Below are positions 1 to 57,106 of a stretch of 57,106 bases of DNA, in pieces. Under the pieces are notes generated by a model that saw nothing but the letters and a program-made list of their open reading frames with translations, made no database searches and was not told where the DNA came from. This DNA is from Flavobacteriaceae bacterium (lineage in GTDB: Bacteria; Bacteroidota; Bacteroidia; UKL13-3), in contig SHWZ01000011.1 of the NCBI GenBank assembly GCA_009693575.1, positions 1 through 57,106 of the forward strand. The letters run 5' to 3'. Every line of letters starts with the position of its first letter. Position 1 is the stretch's first letter. The translations under genes were made by a program, and so were the position numbers.

Positions 1-1
1 C

Positions 2-562
2 AAGCTCACTTTTGCAGATATGATTGAGCCAAGGTCGGGATTTCCAATTCCACCCAATGAACCTTACCCTGCCCAAAGCATCACTTTCCCCAACTTTTCG
101 GCTGGGGCATTGCTATACAATCATCAATACTATGTGGGGTTTGCTGCACATAATATTCTTGAACCGAATCAGTCCTTTTACAAAAGCACAGCATCCGGTG
201 CAAAGCTGCCCCTCCGCCTCACAATACATGGAGGATATAAAATCCCGTTGGGGAAGGCTGGATATGTGACTCCTACTTTCTTAGTGATGGGGCAGCGGCA
301 ATTTGTGCAGATGAACCTTGGCTTTCTGGCAGGCTACAAGAAATTTGAAGCAGGTGTATTTTTTAGGCAAACAAGGCCGAACTCAGATGCGGCAATGTTT
401 ATCCTCGGATTTAAAGGTAAAAAGTTTGCAGCCTTTTATAGTTATGATGTTACTGTAAGTGATGCCCGTGTAGCTGCTACTGGCTCTCATGAACTTACCC
501 TTGCCTACCATTTCCACTGCAAAAAAGGCGGCAGTGGAACCAGTTTTAGGTTTCACCAATAG
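2..562 (+). CDS. PorP/SprF family T9SS membrane protein, 5'-truncated
   Basis: This is the 3' part of a gene that runs in from before the window: the frame is open to the first base, and the residues just before the first Met (KLTFAD) already look like the family. About 187 residues are visible; the family is usually near 300, so roughly the last 60% is present. Alternating aromatic and hydrophobic stretches (for example YYVGFAAHNI, KFAAFYSYDV) and the ending TGSHELTLAYHF are typical of PorP/SprF outer-membrane beta-barrels. PorP-like proteins belong to the type IX secretion system or to its attachment and gliding partners; many paralogues sit next to secreted adhesins. It converges on the vWA gene with only 5 bp between the stops. 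Family assignment is by pattern; the specific partner is unknown. Confidence 0.85.
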   Translation, partial: KLTFADMIEPRSGFPIPPNEPYPAQSITFPNFSAGALLYNHQYYVGFAAHNILEPNQSFYKSTASGAKLPLRLTIHGGYKIPLGKAGYVTPTFLVMGQRQFVQMNLGFLAGYKKFEAGVFFRQTRPNSDAAMFILGFKGKKFAAFYSYDVTVSDARVAATGSHELTLAYHFHCKKGGSGTSFRFHQ

Positions 563-567
563 GGTGA

Positions 568-2046
568 CTACAAATTGAGTTGCGTAGTAATTCCGCTCTG
601 AATCCTAAATTCCTTTTCGATTGTAAAACTGGCTTTGGTGTTGTGCTTGTAGCGATAAATAATAGTATATGGTTTATCTAAAGATGGCTGCAGACTCAAT
701 ACTTTTCGTCGAATATTTACATCAATGTCGCATACCCATTCTAGGCGGTTGCGGTTCCATTGATAAATAGCTCCATATAGGTCGTTAGAGCTCAGCATGC
801 TGAGTTTGCCAGGAGTGGGTATCTGTACTTCGGTTGTATTTGATTGTTGGATGCTAAGTTCCTTCATCTGAATCCGTGGCAAGGTCAGTATCTCCAAATC
901 GTAGCGACCAGTAATATATCTTCTAGTAGTGTTGAAGTCTTGCTCTGTCAATGTCCAGCTTTCGTTTGCCTGCCGCACAATGCACTCCACTTTTTCGCCC
1001 ATGCCAAGGCCGTTCACTACCAATTTTAGGTTTCCTTGCGGCACATCCACAGGTATGATTGTATGTTTTCCAGGAATCAATTCTACATTTTCAAGCTCAA
1101 CAGGTGGCATGGTATGCACCATCACACGGTATTTGATGGTGGGCTCGAGGGTAAGTGTATCAGGTCGGCCCCTATCGTTCATGGTATGAACAAAATTATA
1201 CTCCAATGCTCCTGTGGTCATATTGTAAAAACTCATGCCCACATTGCTCTCCACTGCACGTCCGTATGCATCCAGCAAGTTCACCTGAGCAGTGGTGTTA
1301 TTCATGGCCTGCGAAATAATCACGTTCAGCACATTGCTAAACCCAATCTCGGTATTAGCCTCATAATATTTGCCAACACACCTGAAAGTTTCCATAAACC
1401 GCTCGTCGCCACCCATTCCTATCACAAAAGGCTTCAATACAACACCACTTTTCTGCAAGGCTTCGCTCACAGCACAGGGGTCGCCTTTGCATTCTTCTAT
1501 GCCATCGGTAATTAGGATGATTACATTTCTGGCTCCGGGGTCTTTTGGAAAGTCGCCAGCAGCCATTGTGAGAGAATGTGCGATAAGGGTAGTTCCTTTC
1601 GGACTTAGGTTCTTTAGTTTTTCTTTGATTAGATCATGGTTGTCTTCAGCAAATGCAACCTCCAAGCGGGTGTCGTTGCAGTCTCGCATGGCGGGGGGAT
1701 TGGTGTGACCATAGCAACGGAGGGCAAGTTCCACATTTTGTACCCCCTTTAGGCTGTCCACGATGTGGGTAAGCAGTCTCTTGGCCACGTTGATACGGAT
1801 ATCCTTGTCGAGCTTGGCATACATACTTCCTGAACCATCTAACAGAAAAAGGATGCGAGTGGTGCGTTGTTGGGCGGTTGACCAGGTGGCTGAAAGTAAT
1901 AGGCAGAAGGAAGTAAGCAGAAGGCAGTGGGCAATTCGCAATAAGTAGTGTTTACTCAAACAACGCTTGAAGGAAGTTGGCAATTGACATTTTCTAAGTG
2001 CATTCAATCGAAATAGTTTTTTGAAAATGTTGGCTTGCATTTGCAT
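568..2046 (-). CDS. secreted von Willebrand factor A domain protein
   Basis: A 492-residue protein with a hydrophobic, Cys/Leu-rich segment near residues 35-58 ending in TAQ, which reads as a signal peptide or anchor. A vWA domain follows directly: the metal-binding MIDAS motif DGSGS is at residues 70-74, followed by NVAKRLL, a conserved Thr in SPKGTTLIAHSL, and VIILITDGIEEC. After the vWA domain (about 65-250) comes a beta-rich C-terminal half with no motif I recognise. vWA proteins of this kind act in the periplasm or at the surface in protein binding, but the ligand is unknown. The N-terminus is unusually long before the hydrophobic core, and the DNA encoding it resembles a low-complexity repeat (see findings), so the true start could be further in. 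The gene faces PorP/SprF and ends 5 bp from it. Confidence 0.8.
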   Translation of the reverse strand: MQMQANIFKKLFRLNALRKCQLPTSFKRCLSKHYLLRIAHCLLLTSFCLLLSATWSTAQQRTTRILFLLDGSGSMYAKLDKDIRINVAKRLLTHIVDSLKGVQNVELALRCYGHTNPPAMRDCNDTRLEVAFAEDNHDLIKEKLKNLSPKGTTLIAHSLTMAAGDFPKDPGARNVIILITDGIEECKGDPCAVSEALQKSGVVLKPFVIGMGGDERFMETFRCVGKYYEANTEIGFSNVLNVIISQAMNNTTAQVNLLDAYGRAVESNVGMSFYNMTTGALEYNFVHTMNDRGRPDTLTLEPTIKYRVMVHTMPPVELENVELIPGKHTIIPVDVPQGNLKLVVNGLGMGEKVECIVRQANESWTLTEQDFNTTRRYITGRYDLEILTLPRIQMKELSIQQSNTTEVQIPTPGKLSMLSSNDLYGAIYQWNRNRLEWVCDIDVNIRRKVLSLQPSLDKPYTIIYRYKHNTKASFTIEKEFRIQSGITTQLNL

Positions 2047-2190
2047 AATAATTTTATTTCTGATGAGATATACTACTTGACTAGTGGAATTGGTATGACC
2101 ATGTTTACATCAATCTGCAACTTGCCTGTCTTCGATAAACCCCATAACTATTGGGACTGACTGACAAACTTTCCGTTTCACTTCCTTATT

Positions 2191-3036
2191 TCAAAAATCT
2201 CCCAAGGTTTCTTCCAACTGATTCAAGGCTTGTGCCAATTGCTCATCGTTGGGGAATATGCCATGCCATTTGTGGCTTCCCATCATGTAATCTACTCCTT
2301 GCCCCATCTCTGTTTTCATTACAATGTATATGGGCTTCCCTTGACCTGCAAGCCCTATGGCCTTGTTGAGTGTGGCAATGATGTCTTCCATATCGCCACC
2401 ATCCATATCAAGCACCATCCAGCCAAAAGCTTCAAACTTGCTTCGCAGTTCAGTGATGCCCATGATGTCTTTCAAGTCGCCATCTATCTGCCTACCATTG
2501 AAGTCTACCGTAACGATGAGGTTATCGCATTTATTGTGTGCGGCATACATAATGGCTTCCCAAATCTGACCTTCCTGCAATTCGCCATCACCCGTGAGAC
2601 ACCATACCAATTTGTTGTCTTTGTTTAATTTTTTTGCCTGAGCTGCACCTACAGCCACGCTTAACCCTTGCCCAAGCGAACCAGATGCAATGCGAATGCC
2701 CGGCAAGTGTTCGTGTGTAGCCGGATGTCCTTGTAGCCTGCTGTTAAGGCGACGAAAGGTGGCGAGTTCCTTCACAGGGAAATAACCACTGCGGGCCAGA
2801 GCCGAATAGTATACGGGCGAAATATGCCCATTGCTCAGAAAGAACAGATCCTGCTCCTGTCCGTCCATATTGAAGGGGTCGGGTTGATGCTTCATCACTT
2901 CAAAAAAAAGTGCCGTAAAATAATCAGCACAACCCAGAGAGCCTCCGGGGTGGCCACTCTTGCAGCCGTGTACCATCCTCACAATATCCCTACGTATTTG
3001 GCTTGCAGTGTGTTTTAGGTTTTGTATGTCCGCCAT
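2191..3036 (-). CDS. transketolase, N-terminal (TPP-binding) subunit
   Basis: The 281-residue product matches the N-terminal half of transketolase, which carries the thiamine diphosphate pyrophosphate-binding domain. Visible motifs are SGHPGGSLG (about 27-35), LSNGHISPVYYS (67-78), GSLGQGLSVAVGAA (119-132) and the TPP/Mg motif beginning GDGELQEGQIWEA at 149 and ending with Asn180. Full transketolases are about 650 residues. Here the Pyr and C-terminal domains are missing, as in the two-subunit (split) transketolases of many bacteria and archaea. The partner gene is normally next door, but neither neighbour encodes it. The enzyme would transfer two-carbon ketol units in the non-oxidative pentose phosphate pathway. 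The ATG start is supported by a -7 box nearby upstream. Confidence 0.9.
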   Translation of the reverse strand: MADIQNLKHTASQIRRDIVRMVHGCKSGHPGGSLGCADYFTALFFEVMKHQPDPFNMDGQEQDLFFLSNGHISPVYYSALARSGYFPVKELATFRRLNSRLQGHPATHEHLPGIRIASGSLGQGLSVAVGAAQAKKLNKDNKLVWCLTGDGELQEGQIWEAIMYAAHNKCDNLIVTVDFNGRQIDGDLKDIMGITELRSKFEAFGWMVLDMDGGDMEDIIATLNKAIGLAGQGKPIYIVMKTEMGQGVDYMMGSHKWHGIFPNDEQLAQALNQLEETLGDF

Positions 3037-3056
3037 TATTTTGTATAATTTTGGGG

Positions 3057-3083
3057 CGAAAGTAAGCCTGTAAAGAATGTCAA
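3057..3083 (-). promoter_or_regulatory. candidate promoter of the transketolase gene
   Basis: On the minus strand a -7 box TACTTTCG (3057-3064; one mismatch to the Bacteroidota consensus TAnnTTTG) lies 16 bp after a TTG (-33-like, 3081-3083). It sits about 20 bp upstream of the ATG, giving a very short leader. Prediction only. Confidence 0.45.
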
Positions 3084-3185
3084 AATAGCTATTGTGGAAA
3101 TCCCGATAGTTATCATGACAAGTTGTGGAAATATGGTTTACAATAAGTATCCCTTAAAAAAGGCTCATACTTGTGAAGATTACTC

Positions 3186-3704
3186 CTAGTCAGCCAAAAA
3201 TAGGTTACGCAGTTCGGTGGCTTCCTCAGGTTTCATTTTTCCTGCAAGTATCATACGCAACTGCCGCCTTCGAAGAGCACCATCGTAGCGTTTCTTTTCG
3301 TCTTCAGTTTCCGGTTTCAGTTCGGGCACATGGATGGGGCTGCCATATCCATCAACTGCTACAAAGGTGTAGTAGGCATCGTTGCTCTTTTTCTTTTCTC
3401 CCGTTTGGATGTTGTCGGCATATACTTCCAAGTGTATTTCCATACTGCTACGAAACGAGCGTGTCACTTTGGCTTTGATTGTTACCACATCACCTAATCG
3501 GATAGGTTCCTTGAACGATACTGAATCGACGGAAGCAGTTACCACCGAACGGCCACAATGTTTGCGGGAGGCTATCGCGGCACAGATGTCCATCCAGTGC
3601 AGAAGGCGTCCACCCATCAGGTTGTTGAGTATGTTGGTGTCGTTAGGCAGCACCAGTTCGTTCATCTCGGTGGCCGATTCGTTTGGGGTTTTTGTATTTG
3701 ACAT
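3186..3704 (-). CDS. acyl-CoA thioesterase, hotdog fold (BACH/YciA type)
   Basis: The product (172 residues from the ATG) is a single hotdog domain of the cytosolic acyl-CoA hydrolase family. It shows the conserved NILNNLMGGRLLHWMDICAAIAS region (about residues 25-47 of the shorter form) with the active-site Asp, then TASVDSVSFKEPIRLGDVV, and a beta strand ending DAYYTFVAVD. A charged helical tail of about 45 residues follows. Such enzymes hydrolyse acyl-CoA to free acid and CoA, buffering the CoA pool. A TTG start 18 bp further upstream is possible, but the ATG at 3704 is preferred because the preceding residues are not family-like. It lies 30 bp downstream of the Rieske oxygenase gene on the same strand, so the two may be co-transcribed. 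Confidence 0.82.
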   Translation of the reverse strand: MSNTKTPNESATEMNELVLPNDTNILNNLMGGRLLHWMDICAAIASRKHCGRSVVTASVDSVSFKEPIRLGDVVTIKAKVTRSFRSSMEIHLEVYADNIQTGEKKKSNDAYYTFVAVDGYGSPIHVPELKPETEDEKKRYDGALRRRQLRMILAGKMKPEEATELRNLFLAD

Positions 3705-3734
3705 TGAATAAATTGGTAACAAAAAAAATCTGTT

Positions 3735-4814
3735 TTAGTTCATAAACTCCGCTATCAACCTATGGAAATGGTGAGTTCCCTGTTCGCGTTTCACCGAGTA
3801 ACGCCCCTGCCCATAAAAGCGAGAACGGATGCCTCGCTGCACAGCTTCTACTACTTCTTGGTCTTCCAGTTCTACCTGTTCCAGCCCTGAGCCTGCTCCT
3901 TTTTCCCTGAGGCTTTCATCATATACATACGAAAGGTAGGTGACCCGTGTTAGCTCTGGCGAAACAGGGTGAACAATGTTGAGCGAAAGCCCCCAAGGAT
4001 AGAAATTGAATAGGAGATTGGGGAACACAAAGAAATAGAATGCTGCTATCTGCTTACCAAAGTCGGGTGAATTTTTGGGTAGTTTGAAGGCATCTTCTTT
4101 GTTTTTGGCCAGCCCTAGTTGCAGGCTGCTGTATCGGTATAGTTCGGTGGTGTAGTTGCTGAAATCTAATACCGAATTCAATTCCGGGTGTACGAAAGGT
4201 ATATGAAAACCCTCCAAATAATTTTCGCAGTACAAAGCCCAGTTTGCTTTCACCGTGTATTCCTTGTCAAGGTCGGGTCGGGGTTCAAATCTATCCAGAG
4301 GCAACCACTCCAACCGCTTTTGCATCTCCCCAAAATAGGATTCAAAGTCGGCTTCCTTTTGCAGGTTGGTGAACAGCCAGTCTCCCCATTTTTCCAACGA
4401 AAGTTTACCTAGGCTGTCGCTTGGTTCAGGAAAATAATCAACCCCGGCAAACTCAGGCATGGACTTAAAGCTACCATCCAACTCAAACTGTCTACCATGA
4501 TAGTGGCAGCTAAGGTTAGTTTGTTTGCAAGGCTCCTTTACCAGCAAGTTGCCACGGTGGGTACACACATTCGGCAGGCAATATATTTCCTTGTCTTTTC
4601 GGGTAAGCATCACCGGCTCATCGAGCAGGTAGGGAGCTAATGTAAACGGATGGCATTGCTCATTTTCCTTGACCAACCCCTCATGCCCCAGGAAATGCCA
4701 AGCTGTGGCAAAAATGCTTTCTTTTGACCGCTCAAAAGCCGCCGTTCCCAGATAAAAATCGGTAGGCAGGGTGCGAGCCTTGGCTATGTCTGGGTGTATG
4801 GTGTAGGTGGACAC
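3735..4814 (-). CDS. Rieske-type ring-hydroxylating oxygenase alpha subunit (CntA/GbcA-like)
   Basis: The 359-residue protein has an N-terminal Rieske [2Fe-2S] domain with C84-x-H86 (CTHRG) and C103-x2-H106 (CHYHG), followed by a catalytic mononuclear iron domain. The iron motif reads ENYLEGFHIPFVHPEL: it has the two His ligands, but the residue that bridges the Rieske and iron centres is Glu, not the Asp of classic aromatic dioxygenases. That substitution is known in carnitine and glycine-betaine oxygenases (CntA, GbcA), which act on quaternary amines. The substrate is therefore more likely an alkyl or quaternary amine than an aromatic ring; this is inference. No ferredoxin or reductase partner is adjacent. 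Length is normal for the family. Confidence 0.85.
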   Translation of the reverse strand: MSTYTIHPDIAKARTLPTDFYLGTAAFERSKESIFATAWHFLGHEGLVKENEQCHPFTLAPYLLDEPVMLTRKDKEIYCLPNVCTHRGNLLVKEPCKQTNLSCHYHGRQFELDGSFKSMPEFAGVDYFPEPSDSLGKLSLEKWGDWLFTNLQKEADFESYFGEMQKRLEWLPLDRFEPRPDLDKEYTVKANWALYCENYLEGFHIPFVHPELNSVLDFSNYTTELYRYSSLQLGLAKNKEDAFKLPKNSPDFGKQIAAFYFFVFPNLLFNFYPWGLSLNIVHPVSPELTRVTYLSYVYDESLREKGAGSGLEQVELEDQEVVEAVQRGIRSRFYGQGRYSVKREQGTHHFHRLIAEFMN

Positions 4815-4857
4815 GGTCAGATGAGTTATTAGTTTAGGAAGTATGGAATTCCCGATT

Positions 4858-4865
4858 CAAAAGTA
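4858..4865 (-). promoter_or_regulatory. -7 box TACTTTTG upstream of the Rieske oxygenase
   Basis: An exact match to TAnnTTTG on the minus strand, about 43 bp before the ATG of the oxygenase gene. No clear -33 TTG is visible at the normal distance. Confidence 0.4.
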
Positions 4866-4897
4866 AGGCTGATTTTATTGGCTTAGTCTATTGATAT

Positions 4898-4930
4898 AAA
4901 AAGGGGCATACCATTCAGTACACCCCTTTT
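4898..4930 (-). terminator. intrinsic terminator after the M16 protease gene
   Basis: AAAAGGGG (4899-4906) and CCCCTTTT (4923-4930) form an 8-bp stem around a 16-nt loop. Read on the minus strand the second arm runs into a T tract, as expected 60-90 nt after the stop of the M16 gene at 4990. The other side is also T-rich, so it may work in both directions. Confidence 0.65.
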
Positions 4931-4952
4931 CTTAAAATCAGATGCTGAAACA

Positions 4953-4970
4953 CCTCGATAGCTATCGGGG
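4953..4970. repeat. palindrome with core CGATAGCTATCG (copy 1)
   Basis: A perfect 12-bp palindrome (4956-4967) extended by a G-T pair and two C-G pairs. The same core occurs as a perfect 18-bp palindrome at 56945-56962 and in a decayed form at 3101-3118, all between genes. It looks like a dispersed palindromic repeat. Confidence 0.6.
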
Positions 4971-4989
4971 TTAGCATGGCGGTTTAGCC

Positions 4990-7860
4990 TCAGTCTTTCT
5001 TCACCCACTTCACTCGGTTCTTGTTGCTGAAAGGTGCATTGCGGAAGTCGCTTATCATTTCTACTTCCCCAATTTTTAGGTTCTCCAAACGTTTTTTCAG
5101 AGAAGCTTTATCACCCACAACCAGTATCACCATTTTTTCGGTTGGAAGGTATTTAGCAGCGTATGCTTTCATCTCAGCCAAGTTAAAATTATTCACCACA
5201 TCGTCCTGCGATTTTAGGTAGTCGGCTGGCAGATCGTAGCGAAGCAGGCCGCTGAGGTAGCCCATTTTTTGGCCACTGGTTTCAAAGCGAAGAGCGGTGC
5301 GGTTCAACAAAGAGTTTTTGGTAAAAGTCAAGTCGTCCTCTGTTATTTGGCCATTTTTGAAATTATTAAGTTCTTTGTATATTTCTTTTACTGCCGTGTC
5401 GGTAGAAGTTGACCTTACTGCAGTGCTTATTTCGTAGTAGCCATATTCTTTGGTGGCACGGAAACCACCGCCTATGCCGTAGGTGAAGCCTTTGTCTTCG
5501 CGGATGTTCTGTACCAGCCGTCCGTTGAAATTACCTCCCAACTGGAAGTTCATCACGTTGGCCTTGTAGTATTCGCCGGTAGCACTAAAAGGTAAAGCCA
5601 TATATCCCATCCGAATCTCTGACTGTGGGGCTTCGTATTTGTCAACCATATATATTTTGGTCTTTTCTGTTTCAAACAAGTCGCCATTGGCAGGCACTTC
5701 CACCGCTTTGGCAGCCCAGTTTTTCAGGAAGGCCAACTTTGGCATGAGGTCTTCTTTTCGAATATCTCCCACCACCATTATTTCGGTAAGTGATGGAGTA
5801 AAGTAGCTGTTGTAGTAGTTGGTAACGTCAGAGAAACTCACGTTCTTCACCGTTTTGGGCGAGGGGCTTGTACCCCAGGTAGTGTTGCCAAACATGAGTT
5901 TGGAGAAAGCTATATCGGCCATGCTTCCGGCATCGTAATCTTGATTTTCGAAGCTTTGTACTGTATTTCGTTTGATTCGTTTAAAATCTTCTTCTGTGAA
6001 TTTGCTGTTCATCAATCGTTCTTCAAACAGTTTCAAGGAGGCGTCAAGATTCTTCACGGGACAGCGAAGGCTCAGGATCATTGATTCATCAGTAGCACCT
6101 ACACTTATGCTTGCTCCCAACTTGTCCACTTCCAACTCAAATTTTTCAGCAGTGTAATTCTTCGTTCCTTCATCCATCATGTTGCCTACAAGGCCAGCCA
6201 TACCACGTTTATCGGGTGTCTTCAGCTCGTGCTGTGCACCGCCACTGATGCTTAGGTTTATGGTTACAAAGGGAGTTTCGGTATTCACTGAGCCTATCAG
6301 TTTTATGCCATTATCCATTTTGTCCCTCCACACATTTGGGATTGTTACATTCTTAGGCACACCCGCCATCGGCCTTTTATTCCGGTCTATCTTGTCAACG
6401 TTCTTCTTGTACACCAAATTTTTGTATTCATCAGGGATATTCACAGGAGCTGTGTTGGCAGTGGTAGTCGTTTCTTTCTTTTCCTCTTCATCACCTCCTG
6501 ACATTTTAGGGTAGATATTGATCCAAGCGGCAGCCTTGCCTTTTATGTATTTGTTATACACTCGTACCACATCTTCTTTGGTCACCCGGTTGTAGCGGTC
6601 TATCTCGTCTTTTATGTTCATGGTTTTGTTGCTGTATAGCCACCAGTCACCAAGTACATCGGCTTTAGATGCAACACTATTCATGCGACCGATGAAACTA
6701 TTCTCGTATTGGGTTTTGGCGGATGCAAGCAACTCATTATCTACGCCATTCTTTTCAAAATCTAGGTAGGTATCAGCAAGCCAAGCCTCCAATGTATCTA
6801 GTCTGGTAAAAGGATATGCTACCAACTGCACGGTAAACTCTCCGGCCAATTCTTCTGAGCCATTGCCAGCCGATGCTTGCAGTGCATTGTCAGTCTTCAC
6901 CATGTTTTTGTAAAGGTACGAGTTTTTACCAGCTCCCAACACATACGCCAACATGTCCAATGCAGGCTCGTCGGGATGGTACAATGGAACAGATGGGTAA
7001 ATAACCAATGAAACAGGAACGCTCACTTTGTCAGGATAGTTAGCATACTTGTTTTCAGCTAGTATGGGGGCTTCGAGTTTCATTTTCTTTACCTCGGGGC
7101 AACGGCCAATGTCGCCAAAATATTTTTCGGTCAACTTTACTACTTCCATCGGGTTCACATCCCCACTCACGATCAGGCAGGCGTTGTTGGGTCCATACCA
7201 GCGGATAAAAAAGTTTTTCATGTCTTCAAGCGTGGCACGGTCTAGGTCCTCGGTGTAGCCAATGGTAGTCCAGCTATATGGATGGCCAGATGGGTAAATG
7301 GTATTGTTTTTTAATTCCTCAAACCTACCGTAAGGCACATTGTCCACGCGTTGGCCTTTTTCATTTTTCACGGTGCTGCGTTGCACTTCAAACTTACGTT
7401 GGGTCACCGAGTCAAGCACAAAGCCCATACGATCGGCCTCAAGGTACAAGCCCATTTCGAGGTAGTTGCTCGGCATCGTTTCAAAATATTTTGTACGGTC
7501 GCGGTTGGTGTTTCCGTTCCAAGTACCGCCCGCCGCATCCACTATGTGCATATGCTCTTCGTCACGCACGTGTTCTGTGCCTTGAAATAGCATATGCTCG
7601 TAGAAGTGGGCAAAGCCAGAACGGTTTTTTACTTCACGAGCCGAGCCAACGTGGTAAGCTACATTCACGTGAACCATCGGGTCGCTATGGTCTTCGTGGA
7701 TCACCAAGGTAAGTCCATTGGACAACAGGTATTTTTCGTAAGGGATAATGGGGTCATTGCCGTTGGGCAGCACTTTCTCCACCAGTTTTGTTTGGGCATT
7801 AGCTTGTGGCAATGCGGCTATAAACAAAGCCAACACAAGCACTTTTGATAATTTTATCAT
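4990..7860 (-). CDS. periplasmic M16 (pitrilysin/insulinase) family zinc protease
   Basis: A 956-residue two-lobed M16 protein with a clear signal peptide (residues 1-22, ending ANA-Q). The inverted zinc motif HxxEH is H85-F-Y-E88-H89, with the third ligand Glu167 in STVKNEKG, so the N-terminal half is catalytically complete. The C-terminal half (from about residue 500) is a second M16 domain without the zinc motif; it keeps a substrate-side segment with FNGRLVQNIREDKGFTYG. This inactive/active pairing is normal for the family. Such proteins degrade peptides or small proteins in the periplasm, or sometimes act as maturation partners. A second M16 gene lies at 17.1-20 kb. It is transcribed alone, divergently from htrA. 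Confidence 0.93.
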   Translation of the reverse strand: MIKLSKVLVLALFIAALPQANAQTKLVEKVLPNGNDPIIPYEKYLLSNGLTLVIHEDHSDPMVHVNVAYHVGSAREVKNRSGFAHFYEHMLFQGTEHVRDEEHMHIVDAAGGTWNGNTNRDRTKYFETMPSNYLEMGLYLEADRMGFVLDSVTQRKFEVQRSTVKNEKGQRVDNVPYGRFEELKNNTIYPSGHPYSWTTIGYTEDLDRATLEDMKNFFIRWYGPNNACLIVSGDVNPMEVVKLTEKYFGDIGRCPEVKKMKLEAPILAENKYANYPDKVSVPVSLVIYPSVPLYHPDEPALDMLAYVLGAGKNSYLYKNMVKTDNALQASAGNGSEELAGEFTVQLVAYPFTRLDTLEAWLADTYLDFEKNGVDNELLASAKTQYENSFIGRMNSVASKADVLGDWWLYSNKTMNIKDEIDRYNRVTKEDVVRVYNKYIKGKAAAWINIYPKMSGGDEEEKKETTTTANTAPVNIPDEYKNLVYKKNVDKIDRNKRPMAGVPKNVTIPNVWRDKMDNGIKLIGSVNTETPFVTINLSISGGAQHELKTPDKRGMAGLVGNMMDEGTKNYTAEKFELEVDKLGASISVGATDESMILSLRCPVKNLDASLKLFEERLMNSKFTEEDFKRIKRNTVQSFENQDYDAGSMADIAFSKLMFGNTTWGTSPSPKTVKNVSFSDVTNYYNSYFTPSLTEIMVVGDIRKEDLMPKLAFLKNWAAKAVEVPANGDLFETEKTKIYMVDKYEAPQSEIRMGYMALPFSATGEYYKANVMNFQLGGNFNGRLVQNIREDKGFTYGIGGGFRATKEYGYYEISTAVRSTSTDTAVKEIYKELNNFKNGQITEDDLTFTKNSLLNRTALRFETSGQKMGYLSGLLRYDLPADYLKSQDDVVNNFNLAEMKAYAAKYLPTEKMVILVVGDKASLKKRLENLKIGEVEMISDFRNAPFSNKNRVKWVKKD

Positions 7861-7884
7861 TTGGGTTAAATTATTTTAGGGTCG

Positions 7885-7892
7885 CAAATTTA
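7885..7892 (-). promoter_or_regulatory. -7 box TAAATTTG of the M16 protease gene
   Basis: An exact TAnnTTTG match on the minus strand, 25 bp before the ATG of the M16 gene, inside the intergenic region shared with htrA. Confidence 0.45.
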
Positions 7893-8056
7893 TCCCAATT
7901 TGACGTTAATGAGAAATTGTTTGACGAAAGTAAGAAAATGTTGGATGTAGGATGCATTTTCATCAGCATAATTTGAGGGCACAAAAACTAATATTTTTAC
8001 ATATTGTTTTAACTTAGCTTGCCAACAGATTAACTTTTCAGGACGCATTTGAACAC

Positions 8057-8086
8057 TTGAAATCAATCGGACGAGACTTTATTTTG
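8057..8086 (+). promoter_or_regulatory. candidate htrA promoter
   Basis: TTG (8057-8059), a 19-bp spacer, and TTATTTTG (8079-8086; one mismatch to TAnnTTTG). The predicted start of transcription falls about 18 nt before the ATG at 8111. The TTG that could open a longer reading frame is the -33 element itself, which argues against that longer start. Confidence 0.5.
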
Positions 8087-8110
8087 CACCACAAAATTTC
8101 AATCACAATT

Positions 8111-9547
8111 ATGACTAAAAAATTGATACTCATCTCCGCATTTACAGGGCTGGTAGGCGGTTTGGCTGGAGCATACCTTTTTGGCAGTCTTATTACCCAG
8201 GCCACTTTTGTGCAGATTAGCAGCAACGAGAATCTTTCAAGGCAAGTGAGCTATAATGGGCGTAATGTAGTCATACCGGGCTTTGTAGAGGCTTCGGCCA
8301 AAGCCACACCAAGTGTTGTGTTCATCAAAACACTGACACAGCCAAGGGCACAACAACGAAATATGTTCGACTTCTGGAACTTCGATTTCTTTGGACAACG
8401 TGGCCCTTCTGCTGCCACGGGTTCGGGCGTTATCATCAGCGATGATGGCTACATAGTGACCAACAACCATGTGGTTGACGGAGCTGACAACATTGAAGTG
8501 ATAATGAACAACAACAAACGCAGCTATAAGGCTAAAGTGGTGGGCACAGACCCTAACACAGATTTGGCTTTGCTGAAAGTGGAAGCCAAAGGTTTACCTA
8601 AAATGAATTTCGGTAACTCCGACCAAATACAAGTTGGCGATTGGGTGTTGGCGGTGGGCAATCCGTTCAATCTCACTAGTACTGTGACAGCAGGCATTGT
8701 AAGTGCAAAAGGGCGGAATATCAACATAGTAAATTCTACTTTCCCCATCGAATCGTTTATACAAACAGATGCTGCCATCAACCCCGGTAATAGCGGCGGA
8801 GCATTGGTAGATGTAAACGGAAATCTTGTTGGAATAAATACTGCTATCCAGTCAAATACGGGTTCGTACAATGGCTATGGTTTTGCTATCCCAGGCAATA
8901 TGGTGGGCAAAATCGTGAAAGACCTGATAGATTTTGGCGAGACTCAACGAGGCTTTACAGGTATGGATGTGAAAGATATTGATGCAGAACTAGCCGACCG
9001 CATCAACTACCAAGGGAATGCAGGAATTTATGTAGAGCAGGTGATGGAAGATGGCCCTGCATATACAGCCAAATTGCAACCCGGTGACATCATCCTAAAG
9101 GTGGATAATCGAATCATTGAAGCCCATCCAGTGTTTGACGAAATCATCAGCCTTCACCGCCCGGGCGATAAACTCATAGTAAACTACCTTCGAAAAGGTG
9201 TGGCTGGAGAAGCTACTATTAAGCTAATCAATAGAGATGGCAATACAGCCATAGCTAGAAAATATACTTACAAAAGCGAAAAATTGGGAGCTGATATCAC
9301 CCCATTGAGCAAAGCAGAGTGCGATAAATTTGGTGTGGAGAGTGGTTTCAAACTCACAAGTATTCGCGGGGCAGTGTTACGTCAAATGGGCTTGCAGGAA
9401 GGAATGAGCATCCTGAAATTTAACGGAAAAACATATAAGAAAGCAGAGGAGTTGGAGAATGCGATTATCAATGCTCATGGTAATATCGGCATTGAAGGAT
9501 TGAACCCCCAAGGCGGAAAATTTAACTATAGCTTTTATAGTTTTTAA
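8111..9547 (+). CDS. Do/DegP-like periplasmic serine protease HtrA
   Basis: A 478-residue HtrA protein. An N-terminal membrane anchor or signal segment (about residues 5-27, LISAFTGLVGGLAGAYLFG) is followed by a trypsin-like domain with the full catalytic triad: His120 (TNNHVVDG), Asp151 (NTDLALLK) and Ser228 (NPGNSGGAL). A first PDZ domain follows at about 260-360 (GIYVEQVMEDGPAYTAKLQPGDIIL). A shorter second PDZ-like region lies at about 385-478. HtrA proteins degrade or refold misfolded envelope proteins, often under heat or oxidative stress. The ATG at 8111 is chosen because the upstream in-frame TTG lies in the promoter. The gene is divergent from the M16 protease and ends 10 bp from the convergent T9SS cargo gene. 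Confidence 0.93.
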   Translation: MTKKLILISAFTGLVGGLAGAYLFGSLITQATFVQISSNENLSRQVSYNGRNVVIPGFVEASAKATPSVVFIKTLTQPRAQQRNMFDFWNFDFFGQRGPSAATGSGVIISDDGYIVTNNHVVDGADNIEVIMNNNKRSYKAKVVGTDPNTDLALLKVEAKGLPKMNFGNSDQIQVGDWVLAVGNPFNLTSTVTAGIVSAKGRNINIVNSTFPIESFIQTDAAINPGNSGGALVDVNGNLVGINTAIQSNTGSYNGYGFAIPGNMVGKIVKDLIDFGETQRGFTGMDVKDIDAELADRINYQGNAGIYVEQVMEDGPAYTAKLQPGDIILKVDNRIIEAHPVFDEIISLHRPGDKLIVNYLRKGVAGEATIKLINRDGNTAIARKYTYKSEKLGADITPLSKAECDKFGVESGFKLTSIRGAVLRQMGLQEGMSILKFNGKTYKKAEELENAIINAHGNIGIEGLNPQGGKFNYSFYSF

Positions 9548-9557
9548 CTTATTAATA

Positions 9558-11636
9558 TCATTTCACCACCGCAAATCTGCCCACTTTCACTTGGCCGCTG
9601 TTGAGGTCTTTCACTGTGAATAGGTAGATGCCTGTGCTGATGGAAGTCTTGTTGTCGGTGAGCAAATCCCAAGCATGCTCGCCCCCGGGCATCAGGGTGT
9701 TTGCTCCACCAAAGTTATCGAACCAGCGGATGTCTTCGCCTTGATATGTGTCCGCATTATGGCTGAATGTTTTCACCACATCGCCTGCTGTTGTGTATAT
9801 CCGCACCTCACTTTTTGCAGGTAGGTTGTAGAACATAATTTTTTTGGTACGTGAAGTTGGGCCGTCCCAAGCGGCTGTAGTTTTGTATGGGTTTGGATAA
9901 ACTCCCGGCTCTAGCTGATTGCCCGAAGAGAAATTGTTTTCGCCAGTGCCAGTATACACCCGCATTGCATTTTCATTCACTGATGATTCCAAAGAAGGCA
10001 ATTCGATAGCTTCATCTCCTTCGTCGAAAGCAGCAACAGTAAACAGGTATTGCCAGCCATTGAGCAAGCCATTCATTTCGTAGTGGAAGGTATAAGCAGT
10101 ACTATCCCCTTCAAACTTTATTGGATGAGCCAGTTTGATAGCAGTGAACCCATTGTTGAAGCCAAGGCTGTTGCCTGCGGAATCCCATTGCCCTGCAAGG
10201 CTGCGTTGATCCAAAAGATTTAGCTTTAGGTCGTCGCCCACATTGGTGCGGTATAGTTTGTAGCCTTCAAAATCGTGTTTTTTGCTAAGGGGGTCAATAC
10301 TTGCTGTTGCTGCATCGTCCCAGTAAATGTCGGCCCTGTTGTCGCCTGACACCACCCTCATTTTTGGAGTTGCCGGTGGAGCAGGCAGAATATATCGTTC
10401 CAACACATTGTTTCCATTCAGGTCCTCCAGCGAATCGAGCTTGCCATTTGCGTTCACGTCTTCACCCAAAAAAGTTCGTTTCGCCCAGCCAAGATGTTCA
10501 GTCAATTCTTTACGGCTACTTGCATAGTCATTAGTTGCATTGTTCACAAGTCCTCCTAATTGCCTTGCACAGACCAAAGCCACAGCAAAGTTCACTGTCT
10601 CTCCTGGGGCTATCTGCACCATCGGCCCAATGGACAACATTTGTATCCAGTTATTGATGGATTTGTAAGGGCCTGTCGGCAAATTCAAGGTTGTCGAGTC
10701 CATTCCCGAGCTAAGTTTTGAATACCGCTCTACATCGTCGTTGGCTTTAGCAAATGGAGGGTTTGTTCCAGCATAATTCCAAAAATTGCAGTTGATTGCT
10801 GGGGCAGGGTAGCCTGCACCAGTGAGGGCTTTTGCATTGGCAGGGTGAAAGAAATGCCCACGCCAGTCGGCCCCCAATAGTTGTATGGCGGCGTAACTTT
10901 GGGTATAATCTATGTCGTCGCCTTTGGCTTGATAAATATACAGGGCATTTAATGCAGAATCATATCCGCCTTTTCCTTTGTTGAAGAAAGCTGTTCCTGT
11001 TTCCTGGGTTATATTCACATTGCGGATGACAAAATCTCCATATAAACCAAGGTTTACCGAATCCCAGTTTTTGTTGCTGTTATTCGTGATGGCATAATTC
11101 AGTATCACAAAATAATCAGCGAAGGAATAGTTCCATGCATAGCTCTGCAATTTTACAGAGGCTTTCAGTGGTTGGTCGTGTCCGACAATCTGCTGCGAAG
11201 TACCGGGGACAAATATATTTGAATCAGTAAAATGTAAGAGGTAATCTTGGTGCGAAATGGCCAAGGCAGAATAGTTGCTGCTGCCCGGCAAGATAGAGCG
11301 TTCCTGTATGCCACTAATTGGCGTGAACTCAAAACCTGCTGCCCCGGTGGTGTATCCACGGGCGGCTTCGGCAGACGAACTGCTTACCCGTTTTTGCCCA
11401 TCCACAATAGCCCCTATCCATATTCCAGCCTCAAACAAATGCTCTGTGCCGCTGCCCACTGGAAACTCCATGCTCGGGTTGCCACTCGTGTTGGTGCTCA
11501 CTTCAGGGCGGCCAATGGTGCCCACATTGCTAAGGCTAATCCCAAGCCTGCCCGCACTGGTGTACCTCTGCTCGAAAGGAACTTGAGCATATGCCCCGCT
11601 ACTTACAAGTAAAAGAAATAATAAGACCCGTTTCAT
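9558..11636 (-). CDS. large secreted protein with T9SS/FlgD-like C-terminal domain
   Basis: A 692-residue protein with a clean signal peptide (MKRVLLFLLLVSSGAYA, cleaved before QVP). The body is beta-rich and unassigned. A calcium-loop (dockerin- or EF-hand-like) segment, DVNANGKLDSLEDLNGNN, lies near residues 392-412, and a fibronectin-like region follows (RADIYWDDAATASIDP... FEGYKLYRT). The last 110 residues start with VYPNPYKTTAAWDG and end with GIYLFTVKDLNSGQVKVGRFAVVK, the PNP motif and Gly-rich beta-sandwich of Bacteroidota sorting domains and FlgD-like Ig folds. It is probably exported by Sec and then T9SS to the surface. The -7 box TACTTTTG lies only 6 bp before the ATG, so the mRNA would have almost no leader. 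Function is unknown. Confidence 0.82.
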   Translation of the reverse strand: MKRVLLFLLLVSSGAYAQVPFEQRYTSAGRLGISLSNVGTIGRPEVSTNTSGNPSMEFPVGSGTEHLFEAGIWIGAIVDGQKRVSSSSAEAARGYTTGAAGFEFTPISGIQERSILPGSSNYSALAISHQDYLLHFTDSNIFVPGTSQQIVGHDQPLKASVKLQSYAWNYSFADYFVILNYAITNNSNKNWDSVNLGLYGDFVIRNVNITQETGTAFFNKGKGGYDSALNALYIYQAKGDDIDYTQSYAAIQLLGADWRGHFFHPANAKALTGAGYPAPAINCNFWNYAGTNPPFAKANDDVERYSKLSSGMDSTTLNLPTGPYKSINNWIQMLSIGPMVQIAPGETVNFAVALVCARQLGGLVNNATNDYASSRKELTEHLGWAKRTFLGEDVNANGKLDSLEDLNGNNVLERYILPAPPATPKMRVVSGDNRADIYWDDAATASIDPLSKKHDFEGYKLYRTNVGDDLKLNLLDQRSLAGQWDSAGNSLGFNNGFTAIKLAHPIKFEGDSTAYTFHYEMNGLLNGWQYLFTVAAFDEGDEAIELPSLESSVNENAMRVYTGTGENNFSSGNQLEPGVYPNPYKTTAAWDGPTSRTKKIMFYNLPAKSEVRIYTTAGDVVKTFSHNADTYQGEDIRWFDNFGGANTLMPGGEHAWDLLTDNKTSISTGIYLFTVKDLNSGQVKVGRFAVVK

Positions 11637-11641
11637 TTGGG

Positions 11642-11649
11642 CAAAAGTA
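11642..11649 (-). promoter_or_regulatory. -7 box TACTTTTG for a near-leaderless transcript
   Basis: An exact TAnnTTTG match on the minus strand, ending 5 bp before the ATG at 11636. If used, transcription starts at or next to the start codon, so the long hairpin at 11671-11722 would lie upstream of the promoter and not in the mRNA leader. Confidence 0.5.
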
Positions 11650-11670
11650 GTGGATTGCCTTTAATGCTAG

Positions 11671-11722
11671 GTTAAGTTTGAGTGTTGTCAGGTGGAAACA
11701 CCTGACAACACTCAAACTTAAC
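11671..11722. repeat. perfect 24-bp inverted repeat with GAAA loop
   Basis: Arms 11671-11694 and 11699-11722 are perfect reverse complements (24 of 24), separated by only GAAA (11695-11698), a GNRA-type tetraloop if transcribed. Neither side has a T tract, so it does not look like a standard terminator. It lies between the candidate ncRNA terminator and the T9SS cargo gene. Confidence 0.85.
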
Positions 11723-11788
11723 TAACTAATACCTGACTAAAATCGGTAGTAATATCCGATTGAACAAATCAGGCTAGGGATACAATCC

Positions 11789-11827
11789 AAAAAAAAACTG
11801 CCCGATACCATTGCGGATACCGGGCAG
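11789..11827 (-). terminator. strong rho-independent terminator
   Basis: On the minus strand a stem of 12 pairs (two G-U) built on CTGCCCG/CGGGCAG (11798-11827), loop of 6 nt, is followed at once by nine T (11789-11797). It ends the candidate small RNA and would also stop read-through from purB. Confidence 0.85.
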
Positions 11828-11945
11828 AAAAATGAGGGAGCAAGGCCTCCAAGTTGCGGTTAGGCAATCCAATGAGCTAATCTCGTTCGGCTGGGATCCG
11901 CACTTGGCGGCAGCCGATCTGGCAGGCTGCCTTGATCTCCATTCA
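11789..11945 (-). ncRNA. candidate structured small RNA with its own terminator
   Basis: On the minus strand a roughly 150-nt stretch folds well. A closing stem pairs 11929-11940 with 11837-11846 (10 pairs, 2-nt bulge). An inner stem pairs 11898-11907 with 11849-11859 (10 pairs, one bulged A). A side hairpin GGCAGCC/GGCTGCC lies at 11909-11931, partly competing with the closing stem. The RNA ends in a strong terminator at 11798-11827. A -7-like box CATTTTTG (11949-11956, one mismatch) would start transcription near 11943, exactly before the closing stem. No convincing protein is encoded. The layout (closing stem, open middle with a small hairpin, apical stem) recalls 6S RNA, but I cannot confirm a family. 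It could instead be the folded 3' UTR of purB. Confidence 0.5.
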
Positions 11946-12025
11946 TACCAAAAATGCAAAGGCTGTTATAAAATTGTCCTTGTCCGAAAAGAAGTTTTAA
12001 GTGGTTGATTTTTAGGGTGAAAAAA

Positions 12026-13369
12026 TCACAGACCTGTATATCCATGCGGAGTAATCCCGATTAGCTCAGCTTTCAAGGCATCACTCACGTCCAACGTTTG
12101 AATAAATATCAGCATGGTTTCTCGGGTGATGGCTTCGTTGTTGCGGGTCAGAGCTTTCAATGCCTCGTAGGGTTTGGGGTAGCCTTCCCGCCGCAAGATG
12201 GTTTGAATCGCCTCTGCCACCACAGCCCAGTTTGCTTCAAGGTCGGCGTTCAGTTTGGCTTCGTTCAGTATCAGTTTGTCCAGTCCCTTCAATATACTTT
12301 TCATGGCTATGAGGCCGTGGGCAAGGGGCATCCCCACATTGCGTAGCACCGTGCTATCGGTTAGGTCGCGTTGCAGCCTACTGATTGGCAACTTGCGGCT
12401 CAGGTACTCATAGATGGCGTTGGCCAATCCAAGGTTTCCTTCGGCATTCTCAAAGTCGATGGGGTTCACCTTGTGGGGCATGGCCGAGCTGCCCACTTCG
12501 CCCTCTTTTAGTTTTTGTTTGAAATAATCCTGCGACACATACAGCCAAATATCCTGACACATATCCATCAAGATGGTGTTGATGCGTTTCATGCAGTCGC
12601 ACAAGGCGGCCAGCATGTCGTAATGTTCTATTTGGGTAGTGAGTTGACTTCGGCTCAGACCCAATTTGTCGTTTACAAATCCATTAGCAAATGCTACCCA
12701 ATCTATTTCTGGATAGGCAACATGGTGTGCGTTGAAATTGCCTGTCGCCCCTCCAAATTTGGCAGCAAACGGAATTACTGAAAGCATATTCATTTGCCTT
12801 TCCAAGCGTTCAGCAAATACGCCAAACTCCTTCCCCAATCGAGTAGGCGAAGCGGGCTGTCCGTGGGTGCGGGCAAGCATGGGTATAGTTGACCATTGCT
12901 CCTGCATGGCTTGCAGCTTTTTCAGTATATCCCTCATCGGAATCATGCACTGAGCCACTCCTTCCTTCAAGCTTAGTGGAATCGCTGTATTGTTTATATC
13001 CTGACTGGTGAGTCCAAAATGCACGAACTCTGAAATGTCTTCCAAGCCCAAACCTCTTAGTTTTTCTTTCACAAAATATTCCACCGCTTTCACATCGTGG
13101 TTGGTGGTCTTTTCAGTTTCCTTTATCCAGGTGGCATCGGCTTCGTCAAAAAAAGAAACCACCTCACGCAACTGCTTCTTGTGTTCGGTCGAAAGCTTCC
13201 CGTCCAACTGCGGCAGAGGCATTTCGGCAAGTGCTATAATGTATTCCACCTCCACCAACACTCTGTATTTCATCAGGCCAAGCTCTGAAAAATAGGCGGC
13301 CAGTTCCTCTGTTTGCCAACGGTAGCGGCCATCCACCGGACTAATTGCGGTAAGCGGGTTCAGTATCAT
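12026..13369 (-). CDS. purB: adenylosuccinate lyase
   Basis: A 447-residue enzyme of the fumarase/aspartase superfamily that catalyses two steps: SAICAR to AICAR in purine synthesis, and adenylosuccinate to AMP. The N-terminus LTAISPVDGRY is diagnostic of the E. coli-type PurB (456 residues). The catalytic flexible loop shows SSAMPHKVNPIDFENAEGN, the superfamily signature. TSQDINNTA and ARTHGQPASPTRLGKEF carry the His and other active-site residues. The ATG at 13369 is preferred over one 18 bp upstream because the family protein begins there. The gene is divergent from a phosphoesterase gene only 42 bp away, and is followed by the candidate RNA and terminator. Confidence 0.96.
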   Translation of the reverse strand: MILNPLTAISPVDGRYRWQTEELAAYFSELGLMKYRVLVEVEYIIALAEMPLPQLDGKLSTEHKKQLREVVSFFDEADATWIKETEKTTNHDVKAVEYFVKEKLRGLGLEDISEFVHFGLTSQDINNTAIPLSLKEGVAQCMIPMRDILKKLQAMQEQWSTIPMLARTHGQPASPTRLGKEFGVFAERLERQMNMLSVIPFAAKFGGATGNFNAHHVAYPEIDWVAFANGFVNDKLGLSRSQLTTQIEHYDMLAALCDCMKRINTILMDMCQDIWLYVSQDYFKQKLKEGEVGSSAMPHKVNPIDFENAEGNLGLANAIYEYLSRKLPISRLQRDLTDSTVLRNVGMPLAHGLIAMKSILKGLDKLILNEAKLNADLEANWAVVAEAIQTILRREGYPKPYEALKALTRNNEAITRETMLIFIQTLDVSDALKAELIGITPHGYTGL

Positions 13370-13411
13370 GCTGCGAAATTCGTTCATTTACGGCGTATTT
13401 CGTGCCCCCAA

Positions 13412-13912
13412 ATGTTTATCGGCATCCTTTCAGACACCCACGGCTACCTCGACCCAAAGCTGTTCGACTTCTTCGCTCCCTGCGACGAGGTTTGGCATGG
13501 CGGCGATTGGGGAAGCTACGAGGAAACAGCGGTCAAGCTCAAAGGATTCAAACCCCTACGAGGTGTCTTTGGCAATATTGACGGCCAAGACATTCGGATT
13601 GAGTATCCCGAAAGGTTAATGTTTGAGGTGGAAGGCGTGAAGGTTTTTATAACACATATTGGCGGTTATCCTGGTCATTATTCAGCTGGTATTCTGCCGA
13701 TTTTGATAAAAGAAAAACCGAAGTTGTTCATATGCGGGCATTCACATATACTGAAGGTGATCCGTGACGAAAAGCTAACCAATATGTTGCATATCAATCC
13801 CGGGGCTGCTGGTGTGCATGGCTTTCATAAGGTTAGGACTGCTATTCGCCTGCATATAGAAGCTGGCCGAATGCACGGGCTGGAGGTGATGGAACTGGGA
13901 CCTCGGGTCTAA
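13412..13912 (+). CDS. YfcE/MJ0936-family metallophosphoesterase
   Basis: A compact 166-residue calcineurin-like phosphoesterase with all metal-binding motifs in order: SDTHG (residues 7-11), GGDWG (about 30), GNID (about 57), ITHIGG (about 83) and CGHSH (about 109). YfcE-type enzymes hydrolyse phosphodiesters in vitro; the physiological substrate is mostly unknown. The ATG at 13412 is used because the family starts at this MFIGILSDTHG; a longer frame back to 13313 would overlap the purB start and carries no family residues. It is a single gene divergent from purB, followed by an inverted-repeat element. Confidence 0.9.
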   Translation: MFIGILSDTHGYLDPKLFDFFAPCDEVWHGGDWGSYEETAVKLKGFKPLRGVFGNIDGQDIRIEYPERLMFEVEGVKVFITHIGGYPGHYSAGILPILIKEKPKLFICGHSHILKVIRDEKLTNMLHINPGAAGVHGFHKVRTAIRLHIEAGRMHGLEVMELGPRV

Positions 13913-13924
13913 TTAGGAATTTTG

Positions 13925-14038
13925 AATGTGTAGCCAGAGGATAATCGTTCTCCTTGACCGTCAACCTAAACTTGTTTCAGGGTCTCATTCTGATGCTGAA
14001 ACAAGTTCAGCATGACGGAAATTTATTGGCTACACATT
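13925..14038. repeat. nested inverted-repeat element
   Basis: The outer arms AATGTGTAGCCA (13925-13936) and TGGCTACACATT (14027-14038) are perfect. Inside, 27-nt arms (13958-13984 and 13992-14018, 22 of 27 paired) share the perfect 12-mer AACTTGTTTCAG. The inner core resembles a palindromic intergenic repeat common in Bacteroidota genomes (CTGAACTTGTTTCAG type). It lies between the phosphoesterase and YeiH genes and may act as a terminator for both. Confidence 0.65.
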
Positions 14039-14072
14039 AGTGCAGTTGCCATCGCAAAAATCTACGAGAATA

Positions 14073-15023
14073 TCACAAATACAAAACTGCAAGCAACGTT
14101 GAAACAAGCAGTATCACCCAAAGAATAAACCCCTGTGCGAGGGCTTTCAAACCGACTTCTTTCAGGCTTTTCAGTGAAATGCCTGCTCCGATAAACAATA
14201 GTGTGATACTTAGCCCCATCTTGGAAAAATTGACCAAGGATGTTGTAATGGATTTGTCAAGGTGCAGGTAGGTGTTGGCCACCGATGCAAATATGAAGAA
14301 AAGTATAAAAACAGGGAAGGCTTTCACTCCTGCTTTTTTGCCATAAAACAGGGATGTGCCAATCACCAATGGTATAATCCATAAAGCACGGGCAAGCTTG
14401 ATGGTCAGTGCGTATTCTTTAGTTATATCGCCTCCATAAGCAATTGATGCCCCCACCACCGAACTGGTATCGTGGATGGCGATGGCACTCCAAAGTCCAA
14501 ACTGTTGCTGGGTCATTTGCAGGGCTTCGCCAATGTATGGAAACACAAGTAGTGCAACAGCATTGAGGGCAAACACCGTTGCCATGGCCACAGAAATTTC
14601 CTTTTCGTCGGCATCCAACACCGGGCTGACGGCTGCAATGGCTGAGCCGCCACAAATAGCTGTCCCGGCAGAGATGAGGTAGGAAACCTTCTTACTTACG
14701 CCCAATACTTTACCCAACAAAAGCCCAAGCATCAAAGCCCCAACAATGGTGGCCACCGTGAACAAAAACCCTTCGCTTCCTGCTTTCGCTACTTGGTTTA
14801 TATCCATCCCAAAACCAAGCCCCACCACACAAAATTGGAGTAGTTTTTTGGTAAGTGGTTTTGTGATTGAACCCAGCGGATTGCCTACAGTGAGCCCTAG
14901 TAACAGACCAATAGCCAAGGCATGATGGGGATGCAGACCTAGCATCGGAATTGCCAAAATACTCAACCCCATCGAGGCAGCAGCTATGCGGCTTTTGTTG
15001 TCTTCCAGTTTCGGGAAAGTCAT
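14073..15023 (-). CDS. YeiH/UPF0324 family putative sulfate exporter
   Basis: A 316-residue inner-membrane protein with about 10 hydrophobic segments. Typical family features are AIGLLLGLTVGNP near residue 40, CVVGLGFGMDINQVAKAG near 65-82, and the AGTAICGGSAIAAVSPVLDADEKE block near 118-141. IAIHDTSSVVGASIAYG is at about 180. Members such as E. coli YeiH are annotated as putative sulfate exporters, but the substrate is poorly established. Family length is about 320-350, so this is complete. The gene is alone; a TACCTTTG -7 box lies 9 bp before its ATG. Confidence 0.9.
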   Translation of the reverse strand: MTFPKLEDNKSRIAAASMGLSILAIPMLGLHPHHALAIGLLLGLTVGNPLGSITKPLTKKLLQFCVVGLGFGMDINQVAKAGSEGFLFTVATIVGALMLGLLLGKVLGVSKKVSYLISAGTAICGGSAIAAVSPVLDADEKEISVAMATVFALNAVALLVFPYIGEALQMTQQQFGLWSAIAIHDTSSVVGASIAYGGDITKEYALTIKLARALWIIPLVIGTSLFYGKKAGVKAFPVFILFFIFASVANTYLHLDKSITTSLVNFSKMGLSITLLFIGAGISLKSLKEVGLKALAQGFILWVILLVSTLLAVLYL

Positions 15024-15031
15024 GTGCGTGG

Positions 15032-15039
15032 CAAAGGTA
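15032..15039 (-). promoter_or_regulatory. -7 box TACCTTTG of the YeiH-family gene
   Basis: An exact TAnnTTTG match on the minus strand, 8 bp before the ATG at 15023, implying a very short leader. Confidence 0.45.
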
Positions 15040-15174
15040 GGAGGAGAGCATGTACGATTGGGAGATTTACGATTGGTGAAAATCTGCGTGTTCCAAATCT
15101 GCGTTCATCTGCGAGGAAAGGATTCATTGGTCACCCATATTTACGAATCAACTATTCAACATTTCACTAGCCCC

Positions 15175-15182
15175 TATTTTCG
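15175..15182 (+). promoter_or_regulatory. -7-like box TATTTTCG before maf
   Basis: One mismatch to TAnnTTTG, ending 4 bp before the maf ATG, implying an essentially leaderless transcript. Confidence 0.35.
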
Positions 15183-15186
15183 CCCC

Positions 15187-15744
15187 ATGCAACTAATTTT
15201 GGCAAGCAAATCCCCCCGCAGGCAACAATTGTTGGCAGGCTTGGATATACCTTTTGAAATAGACCCGATGGATATACCCGAAGATTTCCCTGAACATCTG
15301 CAAGGAGCATCCGTAGCGGAATATTTGGCACTTGCAAAAAGCAAAGGATATACAAAACCACTGAATGGGAAAACCTTGCTCACTTGCGACACCATCGTAT
15401 GCTTGGAGGGAGAAGTGATAAATAAACCAACCAACTTGGAAGATGCCAAACGAATGCTGCGAAAACTATCAGGCAAGATGCACGAAGTTTATACCGGCGT
15501 GTGCCTAAGGAGTGAGAGCGGCGAAAACGTATTTTCGGAATGCACCAAAGTATATTTTATCCAATTGACAGATGCACAAATAGACCACTATGTAGAAAAG
15601 TACAAACCGCTTGACAAGGCAGGAGCCTATGGTGTGCAAGAATGGATTGGTTATGCAGCCGTAGAGCGGATAGAAGGCTGCTACTACAATGTGATGGGCT
15701 TGCCGCTGAGCAGGATATATAGAGAGTTGATGGGGCTATACTGA
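15187..15744 (+). CDS. maf: Maf family nucleoside triphosphate pyrophosphatase
   Basis: A 185-residue protein with the Maf start LILASKSPRRQQLL (residues 3-16, the S/R substrate loop), TCDTIVCLEGEVINKP (about 63-78, with the catalytic Asp), and YKPLDKAGAYGVQEW (about 138-152). The last block matches the YhdE/Maf subfamily that hydrolyses dTTP and UTP or modified pyrimidine nucleotides; subfamily assignment is inference. Maf enzymes clean the nucleotide pool or affect septation. The ATG at 15187 is family-consistent, with a TATTTTCG -7-like box (15175-15182) 4 bp upstream; the longer upstream frame has no Maf residues. Its 3' end overlaps the convergent aminotransferase gene by 9 bp. Confidence 0.93.
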   Translation: MQLILASKSPRRQQLLAGLDIPFEIDPMDIPEDFPEHLQGASVAEYLALAKSKGYTKPLNGKTLLTCDTIVCLEGEVINKPTNLEDAKRMLRKLSGKMHEVYTGVCLRSESGENVFSECTKVYFIQLTDAQIDHYVEKYKPLDKAGAYGVQEWIGYAAVERIEGCYYNVMGLPLSRIYRELMGLY

Positions 15745-16920
15745 TTCCAGAATCACCCCACAAACCCACTTGATTTCTTCTGGTGAAATGGTTAGCGGTG
15801 GAGCAATACGCAACTTGTGTGGAGCATGAAGAAACCAATCCGAAAGTATACCTTTGGCAAGGCAGGTATCAATGATTCTTTTGCAGTTTTCAAATTTGTC
15901 AAGGTCAATTGAAAGCATAAGACCACTGCCTGAAACAGACAATCCGGCAAGTTCATTCCTGAATAGTTTTTCTTTTTCTGAAACAGTTTCCATCAGGTTT
16001 TCATCTTGCAGCACGGATATATTTTCGAGGGCTGCGGCACAACAAACAGGATGCCCGCCAAACGTAGTGATATGACCCAAAGCTGGGTTTTGGCTCAAGC
16101 AGTCCATGATAGGTTTGGGTGCAACGAAAGCACCCATAGGCATACCGCCACCAAGGGCTTTAGCCAGCAGGATAATGTCAGGCACGATACCATAGTTTTC
16201 AAAGGCAAAAAATGAACCTGTGCGGCCAAGACCAGTCTGGCATTCATCCACTACCAGCAATGTTCCTTTTTCGGTGCATAGCTCACGCAATGCCTTTACA
16301 AAATCTATATCGGCTGGTATGTATCCACTTTCCGATTGTACTATTTCCACAAAGACAGCTGCAGTGGTTTTAGTTATATTCTTCAGTTCGGAAACAACAT
16401 TGAAATCCAAATGCAAAACACCCGGCAGCAGTGGGCGGAAAGGATTCTTGAACTCTTCAGTATCCATCAAACTCAAAGCCCCTTGTGTGCTGCCATGGTA
16501 AGCATTTTTGAAAGAGACAAACTCATGCCGACCCGTGAACCGTTTGGCCAACTTCATAGCTCCTTCCGTGGCCTCGCTGCCGCTGTTGGTGAAATAGCTT
16601 GCCCAAGGTTGTTGGTCAAATTGGGAATGATTTGGAAGCAGGTCATGAAGCTTTTTAGCCAACAAGGTTTGTGGACTTTGCACATATTCGCCATACACCA
16701 TTGTGTGCAGGTATTGCTCCAGTTGCTTTTGGATAGCGGCAAGCACACGAGGGTGGCGGTGGCCTGTATTACTCACACTAATGCCCGAAATCAAGTCCAG
16801 GTATTTTTTACCATCGGCATCAAAAAGGTAATTGCCTTCGGCCTTCACCACCTCAAGCATCAGCGGACTGGTGCTTGTCTGGGCATTGTGGAGTAGGAAA
16901 AGCTGTCTGTTGGTCAACAT
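15736..16920 (-). CDS. class III PLP aminotransferase (acetylornithine/ornithine type)
   Basis: A 394-residue class III aminotransferase. Visible motifs are YLDLISGISVSNTGHRHP (about 40-57), FTNSGSEATEGAMKLA (phosphate cup, about 110), AYHGSTQGALS, VVDECQTGLGRTG (about 224-235), and the PLP Lys in ILLAKALGGGMPMG (Lys254). This is the architecture of ArgD/ornithine aminotransferases, which move the amino group between acetylornithine or ornithine and 2-oxoglutarate. No arginine genes are nearby, so the exact substrate is not settled. The start at 16920 (MLTNRQLFLLHNAQTS) is chosen because the 61 residues encoded further upstream are not conserved-looking and overlap the divergent M16 gene. It converges with maf (9-bp overlap). 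Confidence 0.88.
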   Translation of the reverse strand: MLTNRQLFLLHNAQTSTSPLMLEVVKAEGNYLFDADGKKYLDLISGISVSNTGHRHPRVLAAIQKQLEQYLHTMVYGEYVQSPQTLLAKKLHDLLPNHSQFDQQPWASYFTNSGSEATEGAMKLAKRFTGRHEFVSFKNAYHGSTQGALSLMDTEEFKNPFRPLLPGVLHLDFNVVSELKNITKTTAAVFVEIVQSESGYIPADIDFVKALRELCTEKGTLLVVDECQTGLGRTGSFFAFENYGIVPDIILLAKALGGGMPMGAFVAPKPIMDCLSQNPALGHITTFGGHPVCCAAALENISVLQDENLMETVSEKEKLFRNELAGLSVSGSGLMLSIDLDKFENCKRIIDTCLAKGILSDWFLHAPHKLRIAPPLTISPEEIKWVCGVILESV

Positions 16921-17069
16921 AAAAAGATGGGTGTATGGGGCTACGGATATTTCGAGGCAAATTTGCGGGCTGATGGAGGAATAACCGCACCCCAACCACT
17001 CTACTATTCCGAGAGGGGCAAATACAAAAATCCTCCCAACACCTATTTTTACCCCCGAAAAATAAAAAC

Positions 17070-19988
17070 ATGCGTAAACTAGTTTATATTCTGCCGTTGG
17101 CATTTGCCCTGAGTACCCAAGCCCAAAACTACAAAGAAAAAGCAGAGAGCGAAGGCCTGCACAAGTTCACCACGGTGAGCAACGACCCATTCAAAACCCG
17201 CAAATATACCCTGAGCAACGGGCTAACGGTGATTACTTCCATCAACAAAAACGAACCCCGAATACAAACCCTGATAGCGGTGAAGGCGGGCAGCACCACC
17301 GACCCGGCTGACAATACCGGACTGGCTCACTACCTGGAGCATTTGATGTTTAAGGGTACAAAAAAAATTGGCACAGTGAGCTACTCCGCTGAGTTGCCCT
17401 GGTTAGACCAGATAGATGAAATGTACGACAAGTACAATGCAACCAAAGACCCTGCAAAACGCAAAGCTATTTACCATAAAATAGATTCTTTGTCGCTGCG
17501 GGCATCACGGTTTGCGGTAGCCAACGACTACGACAAACTGATGCAAGAACTAGGAGCACAGGGCACGAATGCCTTCACATCGTATGAGCAAACAGTATAC
17601 GTGAACGACATCCCCTCCAACAACTTAGACAAGTGGCTAGAGGTGGAAGCCGAACGTTTTCGCGATCCGGTTTTCCGTATATTTCATACAGAACTGGAGG
17701 CAGTGTACGAAGAGAAAAACATCGGCCTTGACAATGATAACAACAAGGCTTGGGAAATGATGATGGCTGGGCTTTTCAAGGCTCACCCTTATGGCACTCA
17801 GACGACTATTGGCACGGTGGAGCATCTCAAAAATCCTTCACTCAGCCGCATTAGGGAATACTTTAATTTGTATTATCAACCCAGCAATATGGCCATTGTG
17901 TTGAGCGGTGATTTTGACCCTGACAAAGCCATTGAGTATATTGAAAAACATTTTGCAAGCTGGCAAAACCATGAGTCTCCTGCCCACAATTATGTACCAG
18001 AAGAAGCGATGAAAGGCCCTATAGAACTGAGTGTAGGCGGACCCGATGCAGAATTTATTTCGCTGGGATACCGTTTCCCCGGGGCAGGAAGCAGAGATGC
18101 AATGCTCTTGAAACTGGTGACCGAATTGCTGAGCAATGGCAAAGGTGGTTTGTTCGATTTGGACTTAGTGAAAGGTCAAAAAGTGTTGTCGGTAAGAGCG
18201 AGCAACGAGATAATGCGAGACCATTCGTACATAGAAATACTAGCAAAACCAAAGACTGGACAAAGTCTGTCCGACCTGAAAACAGTGGTACTTGAAGACC
18301 TGAAAAAGCTGGCCGATGGCAATTTTGAAGAGGATCTGATAAAAGCCGTAATAGCTAACAACAAAGTAAGCACCATCCAAAACCTGATGACGAATCAGGG
18401 AAGGGCTTACACCATTTTGGATGCTTTTATATTGAACCGTTCGTGGGCTGATTACTTGACCGAAATGGGCGAAATGGCTAAGGTGACCAAGAAGGATATT
18501 ATCACCTTTGCAAGTAAATATTTCAATGACTATGTATTGGTATACAAGAAACAAAGTGGACAGTCGAATGTGTTGAAAGTGGAGAAGCCAGAGATAACGC
18601 CTGTGGAGATAAACAGGGATGCTAAATCGGTATTTGATATAGAATTTGCAGCCCGCCCAAAGTCGGCTGAGATAAAGCCTGTGTTTATAGATTTTACTAA
18701 AGAAATAAATCAGGCAGAACCGATAGCAGGAGTAAAAACTTACTATATCCAAAACAAAGAAAACGAACTATTCAACCTATACCTGGTGTGGGATATTGGT
18801 AAGGAACATTTGAAGACTTTGCCGCTTGCTATTCAATACCTCAAATATTTGGGAACTGAGAAATACACCGCTGAACAACTAAATACTGAACTTTATAAAC
18901 TGGCTTGCACCTTCAATATTTCAGCTGGGAACAAACAGGTGTATGTGACCCTTAGCGGACCGAATGAAAACTTAGAAAAAGCATGGAAACTTTTGGAGGA
19001 TTTATTTGCGAAGCCAAAAAGCGACCCAGCTAAGTTTACCGAATTTCTTAGCCTAACCGAAAAAACCCGTGCCGACAACAAGTTGAACAAGCGGACAATA
19101 ATGGCCGGGCTTCGTAGCTATGCACTCTTTGGCCCAAGCAATCCATTTAACAACAACCTGAGTAGACCCGAACTGGCGGCATTGACGGAAAGCGATCTGT
19201 TAGGTATGCTTAAACAATTGCAAGACATCAAGCATAAGGTATATTATTTCGGTCCCGATGCAGATAAGAAATTTCAGAAGAACTGTTCCGCTTTGCACCA
19301 AATGAAGCCCACCAAAGAGCCCATGCAATCAATACCTGTGCGTTACGCAGCCACCGATACAACAATATACTTTACCGAATACGACATGGTGCAGGCAGAA
19401 ATAATGTGGGTGCGTGGAGGCAGTAATTTCAAAGTGGAAACGGTGCCTGTTGCCAACCTGTTTCAAGAATATTACGGCGGTGGAATGGGTTCAGTGGTGT
19501 TTCAAACCATTCGTGAAAGCAAAGCCTTGGCCTACTCGTGCTACCTCCGCTACATGACACCAGAATATAAGGATGACGAAAGTGGTGTGCTGGCCTACAT
19601 TGGCACGCAGGCCGACAAACTGCCACAAGCCATCACAGCCATGAACGAATTGTTGGACAAAATGCCCGAATCGGGGCAATTGCTCGAGACATCACGTAGC
19701 AGCATTTTGTCGCAAATAAGCACCGAACGCATCATCAACGACAATATATTCTTTGCCTACGAAGCCGCTTTAAAACTTGGGCTGACAAGAGACCCCCGCG
19801 AAGCGGTTTACAATCAGGTAGCTTTGCTGGGCATTGGTGACGTGAATTCGTTTTTTAGTACGACAGTGAAAGGTAGTGGGACTTACAACATGGCATTGTT
19901 AGGTAGTTTGGACAAGATTAACATGGCTGACCTACGTAAGTTTGGCCACCTAAAAATGGTAAGCTTAAAGCAGGTTTTCGGATATTGA
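17070..19988 (+). CDS. second M16 family zinc protease
   Basis: A 972-residue secreted M16 protein with a signal peptide ([13 protein letters not shown], residues 1-19). The zinc motif is H87-Y-L-E90-H91, with the third Glu in AVYEEKN (214/215). The C-terminal lobe lacks zinc ligands but keeps [23 protein letters not shown], the conserved pocket of the second half. Compared with the protease at 4990-7860 it carries an insert (about residues 110-160) between the zinc helix and the usual [12 protein letters not shown] role in periplasmic peptide turnover is the family expectation. The gene lies 149 bp from the divergent aminotransferase and 28 bp before an acyl-CoA dehydrogenase. Confidence 0.93.
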
Positions 19989-19998
19989 GCTTAAGGCA

Positions 19999-20006
19999 TA
20001 TTTTTG
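19999..20006 (+). promoter_or_regulatory. -7 box TATTTTTG of the acyl-CoA dehydrogenase gene
   Basis: An exact TAnnTTTG match 10 bp before the ATG at 20017, in the short gap after the M16 gene. Confidence 0.45.
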
Positions 20007-20016
20007 CCATCCTTTT

Positions 20017-21180
20017 ATGAATAATACTCTTTCAGTTGGGCCTGCATTTGCCCCCACCGAAAATCAGGTGATGGTGGCCAATATGGTTCACGACTTTGCC
20101 GACAAACACATACGCCCCGACCTGATGAAGTGGGACGAAAGCCAGGAATTTCCAGTGCATATTTTCAAAAAACTAGGCGAACTTGGCCTCATGGGAGTAC
20201 TTGTACCACAGGAGTATGGTGGATCAGGCTTTGGCTATTTTGAATATGTGACAGCCATCGTAGAGTTGTCGAAAGTGTGTGGTTCTATTGGCCTTAGCAT
20301 GGCTGCCCACAACTCCCTTTGCACAGGCCATATCATGCAATTTGCAAACGAAGAACAAAAGAAACGCTGGTTACCAAAATTAGCCACTGGCGAATGGATA
20401 GGTGCATGGGCACTCACCGAAGCTAATACTGGTAGCGATGCCTTGCGTATGCAATGCGTTGCTAAGCAGGATGGCGACAATTGGATATTAAATGGATCAA
20501 AAAATTGGATTACTCATGGCATCAGTGGCAATGTTGTAGTTGTATTGGCTCGCACTGGAGAATTGCTCGAGAGTCATGGTATCACGGCTTTTGTGGTGGA
20601 GCGGGGCACTCCTGGTTTCAGTGGTGGAAAAAAAGAAAACAAATTGGGCATGAGAGCTAGTGAAACTGCCGAAATTATTTTTGAAGACTGCAGTGTGCCA
20701 GCCGAAAATATATTAGGCGAAGTTGGATATGGATTTGTACAAGCAATGAAAGTGTTAGATGGTGGCCGGATATCTATTGCCTCACTTGGGTTGGGCATTG
20801 CTAAAGGTGCTTTTGAAGCATCGGTAAAATATGCTAAAGAACGTCATCAGTTTGGACAGCCTATTGGCAATTTTCAGGGTATAGGTTTCAAATTGGCTGA
20901 TATGGCCACCCGCATAGAAGCAGCTGAATTACTCACCCTGCAAGCAGCTGACATGAAAAACAAAGGCTTGTCTGTGAATAAGGAATCGGCCATGGCCAAG
21001 TACCACGCCTCTGAATGTGCGGTACACTGCGGCACCGAGGCAGTACAGATATTTGGTGGCTATGGATATACCAAAGATTTTCCTGTAGAAAAATTTTACC
21101 GCGACTCTAAGCTTTGCACCATTGGCGAGGGCACTTCGGAGATTCAGAAGCTGGTTATTTCAAGGGCGGTGTTGAAGTAA
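20017..21180 (+). CDS. acyl-CoA dehydrogenase (short/medium-chain type)
   Basis: A 387-residue flavoprotein with the full family layout: an N-terminal helical domain ([25 protein letters not shown]), the first signature [13 protein letters not shown] (about 127-139), the mid beta domain with [11 protein letters not shown], and the C-terminal domain with [21 protein letters not shown]. The catalytic base is Glu371 in GEGTSEIQK, the position used by short- and medium-chain dehydrogenases. It oxidises acyl-CoA to trans-2-enoyl-CoA with FAD, passing electrons to electron transfer flavoprotein. It could also be a branched-chain (isobutyryl or 2-methylbutyryl) enzyme; chain length cannot be told here. 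It is probably monocistronic. Confidence 0.95.
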
Positions 21181-21542
21181 ACAGCTTACTCAACGTTGAG
21201 TGGTTTGATTTGCTGATTTTCTTAGGAGAATTCTTGTATTAAGTAGTATATTCACTACACTCAAAAAGTGGAATCGTACTTGGGTTATTATTTACCCGAC
21301 TGCATTTTGCCTAGTGTTTTGGTGTAAATACGTATTCTGCAATTGCTCAACTTCCGGTTATGGCATACATCTTTTTGCCGTATGGTTATACACTGCTAAG
21401 ACTTTGGATAAATTCAAACTAAGCACAGGTAGTAATCGTAGCCTCCTGCACAGATTCCGTAAATTAGGTCTAACGCATAATTACATTTCCTTAAAACCAA
21501 GTTACCCGTATGCCAATACATTTGCCCCAAACTATCAACTTT
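21181..21542. other. gene-free stretch between the dehydrogenase and TonB receptor genes
   Basis: No convincing gene here. It holds a perfect 14-bp palindrome ACTCAACGTTGAGT at 21188-21201, just after the dehydrogenase stop and without a T tract, and a -7 box TACATTTG at 21517-21524, 18 bp before the receptor ATG. That box lies inside the frame that would extend the receptor N-terminus to 21510, which argues for the ATG at 21543. The rest shows no repeat or RNA-like fold that I can support. Confidence 0.5.
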
Positions 21543-23981
21543 ATGAAACAATTTTTGACCATTCCATTTGTTTTAATGGCAGTGCTGTCCACAGCCCAAA
21601 CCCAGACAATACGTGGCACGGTGGCCGACAAAGACAGTAAGCAGCCTCTTGCCGATGCGGTTGTAAAAATTACCACACAAGGAGTGACTGTGACGGAGGT
21701 AATGAGCAACGAAAAAGGAGAATATCGACTACTGAATGTGCCACTCGGCCGACACGATATCCAAATTAGTTTAAATGGGCACAAGACTTCCTTGCTCAAT
21801 AACATTATTGTAACATCAGCCAAGGAGGTGATATTGAATATAGAATTGGACGACGCACAAATAGAGTTGAAATCGGTAAAAATAAAATCGAAACCCAAGC
21901 AGGGACAACCCAACAACGAGATGGGGTTAATATCGGTGAGGCAATTCTCAGTAGATGAAACCGATCGCTTTGCAGGTAGCCGAGGCGATCCAAGCCGAAT
22001 GGCTAGCAACTTTGCGGGCGTGCAAGGTGCTGATGATTCACGTAACGATATTGTGATTCGAGGCAATAGTCCACAGGGGGTTTTGTGGCGGTTAGAAGGA
22101 GTAGATATTCCTAATCCTAATCACTTTTCCATACCCGGTACAACAGGTGGCCCGGTGAGTATCATCAACAATAAAATTTTGGCCAATTCCGATTTTTTTA
22201 CCGGAGCTTTCCCTAGTGAATATGGCAATAGTACAGCAGGGGTGTTTGATTTGAAAATGCGGAATGGCAATAATGAGAAGCGGGAGTATAGCAGTCAACT
22301 TGGTTTTCTTGGTTGGGACTTAATGGCCGAAGGACCTTTCAGCAAAAAGAGCAAAGCCAGTTATTTGGCTACCTACCGCTATTCAACCCTCGACTTATTC
22401 AGCAAGCTAGGCATCCCCATAGGTACTGATGCTGTACCCCGATATCAGGACTATTCAGTTCGTCTCAACTTTCCGTTAAAAAATCAGGCCAATCTTAGTT
22501 TTTTTGCCATAGGTGGTGCAAGTCAGATTGCTATAAAAATAAGTGATGAGAAACAAACTAGCGGAAACTTGTATGGAGACAACGACCGCGACCAATATTT
22601 CAAATCGAGCATGAATGTGTGGGGTTCAAACTATATGAAGCAACTGAGCAAAAAATCATACCTGAAGGCTTCTCTGGCCTTCACCACACAAAAGATGGAC
22701 GTTGACCATTTCCTTGTGTTTAGGCATATAGATGATACTATTGTGGAGAATAATGACACCTTTTACAAGTATGCACTAGACTCGCTAGTGTATAATCTGG
22801 ATTATGTGTTTAAGCAAAAGAGCCTTGGTTTGCACCTGTTTCTGAATACGAAAGTGAACAAGGGAATGACCCTGAAATACGGAGCACAAGTGACAAGTTA
22901 TTTCCTAAACTATATTGACAGTGCCAGAAACTTTGACATCACCAACAAACAGGATTACTGGAAATGGTTTACCCGCTGGAACTCAAAAGGAACAGCCATG
23001 TTGTTACAGCCCTACATCACTATGAAGTATAAGTTTGGCCCCAAGTTGACCGGCACCGCAGGATTACATTTTCAGTATTTCACGGTGAGTGATGGAAATC
23101 ACGCAGTTTCTCAGTTTGTTGGCCCTGAACCGAGGCTTGGTTTTCGCTATCAGATAAATAGCAAACAGTCTTTGAACCTTGGAATTGGGATGCACAGTCA
23201 GATTCAGCCATTATACACTTACTTTTATATTTTGCCGGGAAACAACAAACCACATAATCTAAGTATGGGTATGAACCGAAGCAATCATTATGTGTTGGGC
23301 TATGATTTGGCTTTTGGAAAGGCGATGCGTTTCAAGGCAGAAACATACTACCAACAGCTTTATGCTATTCCAGTGAGCAATAAATCTTCTTCGTTTAGTC
23401 TGTTAAATTCAGGTGCCGGTTTTAGTCGTTTCTTTCCCGATACCTTGGTGAACAATGGCACTGGTTACAACTATGGGGTTGAGCTTACTCTCGAGAAATT
23501 CTTCACCAAAGGATACTATTACATGACGACACTTTCTTTGTTTGAAGCCAAATATTCGGGGAGTGACGGGGTGCTTCGCAACTCCGATTTCAACACCAAC
23601 TATGCCTTTAATGGATTGTTTGCTAAAGAGTATAAAGTTGGCAAAAAGAATACTTTGAATGTAGGTGGCAAATTTACAATGGCTGGGGCAAGAAGATACT
23701 CACCTATGGATACAATAGAAACACTAAAACAGAGAGAGTATATAGAATTGGATTCCTCAAAAAACACCCTTCGTTTTGGTAGTCGATATATGCGGTTAGA
23801 TTTTAGGATTTCGTATAAAATAAATAGTAAAAAACTGACTCATGAATTTGCCATTGATTTGGTGAATGTCACGAATAGAAAAAATATCCTAAAATATTCA
23901 TACATCAGTGATGCACCTTACTACAGGCAGACATATCAGCTAGGATTCTTGCCCCTGTTCTATTACAAGCTTGATTTTTAA
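21543..23981 (+). CDS. TonB-dependent receptor-like outer-membrane protein
   Basis: An 812-residue protein with a signal peptide (MKQFLTIPFVLMAVLSTAQ). A carboxypeptidase-regulatory-like beta domain follows (about 22-110: IRGTVADKDSKQPLADAVV... NEKGEYRLLNVPLGRHDIQI). Then comes a plug domain (about 140-250) with DIVIRGNSPQGVLWRLEGVDIPNPNHF, and a beta-barrel to the end, closing in aromatic FYYKLDF. This is the typical Bacteroidota TonB-dependent transporter outline, though it is shorter than SusC (about 1000) and lacks a SusD partner nearby. The substrate is unknown; no iron, vitamin or glycan genes adjoin it. It is probably monocistronic. Confidence 0.87.
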   Translation: MKQFLTIPFVLMAVLSTAQTQTIRGTVADKDSKQPLADAVVKITTQGVTVTEVMSNEKGEYRLLNVPLGRHDIQISLNGHKTSLLNNIIVTSAKEVILNIELDDAQIELKSVKIKSKPKQGQPNNEMGLISVRQFSVDETDRFAGSRGDPSRMASNFAGVQGADDSRNDIVIRGNSPQGVLWRLEGVDIPNPNHFSIPGTTGGPVSIINNKILANSDFFTGAFPSEYGNSTAGVFDLKMRNGNNEKREYSSQLGFLGWDLMAEGPFSKKSKASYLATYRYSTLDLFSKLGIPIGTDAVPRYQDYSVRLNFPLKNQANLSFFAIGGASQIAIKISDEKQTSGNLYGDNDRDQYFKSSMNVWGSNYMKQLSKKSYLKASLAFTTQKMDVDHFLVFRHIDDTIVENNDTFYKYALDSLVYNLDYVFKQKSLGLHLFLNTKVNKGMTLKYGAQVTSYFLNYIDSARNFDITNKQDYWKWFTRWNSKGTAMLLQPYITMKYKFGPKLTGTAGLHFQYFTVSDGNHAVSQFVGPEPRLGFRYQINSKQSLNLGIGMHSQIQPLYTYFYILPGNNKPHNLSMGMNRSNHYVLGYDLAFGKAMRFKAETYYQQLYAIPVSNKSSSFSLLNSGAGFSRFFPDTLVNNGTGYNYGVELTLEKFFTKGYYYMTTLSLFEAKYSGSDGVLRNSDFNTNYAFNGLFAKEYKVGKKNTLNVGGKFTMAGARRYSPMDTIETLKQREYIELDSSKNTLRFGSRYMRLDFRISYKINSKKLTHEFAIDLVNVTNRKNILKYSYISDAPYYRQTYQLGFLPLFYYKLDF

Positions 23982-24029
23982 TGGTGTCTTATTAATAACC
24001 TCAGTGGGTTCTGTGCTTCCGCGTTGCAT

Positions 24030-24037
24030 TAGCTTTG
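24030..24037 (+). promoter_or_regulatory. -7 box TAGCTTTG of recF
   Basis: An exact TAnnTTTG match ending 4 bp before the recF ATG, so the operon transcript would be almost leaderless. This may drive the recF-kinase-ruvX-def-lpxH series. Confidence 0.45.
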
Positions 24038-24041
24038 CAGC

Positions 24042-25109
24042 ATGTACCTAAAACAGCTAACACTTCGCAACTACCGCAATCATGTAGAGTTCAAGGCAAA
24101 TTTTGCTGAAGGTGTGAATGTAATTACAGGAAAAAATGGCACTGGCAAAACAAACATGCTGGATGCTATCTATTATCTCTCCGTTTGCCGCAGTTATTTT
24201 ATTGCTATTGATCAACCTTTAGTGAGGCAGGGCGAAGACTTTTTCTTTTTGGAGGGAGTATATTTTAATATGGTGGAAACCAAGGTGGATTGTACGATGA
24301 GGGCAGGAGGCCGAAAAGTTTTTAAGCTAAACAACAATGTATACCCAACCCTTGCAGAACACATAGGTAGCATTCCAGTAGTGATAGTGACTCCTCTTGA
24401 TATTGCCCTGATATATGAGGGCAGCGAAGAGCGGCGGCGATTTTTGGATATTGCTTTGTCCCAGACAGACAGGGAATACCTACTTGCTCTTAGCAGCTAC
24501 AAGCGTTGCTTGGAACACCGCAATTCGTTGCTAAGAAACCCCAATGGCCCTGAATGGGAGGATATCGTGCCGTGGGATGTGCAACTGGTTCAACATGGGA
24601 AGTATATCCATCAAAAAAGGAACGAGCTCATCAAAAAGCTATCAAAAACTTGCACGGAAATATATCAACAAATTTCAGGTGGAGGCGATGAAATTGGACT
24701 GGAATATATCAGCCAACTGAACCAACAAGATTTTGAGAACTTGTTAGAAAAAGGGAAGTATGTAGATAGCAGTTCTGGCCGCAGCAACTTTGGGATTCAT
24801 AAAGACGATTTGAACTTTCACCTTGGTGGACAAAACATCCGCAGGTTTGGGTCGCAGGGGCAGCAAAAAACATATATTTTTTCGTTGAAACTCGCTCTGT
24901 TTAAATATCTTAAAACGGAAACGAAAAAAGCACCCATTCTCTTGCTGGATGACCTTTTTGAAAAGCTGGACAGTAGCCGTTTGAGCAACTTGGTTTCAAT
25001 GGTTTCACGAGGTGAGTTTGGGCAGGTTTTTATTACAGATACAGATAGAAAACGAACGGAGGCATCACTCAAAGGCTGTCTAGTTGATGTTCAGTTTTTT
25101 GAATTGTAA
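24042..25109 (+). CDS. recF: DNA replication and repair protein RecF
   Basis: A 355-residue SMC-like ATPase. The start LTLRNYRNHVEF and Walker A GKNGTGKT (residues 30-37) are followed by DAIYYLSVCRSYF. The ABC signature region RRFGSQGQQKTYIFSLKLA lies near 266-284, and Walker B PILLLDDLFEKLD near 292-304. RecF with RecO and RecR loads RecA on gapped DNA. Here it is not beside dnaA/dnaN but starts a compact plus-strand series with a kinase, ruvX, def and an lpxH-like gene. Confidence 0.95.
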   Translation: MYLKQLTLRNYRNHVEFKANFAEGVNVITGKNGTGKTNMLDAIYYLSVCRSYFIAIDQPLVRQGEDFFFLEGVYFNMVETKVDCTMRAGGRKVFKLNNNVYPTLAEHIGSIPVVIVTPLDIALIYEGSEERRRFLDIALSQTDREYLLALSSYKRCLEHRNSLLRNPNGPEWEDIVPWDVQLVQHGKYIHQKRNELIKKLSKTCTEIYQQISGGGDEIGLEYISQLNQQDFENLLEKGKYVDSSSGRSNFGIHKDDLNFHLGGQNIRRFGSQGQQKTYIFSLKLALFKYLKTETKKAPILLLDDLFEKLDSSRLSNLVSMVSRGEFGQVFITDTDRKRTEASLKGCLVDVQFFEL

Positions 25110-25169
25110 ATGCAGTTTATTGCAACTTTCCCTATTCGAAGCACTTAATTTCGCAGCAGTCAAGCTAAA

Positions 25170-26318
25170 ATGAGAGACAAAAAACATTGGAAAATATTGC
25201 TATTCCTGGGGGCCATCACCATAGGCTTCTGGTCGCTTATTTATACCAACAAGTTGGTGAAAGTTTTGCAGCATGAGGAAGCCAAGAAAATAAAGACCTA
25301 TGCTGATGCCCTAAAGCTTCAATATACCATTGACGACGAAAATTCAGATGCCCTCAACTTTATATCGGAATTGATAAAAAACAATGAAACAATCCCTATG
25401 ATTTTGAGCAACGACATGGGTGAGATAATGGGTACCGTCAATATCGACACTGCCGATGCCAGCGACTTAGATTATCTGAAAGGCCGAATGGAGCGTATGA
25501 AGGAGCAGCATGAACCGTTGGAGATAGAATATGTGAAAGGCCGTAAGCAGTTTATCTTCTACGAAAACAGTACTATTCTTAGCTTATTGAAATTTTACCC
25601 ACTAGTTCAGTTGGCTATTATCACTATTTTTATTTTTCTCAGCTATCTTGCATTCAGTGCATCACGAAGAAGTGAGCAAAATCGTGTGTGGGTGGGGCTG
25701 GCAAGAGAAACTGCCCACCAGCTTGGTACCCCAATTAGTAGCATGATGGCTTGGATAGATTATATCAAAGAAGCTGATGAGCATAGCCGTGCTGAAGCCA
25801 TCGATGAACTTACTAAAGATGTAAGCCGCCTAGAGCTGATCACAGAGCGATTTTCAAAAATAGGCTCAACCCCTGTGTTAAAAATCGAGAACCTCTATGA
25901 TGTAATGGAACGTAGTGTTGATTACATTGAAAAGCGGGTATCGAAACAAGTACGATTCAGTATAAAATCTACCCATGCAAATATCATGGCCCAACTTAAT
26001 ATATCACTTTTTGATTGGGTGGTGGAAAATCTATGTAAGAATGCCATTGATGCCATGGACGGAAAGGGCAATATATTTATTGATATTCACCAAGACTCTA
26101 AACATGCATTCATCGACATAAAAGATACCGGAAAAGGTATTTCAAAAAATAATATTAAGACGGTATTCACACCCGGATTTACTACCAAAAAGCGTGGTTG
26201 GGGGCTAGGACTTTCATTGGCCAAACGGATAATAGACAACTATCATGATGGCCAAATATATGTACGAGATTCTGAACTTGGGAAAGGAACAACTTTTCGT
26301 ATTGTTTTGAAAAAATAA
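25170..26318 (+). CDS. membrane sensor histidine kinase
   Basis: A 382-residue kinase with two membrane segments (about 9-30 and 144-163) around a small extracytoplasmic domain of about 110 residues. Straight after the second segment comes the phosphorylation box VGLARETAHQLGTPISSMM, with His183. The ATPase domain shows N-box ENLCKNAIDAMD (about 290), G1 DTGKGISKNN and G2 RGWGLGLSLAKRI (about 346-358). There is no HAMP domain. The TAHQLGTP box is a variant form common in Bacteroidota. No response regulator is adjacent, so it is an orphan in this window. Its TAA stop overlaps the ruvX ATG by one base (TAATG), implying co-translation with housekeeping genes. A TAATTTCG -7-like box lies about 20 bp upstream. 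Confidence 0.9.
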   Translation: MRDKKHWKILLFLGAITIGFWSLIYTNKLVKVLQHEEAKKIKTYADALKLQYTIDDENSDALNFISELIKNNETIPMILSNDMGEIMGTVNIDTADASDLDYLKGRMERMKEQHEPLEIEYVKGRKQFIFYENSTILSLLKFYPLVQLAIITIFIFLSYLAFSASRRSEQNRVWVGLARETAHQLGTPISSMMAWIDYIKEADEHSRAEAIDELTKDVSRLELITERFSKIGSTPVLKIENLYDVMERSVDYIEKRVSKQVRFSIKSTHANIMAQLNISLFDWVVENLCKNAIDAMDGKGNIFIDIHQDSKHAFIDIKDTGKGISKNNIKTVFTPGFTTKKRGWGLGLSLAKRIIDNYHDGQIYVRDSELGKGTTFRIVLKK

Positions 26319-26743
26319 TGGCAAGAGTTTTAGCATTCGATGTGGGGCTCAAAAGGATTGGCATTGCAGCTACCGATTCGCTGCAAATAATTGCCTCGGC
26401 TGTGACCACTACCTCACCTAGAGAATTGCATACATTTTTGCAAGATTACCTTAAAAAAAATGAGGTGGAAACCTTTGTGCTTGGAAAACCGATGCAGATG
26501 AATGGTAGTGATTCCGAATCTATGAAATTGGTTGTACAGGTGCAAGAATGGTTGCAAAAAAACTATCCAGATATTGAAATATGCTTGATGGACGAACGCC
26601 TCACATCTCGTATGGCACAACATGCTTTAGTTCAAAGTGGACTCAAAAAAAAAGACCGTCGCCAAAAGGGATTGCTTGATTCTACGGCTGCTACATTAAT
26701 TTTGCAAACTTTTTTAGAAACACGTAATAACGGATTTATATAA
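26318..26743 (+). CDS. ruvX: Holliday-junction resolvase-like / pre-16S rRNA nuclease (YqgF/RuvX)
   Basis: A 141-residue RNase H-like protein. The family start VLAFDVGLKRIGIA contains the catalytic Asp8. FVLGKPMQMNGSDSE (about 56-70) and the acidic MDERLTSRMAQ (about 90-100) are conserved, and the last catalytic Asp is in LLDSTAATLIL (about 117). In E. coli YqgF matures the 16S rRNA 5' end, and RuvX-like proteins were first seen as putative resolvases. Both ends use TAATG overlaps (with the kinase before and def after), so the three genes are translationally coupled. Confidence 0.95.
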   Translation: MARVLAFDVGLKRIGIAATDSLQIIASAVTTTSPRELHTFLQDYLKKNEVETFVLGKPMQMNGSDSESMKLVVQVQEWLQKNYPDIEICLMDERLTSRMAQHALVQSGLKKKDRRQKGLLDSTAATLILQTFLETRNNGFI

Positions 26744-27300
26744 TGATATTGCCAATAATAGCTTACGGAGATTCGATACTCCGAAATGTGTCGAAAGAAA
26801 TTGATAGAATGTTTCCCAATTTGGACGAATTCATAGCCAATATGTATGAAACAATGTATGCCACCAATGGTGTTGGGATTGCAGCCCCCCAATTAGGCAT
26901 TCCGGCAAGACTTTTTGTTATCGACTCACGTGAAATGTACAATAAGGATGGAATTGAAGGACAAGGACTAAAACAGATTTTTATAAATCCTGAAATAATC
27001 AATGAGACAGGGCAAAATTGGGAATATGAGGAAGGCTGTTTGAGCATTCCGGGCATTCGAGAAAATGTGAGGAGAAGGCCCACAATTAAAGTGCGTTTCA
27101 CCAATGAAAATTGGGAGGACCAAACGACCGAATTCGATGGCTATACTGCTCGCGTAATTCAGCATGAAAATGACCACCTTGATGGAGTATTATTCATTGA
27201 TAAAATATCGCCTCTGAAAAAGCAATTGATTCGTGGCAAACTAATGGAAATACAACGAGGATGGGTGAAAGTTGACTACCGGATGCGTTTTGCTCGATAA
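26743..27300 (+). CDS. def: peptide deformylase
   Basis: A 185-residue metalloenzyme that removes the formyl group from new protein N-termini. All three motifs are present: GVGIAAPQLG (43-52), EGCLS with metal ligand Cys99 (97-101), and HENDH with His141, catalytic Glu142 and His145 (141-145). Length is normal. It starts at a TAATG overlap with ruvX; the next gene begins 13 bp after its stop. Confidence 0.97.
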   Translation: MILPIIAYGDSILRNVSKEIDRMFPNLDEFIANMYETMYATNGVGIAAPQLGIPARLFVIDSREMYNKDGIEGQGLKQIFINPEIINETGQNWEYEEGCLSIPGIRENVRRRPTIKVRFTNENWEDQTTEFDGYTARVIQHENDHLDGVLFIDKISPLKKQLIRGKLMEIQRGWVKVDYRMRFAR

Positions 27301-27313
27301 TGAATCTTTCGAT

Positions 27314-28060
27314 TTGAAAAATATATATTTTGCTTCCGACTTCCACCTAGGAATGCCCAACCATGCAGACAGTCTGCTGCGGGAGAAACGAATTGTGGCC
27401 TGGCTAGAAAGTGTACGACACGATGCAGAAATAATATATCTAGTAGGCGACCTGTTCGATTATTGGTTCGAGTACAAGTCGGTAGTGCCAAAATATTATA
27501 CTCGTTTTCTAGGCAAGCTTGCTGAACTTACTGATGCTGGCATTTGCATCGAAGTATTTTCAGGTAATCACGATGTTTGGCTATTCGATTATTTTAAAAC
27601 AGAATTTGGCATCATAGTTCACCACTCACCGATTGAAAGAAATTTTGGGGACAAAAACTTTTACATAGCCCATGGTGATGGGCTTGGGCCCGATGACAAA
27701 GGCTATAAGTTTATTAAAAAAATATTTAGGAACAGTGTATGTCAGTGGCTTTTCCGTCAACTGCACCCGGATGTGGGTAGCAGGCTTGCTAAATTTTTCA
27801 GCCATAGCAGCCGTTCCGATAGCAAACGGGACGGAGACCATTTGTTTCTCGGAGAAGACAAAGAGTGGCTCATATTTCATAGCAAAGAATTATTGAAATA
27901 TAAACAGGTTGATTTTTTCATCTACGGCCACCGACATTTGCCTATGCAGCTTGAGATTGGCGACAGTTCAATATTCACCAACTTGGGCGATTGGATTACC
28001 CATTTTACCTATGCTGTGTTTGATGGCAAGAAGCTTGAATTGAAGACCTTCAACTCCTGA
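27314..28060 (+). CDS. UDP-2,3-diacylglucosamine diphosphatase-like phosphoesterase (LpxH-like)
   Basis: A calcineurin-like phosphoesterase of about 248 residues. Motifs in order are FASDFHLG (7-14), GDLFDYWFE, FSGNHDVW, YIAHGDG, and YGHRHLPM, with a helical lid region between that holds RLAKFFSHSSR. This matches LpxH and LpxH-like enzymes that cut UDP-2,3-diacylglucosamine to lipid X in lipid A synthesis. No ATG is available: the product most likely starts at TTG 27314 (KNIYFASDFHLG), 13 bp after def; another TTG at 27272 would overlap def and add 14 residues. The 3' end overlaps the convergent PorT-like gene by 11 bp. Confidence 0.85.
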   Translation: MKNIYFASDFHLGMPNHADSLLREKRIVAWLESVRHDAEIIYLVGDLFDYWFEYKSVVPKYYTRFLGKLAELTDAGICIEVFSGNHDVWLFDYFKTEFGIIVHHSPIERNFGDKNFYIAHGDGLGPDDKGYKFIKKIFRNSVCQWLFRQLHPDVGSRLAKFFSHSSRSDSKRDGDHLFLGEDKEWLIFHSKELLKYKQVDFFIYGHRHLPMQLEIGDSSIFTNLGDWITHFTYAVFDGKKLELKTFNS

Positions 28061-28694
28061 AATTATAGTTTATTTGTAGCGTCATCAAGTTGTTACGGAA
28101 CCCGCGATTTGGCTGAAACCAGAGCGTATTGTTCCCTTTACTAATTGATATGACTGAATAGTGAAACCGCACTTCGGCATTCAGTCGTTTGTTTATTTTA
28201 TATCCTGAACCGCCTTGGGCACCCCATTCCCAATCTTTGAAAGGGTTGCTGCCGTATGCACCTCCATTGAGTGCTATGATATTCTGTCCAATAAGATAGG
28301 ATGCCGTTAGTCCGCCTACTGCATATACATTTTGCAGCCAATTTGCGTTCAGCCCTTTTATCTTTTGGTAGGGTATATCGTAAGTGAAAAGAAAAGGCAA
28401 TTCAATGTAGTGGAGTGATACCATGTCCCACAATCCTGTTGGTGGCTCAAACTCTTTGTATGTTTGGCGGCTGCCACGGTTGCTGTAAGCCATTTCGAGC
28501 CTAAAACTATAATGTGTTTTGAAACCTGTTTGAGCAAACACTCCTGCCCTAAGACCCAGCTTATCATAGCCGCCTACAAAGTCGCCATCAATTTGACAGG
28601 AGTTAAAGCCTAGCAATAGCCCGCCCTCCACCTTTTGAGCATGGCTGTTTTTTATTAAAAAAAAGAAGAAGAAACCAAAGACAAATCTCTTCAT
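28050..28694 (-). CDS. outer-membrane beta-barrel protein (PorT-like family)
   Basis: A 214-residue protein with a signal peptide (MKRFVFGFFFFFLIKNSHAQ). The rest is alternating beta strands with aromatic girdles, such as GGLLLGFNSCQIDGDFVGG, SFRLEMAYSNRGS, LHYIELPFLFTYD and YAVGGLTASYLIG, ending MTLQINYNF. This is the outline of the PorT-family outer_membrane_b-barrel 2 domain; some members (PorT/SprT) belong to T9SS, but a specific T9SS role is not shown here. The ATG at 28694 overlaps the yajQ stop by 4 bp (ATGA), so it is translated after yajQ. Confidence 0.8.
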   Translation of the reverse strand: MKRFVFGFFFFFLIKNSHAQKVEGGLLLGFNSCQIDGDFVGGYDKLGLRAGVFAQTGFKTHYSFRLEMAYSNRGSRQTYKEFEPPTGLWDMVSLHYIELPFLFTYDIPYQKIKGLNANWLQNVYAVGGLTASYLIGQNIIALNGGAYGSNPFKDWEWGAQGGSGYKINKRLNAEVRFHYSVISISKGNNTLWFQPNRGFRNNLMTLQINYNFRS

Positions 28695-29182
28695 GATTTC
28701 ATGTTCCCGAATTGAAGTGGAACTCCAAAGTCTTCTCGGCGGCACAATGCCATCACTGCTTGCAGGTCGTCAATTTTTTTGCTACTCACTCGGATGATAT
28801 CGTCCATGATGGCGGGTTGAACTTTCAGGCCACTATCTTTTATTTTCTTCGTAATTTTCTTGGAGGTTTCTTTGTCAATTCCCTCTTTTATTTTGATAGA
28901 TTTAATTACTGTCTTGCCGCTTGCCTGTGGGGTATCAGTTAGGTCGAAACTCATGGCATCGAAGCCTTGCTTTATGCAACGTGAAATAATGATGTCAACC
29001 ACTGCATCCACGTGCATTTCTATGTCACTAGTTATTTTAATAGATGAATTTTTCTTGTCAAACTCTATTTCGGAGCCACTGTCTTTCAAGTCGTAGCGAG
29101 TGAGCAATTCCTTGCGGGCTGTGTTCAGGCCGTTGTCGAGTTGTTGCAGGTCGGGTTTGTTGCTAATATCTAGGCTTGGCAT
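28691..29182 (-). CDS. yajQ: YajQ family nucleotide-binding protein
   Basis: A 163-residue protein, the same length as E. coli YajQ. It starts PSLDISNKPDLQQLDNGLN and shows RYDLKDSGSEIEFDKK, a GKTVIKSIKIKEGIDKETSKKI block and SSKKIDDLQAVMALCRREDFGVPLQFGN at the end. YajQ folds as two ferredoxin-like domains and has been reported to bind cyclic di-GMP in Xanthomonas; the role here is unknown. The ATG at 29182 fits the family; a TTG 45 bp upstream would place the start in the promoter. It forms an operon with the PorT-like gene through an ATGA overlap. Confidence 0.93.
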   Translation of the reverse strand: MPSLDISNKPDLQQLDNGLNTARKELLTRYDLKDSGSEIEFDKKNSSIKITSDIEMHVDAVVDIIISRCIKQGFDAMSFDLTDTPQASGKTVIKSIKIKEGIDKETSKKITKKIKDSGLKVQPAIMDDIIRVSSKKIDDLQAVMALCRREDFGVPLQFGNMKS

Positions 29183-29200
29183 AGTGGTGTTTTTTTTACG

Positions 29201-29208
29201 CAAAAGTA
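29201..29208 (-). promoter_or_regulatory. -7 box TACTTTTG of the yajQ operon
   Basis: An exact TAnnTTTG match on the minus strand, 18 bp before the yajQ ATG, with a TTG 16 bp further upstream. It is back to back with the promoter of the MbnP-like gene. Confidence 0.5.
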
Positions 29209-29236
29209 AATGATAAACTCCGGGCAACTTTCCCCT

Positions 29237-29244
29237 TAATTTTG
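29237..29244 (+). promoter_or_regulatory. -7 box TAATTTTG of the MbnP/MbnH-like operon
   Basis: An exact TAnnTTTG match on the plus strand, 14 bp before the ATG at 29259. Confidence 0.5.
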
Positions 29245-29258
29245 TTGCCTAAGCAAAT

Positions 29259-29993
29259 ATGAAAAATAGAATCCTGTCTTCTTTTGTCCTGTTTGCTACA
29301 ATTGCTTGGCAAGGCTGCAAGCCTGAAAAGAACATTGAAGCCACTATAAAATTTGTACTAACGCATAGTATCAACGGGCAAACTCCAACGATTGACGGAG
29401 CTTTGAGCTATACCAACGCAGCTGGTAACATTTTCAACCTAAAAACCCTGAAATACTACTTGAGCAATGTGGTCCTCGTGAACACAGACGGCAGTCGTAA
29501 AGAATTGAAAAACTATCAGTTTATCAACCTATCCGATGCTTCTTCACAAAATTTTAGTTTTGAAAAAATACCAAACGGCAGCTATAGCAAGATTGAATTT
29601 TATATCGGGGTAGATTCATTGGCCAACTCAACAGGAGTGCATACTGGGGCACTGGATCCTGCAAACCAAATGTATTGGGGTTGGGACTTTGGATACCGCT
29701 TTTGGTTGATAGAAGGTATTTATCAGAAAACAAGTTCAATCACCTCGGCCTTTGGTTATCATATCGGCACCGATACAAACTTGGTAAAAATGTCGCTACT
29801 CGCCAACTTTAAAATAGATGGAATAGAACGAGTCGTTACCTTGAATTGCAATTTGGATGAATTTTTCAAGGACCCAACTGTTTGGGATATTAAATCGGAG
29901 GAAACCAATCACTCATTCCCTGGACAAGAAGCAGGGGCAGCAACTTTAGCCAAAAACATGGCCGACATGTTTAGTGTCGGGAAAATAGAATGA
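29259..29993 (+). CDS. MbnP-like copper-type lipoprotein
   Basis: A 244-residue lipoprotein (lipobox IAWQGC, Cys20) with beta-sandwich sequence. The family hallmark is GALDPANQMYWGWDFGYRFW (about 130-149), containing Trp140, Trp142 and Trp149, followed by FGYHIG with His168. Members are the partners of di-heme MbnH-type enzymes. In Methylosinus trichosporium OB3b, MbnH converts a Trp of MbnP to kynurenine, which completes a copper site. Here the next gene, overlapping by 4 bp (ATGA), encodes such a di-heme protein, so the same pairing is likely. No methanobactin precursor is visible. Which Trp would be modified, and whether copper is bound, is inference. Confidence 0.78.
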   Translation: MKNRILSSFVLFATIAWQGCKPEKNIEATIKFVLTHSINGQTPTIDGALSYTNAAGNIFNLKTLKYYLSNVVLVNTDGSRKELKNYQFINLSDASSQNFSFEKIPNGSYSKIEFYIGVDSLANSTGVHTGALDPANQMYWGWDFGYRFWLIEGIYQKTSSITSAFGYHIGTDTNLVKMSLLANFKIDGIERVVTLNCNLDEFFKDPTVWDIKSEETNHSFPGQEAGAATLAKNMADMFSVGKIE

Positions 29994-31114
29994 ACAAAAA
30001 ACAAATATTACTACTGAGTTTGTTTGGCTTGTCGGCAATGCTGTTGGTGATTGTGTCGTGCAGAAAAGATCCAAAGATTTTAGAATACAGTCCAACGCCA
30101 ATTAGTGTGCAATTGCCAGCGGGAGTGAATCCATTTGTAAGTCCATCCGATAATCCACTTACTGCCGAAGGTGTGAAGTTGGGTCGAATGCTTTTTTATG
30201 ACCCTATCCTTTCGGGAAATAATGGAATGTCGTGTGCCAGTTGCCATAGCCAAAAATTTGGTTTCACTGACCAAGGCCATCAATTCAGCATGGGGATTGA
30301 TAGCATTTTTGGCGACCGTAACTCTATGCCCATCTTCAATCTTGGTTGGGAGAGGGCAATGTTTTGGGATGGTGGCTCACCAAATTTAGAAACTCAGGTA
30401 TTGGGGCCATTAAGTTCGCCCTTAGAAATGCACGAAACCATGGCCAATGCGGTCAAGGAGCTGCAAGCTGACCCTAAATACCCAAACTTGTTTTTTGCAG
30501 CTTTCGGAAGCGATTCCATTACCTCAAGCATGCTCATGAAAGCAATTGCTCAGTTTGAACGGACTGTGGTATCGTTCAATTCTTATTTTGATAGAACCTA
30601 TCCTGCCGACAAACAATTTCCTGACCCAAAAAGTAGAGGCATCATCGCATTGAACCCCAAAAATACAATTGAAAGGGGCTATAGAATATTTTCAAAAGAA
30701 AACCTACCTAACAGCGGTCACTGCTGGCATTGCCATGGTGCTGACCCTCGTACCAATTTCTTTACCGATTTTGAATACCACTTTAATGGACTTTCCTTTA
30801 ATGGCTTAGATAGTGGCAGGCAGCGAATCACCCGACTGGAGCGAGACAAGGGATTTTTCAAAACCCCCACCTTGCGAAACTTGGCCTTCACTGCTCCCTA
30901 CATGCACGATGGCCGTTTCAAAACGCTGGACGAGGTGATAGAACATTATGATCACGGGGCTATGCTTTGGAATACTAACGATGGGCTCGCAAATTTTGAT
31001 TTGGCCAAACCTATGAACTTTAGCTTTCAGGACAAGGCCGACCTCAAAGCGTTTTTGTTGAGCCTCTCAGATTCCAGTTTATTGACAAACAAGACTTTCA
31101 GCAATCCCTTCTGA
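29990..31114 (+). CDS. di-heme cytochrome c peroxidase/MbnH-like lipoprotein
   Basis: A 374-residue lipoprotein (lipobox VIVSC, Cys24) with two heme-c motifs: C82-x2-C85-H86 and C245-x2-C248-H249. This is the bacterial CcpA/MauG/MbnH layout. LFYDPILSGNNGMSCASC, a Trp in MFWDGGSPNL (Trp126) between the hemes, and LRNLAFTAPYMHDGRFKTLDEVIEHYDHG near residues 295-323 are typical. CcpA reduces hydrogen peroxide; MauG and MbnH use high-valent heme to oxidise residues of a partner protein. The ATGA overlap with the MbnP-like gene favours the MbnH role, but a plain peroxidase is possible. Confidence 0.88.
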   Translation: MNKKQILLLSLFGLSAMLLVIVSCRKDPKILEYSPTPISVQLPAGVNPFVSPSDNPLTAEGVKLGRMLFYDPILSGNNGMSCASCHSQKFGFTDQGHQFSMGIDSIFGDRNSMPIFNLGWERAMFWDGGSPNLETQVLGPLSSPLEMHETMANAVKELQADPKYPNLFFAAFGSDSITSSMLMKAIAQFERTVVSFNSYFDRTYPADKQFPDPKSRGIIALNPKNTIERGYRIFSKENLPNSGHCWHCHGADPRTNFFTDFEYHFNGLSFNGLDSGRQRITRLERDKGFFKTPTLRNLAFTAPYMHDGRFKTLDEVIEHYDHGAMLWNTNDGLANFDLAKPMNFSFQDKADLKAFLLSLSDSSLLTNKTFSNPF

Positions 31115-31447
31115 TTTTTTTTTGTGGAATGCTTGTCATGTAATAAATTTGACGGCTTTTTCAAAAATCCAAACGAATGACATCCGTAATTGCAAGCCTT
31201 CTTTTAGGGGTATCTAATAATCACCAAAATTTTATTTTTGGACTTGGATTTGATAATTCAAGTTATTCAGAATCAAACCATTCAAATTTTTTCCAGGCCA
31301 ATGCAACCATGAAGCCCAAATTGGGGTTTGGGTTAAATCAAGCCTTCATTTTTGAAATGGAATAAAATGTTGACCCACCTTGGTAGGTCAACCAAATTAT
31401 GTAAGCATAGGATAAAAAACTAATAATTAACTAACAAATAAATAAAA
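31115..31447. other. intergenic stretch before the first giant T9SS gene
   Basis: No convincing gene. Nine T (31115-31123) follow the peroxidase stop without a clear hairpin. A 62-codon frame (31177-31365) has no recognisable features. A hairpin with arms GTTGACC and GGTCAAC (31369-31392) lies about 55 nt before the next ATG, and the last 50 bp are strongly A/T-rich, as before the second giant gene. A leader role for the hairpin is possible but unproven. Confidence 0.4.
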
Positions 31448-34400
31448 ATGTATCAAATCTCTACAAAAATGTCTAAAGCAATGTCTGCGGTGTTCACTGC
31501 AGTATTTTTGCTTTTGGGGGCTTGGCTTGGCGGCAATGCCGATGCACAGTATTGCACTCCAACAATGTCGAACAAGTGCTGCAACATTGGTAACAAAAGT
31601 GTTACTTTCGGAGCCAATCTATCCTATACGATTGCGAATTATCAACAAGCAACTCAGTACTACGATGAATTTAATACTGTGAGTGCTTGTGTGAACGCAG
31701 GGAAAAAATACCAGATGGAGGTGACCGTGTGGCCTGGACCATATAGGCAAGCTGTCTGTGTTTGGATTGACTGGAACAAGAATAACACCTTTGATGTTGG
31801 AGAGATTCAAATGGATACAAACTCAATAGCACCTGGAAGCACATTATCAGATTCTGTGCTTGTGCCTTCTGGCCAATCTACTGGCGAATACCGTATGAGG
31901 GTGATGACTGACTACTATTGGTATTATAGCAATAATGGCCAAGCCTACAACCCATGCCAAGGATATTACTATGGTGATTATATCGACTTTAAGCTTACAG
32001 TAGTGAGCAATAGCGGCCTTGATTTGGCTATGGCTTCTATCATTCAACCTACTGTGTTGGCTATTGGCAACAACAACCAAGTTCAATTTTACTACCGCAA
32101 CGTATCTGCTACAAAAATTGACTCTTTCAGAGCTGGTTACCAATTTAACGGAGGAACACCTTTTATTGAGAAGGTGACAACCAATGGGGGCGGAAATGCA
32201 CTCGCACTTGCTACATGTGAGCAGGACAACTACTCATTTAGCCAAAATTTCGCAGTATCGACTGCAGGCAACTACGAACTGAAAGTTTGGGTAAGCCATG
32301 CCAACGGTACTCAACCAGACGACGACAAGAAAAACGATACCATAACCTATCAAGCTTGCACATCGCTAAGTGGTAATTACACTATTGATGGAAGCAAGGC
32401 TAGCAGTGGAAGCAATTACACCAGTTTCGCAGATGCTGGTAAGGCCTTGGGCCAATGTGGTGTATCCGGTCCTGTGACCTTTACCGTTGCTCCGGGCACC
32501 TACAGTGAGTCAATGTCAATTCCTGCAATTAATGGTTCATCTTCAGCCAATACCGTAACTTTTAATGGTGTTGATGACTCAACAAGGGTAATTACCTCAA
32601 GCAATTCCTACACCATTAGGCTTGACGGTGCAGACTATATAAAAATCAAAAATCTTGGTATTGTAAATACCAGTACTGGATTCTCGGTAGCAATGCACAT
32701 TACCAAAGAAGGCGACTATAACTATGTTGATAGTTGTACCATTCAATGTAACACTACTGGCCAAGGTATTGGATATGGTGTGTGTTCTAATACAAGCCAA
32801 TGGACCAGTGGCGATTTCGGTGAATACAATACCATCAATCACACAGAGGTAATTGATGCTTATACTTCATTTGCGTTGCAAGGTACCGGCCAAAACTCCT
32901 TGGCTCAAGAGAATAAGATTTTGAATTGCAATGGGCATGGGGCTCGTTACATGGGTCTAATGTGTTATTACCAGAACCTGCCTGAGATGATTGGAAATAA
33001 ATTTCTTTGCAAAAGCTATTATGGAGCTTACATGTATTTCCCTTCAAATATCATTTTCAATAGAAACGAGGTTACCTCTACCTATTATGGTGTGATGGGT
33101 TACTACATGAGCGATGGGCAGTTTAACAATAACATGATTTATGGCAGCCAGTATTATAGTGTGTATGCTTACCAAGCCACTAATATGTTGATGTATCATA
33201 ATACGGCATTGAACGATCAAGCTACAGGCTACGGCTTTTACATAAACGCAGGTAACGGTATTGATTTCCGTAATAATATTATACAGGCAAATGGCTCTAC
33301 TGGATATACTCTATATGCTGGTAGTACAGGCTCATTCAATATAGTAGAGTCTAATAATTATTATGCTCCAAACAGTTCAAACTTTGCATACCTCGGTACG
33401 GCCTATGCCAATAAGGCCTCTATGATGGCACAGAACGGTTTGAACAATCAAATGTATTCCGAACAATCTAATTTCATTAACACCACTGCTGGAACTTACG
33501 ACCTCCATCTTTCATCGGCTGTTCAGTCGTTGAGTGGTGATGGAACTACAGGTGTAACTGTGGATATTGATGGTGATGCTCGTTGCACACTTGCTCCATC
33601 TTTGGGTTGTGACGAAAGCAAGTTCCCAATCGCTTTACCAGTTTCTAATTTTGCTATTCCTGACACTGCTTACATAGGTAGTCCTTTCAAAGCTTTGAAT
33701 TCATCAGGACCTAATGAAGGAAAAGGATTTGAATGGTATCTAAATGGTTCAGCCAACTTATTCACGACTTCACGTAATACCGAAGTTACTTTTTATACAA
33801 CTGGATTGCATTGTATGACATTGAAAACTATCAACTGCAGTGGAAGCCACGATACCACAAAATGTTTGTACATTGTTAATCCTCCAACTAAGCCAGTTGC
33901 CGCATTCATTGCTGACAAAAATGTGATAGAGCCAAACGATGAAGTGATTTTTACAGATTTGAGCAGTGTAGGTCCTACTGGATGGGAGTGGACCATAACC
34001 CCCGGAACTATTGGAGTTGATTGGGATTACACTCAAGGTGCCGCAAGTAGTAGTCAAAGCCCTTCAGTTCAATTTTTCACCCCAGGCAGTTATGAAATTT
34101 GCTTGATTGCCAATAACAATCAAGGCTATGATACCGTTTGTAAGCAAAGTTACATTGATGTGCTTGCTGCAGAGTTCATGTGTCAGAACTCTTCAAGCAA
34201 TCTTGCTAAAGCTAAGTTTTATGATGATGGTGGCAAAACTGGTAACTACTCAACTGGTCAGGTATGTACATACCTGATTGACCCATGTGCGAAATCGGTA
34301 ACTCTTACCTTCACGTCATTCCAAACCATAAATAATGTCGGATTCCTTCGTATTTATGATGGTCTTAATGCTGCCACTGGCAAAGCTTACCATACCGGCC

Positions 34401-37003
34401 AAGGATTTACAGGTAGTAACCTCATTGGCCCATTTACTGCCACTAGTGGTAAAATCTTTCTAGAATGGAGGTCAAATAATCAAGGAGGAAAAGGTTGGGA
34501 AGCCAATTGGACTTCAACCCCTGGGAATGTTACTTCACCATCATCTGCCTTCACTGCTAACAAGTCAGGTTGGGTAGGTGGAATTCACAATTTTGATGTA
34601 AAGAATTACGACCCAAATTCTACTTATGAATGGACAGACTGCCAAGGAAATAATTATGGATATGGACCTAACCTTCAATATCCTTTCCAAGCTGGAGGCC
34701 AATACACGGTTTGCCTTACTGCTACTAACTGTGCTGGCAGCACCACCACCACTGATACAATAACCATTCAGGCTCCAAACGCAGCACCTACTGCCGACTT
34801 CAAGGCAAATGTGTCAAGCAATACCAGCTTATGCAATGTTGCTGTGAGCAGCGTAATCAATATTCAGTACGGCGATACTGTGCAACTTCTTGATTTGAGT
34901 AATCAAGGAGCCAACCAATGGAGTTGGGATGCGACACCAAGTGCTAATGTAACATGGATTGATGCACCTTCCGATCAGAATCCACGTGTTACATTTACTA
35001 AGTCAGGATACTATAGCGTCACACTTGATGCCACCAATGGAATAGGTACTGGAAGCAATACCAAGAATAATTTTATTAAAGTATTACCACCTTATTGTAC
35101 ACCTGCAATTTCGCAAACGGTAAATGATATTAGCATTTCCAGAGTGAAAGTGGGCAGCATTGACAATAACAGTAAGGTCGATCAATTCACCGTTTATAAT
35201 CAATCGGCTTGTATGGACAGGGGAGCTCGTTACCCTTTCTTAGTGTCACGTGCTAGCAACCAAAATCCAATAAACAGGAAAGTGTGGGCTGACTGGAATC
35301 AGGATGGCGACTATACAGATGCAGGTGAACTATTAGCCTCACAGTCTTCAAGCAACTCGCTCAACTGGTTTGATACTCTGAAAGTGCCTGTGAACGCAAC
35401 TTTAGGTGCTACTCGCTTGCGTATAGGTGTGAGCTTTGGTAACAATAGCAATACTGCCTGTGGCCCTAACAATTTTGGTGAGTTTGAAGAGTACAATATC
35501 TTCATCAATGAAGATGTGACACCTCCAATAGTTACCCTGATTGGCAACTCTACTATTACCATAGGCAAATGTGAATCTTATAAAGACTCTTTGGCCAATG
35601 GTTGGGATGCTGTGGATGGTTCTGTAAACTATATATTGGTGAGTAACAATGTTGATACTTCGACTATTGGAACTTACACTATAATCTACACTGCTTATGA
35701 TGCAGCTGGCAACCAAGCCAATAATGTAACTCGTACAGTTTATGTAGTAGCTGACAAGATTGGTCCTGTAATTACGTTGAACGGCAGTTCTCCGATTAGT
35801 ATTGATGTGAATACTTCATACACTGAACCTGGAGCAACAATAGTAGATGCTTGTGATGGGACACTTCCTTCTAGTGCAATCACTCTGACTGGGACAGTAA
35901 ATACAGCTGTGCTTGGCACATACACCATTAGCTATGATGGTATGGATAATGTTGGTAATGCTGCCATCACTGTAACACGTACCGTAATTGTAGGGGTATT
36001 CACTCCTCCAACTATAACGTTGACAGGTACCAACCCACTCACGTGGCCAGTAGGCACCACATTTGTTGATCCAGGAGTTTCACCTTCAAGTTCATATTAT
36101 ACAAGTGGATTAACAGTTAGCAGTAACGCTGCAACAGCTGTAAACACATACGTCCTTGGTACTTATACCATTACCTATTCCTGCACTGATCCATCAGGTA
36201 ACACTGGAACTACTACTCGTACTGTAAATGTAACTGATGCTGTGGCACCTACTATTATATTGATTGGAGGAGAGACACTTACAGTGGAAGCAGCCCCAAG
36301 TGGCAATTGGGTTGATAAAGGTGCCTATTCAGTTGATAATTACTATCCTAGCATCACAGTGATCCCAGCAGGAACGGTTGACCTGAGCGTAATTAGCACC
36401 ATTGCTAATCCATATCAGACTATTAGCTACACTGCTACTGATGGATCGGGCAATACATCAACTAAGACCCGTTATGTAGAAGTGAAGAAAACCACCAAGC
36501 CTGTGCTTACCGTTGTAGGAAATTCTATTATGAAAATCTGCCGCTGGTCAACCTTTACTGATGCCGGTGTTACAATCACCGACAGCTACTATCCATCAGC
36601 TCAGTTGATGCCATTGCTTTCAAAGACTATGTCGGGTATCAATACACAAGGCGAAGGCACTTATGCCATCGGTTATGTGGTTACCGACCCTATGGGCAAC
36701 AGGTCCGATACTGTGTGGCGTGTGGTTACAGTGGCCTATTGTGCCAATGGTATTGCTCAGATTGAAGAAAACAATGTAAAAGTTTATCCTAACCCTTCAA
36801 ATGGCATCTTCAATATTGAAATACAGCCAAACACCTACAACAAAGGTTTTGTGATGAACATGAATGGACAGGTTGTAAAGACCTTCAACATTGTGGCTAA
36901 CAAAATGGAAATGGATTTGAGCACTTTGGCCGATGGCACTTACATATTCAATTTGCAAGGTGAAGCTGGAAGTGTGAAAAAAGTGGTAACACTCACTAAA
37001 TAA
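31448..37003 (+). CDS. giant T9SS adhesin-like protein, paralogue 1 (GEVED, CUB, PKD, DUF5011 repeats)
   Basis: A 1851-residue secreted protein. After a signal peptide (ending GGNADAQ, about 33) come: a GEVED domain (about 100-190, CVWIDWNKNNTFDVGE); a CARDB-like beta region (190-300); a right-handed beta-helix-like region (310-700) with many short Tyr/Asn strands; PKD-like domains (about 730-905); a CUB-like domain (910-1025, FYDDGGKTGNY, FLRIYDG); two more PKD-like domains (1030-1215); a second GEVED (1216-1358, VWADWNQDGDYTDAGE); five DUF5011-type Ig repeats (about 1359-1765, GTYTITYSCTDPSGN); and a T9SS type A sorting domain from VYPNPSNGIFNIEI (about 1779). It is probably displayed at the surface for adhesion or glycan binding; no catalytic residues were recognised. 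Confidence 0.88.
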   Translation: MYQISTKMSKAMSAVFTAVFLLLGAWLGGNADAQYCTPTMSNKCCNIGNKSVTFGANLSYTIANYQQATQYYDEFNTVSACVNAGKKYQMEVTVWPGPYRQAVCVWIDWNKNNTFDVGEIQMDTNSIAPGSTLSDSVLVPSGQSTGEYRMRVMTDYYWYYSNNGQAYNPCQGYYYGDYIDFKLTVVSNSGLDLAMASIIQPTVLAIGNNNQVQFYYRNVSATKIDSFRAGYQFNGGTPFIEKVTTNGGGNALALATCEQDNYSFSQNFAVSTAGNYELKVWVSHANGTQPDDDKKNDTITYQACTSLSGNYTIDGSKASSGSNYTSFADAGKALGQCGVSGPVTFTVAPGTYSESMSIPAINGSSSANTVTFNGVDDSTRVITSSNSYTIRLDGADYIKIKNLGIVNTSTGFSVAMHITKEGDYNYVDSCTIQCNTTGQGIGYGVCSNTSQWTSGDFGEYNTINHTEVIDAYTSFALQGTGQNSLAQENKILNCNGHGARYMGLMCYYQNLPEMIGNKFLCKSYYGAYMYFPSNIIFNRNEVTSTYYGVMGYYMSDGQFNNNMIYGSQYYSVYAYQATNMLMYHNTALNDQATGYGFYINAGNGIDFRNNIIQANGSTGYTLYAGSTGSFNIVESNNYYAPNSSNFAYLGTAYANKASMMAQNGLNNQMYSEQSNFINTTAGTYDLHLSSAVQSLSGDGTTGVTVDIDGDARCTLAPSLGCDESKFPIALPVSNFAIPDTAYIGSPFKALNSSGPNEGKGFEWYLNGSANLFTTSRNTEVTFYTTGLHCMTLKTINCSGSHDTTKCLYIVNPPTKPVAAFIADKNVIEPNDEVIFTDLSSVGPTGWEWTITPGTIGVDWDYTQGAASSSQSPSVQFFTPGSYEICLIANNNQGYDTVCKQSYIDVLAAEFMCQNSSSNLAKAKFYDDGGKTGNYSTGQVCTYLIDPCAKSVTLTFTSFQTINNVGFLRIYDGLNAATGKAYHTGQGFTGSNLIGPFTATSGKIFLEWRSNNQGGKGWEANWTSTPGNVTSPSSAFTANKSGWVGGIHNFDVKNYDPNSTYEWTDCQGNNYGYGPNLQYPFQAGGQYTVCLTATNCAGSTTTTDTITIQAPNAAPTADFKANVSSNTSLCNVAVSSVINIQYGDTVQLLDLSNQGANQWSWDATPSANVTWIDAPSDQNPRVTFTKSGYYSVTLDATNGIGTGSNTKNNFIKVLPPYCTPAISQTVNDISISRVKVGSIDNNSKVDQFTVYNQSACMDRGARYPFLVSRASNQNPINRKVWADWNQDGDYTDAGELLASQSSSNSLNWFDTLKVPVNATLGATRLRIGVSFGNNSNTACGPNNFGEFEEYNIFINEDVTPPIVTLIGNSTITIGKCESYKDSLANGWDAVDGSVNYILVSNNVDTSTIGTYTIIYTAYDAAGNQANNVTRTVYVVADKIGPVITLNGSSPISIDVNTSYTEPGATIVDACDGTLPSSAITLTGTVNTAVLGTYTISYDGMDNVGNAAITVTRTVIVGVFTPPTITLTGTNPLTWPVGTTFVDPGVSPSSSYYTSGLTVSSNAATAVNTYVLGTYTITYSCTDPSGNTGTTTRTVNVTDAVAPTIILIGGETLTVEAAPSGNWVDKGAYSVDNYYPSITVIPAGTVDLSVISTIANPYQTISYTATDGSGNTSTKTRYVEVKKTTKPVLTVVGNSIMKICRWSTFTDAGVTITDSYYPSAQLMPLLSKTMSGINTQGEGTYAIGYVVTDPMGNRSDTVWRVVTVAYCANGIAQIEENNVKVYPNPSNGIFNIEIQPNTYNKGFVMNMNGQVVKTFNIVANKMEMDLSTLADGTYIFNLQGEAGSVKKVVTLTK

Positions 37004-37015
37004 AAATCATTCAAT

Positions 37016-37048
37016 AAACAGGGGAGAAACCTTCTCCCCTGTTTATTT
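37016..37048 (+). terminator. terminator between the tandem giant genes
   Basis: A perfect 13-bp stem, AAACAGGGGAGAA (37016-37028) with TTCTCCCCTGTTT (37032-37044), around a 3-nt ACC centre (the inner pairs must open to form the loop), followed by ATTTT. It ends the first giant gene, so the second has its own promoter. Confidence 0.85.
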
Positions 37049-37084
37049 TAACAAATAAAAAATAACAACAACCAACATAATAAA

Positions 37085-40000
37085 ATGTTCAACAACTCTA
37101 CCTTTATTTGCAAAGCAAAAACTAGCCTATTACTAGCTTGTTTTATGCTTGCAGGTGTTTGGCTCGGCGGCAACGCTTCAGCTCAGCACTGTACACCAAC
37201 CATGCAAAGCAAATGCTGCAACATGGGAAACAAAAATGTTACTTTTGGTAACAGCATCAACTATACGATAGCGAGTTACAATACTTCTAAAGTGTATTAT
37301 GATGAATATAGCAACGTAAGTGCATGTGTGACTGCTGGAAGCCAACAGCCAATGGCGGTAACTGTGCAAAGTGGAAACTATCCACAAGCTGTTTGCGTGT
37401 GGATAGACTGGAACACCAACAACACGTTTGATGCTGGTGAAATTCAAATGGATACTACCTCCATACCTCAGGGTTCTACATTCTCCGACACCATTGATAT
37501 TCCTAGTGGCCAATCAAGCGGAAACTACCGCATGCGTGTATTGGTGGATTACTACTACTACTATACTAACCAAAATCAATCCTTCAACCCTTGCCAAGGA
37601 TACTACTATGGTGACTTTGTTGACTTCAAGATTACTGTAGTGGGCACTAGCGGACTGGATGTTGGCCTTGACAAAGTATTGCAGCCTTCTGTACTGACTA
37701 TTGGAAACAATAATACCGTTCAGATTGGCTATAAAAACCTTGCGGGCACTACTATTGATTCGTTAAGGGCTGGATACTCGTTCAACGGTGGAAGCCCGGT
37801 GATAGAGAAAATAACCAAGAATGCTGTGGGTAACACGTTGGCTTTGCCTACATGCGAAAAGGAAAGCTACACTTTCAACCAAAAGATAACTATTGCTAAT
37901 GCAGGCAATTATACCTTAAAAGTGTGGGTTAGTCATCCAAACGGCACAGCCCCTGATGACAATAAGAATAACGACACATTAGTTGTAACAGCTTGCACGG
38001 CTCTTAGTGGCACTTATACCATTGATGGAAGTAGTGGATCTTCAGGTACCAACTATACCAATTTTACTGATGCTGTAAAGGCATTGAACCAGTGTGGTAT
38101 AGCGGGGCCAGTGACATTTAATGTTGCAACGGCCACCTATACCGAGAAGGTGTCTATAGGTTCGATTAGCGGTTCTTCGGCAACCAATACTATCACATTC
38201 AAGGGTAAAGATTCAACATGTGAGTTGACCAATTCAACAGGTACAACCTTCGTACTTGACGGAGCTGACTATGTGAATGTTCGTAATATGATGATAACCA
38301 GTTCAGCCACCACTAATGGCGGGGCTGTAAAACTAACTAACCATGCCGACCACAACTTGTTCGACAGTGTATGGATGGTAGCATCTAGCACCAATTACCC
38401 AGTAGTATGTTTTGGTGTAATGGGTGATAACTACTATACCACTGGTGAGTATGGCGACTACAACACTGTATCGAACTCATACCTCGAAGGTGGTTATATT
38501 AATTGCATCTTTAATGGTGATTACAATAAAAAAGCAGTTGGCAACAAGGTTGCTAACTCTACAATTTACAAATGTGCACAGTACTTGATGTTCAACCAAT
38601 ATCAAGATAGTTTTCAAATAATAGATAACATTATTGATGCTAGTACTGCTCAATGGTCTTATTGTATTTATTTGGCTGTTTGTACTGAAGTAGACCTAAT
38701 GCGTAACCAAATAACCGCTAGCTACATGGGGGTTTATGCTTATAACAACGATTACCTTGATATTGTAAACAATAGCCTAGTAAGCAGTGGCTACTATGGC
38801 TTTTACAATTACTACAATGACAATGTAAATGTTTGGCACAATAGTATCCTAAATACCAATTCCGGTGTTGGTGCATATGCTTGGTATCAGTATCAAGGCA
38901 CAGCTCATGATGTGAGAAACAATATTTTTGTAGTTGATGGTACGATATCCTACGCTTTCTATAGCCAAAATGCTGCTCCATTCACGGTAATGGAAGCAAA
39001 TATCTACAGTGCCTTGAATTCGACTAATTATGTATACATGGCCACTGCCTTTGCTAATAAAGCGGCATTAAAAGGTGCGAACAGCTTGAACAATATAATG
39101 TATGATCAATTCCCTAATTGGGTTTCATCGTCAGCTCCTCATAACTTACACCTCACTACTGCCGTGCAGGCTTTGAGTGGTGATGGAACTACTGGAGTAA
39201 CTGATGACGTGGACGGAGATGCTCGTTGCACATTTGCTCCATCTATCGGTTCAGACGAAAGTAAGTTTCCGCTATCTTCTCCCGTTTCAAACTTTACTAT
39301 TCCTGATACTGCCTATTTGAATAGCCCTTTCAACTGCCTTAACTCAGCAGGAGCTAACGATGGAAAAGCATTCGATTGGTTTTTGGATGGTTCAGCTGTT
39401 TCATATAGCACCAACCGCAATATTGTTGTATCCTTTGCGAGCACTGGAGTTCATTGTGTGAAATTGGAAACTAGAAACTGCACGGCTACGCACGATACTA
39501 CCAAATGTGTATTCATCACAACTCCCCCTACTCACCCAGCTGCCGACTTTATAGCTGACAAAAATACCGTTGAACCTAGCGATGAAGTAAGTTTTACAGA
39601 CCTAAGCACAGTAGGCCCTACTACTTGGGATTGGACTATCACTCCTGGAACTTTAGGAGTGGAATGGGATTACACTCAAGGTACATCTAGCAGCAGCCAG
39701 AACCCTTTTGTGACATTCTATACCCCTGGCAAATATGACATCTGCTTGGTATCAAGCAACAGCCAAGGTTCTGATACAGTTTGTAAATCAACATACATAG
39801 AAGTTTTGTCAATTGACATGATGTGTCAAAATGCGGTAAGTTACTCTCCTAAGAATAATTTCTATGATGATGGTGGCAAAGGTGGAAATTATGCATTGAA
39901 TCAAACTTGTACCTTCTTGATTGATCCATGTGCATCTACTGTAACCTTGGACTTCACTAAGTTTCAAATTACTAATAATGTAGCATTCTTAAGAATATTT

Positions 40001-42673
40001 GATGGTACGAGTAACAAAGGCAAAGCTTTCCATAGCGGAAACGGATTTACTGGAACAAGTTCCATTGGACCATTCACCGCTCTTAGTGGCAAAATATACA
40101 TGGAATGGAAATCAGGCGGCTGGGGTGCTCAGTCAGGATGGGAGGCCCAATGGACTTCTACACCTGGTAATATGAGTGCACCTTCATCAGCATTCCTTAC
40201 CAACAAAACAGGTTGGGTTGGTGGAAACCATTCATTTTCTGCCAAGAATTATGACCCTAACACAACCTATGAGTGGACTGATTGCCAAGGCAACAGCTAC
40301 GGATCTGGTCCTAGTTTCGGTTATTCTTTCCAAGCAAATGGCCAATATACAGTATGCTTAACAGCTACCAATTGTGCTGGAACAACTACTACTACTGATA
40401 CTGTGGTTGTATATGCTCCAACCGCTGCTCCAACCGCCAACTTTATGGCTAACGTGTCAAGTAACACTAACCAGTGCAATGTAGCTGCTGCAAATACTAT
40501 CAACATTCAATTTGGCGATACTGTGCAATTACTTGACTTGAGTAACCAAGGTGCTAGTTCATGGGCATGGGATGCTACCCCAAGTGGCAATGTGGTTTGG
40601 ATTGATGCTGTAACCGACCAAAATCCTCGTGTTACATTTAACAAGCTAGGCACATACACTGTGATGCTTGATGCCACCAACGGCATTGGAACAGGAAGCA
40701 TAACGAAGACTAATTTTATACGTGTGTTAGCTCCTTATTGTACTCCTGCAATCTCGCAAACCGTTAGTGATATCGGAATTACCAGAGTGAAAGTTGCCAC
40801 TATTGACAATGCCACCAGCGTAAATCTAGCCGATGGTTTTACAAATTATAGCCGTAGCTTCTCATCGTGTGTTGATAGGGGTGCTAAATACCCAATCACC
40901 GTTGAACGTAGCTCGAACCAAAACCCTATCAACAGAAAAGTTTGGGTTGACTGGAATCAAGATGGCGACTACACTGATGCTGGTGAAACTGTAGCTTCGC
41001 AAGCCTCTACCATGGGCCTTAGCTGGACAGATACTTTGAAAGTGCCTGCCACTGCTACACTTGGAGCTACCCGCATTCGTGTAGGTGTTAGCTTTGGAGG
41101 AAATAGCAATATCTCATGTGGCCCTAATAACTTTGGTGAGTTTGAAGAGTATGGCCTGTTTATTACCGAGGACCTTACCCCTCCAGTTATTACACTTCTT
41201 GGCAAATCAACTGTTTCAATTGAACAGTGCCAAACATATACCGAAGCCGGTGCAACCGCTTTTGATGCCGTTGACGGTGTTGTTTCAGCTACCCTATCTT
41301 CAAACACAGTGAACATGGCTGTTTTGGGTACTTATTATGTAACCTATATCGCAGTTGACGCAGCAGGAAATCAGGCTGTACCTGCTATCAGGACAGTAAT
41401 CGTTACTGCTGACAACATTGGCCCTGTGATTACCCTGAACGGCAGCAACCCAATGAATGTAGATGTGAACACAAGCTACACCGAGCCAGGTGCTTCTGCT
41501 GTTGATGCATGTAGTGGTCAATTGCCAGCTTCTTCACTTACAATAACAGGAAGTGTGAATACTGCAGTGTTGGGAACTTATACCCTTAACTATGATGCAA
41601 ATGACCCAGCTGGAAATCCAGGTGTAACCGTATCTCGTAAAGTGGTTGTGGGCGTATTCACTCCTCCTACCATTACACTTACTGGTACAAACCCACTCAC
41701 ATGGCCTGTAGGCACTGTCTTTGTTGATCCAGGAGCCTCAGCTTCTAGCACTTATTATACTGCAGGACTCACCGTAACAAGTGATGCTGCTACTGCTGTG
41801 AATGCTTACTTACTTGGAACTTATACAGTAACATATAGCTGCACCGACCCTTCAGGAAATACTGGAACTACAACCCGTACCGTGAATGTAACTGATGCAG
41901 TTCCTCCTACCATCAACGTGATTGGCGGAGAAACCCTGACAGTAGAAGCAAAAGCCAGTGGAACTTGGACTGACCTTGGTGCCTATGCAGCTGACAACTA
42001 CTACCCAAGCATCTCAGTAACCCCAAGTGGAAGTGTTGACCTAAGTGTACTTAGCACCGTAGCCAACCCTTACCAAATGATTACCTACACTGCTACGGAT
42101 GGTTCTGGTAACACAACCACCAAAACTCGCTACGTTGAAGTGAAGAAGACCACCAAGCCTGTGATTAACCTTACTAGTACTAAAGTGGTTCACACTCTTC
42201 GTTGGAGGACTTACACCGATGCAGGTGCAAGCACTACAGATACTTACTATCCTTCAGTACAGTTGAACTCTCTTCTGACAAAAACTAACAATGTTGACGT
42301 TCAGAATCCAGGAGTATACACTTATGTGTACCACTTGACAGACCCATCAGGTAACACCGCTGATGACGCAACCCGTATTGTTATTGTTGACGAAAACGTA
42401 GGTATCTCAGGAGTAGACTTGGAGAAAGACGTAACCTTGTTCCCTAACCCAACTACAGGAGTTTTCAATATCACTATGTCTGCCGATGCAAAAGACATTA
42501 GCATAAAAGTGATGAATGCTCTTGGTCAAACCGTGAAAGTGGTTGAAGCCAACAAGGTGAACGGAACAAACTTCTCAGTTGATATGACAGGACACGCAAG
42601 CGGCATGTACTTCGTAGCCATCACCAATGGCGACAATATTACCGTGAAGAAGCTGAAACTGCTCGGAAACTGA
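37085..42673 (+). CDS. giant T9SS adhesin-like protein, paralogue 2
   Basis: An 1862-residue tandem paralogue of the preceding gene with the same domain order: signal peptide (ending GGNASAQ), GEVED (CVWIDWNTNNTFDAGE), CARDB-like, beta-helix-like, PKD-like, CUB-like (FYDDGGKGGNY), PKD-like, second GEVED (VWVDWNQDGDYTDAGE), five DUF5011 repeats, and a T9SS sorting domain from LFPNPTTGVFNITM. The DUF5011 and second GEVED regions are nearly identical in protein to paralogue 1, whereas the sorting domain and the beta-helix differ clearly. A separate A/T-rich leader and terminators on both sides suggest independent transcription. The same surface adhesion role is inferred. Confidence 0.88.
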   Translation: MFNNSTFICKAKTSLLLACFMLAGVWLGGNASAQHCTPTMQSKCCNMGNKNVTFGNSINYTIASYNTSKVYYDEYSNVSACVTAGSQQPMAVTVQSGNYPQAVCVWIDWNTNNTFDAGEIQMDTTSIPQGSTFSDTIDIPSGQSSGNYRMRVLVDYYYYYTNQNQSFNPCQGYYYGDFVDFKITVVGTSGLDVGLDKVLQPSVLTIGNNNTVQIGYKNLAGTTIDSLRAGYSFNGGSPVIEKITKNAVGNTLALPTCEKESYTFNQKITIANAGNYTLKVWVSHPNGTAPDDNKNNDTLVVTACTALSGTYTIDGSSGSSGTNYTNFTDAVKALNQCGIAGPVTFNVATATYTEKVSIGSISGSSATNTITFKGKDSTCELTNSTGTTFVLDGADYVNVRNMMITSSATTNGGAVKLTNHADHNLFDSVWMVASSTNYPVVCFGVMGDNYYTTGEYGDYNTVSNSYLEGGYINCIFNGDYNKKAVGNKVANSTIYKCAQYLMFNQYQDSFQIIDNIIDASTAQWSYCIYLAVCTEVDLMRNQITASYMGVYAYNNDYLDIVNNSLVSSGYYGFYNYYNDNVNVWHNSILNTNSGVGAYAWYQYQGTAHDVRNNIFVVDGTISYAFYSQNAAPFTVMEANIYSALNSTNYVYMATAFANKAALKGANSLNNIMYDQFPNWVSSSAPHNLHLTTAVQALSGDGTTGVTDDVDGDARCTFAPSIGSDESKFPLSSPVSNFTIPDTAYLNSPFNCLNSAGANDGKAFDWFLDGSAVSYSTNRNIVVSFASTGVHCVKLETRNCTATHDTTKCVFITTPPTHPAADFIADKNTVEPSDEVSFTDLSTVGPTTWDWTITPGTLGVEWDYTQGTSSSSQNPFVTFYTPGKYDICLVSSNSQGSDTVCKSTYIEVLSIDMMCQNAVSYSPKNNFYDDGGKGGNYALNQTCTFLIDPCASTVTLDFTKFQITNNVAFLRIFDGTSNKGKAFHSGNGFTGTSSIGPFTALSGKIYMEWKSGGWGAQSGWEAQWTSTPGNMSAPSSAFLTNKTGWVGGNHSFSAKNYDPNTTYEWTDCQGNSYGSGPSFGYSFQANGQYTVCLTATNCAGTTTTTDTVVVYAPTAAPTANFMANVSSNTNQCNVAAANTINIQFGDTVQLLDLSNQGASSWAWDATPSGNVVWIDAVTDQNPRVTFNKLGTYTVMLDATNGIGTGSITKTNFIRVLAPYCTPAISQTVSDIGITRVKVATIDNATSVNLADGFTNYSRSFSSCVDRGAKYPITVERSSNQNPINRKVWVDWNQDGDYTDAGETVASQASTMGLSWTDTLKVPATATLGATRIRVGVSFGGNSNISCGPNNFGEFEEYGLFITEDLTPPVITLLGKSTVSIEQCQTYTEAGATAFDAVDGVVSATLSSNTVNMAVLGTYYVTYIAVDAAGNQAVPAIRTVIVTADNIGPVITLNGSNPMNVDVNTSYTEPGASAVDACSGQLPASSLTITGSVNTAVLGTYTLNYDANDPAGNPGVTVSRKVVVGVFTPPTITLTGTNPLTWPVGTVFVDPGASASSTYYTAGLTVTSDAATAVNAYLLGTYTVTYSCTDPSGNTGTTTRTVNVTDAVPPTINVIGGETLTVEAKASGTWTDLGAYAADNYYPSISVTPSGSVDLSVLSTVANPYQMITYTATDGSGNTTTKTRYVEVKKTTKPVINLTSTKVVHTLRWRTYTDAGASTTDTYYPSVQLNSLLTKTNNVDVQNPGVYTYVYHLTDPSGNTADDATRIVIVDENVGISGVDLEKDVTLFPNPTTGVFNITMSADAKDISIKVMNALGQTVKVVEANKVNGTNFSVDMTGHASGMYFVAITNGDNITVKKLKLLGN

Positions 42674-42696
42674 TAGCATTAAAGTTAACTAGAATG

Positions 42697-42732
42697 AAGA
42701 GGCCGCCCTACAAAGGGCGGCCTCTTTTGTTT
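42697..42732 (+). terminator. terminator after the second giant gene
   Basis: A perfect 12-bp GC-rich stem (AAGAGGCCGCCC, 42697-42708, with 42715-42726), TACAAA loop, followed by TTGTTT. Confidence 0.9.
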
Positions 42733-42747
42733 GAGGGCATTTTTGTA

Positions 42748-42775
42748 TTGGGACGGGTCAATCTCTTTATCTTCG
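42748..42775 (+). promoter_or_regulatory. candidate promoter of the permease gene
   Basis: TTG (42748-42750), a 17-bp spacer, and TATCTTCG (42768-42775, one mismatch to TAnnTTTG) end 4 bp before the ATG, giving an essentially leaderless transcript. Confidence 0.45.
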
Positions 42776-42779
42776 CCGC

Positions 42780-44219
42780 ATGGAATTTAAGAAAGAGATT
42801 AAATTGTTTGATGCAGTGATGCTGGTGGCAGGCACCATGATAGGCTCGGGCATCTTCATTGTGAGTGCCGACATAGCCCGCAACCTTGGCTCAGCTGGCT
42901 GGGTGATGATGGCTTGGGCTTTGGCAGGAATAATAACGATGGCAGGAGCACTCAGCTATGGCGAACTTTCTGGGATGTTTCCGAAAGCTGGCGGACAATA
43001 TGTTTATTTGAAAGAAGCCTACGGTCCTATGCTGGCCTTTCTATATGGTTGGACTTTGTTCTTGGTAATCCAAACGGGGACGATCGCGGCGGTAGGGGTG
43101 GCTTTTGCTAAATTCAGTGGAGTGCTTTGGCCACAGGTGGGCGAGAACAATATCCTGATGGAAACTGGCAGTTGGAAAATGACAGCTGCACAATTGCTGG
43201 CTATTGGACTTACGGTGTTGCTCACTTTCATCAACACCAAAGGAGTACGAAATGGTAAGTGGATACAGAATGTGTTTGGGGTTACCAAAATTGGGGCTTT
43301 GTTTATACTTATTGTGGCAGGACTTACCATAGGTTTCAATCCCGAAATATGGAACTACAATTGGAGCAATGCCTGGAATGCAAAACAGACAACGATGAAC
43401 GGTGAAGGTGTTTCTGCAATCAGCAGTGTGAGTGGCATGGCCTTACCATTTGCAGTGGGCGTGGCTATGGTGGGCAGTCTTTTCAGCAGCGATGCTTGGA
43501 ACAATGTCACCTTTGCAGGGGCCGAGGTGGTGAACCCACAACGAACCATTGGCCGGGCGTTGGCCATCGGCACAGGGCTGGTTACTATAATCTATTTGTT
43601 AGTGAATGTGGTGTACTTGGCCGTGCTACCCTTGGATGGAAACCCAGCAGCAACAGAATATATGCAACGAGGCATAGCCCATGCCCAAAACGACCGCGTA
43701 GGCTTTGCTGCGGCACAAGCCATTGGTGGGGGGGGGCTTGCCATTGCAGTAGCCGTACTGATTATGATTAGCACCTTTGGCTGCCAAAATGGGTGCATCC
43801 TCTCCGGGGCAAGAGTATATTATAGCATGGCAAACGACGGACTCTTTTTCTCCCCACTTAAAAAGCTGAACAAAAATGCAGTACCAGCCAATGCCCTTTG
43901 GCTGCAATGTATCTGGGCTTGCCTGCTTATCCTCAGCGGCAGCTATGGCAACCTGCTCGACTATGTGATGTTTGCAGTCATAGTGTTTTACTTGTTTACT
44001 ATTGCTGGCATCTTTGTTCTTCGTTTCAAGCGGCCCGAACTACCAAGACCCTACAAGGCTTTTGGCTACCCCATCCTACCGGCTTTGTATATTTTGTTGG
44101 CAGGTACGTTCTTGTTTGTACTCTTGGTGAAGAAACCAGAGTACACCCAGCCCGGCCTATTGTTGGTTGCCTTGGGTATCCCGGTCTATTTTCTGTTTAA
44201 GCGGTTTTCGAAGGGGTGA
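42780..44219 (+). CDS. APC-family amino acid permease (LAT/SLC7-like)
   Basis: A 479-residue inner-membrane transporter with 12 predicted helices. The APC substrate motif GTMIGSGIF (18-26) is in TM1, and GALSYGELSGMFPKAGGQYVYLKEAYG (about 56-82) follows TM2. NNVTFAGAEVVNPQRTIGRA in TM6 and beyond and a C-terminal PRPYKAFGYPILP are typical of the LAT branch. It moves amino acids across the inner membrane; specificity is unknown. A run of nine G (43728-43736) encodes three Gly codons inside it. Its stop abuts that of the convergent fusion gene with no bases between. Confidence 0.92.
   Translation: MEFKKEIKLFDAVMLVAGTMIGSGIFIVSADIARNLGSAGWVMMAWALAGIITMAGALSYGELSGMFPKAGGQYVYLKEAYGPMLAFLYGWTLFLVIQTGTIAAVGVAFAKFSGVLWPQVGENNILMETGSWKMTAAQLLAIGLTVLLTFINTKGVRNGKWIQNVFGVTKIGALFILIVAGLTIGFNPEIWNYNWSNAWNAKQTTMNGEGVSAISSVSGMALPFAVGVAMVGSLFSSDAWNNVTFAGAEVVNPQRTIGRALAIGTGLVTIIYLLVNVVYLAVLPLDGNPAATEYMQRGIAHAQNDRVGFAAAQAIGGGGLAIAVAVLIMISTFGCQNGCILSGARVYYSMANDGLFFSPLKKLNKNAVPANALWLQCIWACLLILSGSYGNLLDYVMFAVIVFYLFTIAGIFVLRFKRPELPRPYKAFGYPILPALYILLAGTFLFVLLVKKPEYTQPGLLLVALGIPVYFLFKRFSKG
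43728..43736 (+). repeat. poly-G tract (G9) within the permease gene
   Basis: Nine consecutive G encode three Gly codons of IGGGGLA. Such tracts can slip during replication and are also prone to sequencing error. The frame is intact here. Confidence 0.9.
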
Positions 44220-46154
44220 CTACTCCACATCAAACTTGCTAATCCAGATGCTGCCCTTTTGGCCTTCGTATTTGCCGATGCTGCCTTTTTCCCAAAGGTC
44301 AACCAGTATTTTTCTGGCCTCGTCTTTGGGTATATCGCTGAGGAAGGCAAACTCCATGTCGGTCATGCGGGGGAAGGCGGCAAACAGCTTTTGGGGGATG
44401 GTGTCAATGGCCTTTTTCTGCACATCGGGCATCAGCTTCTGTATTATTTCCTCAAACTTTTCGTATGTCTGATAGCCTTTGATGATATATTGGTTGTTGG
44501 CCCTATTAGAAAAATACAGGGTGGGAAAGTTTGTGACACCAAGCTGTGCGGCCAGGGTTAGGTCTGCTTTGAAATGTTCCTTGGCCCTGCCATCAAAGTC
44601 TCGCAACAGGCGGGCTGAGTCGAGCCCCACTTCGATTGCCGCATTTTTGAGGAACTCCCATTTGATGATATTTTTCTTTTCGACAAACACCATTTCCTTG
44701 ATGCGGCGTAGGAACAGGATGGCCTTGGTGGTGTCCTGCATCTGTGCCGCCTTGAATGCTATGGAGGGCGGGTAGGATGAGTTAAGCGGGTCTTCTATCC
44801 ACACGTCGCCATCAAGCGGCATCTCATGCAAGGCACTCACTTCTTCCCAATGTTTGGCGGCATCGGAGGGCTTTTGTATCTTGCCTTTGTTATATTTTCC
44901 CCACGATGGTAGCAGGCCGCCCATGCAATATTTTATGTTCACATTGTCATCGTATTCTAGTTTTATTTTTCGCAGTGCCGGCTGTATAAGCCAGCAGGTA
45001 GAGCATATCGGGTCGGTAAAATATAAAACCTGAATCTCTTTTTTTACCCCTTCAAGGTCGTAATTTCCGTTCTGTTTTATCAGCGGCACAATTATATTGC
45101 CGTAGTTTTGGCCAACTGAGTCTAGAAACTGTTTTTTGATTTGGCGACCAAAACTTATGTGTGTATTCACCGCATTCGAACGCAGGTCGTAATATTTTTT
45201 GAAAGCTTGCTTATAGTTGTCGGTGATGGACAGGTGGTGGGCAAGGGTGCGGGCATCAAGTATGGCATTGGTGGTGCCCGCACTGGTGAAGGGCAAGGCA
45301 AGGTGAGCAGCATCGCCAATCAGCACCACGTTTTGTTTATGAAAAGTGGGCAGCAGGTCGAAGTCGCGGGTGTTCCATACATAGCTTGTTTTGAAATCGT
45401 TCGTTTCCAAAATTTTGCCCACAACTTCAGGAAACTCGGCCAATATATTCTTGCAGAATACTTCTAATCCCTCGGGAGTTTCGGTAGAAGGGTCGTAGAG
45501 CCTGGCATCGTATTGCATGAACCATACAAACTCAATGTCGGAGGTGGGGATGAGGCCAAAAGCAAGCCCAGCGGTCTTTTTCTTAAACTTGGTAAATATA
45601 TCTGAATGGGTCTTTGACACTTCCTCGTTGTAGGCAATGCCCACTATTTCCTTTACATCCACTGGAGTGAACTTCACAGGGCCAAAAGTCACTTCACGCA
45701 CCTTGGAGTAACCACCATCGGCCCCGATGAATATATCGCCATGCTCCACATCCCCATTTTTGAAAACTGCTGCAATAGCCTTTTCTCCTTCATATAAAAA
45801 GTGAGAAAAATCGCGTCCTTGCTTGATGAATTCATTTGGCAACAAAGCATACAAAAATCGGATAAGTTCGCTCCGCTTGATGCACTTCCAAGTGGGTAGT
45901 TCTAGGTGTTTTATCTCAACTCCTTCTGTGTCCCGCAGGCTGTATCCCCTGATTAACCTACCAGGCAGTTCGGCCTTGTATTCGCTGTTCAGCTCTTTCA
46001 AAATGCCAAGTCCATCCGTGTGCATCATGAATGCATGACCATGTATTGGCATCTCCTCGGCCCGCTCGTTCACCACCACTTCTATATTCCGTTGTTTCAA
46101 AAATATACCTATGGTCAATCCGGCAATTCCACCCCCTATGATTACTACTTTCAT
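44220..46154 (-). CDS. fusion of FAD-dependent monooxygenase and SpxH/DsbA-like thioredoxin domain
   Basis: A 644-residue two-part protein. Residues 1-365 form a PHBH-type flavin monooxygenase: the dinucleotide motif GGGIAG (7-12), an FAD/NADPH-side motif DG in IGADGGYSKVR (144-153), and VVLIGDAAHLALPFTSAGTT (276-294) with the conserved GD at 280-281. From about 372 a thioredoxin-like domain of the SpxH/FrnE (DsbA) type begins: LYFTDPICSTCW with C384-x2-C387, then YCMGGLLPSW, and a cis-Pro-like GVTNFPTLYF near 540-550. A C-terminal helical or winged-helix-like tail follows. The flavin part would hydroxylate a small molecule; the second may act in thiol chemistry or as an adaptor. The fusion is in frame and the aminotransferase stop overlaps its ATG by 4 bp. 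Substrate unknown. Confidence 0.82.
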   Translation of the reverse strand: MKVVIIGGGIAGLTIGIFLKQRNIEVVVNERAEEMPIHGHAFMMHTDGLGILKELNSEYKAELPGRLIRGYSLRDTEGVEIKHLELPTWKCIKRSELIRFLYALLPNEFIKQGRDFSHFLYEGEKAIAAVFKNGDVEHGDIFIGADGGYSKVREVTFGPVKFTPVDVKEIVGIAYNEEVSKTHSDIFTKFKKKTAGLAFGLIPTSDIEFVWFMQYDARLYDPSTETPEGLEVFCKNILAEFPEVVGKILETNDFKTSYVWNTRDFDLLPTFHKQNVVLIGDAAHLALPFTSAGTTNAILDARTLAHHLSITDNYKQAFKKYYDLRSNAVNTHISFGRQIKKQFLDSVGQNYGNIIVPLIKQNGNYDLEGVKKEIQVLYFTDPICSTCWLIQPALRKIKLEYDDNVNIKYCMGGLLPSWGKYNKGKIQKPSDAAKHWEEVSALHEMPLDGDVWIEDPLNSSYPPSIAFKAAQMQDTTKAILFLRRIKEMVFVEKKNIIKWEFLKNAAIEVGLDSARLLRDFDGRAKEHFKADLTLAAQLGVTNFPTLYFSNRANNQYIIKGYQTYEKFEEIIQKLMPDVQKKAIDTIPQKLFAAFPRMTDMEFAFLSDIPKDEARKILVDLWEKGSIGKYEGQKGSIWISKFDVE

Positions 46155-47320
46155 AAAGAATTGATTGTATTTTTTATTCGTGACAATGCTTCCCTAAGTA
46201 TTTCTTCGGATGTGGCAAAACTAAGACGGATATGTCCCTCGGCCCCATTGCCAAACCACTGTTTAAGACCTGGCACTACTGCTACCTTGGCCTCGTTCAG
46301 CAACAGTTCATGAATTTCGGAACCCGACTTTCCAGTCCCTTCAATATTTGCAAAAGCTACATAACATCCATCAGGAGAAATGCAGCGAAAACCGGGAATG
46401 GAGTTGAGTTCATCTACGCATATATCTCGCATGGCTTGCAGGTGTTTCAAAAAGCCATCAAGCCAATACCCACATTGGTTGAGTGCTGTGGTGGCTGCTA
46501 TTTGCGAAAGCACATTGGCTCCATGTATAGTTGAATTATGCAGGGAAGCATCCAACAGTTTGGTATACTGTTCTTTGTTACTCGCCATCACCATGCCGAT
46601 ACGCAAACCCGCCAACCCGTATGATTTGCTGAAACCACTAATGGTCACCGTGCAGTTTCTTATTTCTTTGTTGATGCTGGCAATGCTCACATATTTATTG
46701 GGAACAAAAACAATGTTGCTCCAAATTTCATCAGAAAGGATGATGAGCTTGTGACGGATGGCAATATCACCCAATTGCACTAGTTCTTCTTGGGTGAATA
46801 CTTTGCCGGTTGGATTCAGCGGATTGCACAAGCATATCATTCGCGTTTTTGGGGTAATCAGTTGCTCTAACTTCTCAAAATCAACGGGAGCTGTGCCGGC
46901 AGGTATGGCTAGCGGAACGGCAATGCCACCAACCGATTCGATGGAATAGCGAAAGAGGAAATCAACGGGGTCGAAGATGATGGCTTCATCGCCCGGTGCT
47001 AAAAAAGCTTTACAAGTCAAGTATATCCCAAAGGCAGCACTGTCCACCGGAAATATGAGGTCAGCAGACGTAGGAATATTTCTTTTAGTACGAAAAAAAT
47101 TAGCGAGGCTTTCTTTGCATTCGGGCAGTCCATCGGGCGGTGCATAGCAATAGTAGCGGTCTTTGGCAAAGTTGGCAACGGCCTCGGCTATCTCTGGGGC
47201 ACTCGGAAAGTCAGGGTCGGCAGCAGTAAGTGGGATTACACCCTCAGGCACAGTAGCCCAACGCAGGTTGTAGGCTCGTTTTTTTAGTATAGGTAAGTTG
47301 ACGGAATTGTGTTGGAACAT
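46151..47320 (-). CDS. class I/II PLP aminotransferase
   Basis: A 389-residue fold-type I aminotransferase. It shows LTAADPDFPSAPEI near the start, CLCNPLNPTGKVF (164-176), LSDEIWSNIVF (195-205) and the PLP Lys232 in ISGFSKSYGLAGLRIG (227-242), with the C-terminal Arg in GHIRLSFA. This is the aspartate/aromatic aminotransferase class; the amino acid used is not evident. It is the first gene of an operon with the flavin/thioredoxin fusion (4-bp ATGA overlap), so the two may act on the same compound, for example deamination followed by hydroxylation; that is inference. Confidence 0.9.
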   Translation of the reverse strand: MFQHNSVNLPILKKRAYNLRWATVPEGVIPLTAADPDFPSAPEIAEAVANFAKDRYYCYAPPDGLPECKESLANFFRTKRNIPTSADLIFPVDSAAFGIYLTCKAFLAPGDEAIIFDPVDFLFRYSIESVGGIAVPLAIPAGTAPVDFEKLEQLITPKTRMICLCNPLNPTGKVFTQEELVQLGDIAIRHKLIILSDEIWSNIVFVPNKYVSIASINKEIRNCTVTISGFSKSYGLAGLRIGMVMASNKEQYTKLLDASLHNSTIHGANVLSQIAATTALNQCGYWLDGFLKHLQAMRDICVDELNSIPGFRCISPDGCYVAFANIEGTGKSGSEIHELLLNEAKVAVVPGLKQWFGNGAEGHIRLSFATSEEILREALSRIKNTINSL

Positions 47321-47402
47321 AAAGTAGGGAGGGAGGGGGTTCCGTATTTCGTGAGATACTGTTTGGCTTTGGTGAAGATTTTTCTAGATTGATACTTTCA
47401 GG

Positions 47403-47804
47403 CTAATTCAGTTTTGAGAGTAGCTCCACCACCTTATAGGTAACTAATGGCTTAATAAGAAAATCGGAAACCACACGGATGCTTTTAGCCCGCTCAATAT
47501 CGTGAGGCGAAATGCTGGATGTGGTTACATATAAGGCAATGTCTTTTCCCAAGCGAGGCTGCATCTGCATGTATTCTTCCAGAAAAGCCCAGCCATCCAT
47601 TACTGGCATACTCAGGTCAAGAAAAATAATATCGGGAAACAAATCTGCATGACCCACAATTTCTTCAAAATATTCGATGGCCTCCAGCCCGTCATTGAAC
47701 ACTTTGATGTCAGTCAAAAAATTGCTTGCTTCAATCGTTTTCTTAACTAAGAAGACGCTAATTGAATCGTCTTCAATTAGGAAAATTCTTTTGAAAGGTT
47801 TCAT
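47403..47804 (-). CDS. single-domain response regulator
   Basis: A 133-residue receiver domain without an output domain. The acidic pocket is EDD (11-13), the phospho-acceptor Asp63 is in FLDLSMPVMDG, the Thr/Ser switch is in YVTTSS (92-97), and Lys118 is in LIKPL. Its ATG overlaps the PAS kinase stop by 4 bp (ATGA), so it is the cognate partner. Having no DNA-binding domain, it must act by protein contact or phosphotransfer. It is the last gene of the operon. Confidence 0.93.
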   Translation of the reverse strand: MKPFKRIFLIEDDSISVFLVKKTIEASNFLTDIKVFNDGLEAIEYFEEIVGHADLFPDIIFLDLSMPVMDGWAFLEEYMQMQPRLGKDIALYVTTSSISPHDIERAKSIRVVSDFLIKPLVTYKVVELLSKLN

Positions 47805-49255
47805 ATTTTTTGTTTTTTGAATTCGATGAAAAAAGTAGAGCCTTGGTCCGGGGTGCTTTCAGCCCAAATTCTGCCACCCATTGCATCTACCTGTGTTTTG
47901 GTCATGAATAGCCCAATGCCTTTGGCATTTGGATGGCGATGGAAAACTTTACCAATTTTGAATATACTGTCTTTGTGTTTTACTAGGTCAATGCCCAAAC
48001 CATTATCACTTACCGATAATATGATGCTGTCGCCTTCCCTTTTCGACTCCAGCCTAATGAGGGGTGTTCTTACCGGGGATTTGTATTTGAGGGCGTTGCC
48101 CACTAAATTTTGAAATATGCTGTGAAGGTATTTTGATGGAAAATTTATCGAAACTGCATCATAAAAGTTCTTCTCGATGACGCCGCCACATGCTGATATT
48201 TCTAATTCCAGCCCACCTAATGCCCGTTGTAGACAATCCTCGAGTAATATGTCTTCCGAACTTATTTCATGATCTTGCCTTATCTGGATAGATTCCACCA
48301 GCTCGTTGAAGGTGTTGTGTAGGTTATTTATCACTGGGTTTAGTTTCGAAATGAGCAGCTTCTTTTCGTCTTCGTCAGTGCTCTGCTCTATAAAATTTGC
48401 CAGCATTGCCATATTCACTAATGGTGCCCTCAGGTTGTGTGACACTATGTTGCAGAAATCAACTAGTTGCGTGTTTTGGGAAGAAAGTTGATTAAGGATA
48501 GCGGTCTGTTTTTCTTCCAACAGTTTACGTTCCGTAATGTCGATGCCGAAGCCAATCACCATGCTTATTTCCCGCTTCTCGTTGAACACGGGGAACAGCC
48601 TCCGCAGGTGTGTAATTGTGTGGCCATTTGGGTCTTTTATGCTGTCTTCCCAGCGTATTTCCTTGGCCGATTTTTTTATTTCCAAAAACTGCTCCCGCCT
48701 CAATTTGGCTACTGAGTCGTCACGGTTTCGGTATTCAGCATATTCGAAGTCGTCCTTGCCGATGATATACTTCCGGAGTTCCTCGTTTTCGATGGCTTTG
48801 GGGTTCACAAATATGTATTTGTGGTTGGCATCAAACACAGCTATGTCAGTGGGAATGCAGTTGAGAATGTTCTCGTAAAATTCCTTTTGCTTGTCCAGTT
48901 TGTCTCTTACCTGATTACGTTCCGTAATGTCGATGGCAAAACCGATAAGGAACGTTTTGCCGTTGATGGCGGCGTGTGATATACCCAGGTTTATCTCAAA
49001 CTCAGCTAGGTTTTTTCGTTGAGCAACAATTTCCATTGTTTCACTCACAAGTTGGCCTTGGCTACTCTGTTTTATCATCTTCAGGTAAGGCTCGCAGTTG
49101 TGGTCGGGCAGGCATATATTGTGAAAATAACAGCCGATTGCTTCAGTAGCACTCCAACCAAAAATAATCTCAGCTTTTGGATTCCAATGCATGATTACGC
49201 CCAGTTCATCCATTACTATCACCGCATCATTGGTATTGTGAAATAAGGTATCCAT
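47801..49255 (-). CDS. cytoplasmic PAS-domain sensor histidine kinase
   Basis: A 484-residue kinase with no membrane segment. It has two PAS/PAC domains (about 1-115, with DAVIVMDELGVIMHWNPKAE and GFAIDITER; and about 125-245, with GFGIDITER) and an HisKA domain with VSHNLRAPL (His273). The ATPase domain shows N-box FQNLVGNALKYKSP, G1 VSDNGLGIDL, G2 AKGIGLFMTK and a C-terminal GSTFFIEF. The variant HNLRAP box is common in Bacteroidota PAS kinases. The ATG at 49255 overlaps the stop of a small upstream gene by one base (TGATG); a TTG start 3 bp earlier is also possible. It senses a cytoplasmic or redox signal and phosphorylates the adjacent receiver. Confidence 0.92.
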   Translation of the reverse strand: MDTLFHNTNDAVIVMDELGVIMHWNPKAEIIFGWSATEAIGCYFHNICLPDHNCEPYLKMIKQSSQGQLVSETMEIVAQRKNLAEFEINLGISHAAINGKTFLIGFAIDITERNQVRDKLDKQKEFYENILNCIPTDIAVFDANHKYIFVNPKAIENEELRKYIIGKDDFEYAEYRNRDDSVAKLRREQFLEIKKSAKEIRWEDSIKDPNGHTITHLRRLFPVFNEKREISMVIGFGIDITERKLLEEKQTAILNQLSSQNTQLVDFCNIVSHNLRAPLVNMAMLANFIEQSTDEDEKKLLISKLNPVINNLHNTFNELVESIQIRQDHEISSEDILLEDCLQRALGGLELEISACGGVIEKNFYDAVSINFPSKYLHSIFQNLVGNALKYKSPVRTPLIRLESKREGDSIILSVSDNGLGIDLVKHKDSIFKIGKVFHRHPNAKGIGLFMTKTQVDAMGGRIWAESTPDQGSTFFIEFKKQKI

Positions 49256-49482
49256 CAATTGAATATTGTTAGCCCTATCCTTTTCGCCATCAGCATCACT
49301 TGCCTTTGCATCTCAAGCATATCCACCGCTTGCTGTCCCAATACATGAATCCCTTCAATCTGCCTCGGCGTTAAGGTGCGGGGCAAGTTTACCATGTGTT
49401 CCAGGTTGGCCGATGCACGGCTATCAACCATTTGGAGCTGCAATCCCTCAGTTTCAGTTACAAGGTTAGGACTTTCTTTCAT
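49255..49482 (-). CDS. small conserved-looking protein leading the PAS kinase operon
   Basis: A 75-residue protein I do not recognise. It is polar at the N-terminus, then has predicted amphipathic helices: SANLEHMVNLPRTLTPRQIEG and LGQQAVDMLEMQRQVMLMAKRIG. There is no signal peptide or membrane segment. Its TGA overlaps the kinase ATG by one base, and kinase and regulator overlap by 4 bp, so the three are translationally coupled. The tight coupling is the main evidence that it is real. It could be a regulator, adaptor or stabiliser of the kinase. The family is unknown to me. Confidence 0.7.
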   Translation of the reverse strand: MKESPNLVTETEGLQLQMVDSRASANLEHMVNLPRTLTPRQIEGIHVLGQQAVDMLEMQRQVMLMAKRIGLTIFN

Positions 49483-49642
49483 CTTCGGGTAATCAGATAG
49501 TTACTACTACACAATGCTTTCTTAATTAATGCCACAAAGGGAATGCTATTTTATACACTAATGAGTGTTTAATTTTTAACTATTAAGAATTGTTAAATGA
49601 ATTTGTCTATTTTTCTGAACTCGTATTTGTTTGTCAGAATGA

Positions 49643-50665
49643 TTATTGCTTCACAAACTTTAAGGTTTCGCCATTCACCCTCACCAAATAAATGCCCGCC
49701 TTCAGCCCCGAAACTGGTAGGCTCACCTGCTGCTGCCCAGTGCCATTTGCCGCTAGGCTCAAACACTCCTTGCCACAGGCATCATATATTTTAAGTTGGG
49801 TAGGGGTGAGGCTATAAAAAGTAAGCACTGCATCATAGCCTGTTGGGTTTGGATAAAGGCTCAAGTTTGTTATATTTGACATGGCTATACCAACACCAGC
49901 TGAGGCCACAAATTTTGTACGCATGGTTTTGGTTACTACTGTTCCGCCTAACCCTTTATTATCACGGCGGCTAGTTTCCATCATCCAGCCACGTGTGCCG
50001 CTCACCCCCCACAAAAACCTTCTTTCAACGAAATCTTGTGTAACAAAGCTGCCAAAGGCCGATTTCGTGGAATCAATCTGTTGGGATTCTATTTCAATTA
50101 AGATTGCATTGTTGTATGTCATATTAGGTGTTTTCAAGGTACCACTACCTCTGTAGTAGGTATTTACTTGTCCATTGCGGTAGTTAGTGGTGCCAAAAGA
50201 CCCGGCAGCCGATGCTCCATACGTATCTGTTTTGCTGCTACCTGAGGCAAAAGGGTAGTCCATTAGTTTCTCGTTGTCAGCGTAAGGCATTGTTACCCCA
50301 AAAGCACCGCCACTTTGGTCGGTCCCAATAATGGTAAGGCTACTGCCATTGCGAGTATAGTAGATTGTGTTCTTTACAGCTCCTGCAGTGGTTTGCTCCG
50401 CAATGTTGCTGCCGCTGAACTTGCTGCCGTTGGTGGTTTTGCTTGGGTCAACAAATAGAATATTGGTTTTGGTTCCAGCAAAGCTCACTGCCGAATAATC
50501 CCACGTTTGCCCGCTGCCAAACGAAGGCACGGCATAGGCGGAGGTATCACCGTTCACCATTGACAAGGTATCGCCTACCAATGGAAACTCATTGGCTGTG
50601 AGGCTTTGCGAAAAAGAAATGAAGGGGGCTGCAAGCAGCAATGCGGTAAGTAGTTTTTTGTGCAT
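49643..50665 (-). CDS. secreted T9SS cargo protein
   Basis: A 340-residue protein with a signal peptide (MHKKLLTALLLAAPFISFSQ). A Gly/Ser/Thr-rich beta region follows, with GQTWDYSAVSF and repeated aromatic strands. The end is a T9SS type A sorting domain: LSLYPNPTGYDAVLTF, LKIYDACGKECLSL and GLKAGIYLVRVNGETLKFVKQ. It is likely exported by Sec and T9SS and is of unknown function. The ATG at 50665 gives a normal signal peptide; the longer frame adds 14 residues that break it. Confidence 0.85.
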   Translation of the reverse strand: MHKKLLTALLLAAPFISFSQSLTANEFPLVGDTLSMVNGDTSAYAVPSFGSGQTWDYSAVSFAGTKTNILFVDPSKTTNGSKFSGSNIAEQTTAGAVKNTIYYTRNGSSLTIIGTDQSGGAFGVTMPYADNEKLMDYPFASGSSKTDTYGASAAGSFGTTNYRNGQVNTYYRGSGTLKTPNMTYNNAILIEIESQQIDSTKSAFGSFVTQDFVERRFLWGVSGTRGWMMETSRRDNKGLGGTVVTKTMRTKFVASAGVGIAMSNITNLSLYPNPTGYDAVLTFYSLTPTQLKIYDACGKECLSLAANGTGQQQVSLPVSGLKAGIYLVRVNGETLKFVKQ

Positions 50666-50926
50666 GTGATAAGTAATTGTTGTGGCAAATATATCCCAAA
50701 ACAGCATAATTAATTGACTTAACAGACTTTATTTTTAATAATCAAATTAATTCATCAAATGTTCAATATTTTTTTATTCGTGGTACTGTTCTTTGATTAG
50801 TCCTAATGAAGACAAAGGAGGCAGCGTTGGGGAATAATAAAGGAGCTGGAAATGCATAGACGGGCATTTGTAAAATGAAAATGTCCTATTGGCTGTTCAT
50901 TGCCGTTAATAAGATAACAAGTTCTT

Positions 50927-50934
50927 TACTTTTG
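50927..50934 (+). promoter_or_regulatory. -7 box TACTTTTG of the DUF1028 gene
   Basis: An exact TAnnTTTG match 22 bp before the ATG at 50957. Confidence 0.45.
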
Positions 50935-50956
50935 CTGGCAACTACATAATGGAGCA

Positions 50957-51946
50957 ATGAATAAAAACATACTACTACTCATCCTACTTGTTTTTTCATT
51001 CCTTGGGAAAGCACAACACACATTTTCTATCGTGGCAGTCGACTCGGTCACTGGCGAAATCGGGAGTGCCGGAGCTACTTGCGGAGATAGCATCATCTGG
51101 GTTGGAACTCCTGGAGCAAAACTCATAAGTGATGTTATTCCAGGCAAGGGTGCAATCCACACCCAATCATACCATGATGTCACAAACCAAGCCAATGCAC
51201 ACACACGGATGTTGGCAGGCGACAATCCGCAAACAATAATCACTTGGCTGGTAAGTAATGATGTAGATGGGGATTCAACTATCCGTCAATATGGAGTTAT
51301 TGATTACAATGCCGGGCATCCACGCAGTGCAGCTTTCACCGGAAGCGGTTGTTTCAATTACAAAAACCATGTCCTCGGTCCTAACTATGCTATACAAGGG
51401 AATATATTGCTAGGGCAAAAAATACTCGACTCGATGGAAGCCAGATTCAATAGAACGAAGGGAACACTAGCTGACAAACTTATGGAAGCTATGCAAGGAG
51501 CAAAAGTGGTAGGGGCTGATACTCGGTGCACAGGCAACGGCACAAGTTCGCTTTCTGCATTTATGAGGGTCGCAAAACCTACCGACAACTCCTCCGCACT
51601 CTACCTCGATATAAACATTGCAGGAACTGCCCAAGGAGCCGAACCTATTGATAAGCTGCAAGCCAAATACAATGCTTGGAAAAAGGTTGTAGGTTTCAGC
51701 AATACTCCTGTATTGGATATTATCCTTTCCCCAAATCCAAGCAATGGAATAGTACAGATAGAAATGAATGGCTTCTCTTCTAACAAGATTGAAATAGTTG
51801 GATTGCTTGGCCAAGTGCTTCAAAGCAAATCAGTTGCTTCTTCCATTGTAGAAGTTGATTTGACCAAGTTTCAGTCGGGCATTTATTTTATGAACTTTTA
51901 CAAAGATGGTTTGAAGCTTGGTTCAAAGAAAGTAGTGAAGCAGTAA
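50957..51946 (+). CDS. DUF1028 (Ntn-hydrolase-like) protein with T9SS sorting domain
   Basis: A 329-residue secreted protein with a signal peptide (LLILLVFSFLGKAQ). Residues 21-230 match DUF1028: HTFSIVAVDSVTGEIGSAGAT at the start, PGKGAIHTQSYHDV, GDNPQTIITWLV, and AFTGSGCFNYKNHVLGPNYAIQGNIL. This family has an Ntn-hydrolase-like fold, but its reaction is not established. Residues 250-329 are a T9SS sorting domain (IILSPNPSNGIVQIEM, KSGIYFMNF-like end). The combination suggests an extracellular hydrolase; the substrate is unknown. Confidence 0.87.
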   Translation: MNKNILLLILLVFSFLGKAQHTFSIVAVDSVTGEIGSAGATCGDSIIWVGTPGAKLISDVIPGKGAIHTQSYHDVTNQANAHTRMLAGDNPQTIITWLVSNDVDGDSTIRQYGVIDYNAGHPRSAAFTGSGCFNYKNHVLGPNYAIQGNILLGQKILDSMEARFNRTKGTLADKLMEAMQGAKVVGADTRCTGNGTSSLSAFMRVAKPTDNSSALYLDINIAGTAQGAEPIDKLQAKYNAWKKVVGFSNTPVLDIILSPNPSNGIVQIEMNGFSSNKIEIVGLLGQVLQSKSVASSIVEVDLTKFQSGIYFMNFYKDGLKLGSKKVVKQ

Positions 51947-51991
51947 TTGTCTAGCGAAAACGCATAATCAAAGGTAAAAAAACAAAGCTTC

Positions 51992-52134
51992 CGTCATTGC
52001 GAACCCCTTGCAGAATTTACTTTTTGTGTCGAATTTACTGGGGTGAAGCAATCCCCTCTTATACCGGAGAAAGCTCCTTCCCAAGAGTTGGGAGATTGCT
52101 TCGTTGTTGCTATCGCAACAATCTCGCAATGACG
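51992..52134. repeat. REP/MITE-like inverted-repeat element
   Basis: The outer arms CGTCATTGCGA (51992-52002) and TCGCAATGACG (52124-52134) are perfect, and the inner arms GAAGCAATC (52045-52053) and GATTGCTTC (52094-52102) are perfect too. This pattern (GTCATTGCGA...GAAGCAATC) is a known type of short dispersed element in Bacteroidota and other bacteria. It carries no gene and lies between the DUF1028 gene and the actA promoter. The rest of the 51947-52346 gap holds only that promoter and A/T-rich sequence. Confidence 0.75.
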
Positions 52135-52242
52135 TTAAATTTTGTAAAAGGTCTAACCCCCCAAACCTCAGTCAAAAACTATTTAGAACAAAAATAAATT
52201 ACATTTTGCTGACAATGAATTTTTAGGTTGCGGTTCGGTTAA

Positions 52243-52250
52243 TATCTTTG
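52243..52250 (+). promoter_or_regulatory. -7 box TATCTTTG of the act operon
   Basis: An exact TAnnTTTG match about 97 bp before the actA ATG, leaving a longer leader than is usual in this window. No good -33 TTG is seen. Confidence 0.4.
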
Positions 52251-52346
52251 CCGCCCGAAAAGCGGGAGTAACTTGATTTTATTGACTTTCTAATCGTTTA
52301 ATAATCAAAAAGTTTCCCAAACTAATAGCCCAAGAAAGAACCTACA

Positions 52347-53624
52347 ATGAAGATTCAATCCAGGTCCCTTACGCTAATTCTGGCGTTCCTGTTTTCCCTA
52401 TCCACAAGTTTTGCCCAAAGCGTAGAAGAAGGCAAAAAACTGTTTGATGCCAACTGTACTGCTTGCCATGCGGTACATAAAGAAGTGGTAGGCCCACCGC
52501 TGAAAGACGTACACAAACGTCGCGATGAAGCATGGCTTATCAAGTGGGTGAAAAACTCATCGGCAGTGGTGAAAAGCGGCGATGCTTATGCCAACGCCAT
52601 CTTCAAAAAATACAACGAACAGGTGATGCAATCGTTCGGCAGCTTAAAGGATGCTGAGATAAAAAGCCTGCTGGCATACATCAAGGACGAGAGCGGGAAA
52701 GCACCCGCACCTGTTCCCGGAGCAACTGCCTCTACAACTGGTGGAACTAATGAAGGTTCAGGCAGCGGTTCATTCTTCACCCCAACTACCTTAGTTGTAG
52801 GCATTGGGATATTATTGATGCTGTTGCTTATCTGGTTCATGTTGGGGCGGGTGAAGCATTTGTTGGAAGAAAAAATTTATGTGCAGAAACCAGAACTGCG
52901 TCCTGAGAACTACGAATTCAAATTCTTCCGCGATACCTTTTGGCCTTGGTTCCGTGGCTTGAACAAAACAGTAGCTACTATCATGGGTGTTTTGATTTTC
53001 ACTATCCTCTTTGCTATTCCTTCCAGCTTCAATTATGCAAATACAGAAGTAGGTGTTCAGAAAGGTTACTCGCCTTCGCAGCCTATCAACTTCTCACACA
53101 AAATACACGCAGGCGACTTTAAGATTGACTGCAAATACTGCCACTATTCGGTAGAGAAAAGCAAGCAGGCCAGCATTCCATCGGCAAGTACCTGTATGAA
53201 CTGCCACAGCTATGTGCAAGCCAAAGAGAAATACAACGGTAAGATTTCGCCTGAGATAAACAAGATTTACACGGCAGTGGGCTTCAATCCTGAAACCAAA
53301 AAATATGATGGCCCGCAGAAACCTATCAAGTGGGTACGCATACACAACCTACCCGACCATGCTGTATTTAATCACAGCACCCATGTGAAGGTAGGCAAAG
53401 TGGCATGCCAAAAATGCCACGGCGAAGTGCAGGAGATGGAGAAAGTGTATCAACGCAACAGCTTGCAAATGGGATGGTGTATCGCTTGCCACAAAGAGAG
53501 CAACATAGACTTGGCCAACAATGCATACTACAGCAAACTTCACGAACGAATGAAGAAAGAAGGCAAGACCGAAGTAAAAGTAGCTGAAAACGGCGGACTT
53601 GAATGCTCTAAATGCCACTATTGA
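52347..53624 (+). CDS. actA: ActA-type multiheme cytochrome c of alternative complex III
   Basis: A 425-residue membrane-anchored cytochrome. A signal peptide (ending SFAQ, 24) leads to a mono-heme domain (C37-x2-C40-H41, about 25-115), a Gly/Ser linker, a membrane helix (about 145-167), a second helix (about 209-230), and a pentaheme domain with CxxCH at 262, 283, 354, 378 and 420. That gives six heme-c motifs. ActA of alternative complex III is a pentaheme protein that takes electrons from quinol oxidation; the extra N-terminal mono-heme domain is a fused extension. Alternatives such as NrfB-like cytochromes do not fit the next gene. Followed by actB after 33 bp. Confidence 0.9.
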   Translation: MKIQSRSLTLILAFLFSLSTSFAQSVEEGKKLFDANCTACHAVHKEVVGPPLKDVHKRRDEAWLIKWVKNSSAVVKSGDAYANAIFKKYNEQVMQSFGSLKDAEIKSLLAYIKDESGKAPAPVPGATASTTGGTNEGSGSGSFFTPTTLVVGIGILLMLLLIWFMLGRVKHLLEEKIYVQKPELRPENYEFKFFRDTFWPWFRGLNKTVATIMGVLIFTILFAIPSSFNYANTEVGVQKGYSPSQPINFSHKIHAGDFKIDCKYCHYSVEKSKQASIPSASTCMNCHSYVQAKEKYNGKISPEINKIYTAVGFNPETKKYDGPQKPIKWVRIHNLPDHAVFNHSTHVKVGKVACQKCHGEVQEMEKVYQRNSLQMGWCIACHKESNIDLANNAYYSKLHERMKKEGKTEVKVAENGGLECSKCHY

Positions 53625-53657
53625 TATTCACCAGAAAAATATAACAAGCACTTAACG

Positions 53658-56600
53658 ATGGAACAAAAACAATATTGGAGAGGACTGGAGGAGCTCAATC
53701 CTTCGCCTGAATTTCTTGCCCAAAACAAGAACGAGTTCATGGAAGGCATCCCAATGGATGAAGCCTTGAACGAAAGTGCCGAAAGCCTCGGACTGAACAG
53801 CAATCGCCGCGATTTCCTGAAATTCTTCGGATTTAGTGTGGGTGCGGTGGCTTTGGCTGCCTGCAATACCACGCCGATAAAGAACGTAATCCCTTACGTG
53901 ACCAAGCCTGAGAACATTACCCCTGGAGTGCCTTTGTATTATGCCTCAACTTGCGGTGCTTGCTCTACCGGTTGCGGTATTTTGGTAAAAACAAGGGAAG
54001 GCCGCCCCATCAAAGTGGATGGCAACGAATTGACATTTAATAAGGGTGCTGTATGTGCCCAAGGTCAAGCATCAGTGCTGACCATGTACGATAACCACCG
54101 GAACAAGACAGCGATGATCGGCGGCAAGCAAGCTAAATGGGAACAGCTTGACCTGGAAGTGTTGGCCGGACTGAATGAAGCCACTGCATCAGGTAGAAAG
54201 ATTGCCGTAGTTTCAGGTAGCTTGAACAGCCCTTCTACCAACCGTGCGATTGCTGAATTCGTGGCCAAATACAAGAATGCTGAGCATGTACTGTATGATG
54301 CCGTATCGGCTTCAGGCATGTTGAATGCCAACAAAGAATGTTTCGGAAAAGCAGTAGTGCCAAGCTATCACTTTGAGAAAGCCAAAGTAATAGTGAGTTT
54401 TGGTGCCGACTTTTTGGGCACATGGATTTCGCCAGTGGAATATACCAAAGCATGGGTGACCAACCGCAAGCTGAACGAAAAGAAAGAGATGAGCCGCCAC
54501 ATCCATTTTGAAAGTAACCTGAGTGTAACTGGTTCAAATGCCGATGTGCGTATCCCTTTAAAGCCTTCGCAGATCGGCACTGCCGTTGTCGCTATGTACA
54601 ACGAGATAGCCAAACAACTTGGACAAAAACTGATCGATGCTCCAGCCTTCAACACGGCCCTGAATACTATATCAACTACTGCCACCGAATTGGTGAATGC
54701 CAAAGGCGAAAGTTTGGTGGTATGTGGTAGCAACGATGTGGATGTACAAGTAGTTGTGAACGCAATCAATACCATGCTGGGCAATATTGGAACCACCATT
54801 GATTTTGATAACCACAGCAATCAACTCAATGCAATGGATGCAGGCTTTGATAAACTAGTGGACGAAATGAACGCTGGAACTGTAGCTGCGGTAATATTTT
54901 ACAATGCAAACCCCGTGTATAGTTACCACAGTGCAGCCAAACTGAAAGAAGGATTGAAGAAAGTGAAGCTGACCGTAGCTACCTCGTATGGAATGGATGA
55001 AACGGCTTCTGCGGTGAAGTATATTGCTCCTGACCATCACTACCTCGAAAGCTGGAACGACCATGAGCCCAAAGCAGGCGAATTCCAACTGACTCAGCCT
55101 ACCATCACCAAAGTATTTGATACACGCCAAGCACAAGAGAGTATACTTTCTTGGGCTGGAAATACCTCTGATTTTTATACATACATTAAAGATACCTGGA
55201 AGCCAAATATGCCGGGAGATTTCACCACTGCTTGGAACCAAGCCCTGCATGATGGTGTTACTAAAATGACTCCTGCTGCTGCCAAGGCTATTAGTTTTGG
55301 TGGTGATGTAGCCAAGGCTGGTGCTGAAGCTGCTTCTTACAAAGGTGGTGCATTGGAACTTTCGGTATATGAAAAGATAGCCATTGGTGATGGCTCACAA
55401 TCGAACAACCCTTGGTTGCAAGAGCTGCCTGACCCTATTACCAAAGCTTGTTGGGATAATTACGCTGCCATAAACAAAGCGACAGCCGATGAACTGAAAC
55501 TAAAAGACGGTGACTTGGTGAGTGTGAAAGCTGGCAACATGACAATAGATTCTATACCTGTCATTGTACAACCAGGGCAGGTGCGTGGCACGGTGTCTAT
55601 TGCCCTTGGCTACGGACGCAATAGCAGCCTCAGCAATGTTTCGGATGGTGTAGGTAAAAATGTATATGGTTTCCGGATGAGCAAAAACGGAAACACCCTT
55701 GGCATGAACGGAAACGTGACGGTGACCAAGGTTGGCGATGGCTATACCATTGCCCAAACACAGACCCACCACACGATAGAAGGCCGTGATTACCTGAAAG
55801 AAACCACCCTCGACCGCTGGACAAAAGACCCTAAATCGAACAACCAAAGCCATGCACATATAGTGAGTTTGTGGGATGAGAAAGATTATAAAGGACACCG
55901 CTGGGCTATGGCTATTGACCTGAACGCTTGTACCGGTTGCGGTGCTTGTGTGATTGCCTGCCAAGCGGAGAACAACGTATCAGTGGTTGGCCGAGACGAA
56001 GTTATACGTGGCCGAGAAATGCACTGGATACGTATTGACCGTTACTATTCATTTACCGATAAGGGCTTGACTACCAAAGGCAGCAAACGATATACCCGCG
56101 AAAAGGAAATAGACAAGGACGTGAAGGATTGGGAGAACGTAAGTGTTACCTTCCAGCCTGTTATGTGCCAACATTGTGCCCATGCTTCTTGCGAATCGGT
56201 ATGCCCTGTGTTGGCTACCACACACAGCAGCGAAGGGCTCAACCAAATGACCTACAACCGTTGTATTGGTACGAAGTATTGTGCCAACAACTGCCCGTAC
56301 AAAGTGAGAAGGTTCAACTGGTTCCGCTATGCCGCCAACGATAACTTTGACTACAACCTGAACAACGACCTAGGCCGCATGGTACTCAATCCTGATGTGA
56401 CCGTACGTTCAAGGGGTGTGATGGAGAAATGCTCTTTCTGTGTACAGAAAATAAATCTCGGGAAATTGGTTGCTAAACGTGAAAGCCGTGAACTAAAGAA
56501 AGACGAGATAAAGACCGCCTGCCAAGTTGCCTGCCCAGCCAATGCTATTGTGTTTGGCGACCGCAACAATCCAGAGAGTGAAATCAGCAAATTGTTTTGG

Positions 56601-56930
56601 AATCAACGCGAATACGAATTGATGACGGACGAGGAAAAAGGCAAGACAAAAGAATACTTAGAGCCTTTGTTGGCCGGCATGAGCCAAATGGACACAGACA
56701 ACGCCAGCCGTTCATTTGCTATGTTGGAAGAGATAAACATGAAGCCCTCGGTAAAGTATATGACCAAGGTGCGTAACCGTGTAGACGCCTCGATAGAAGA
56801 AGAAGTAGCCTGGGACAAGCACCTGCAAGACTTTGCTGATAAGAAACATGCCAAGGAACACGCCAAAGAGCATAAAGCTACCGGCCACGGCGAAGGGCAT
56901 GAAGAGCACAAAGAAGAAGGACATCATTAA
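53658..56930 (+). CDS. actB: ActB: molybdopterin-oxidoreductase-like/iron-sulfur subunit of alternative complex III
   Basis: A 1090-residue protein. It starts with a Tat motif (RRDFLKFF, 50-57) and a lipobox-like Cys69 in LAAC. The first part (about 85-740) resembles a molybdopterin oxidoreductase, which in complex III lacks molybdenum. The C-terminal part (about 745-980) is a four-cluster ferredoxin domain: CTGCGACVIAC (758-768), CQHC... (about 837), CIGTKYC (about 870), CSFC (about 925) and CQVACP (about 955), fitting three [4Fe-4S] and one [3Fe-4S] cluster. A His/Glu-rich tail ends the protein. It passes electrons from quinol to ActA or ActE. ActC (a quinone-site NrfD-like subunit) should follow but is not in the window. 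Confidence 0.92.
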   Translation: MEQKQYWRGLEELNPSPEFLAQNKNEFMEGIPMDEALNESAESLGLNSNRRDFLKFFGFSVGAVALAACNTTPIKNVIPYVTKPENITPGVPLYYASTCGACSTGCGILVKTREGRPIKVDGNELTFNKGAVCAQGQASVLTMYDNHRNKTAMIGGKQAKWEQLDLEVLAGLNEATASGRKIAVVSGSLNSPSTNRAIAEFVAKYKNAEHVLYDAVSASGMLNANKECFGKAVVPSYHFEKAKVIVSFGADFLGTWISPVEYTKAWVTNRKLNEKKEMSRHIHFESNLSVTGSNADVRIPLKPSQIGTAVVAMYNEIAKQLGQKLIDAPAFNTALNTISTTATELVNAKGESLVVCGSNDVDVQVVVNAINTMLGNIGTTIDFDNHSNQLNAMDAGFDKLVDEMNAGTVAAVIFYNANPVYSYHSAAKLKEGLKKVKLTVATSYGMDETASAVKYIAPDHHYLESWNDHEPKAGEFQLTQPTITKVFDTRQAQESILSWAGNTSDFYTYIKDTWKPNMPGDFTTAWNQALHDGVTKMTPAAAKAISFGGDVAKAGAEAASYKGGALELSVYEKIAIGDGSQSNNPWLQELPDPITKACWDNYAAINKATADELKLKDGDLVSVKAGNMTIDSIPVIVQPGQVRGTVSIALGYGRNSSLSNVSDGVGKNVYGFRMSKNGNTLGMNGNVTVTKVGDGYTIAQTQTHHTIEGRDYLKETTLDRWTKDPKSNNQSHAHIVSLWDEKDYKGHRWAMAIDLNACTGCGACVIACQAENNVSVVGRDEVIRGREMHWIRIDRYYSFTDKGLTTKGSKRYTREKEIDKDVKDWENVSVTFQPVMCQHCAHASCESVCPVLATTHSSEGLNQMTYNRCIGTKYCANNCPYKVRRFNWFRYAANDNFDYNLNNDLGRMVLNPDVTVRSRGVMEKCSFCVQKINLGKLVAKRESRELKKDEIKTACQVACPANAIVFGDRNNPESEISKLFWNQREYELMTDEEKGKTKEYLEPLLAGMSQMDTDNASRSFAMLEEINMKPSVKYMTKVRNRVDASIEEEVAWDKHLQDFADKKHAKEHAKEHKATGHGEGHEEHKEEGHH

Positions 56931-56944
56931 GGGAGGCTGAGGGA

Positions 56945-56962
56945 TCCCGATAGCTATCGGGA
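56945..56962. repeat. perfect 18-bp palindrome TCCCGATAGCTATCGGGA
   Basis: A second copy of the CGATAGCTATCG palindrome, 14 bp after the actB stop; related copies lie at 4953-4970 and (decayed) at 3101-3118. Confidence 0.7.
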
Positions 56963-57009
56963 CGAACCATAGCTAATGGATGATGTTAACTACTGACATT
57001 TTAGATACC

Positions 57010-57037
57010 AAAACCCCGGCGATACGCTGGGGTTTTT
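57010..57037 (+). terminator. terminator-like hairpin after actB
   Basis: AAAACCCCGGC (57010-57020) pairs with GCTGGGGTTTT (57026-57036), one G-T pair, around GATAC, followed by T and then A/T-rich sequence. It could end the act transcript after actB, or be a weak or dual hairpin inside a longer operon. Confidence 0.55.
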
Positions 57038-57106
57038 AGTTTTGCAGTGCGATCGGATTATTGCTGGGTTGAAATAACTTGATAGCACTTGAATTAAGGC
57101 AAAATG

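Follow-up and report, generated by a model that had tools for sequence, protein, structure and literature searches.

We find that a class A flavin monooxygenase (FMO) and a complete SpxH-type thiol-disulfide protein form a single polypeptide in the window (the whole 57,106-nucleotide stretch of DNA analyzed here), encoded directly beside a gene for a PLP enzyme. At the level of gene sequence, these three proteins are linked in both fused and unfused form. Because they occur as a fusion and also as separate neighboring genes, they most likely make up one undescribed enzyme system. We lean toward reading it as a conserved three-protein enzyme module, built of a class A FMO, an SpxH-fold thiol-disulfide protein, and a PLP enzyme, in which SpxH acts as a thiol-redox partner and not as a ClpXP adaptor. 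The parts of this module are known, but the FMO-SpxH combination is not described in the literature that we searched; searches for the fusion, or for its NCBI name in Bacteroidota, returned nothing relevant. The features concerned are as follows.

44220..46154 (stop codon included), minus strand: FMO-SpxH fusion, 644 amino acids (open frame, Pfam, 29 full-length homologs)
45090..46154, minus strand: class A FAD monooxygenase part, residues 1 to 355 (Pfam and NCBIfam, fold match, invariant motifs)
45045..45071, minus strand: disordered linker, residues 362 to 370, pLDDT < 50 (AlphaFold model, alignment)
44220..45044, minus strand: SpxH/YjbH-type half, residues 371 to 644, with C384xxC387, cis-Pro P544, and the YjbH C-terminal part (Thioredoxin_5, phmmer, Foldseek)
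46151..47320, minus strand: PLP enzyme of the class I/II aminotransferase / PatB-like C-S lyase superfamily, 389 amino acids (Aminotran_1_2, adjacency)
47403..47804, minus strand: single-domain response regulator, 133 amino acids (Response_reg 3.3e-12; conserved upstream of the PLP gene)
47801..49258, minus strand: PAS-PAS histidine kinase, 485 amino acids (PAS and HATPase_c; 13 other loci)

The fusion is genuine, and its two predicted catalytic halves are intact and strongly conserved. Pfam places FAD_binding_3 at residues 2 to 309 (E = 6.9e-20) and Thioredoxin_5 at residues 378 to 568 (E = 1.1e-49, 169 bits versus a cut-off of 27), with a weaker DSBA match (1e-7). An earlier note on this DNA had claimed an FMO and an SpxH/FrnE-like domain in one unbroken frame; the 644-residue frame and the domain search that the note proposed, with both domains found in one protein, bear this out. 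The chain carries GGGIAG (7 to 12), DG (146 to 147), GD (280 to 281), C384-x2-C387, MGGLLPSW, and TNFPT (cis-Pro position P544). Every motif previously listed is among them, and the thiol active site is kept in the same chain. In a phmmer search against the PDB, the N-terminal part matched class A monooxygenases and residues 369 to 580 matched Geobacillus YjbH (SpxH) at 6e-36. The AlphaFold model of the fusion has a pLDDT of 87 and a pTM of 0.70. A frameshift or missed stop joining the halves, the artifact against which the claim had been hedged, is ruled out by 29 full-length homologs that keep both sets of catalytic motifs. An Rfam scan of the whole window gave no matches.

The C-terminal half has the Thioredoxin_5/DsbA fold with the YjbH C-terminal part and the CxxC of the SpxH/YjbH family. 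Foldseek aligned it to the YjbH structures 6ghb and 6gho with a TM of 0.91 to 0.92 over nearly the whole target (273 to 278 alignment columns). Given this span, the winged-helix-like tail reported earlier is indeed present but belongs to the YjbH fold as its C-terminal part and adds no further domain, and the fusion thus contains a complete SpxH. Note that the CxxC is required for the function of Listeria YjbH (PMC7253607).

The N-terminal half is a class A flavoprotein monooxygenase, having the GxGxxG, DG, and GD motifs on a PHBH-like fold. This fold matches HpxO, TrlE, PhzS, NicC, and Tet(X) (Foldseek, TM 0.66 to 0.82 over the target). This half scores below every curated subfamily cut-off, and assignment to Tet(X), HpxO, or salicylate hydroxylase was rejected on NCBIfam scores (65.6 bits versus 550 for tetracycline destructase, 98.6 versus 500 for HpxO, and 56.8 versus 446 for salicylate hydroxylase).

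Among ~85,000 species genomes scanned with the window's own peptide patterns, we detected 21 fusion loci, all in Bacteroidota. Twenty are full length; the other (L021) starts inside the gene, at a contig edge. Within the window's order, 11 other genomes have a near full-length fusion (44 to 69% identity, free of stops); in one more, G016, the fusion is cut at the contig end. A draw of 396 genomes across the phylum yielded the fusion in one other genome, and our plasmid search found no record carrying the full fusion. Across an alignment of 29 fusions (43 to 69% identity, two rows being copies of others), G7, G9, G12, E30, D146, G147, G280, D281, and P288 are invariant in the FMO half, as are C384, C387, P544, and T545 in the SpxH half. 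The tree of the SpxH part splits 28 fused from 19 stand-alone sequences by one branch (SH-aLRT 100), and a single fusion event therefore suffices. As placed by this tree, the fusion is a clade of single origin, seen in Bacteroidota in the genomes scanned.

The PLP gene travels with the fusion. It lies directly upstream, overlapping by 4 bp in the window, and holds this position in 30 of the 32 loci whose upstream sequence is available, the 4-bp overlap often recurring; this is the outcome of the gene-neighborhood comparison that had been proposed. Two Chitinophagaceae loci (L017 and L018) have the fusion without the PLP gene. The coupling of the two genes, as first described, therefore stands, but that description was incomplete, as it left out the kinase and response regulator. 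In the window, the kinase and response regulator genes overlap by 4 bp, and a gap of 82 bp separates the latter from the PLP gene. Kinase, response regulator, PLP gene, and fusion occur together in 14 loci (window included), the kinases of the 13 others being 59 to 68% identical to the window's and in the same position. The kinase relatives are 502 to 687 amino acids long, the kinase of the Pedobacter locus L007 also has a GAF domain, and the response regulator of L005 lies near a contig edge. No polyketide or biosynthetic cluster was seen around the fusion in the neighborhoods examined, contrary to the earlier hint of a polyketide setting.

The PLP enzyme belongs to the class I/II aminotransferase superfamily, with an Aminotran_1_2 domain (3.2e-49, 168.5 bits), the PLP lysine K232, and the substrate arginine R365, in agreement with the upstream aminotransferase of the earlier note. 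K232, N166, D197, R240, and R365 are invariant in 13 relatives. The best NCBIfam score is that of the PatB C-S lyase (TIGR04350; 224.7 bits, below the cut-off of 340); several aminotransferases score next, none reaching its curated cut-off, and Foldseek does not separate PatB from aminotransferases as a match. Where PatB has GLQAS, this enzyme has an aminotransferase-like GLRIG arginine, and it has SDEIW where PatB has SDEIH. Its identification as PatB or GntC was rejected on scores below the NCBIfam cut-offs.

The unfused version of the system occurs in the genus g17 (family f4). Its separate FMO is 27 to 30% identical to the fused FMO (~150 to 165 bits) and is directly followed by a PLP gene whose product is 44 to 46% identical to the window's PLP enzyme. 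In 10 of 80 g17 genomes, SpxH, FMO, and PLP enzyme are encoded in this order by three separate, adjacent, co-directional genes. The match-to-match gaps from SpxH to FMO are 7 to 33 bp, and the linked SpxH, where checked, shares 51% identity with the SpxH half of the fusion in the window. Of the 22 g17 loci examined first, 20 have the FMO and PLP genes side by side, as do all 25 genomes of one FMO subtype, B.

Within g17, the presence of SpxH follows the FMO subtype. We defined subtypes by identity to the L095 protein, giving subtype B (58 to 63%, 25 genomes) and subtype A (65 to 100%, 34 genomes, two with the FMO in split frames). SpxH is present in all 25 subtype-B genomes (linked only in 8, both linked and unlinked in 2, and unlinked only in 15), and in 1 of 34 subtype-A and 3 of 21 other g17 genomes. 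The resulting contrast, 25 of 25 versus 4 of 55, has a Fisher value of 6.5e-17 among genomes that share ancestry and represent few independent events. On the g17 FMO tree, linked SpxH was lost about two times, and both lineages keep an unlinked SpxH. Since subtype A is almost always without SpxH, not every FMO of this kind needs it. The reverse dependence, of SpxH on the FMO, does not hold, because no such FMO was found at E <= 1e-15 in any of 20 genomes with SpxH alone; the fusion query matched g17 FMOs at ~1e-43 in a separate search. With one exception, the SpxH-alone genomes are also without such a PLP gene. A tryptophanase gene (NF053783, above cut-off in L095) fills the slot upstream of the FMO in most subtype-A loci examined. 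A role in tryptophan or indole metabolism, as this neighbor might suggest, was rejected, because this gene accompanies one FMO subtype only and lies beside no fusion examined.

That many genomes have a stand-alone SpxH without FMO or PLP gene, and that FMO-PLP pairs occur without SpxH, would fit two independent activities joined in one chain for co-expression, in which the FMO hydroxylates, SpxH gives general thiol protection, and the two are not mechanistically coupled. The flexible, disordered linker would also permit this. We nevertheless judge it unlikely, because fusion, operon, and unlinked partner represent three genetic solutions that each keep SpxH with this kind of FMO.

The same co-occurrence bears on the reading of the SpxH half as a protein-binding adaptor, as in Firmicutes. 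Such an adaptor would deliver to ClpXP either a regulator or the FMO/PLP partner, or would sense stress by aggregation, with the FMO as an attached sensor or effector. The YjbH fold is indeed kept in full in the fusion, C-terminal part included, one relative is annotated as a 'ClpXP adapter SpxH family protein', and the kinase and response regulator in the operon suggest regulation. Regulators of the HxlR family also lie beside the stand-alone SpxH gene in 12 of the 17 cases first examined (with the HxlR domain confirmed in L087). However, the passage of PMC7016130 that cites Chan et al. has YjbH recognizing the C-terminal tail of Spx, and the sole ArsC/Spx-family match of the 92% complete genome, a protein of ~115 amino acids with a CSTC motif, is without that tail. 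Furthermore, the CxxC and cis-Pro are invariant in the fusions, SpxH occurrence in g17 tracks the FMO subtype, and one would expect an enzyme with an adaptor attached to be itself carried to the protease. Given the missing Spx tail and the co-occurrence with the FMO, an adaptor role, which the earlier note had offered as its alternative, is less likely than an enzyme partner, and we consider it fairly unlikely, although clients other than Spx may exist. More distant stand-alone SpxH genes adjoin a manganese catalase gene or a gene with a glutathione-S-transferase domain; the neighbors of stand-alone SpxH suggest thiol or electrophile stress.

Stand-alone and fused SpxH differ in their cysteines. 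A C[DN]xxxGxC motif (CX6C) precedes the thioredoxin part in 31 of 31 stand-alone proteins checked, for example, NPLLCDPETGVCE, and two more distant ones have CX6C at the extreme C terminus; none of the 29 fusions has it. The alignment shows no cysteine between residues 343 and 380 in any of these fusions, and the second, terminal cysteine pair of the FrnE type was not found in the fusion. In drFrnE of D. radiodurans, the CxxC of one molecule is contacted by the C-terminal CX4C of another, which has been proposed to regenerate it (PMC8945050). By analogy, the CX6C of stand-alone SpxH probably regenerates its CxxC. As the fusion is without CX6C and has the FMO at that end, its CxxC would depend on some other means of resetting, perhaps the flavin domain. 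A separate reading makes the fusion a flavin-driven disulfide reductase, in which a path from NADPH through FAD to the CxxC replaces the lost CX6C and the FMO fold is no longer mainly an oxygenase. The exchange of CX6C for an FMO at the same end fits this reading, and flavoprotein-thioredoxin fusions are an established arrangement, as in the thioredoxin reductase-thioredoxin of Mycobacterium leprae. Yet the FMO half showed no conserved cysteine pair, its class A motifs are conserved as in oxygenases, and the trio with the PLP enzyme points to small-molecule chemistry, so that a dedicated reductase appears quite improbable.

In the enzyme module that we favor, the FMO half would be an NADPH- and O2-dependent hydroxylase of a small molecule, probably one that is aromatic or derived from an amino acid, and the PLP enzyme would act on the precursor or product, by transamination or C-S bond cleavage. 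The CxxC of the SpxH half would handle the thiols or disulfides of the reaction, whether they belong to a substrate conjugate, to an electrophilic product, or to the enzyme. Through the kinase and response regulator, the module would respond to a redox or metabolite signal in the cytoplasm. The idea of a small-molecule module put forward earlier is strengthened by the unfused three-gene version, but its deaminate-then-hydroxylate order is not supported, because the PLP enzyme scores alike with PatB and aminotransferases. A more specific and tentative possibility is a three-part chemistry in which the flavin oxygenase depends on an SpxH-type dithiol protein of its own, whether in the same chain or separate, together with the PLP enzyme, for example, in attaching, exchanging, or removing sulfur on an oxidized small molecule. 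Here the flavin domain would replace the CX6C relay as the electron source or sink of the CxxC. A route using an oxygenase, a thioredoxin-fold protein, and a C-S lyase is known in sulfur incorporation (gliotoxin and tropodithietic acid); we take this parallel as a lead only.

In Firmicutes, SpxH/YjbH is known as an adaptor in proteolysis, and its conserved partnership with an FMO and a PLP enzyme in Bacteroidota suggests a separate, enzymatic job. The name 'ClpXP adapter' may mislead for these proteins. If the three-part chemistry is correct, it would give the SpxH fold an enzymatic role outside proteolysis. With the three genes unfused in one operon, genetics can cleanly show how far each part relies on the others, and the exchange of CX6C for the FMO makes the resetting of the CxxC directly testable.

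Compared with known systems, the FMO half shares the GxGxxG, DG, and GD motifs and the fold of HpxO, TrlE, PhzS, NicC, and Tet(X), but is only ~16 to 22% identical to these structures and has SpxH attached. Phenol hydroxylase and the PgaE/RdmE group are class A FMOs that likewise carry a thioredoxin-fold domain at the C terminus of the chain. Their C-terminal domain, however, is not known to have an active CxxC and is not SpxH, whereas the CxxC and cis-Pro of the fusion are invariant. The PLP enzyme is of fold type I, like PatB (B. subtilis 6qp3), C. difficile 4dgt, and Pyrococcus 1gd9; unlike PatB, it falls under the 340-bit cut-off and has the GLRIG arginine in place of GLQAS. Like drFrnE, which is a thiol oxidoreductase of the cytoplasm, the SpxH half is a DsbA-superfamily CxxC protein whose stand-alone Bacteroidota relatives have an extra cysteine pair at a terminus. 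In these relatives, however, the pair is CX6C and mostly N-terminal (CX4C in drFrnE), the fusion has none, and the best structure match is YjbH. With SpxH/YjbH of Geobacillus (6ghb and 6gho), the fusion shares the whole fold and a CxxC in the same place, at 27% identity (Foldseek) and E = 6e-36 (phmmer). Unlike in the Firmicutes system, SpxH here follows an FMO in the same chain, the operon also encodes a PLP enzyme and a kinase, and the ArsC-family protein of the fusion's genome is without the canonical Spx tail.

Beyond the 3' end of the fusion, which joins a class A FAD monooxygenase (FMO) to an SpxH/YjbH-type half, the window carries these genes:

42780-44219, + strand, amino acid permease (AA_permease_2, 4.1e-61)
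37085-42673, + strand, repeat-rich secreted protein of 1862 aa

The permease gene is convergent with the fusion, and its stop codon immediately abuts the fusion end. The C-terminal end of the 1862-aa protein resembles a type IX secretion sorting domain.

Among relatives' loci (L-numbers), three Pedobacter fusions (L011, L013 and L022) terminate in a CxxC motif that other fusions lack, with the last residues FDCIHCL, FDCLTCQAL and FDCLNCI. Three deep fusion loci (L077, L078 and L079) have in common that the gene for the PLP enzyme is preceded by a TonB-receptor-like gene and another that is small and lipoprotein-like, in place of the histidine kinase and response regulator.

Stand-alone SpxH genes, those not fused to an FMO, frequently begin with a lipoprotein-like or hydrophobic stretch, followed by an internal Met immediately ahead of the conserved NPLLCD motif (L081-L093, L099, L138-L143 and L153-L172); neither their true start nor their location is certain. 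On a Halobellus limi plasmid (L109:3965-5784), a haloarchaeal SpxH-like gene of the DsbA family overlaps one whose product has a glutathione S-transferase C-terminal domain.

In one subtype of the separate FMO genes, a tryptophanase gene (L095:3978-5351; NF053783 equivalog) lies upstream of the FMO gene, with a DUF502-like gene on its other side, and the same holds in L094, L132-L137, L147 and L148. This tryptophanase slot is exactly the SpxH slot of the other FMO subtype.
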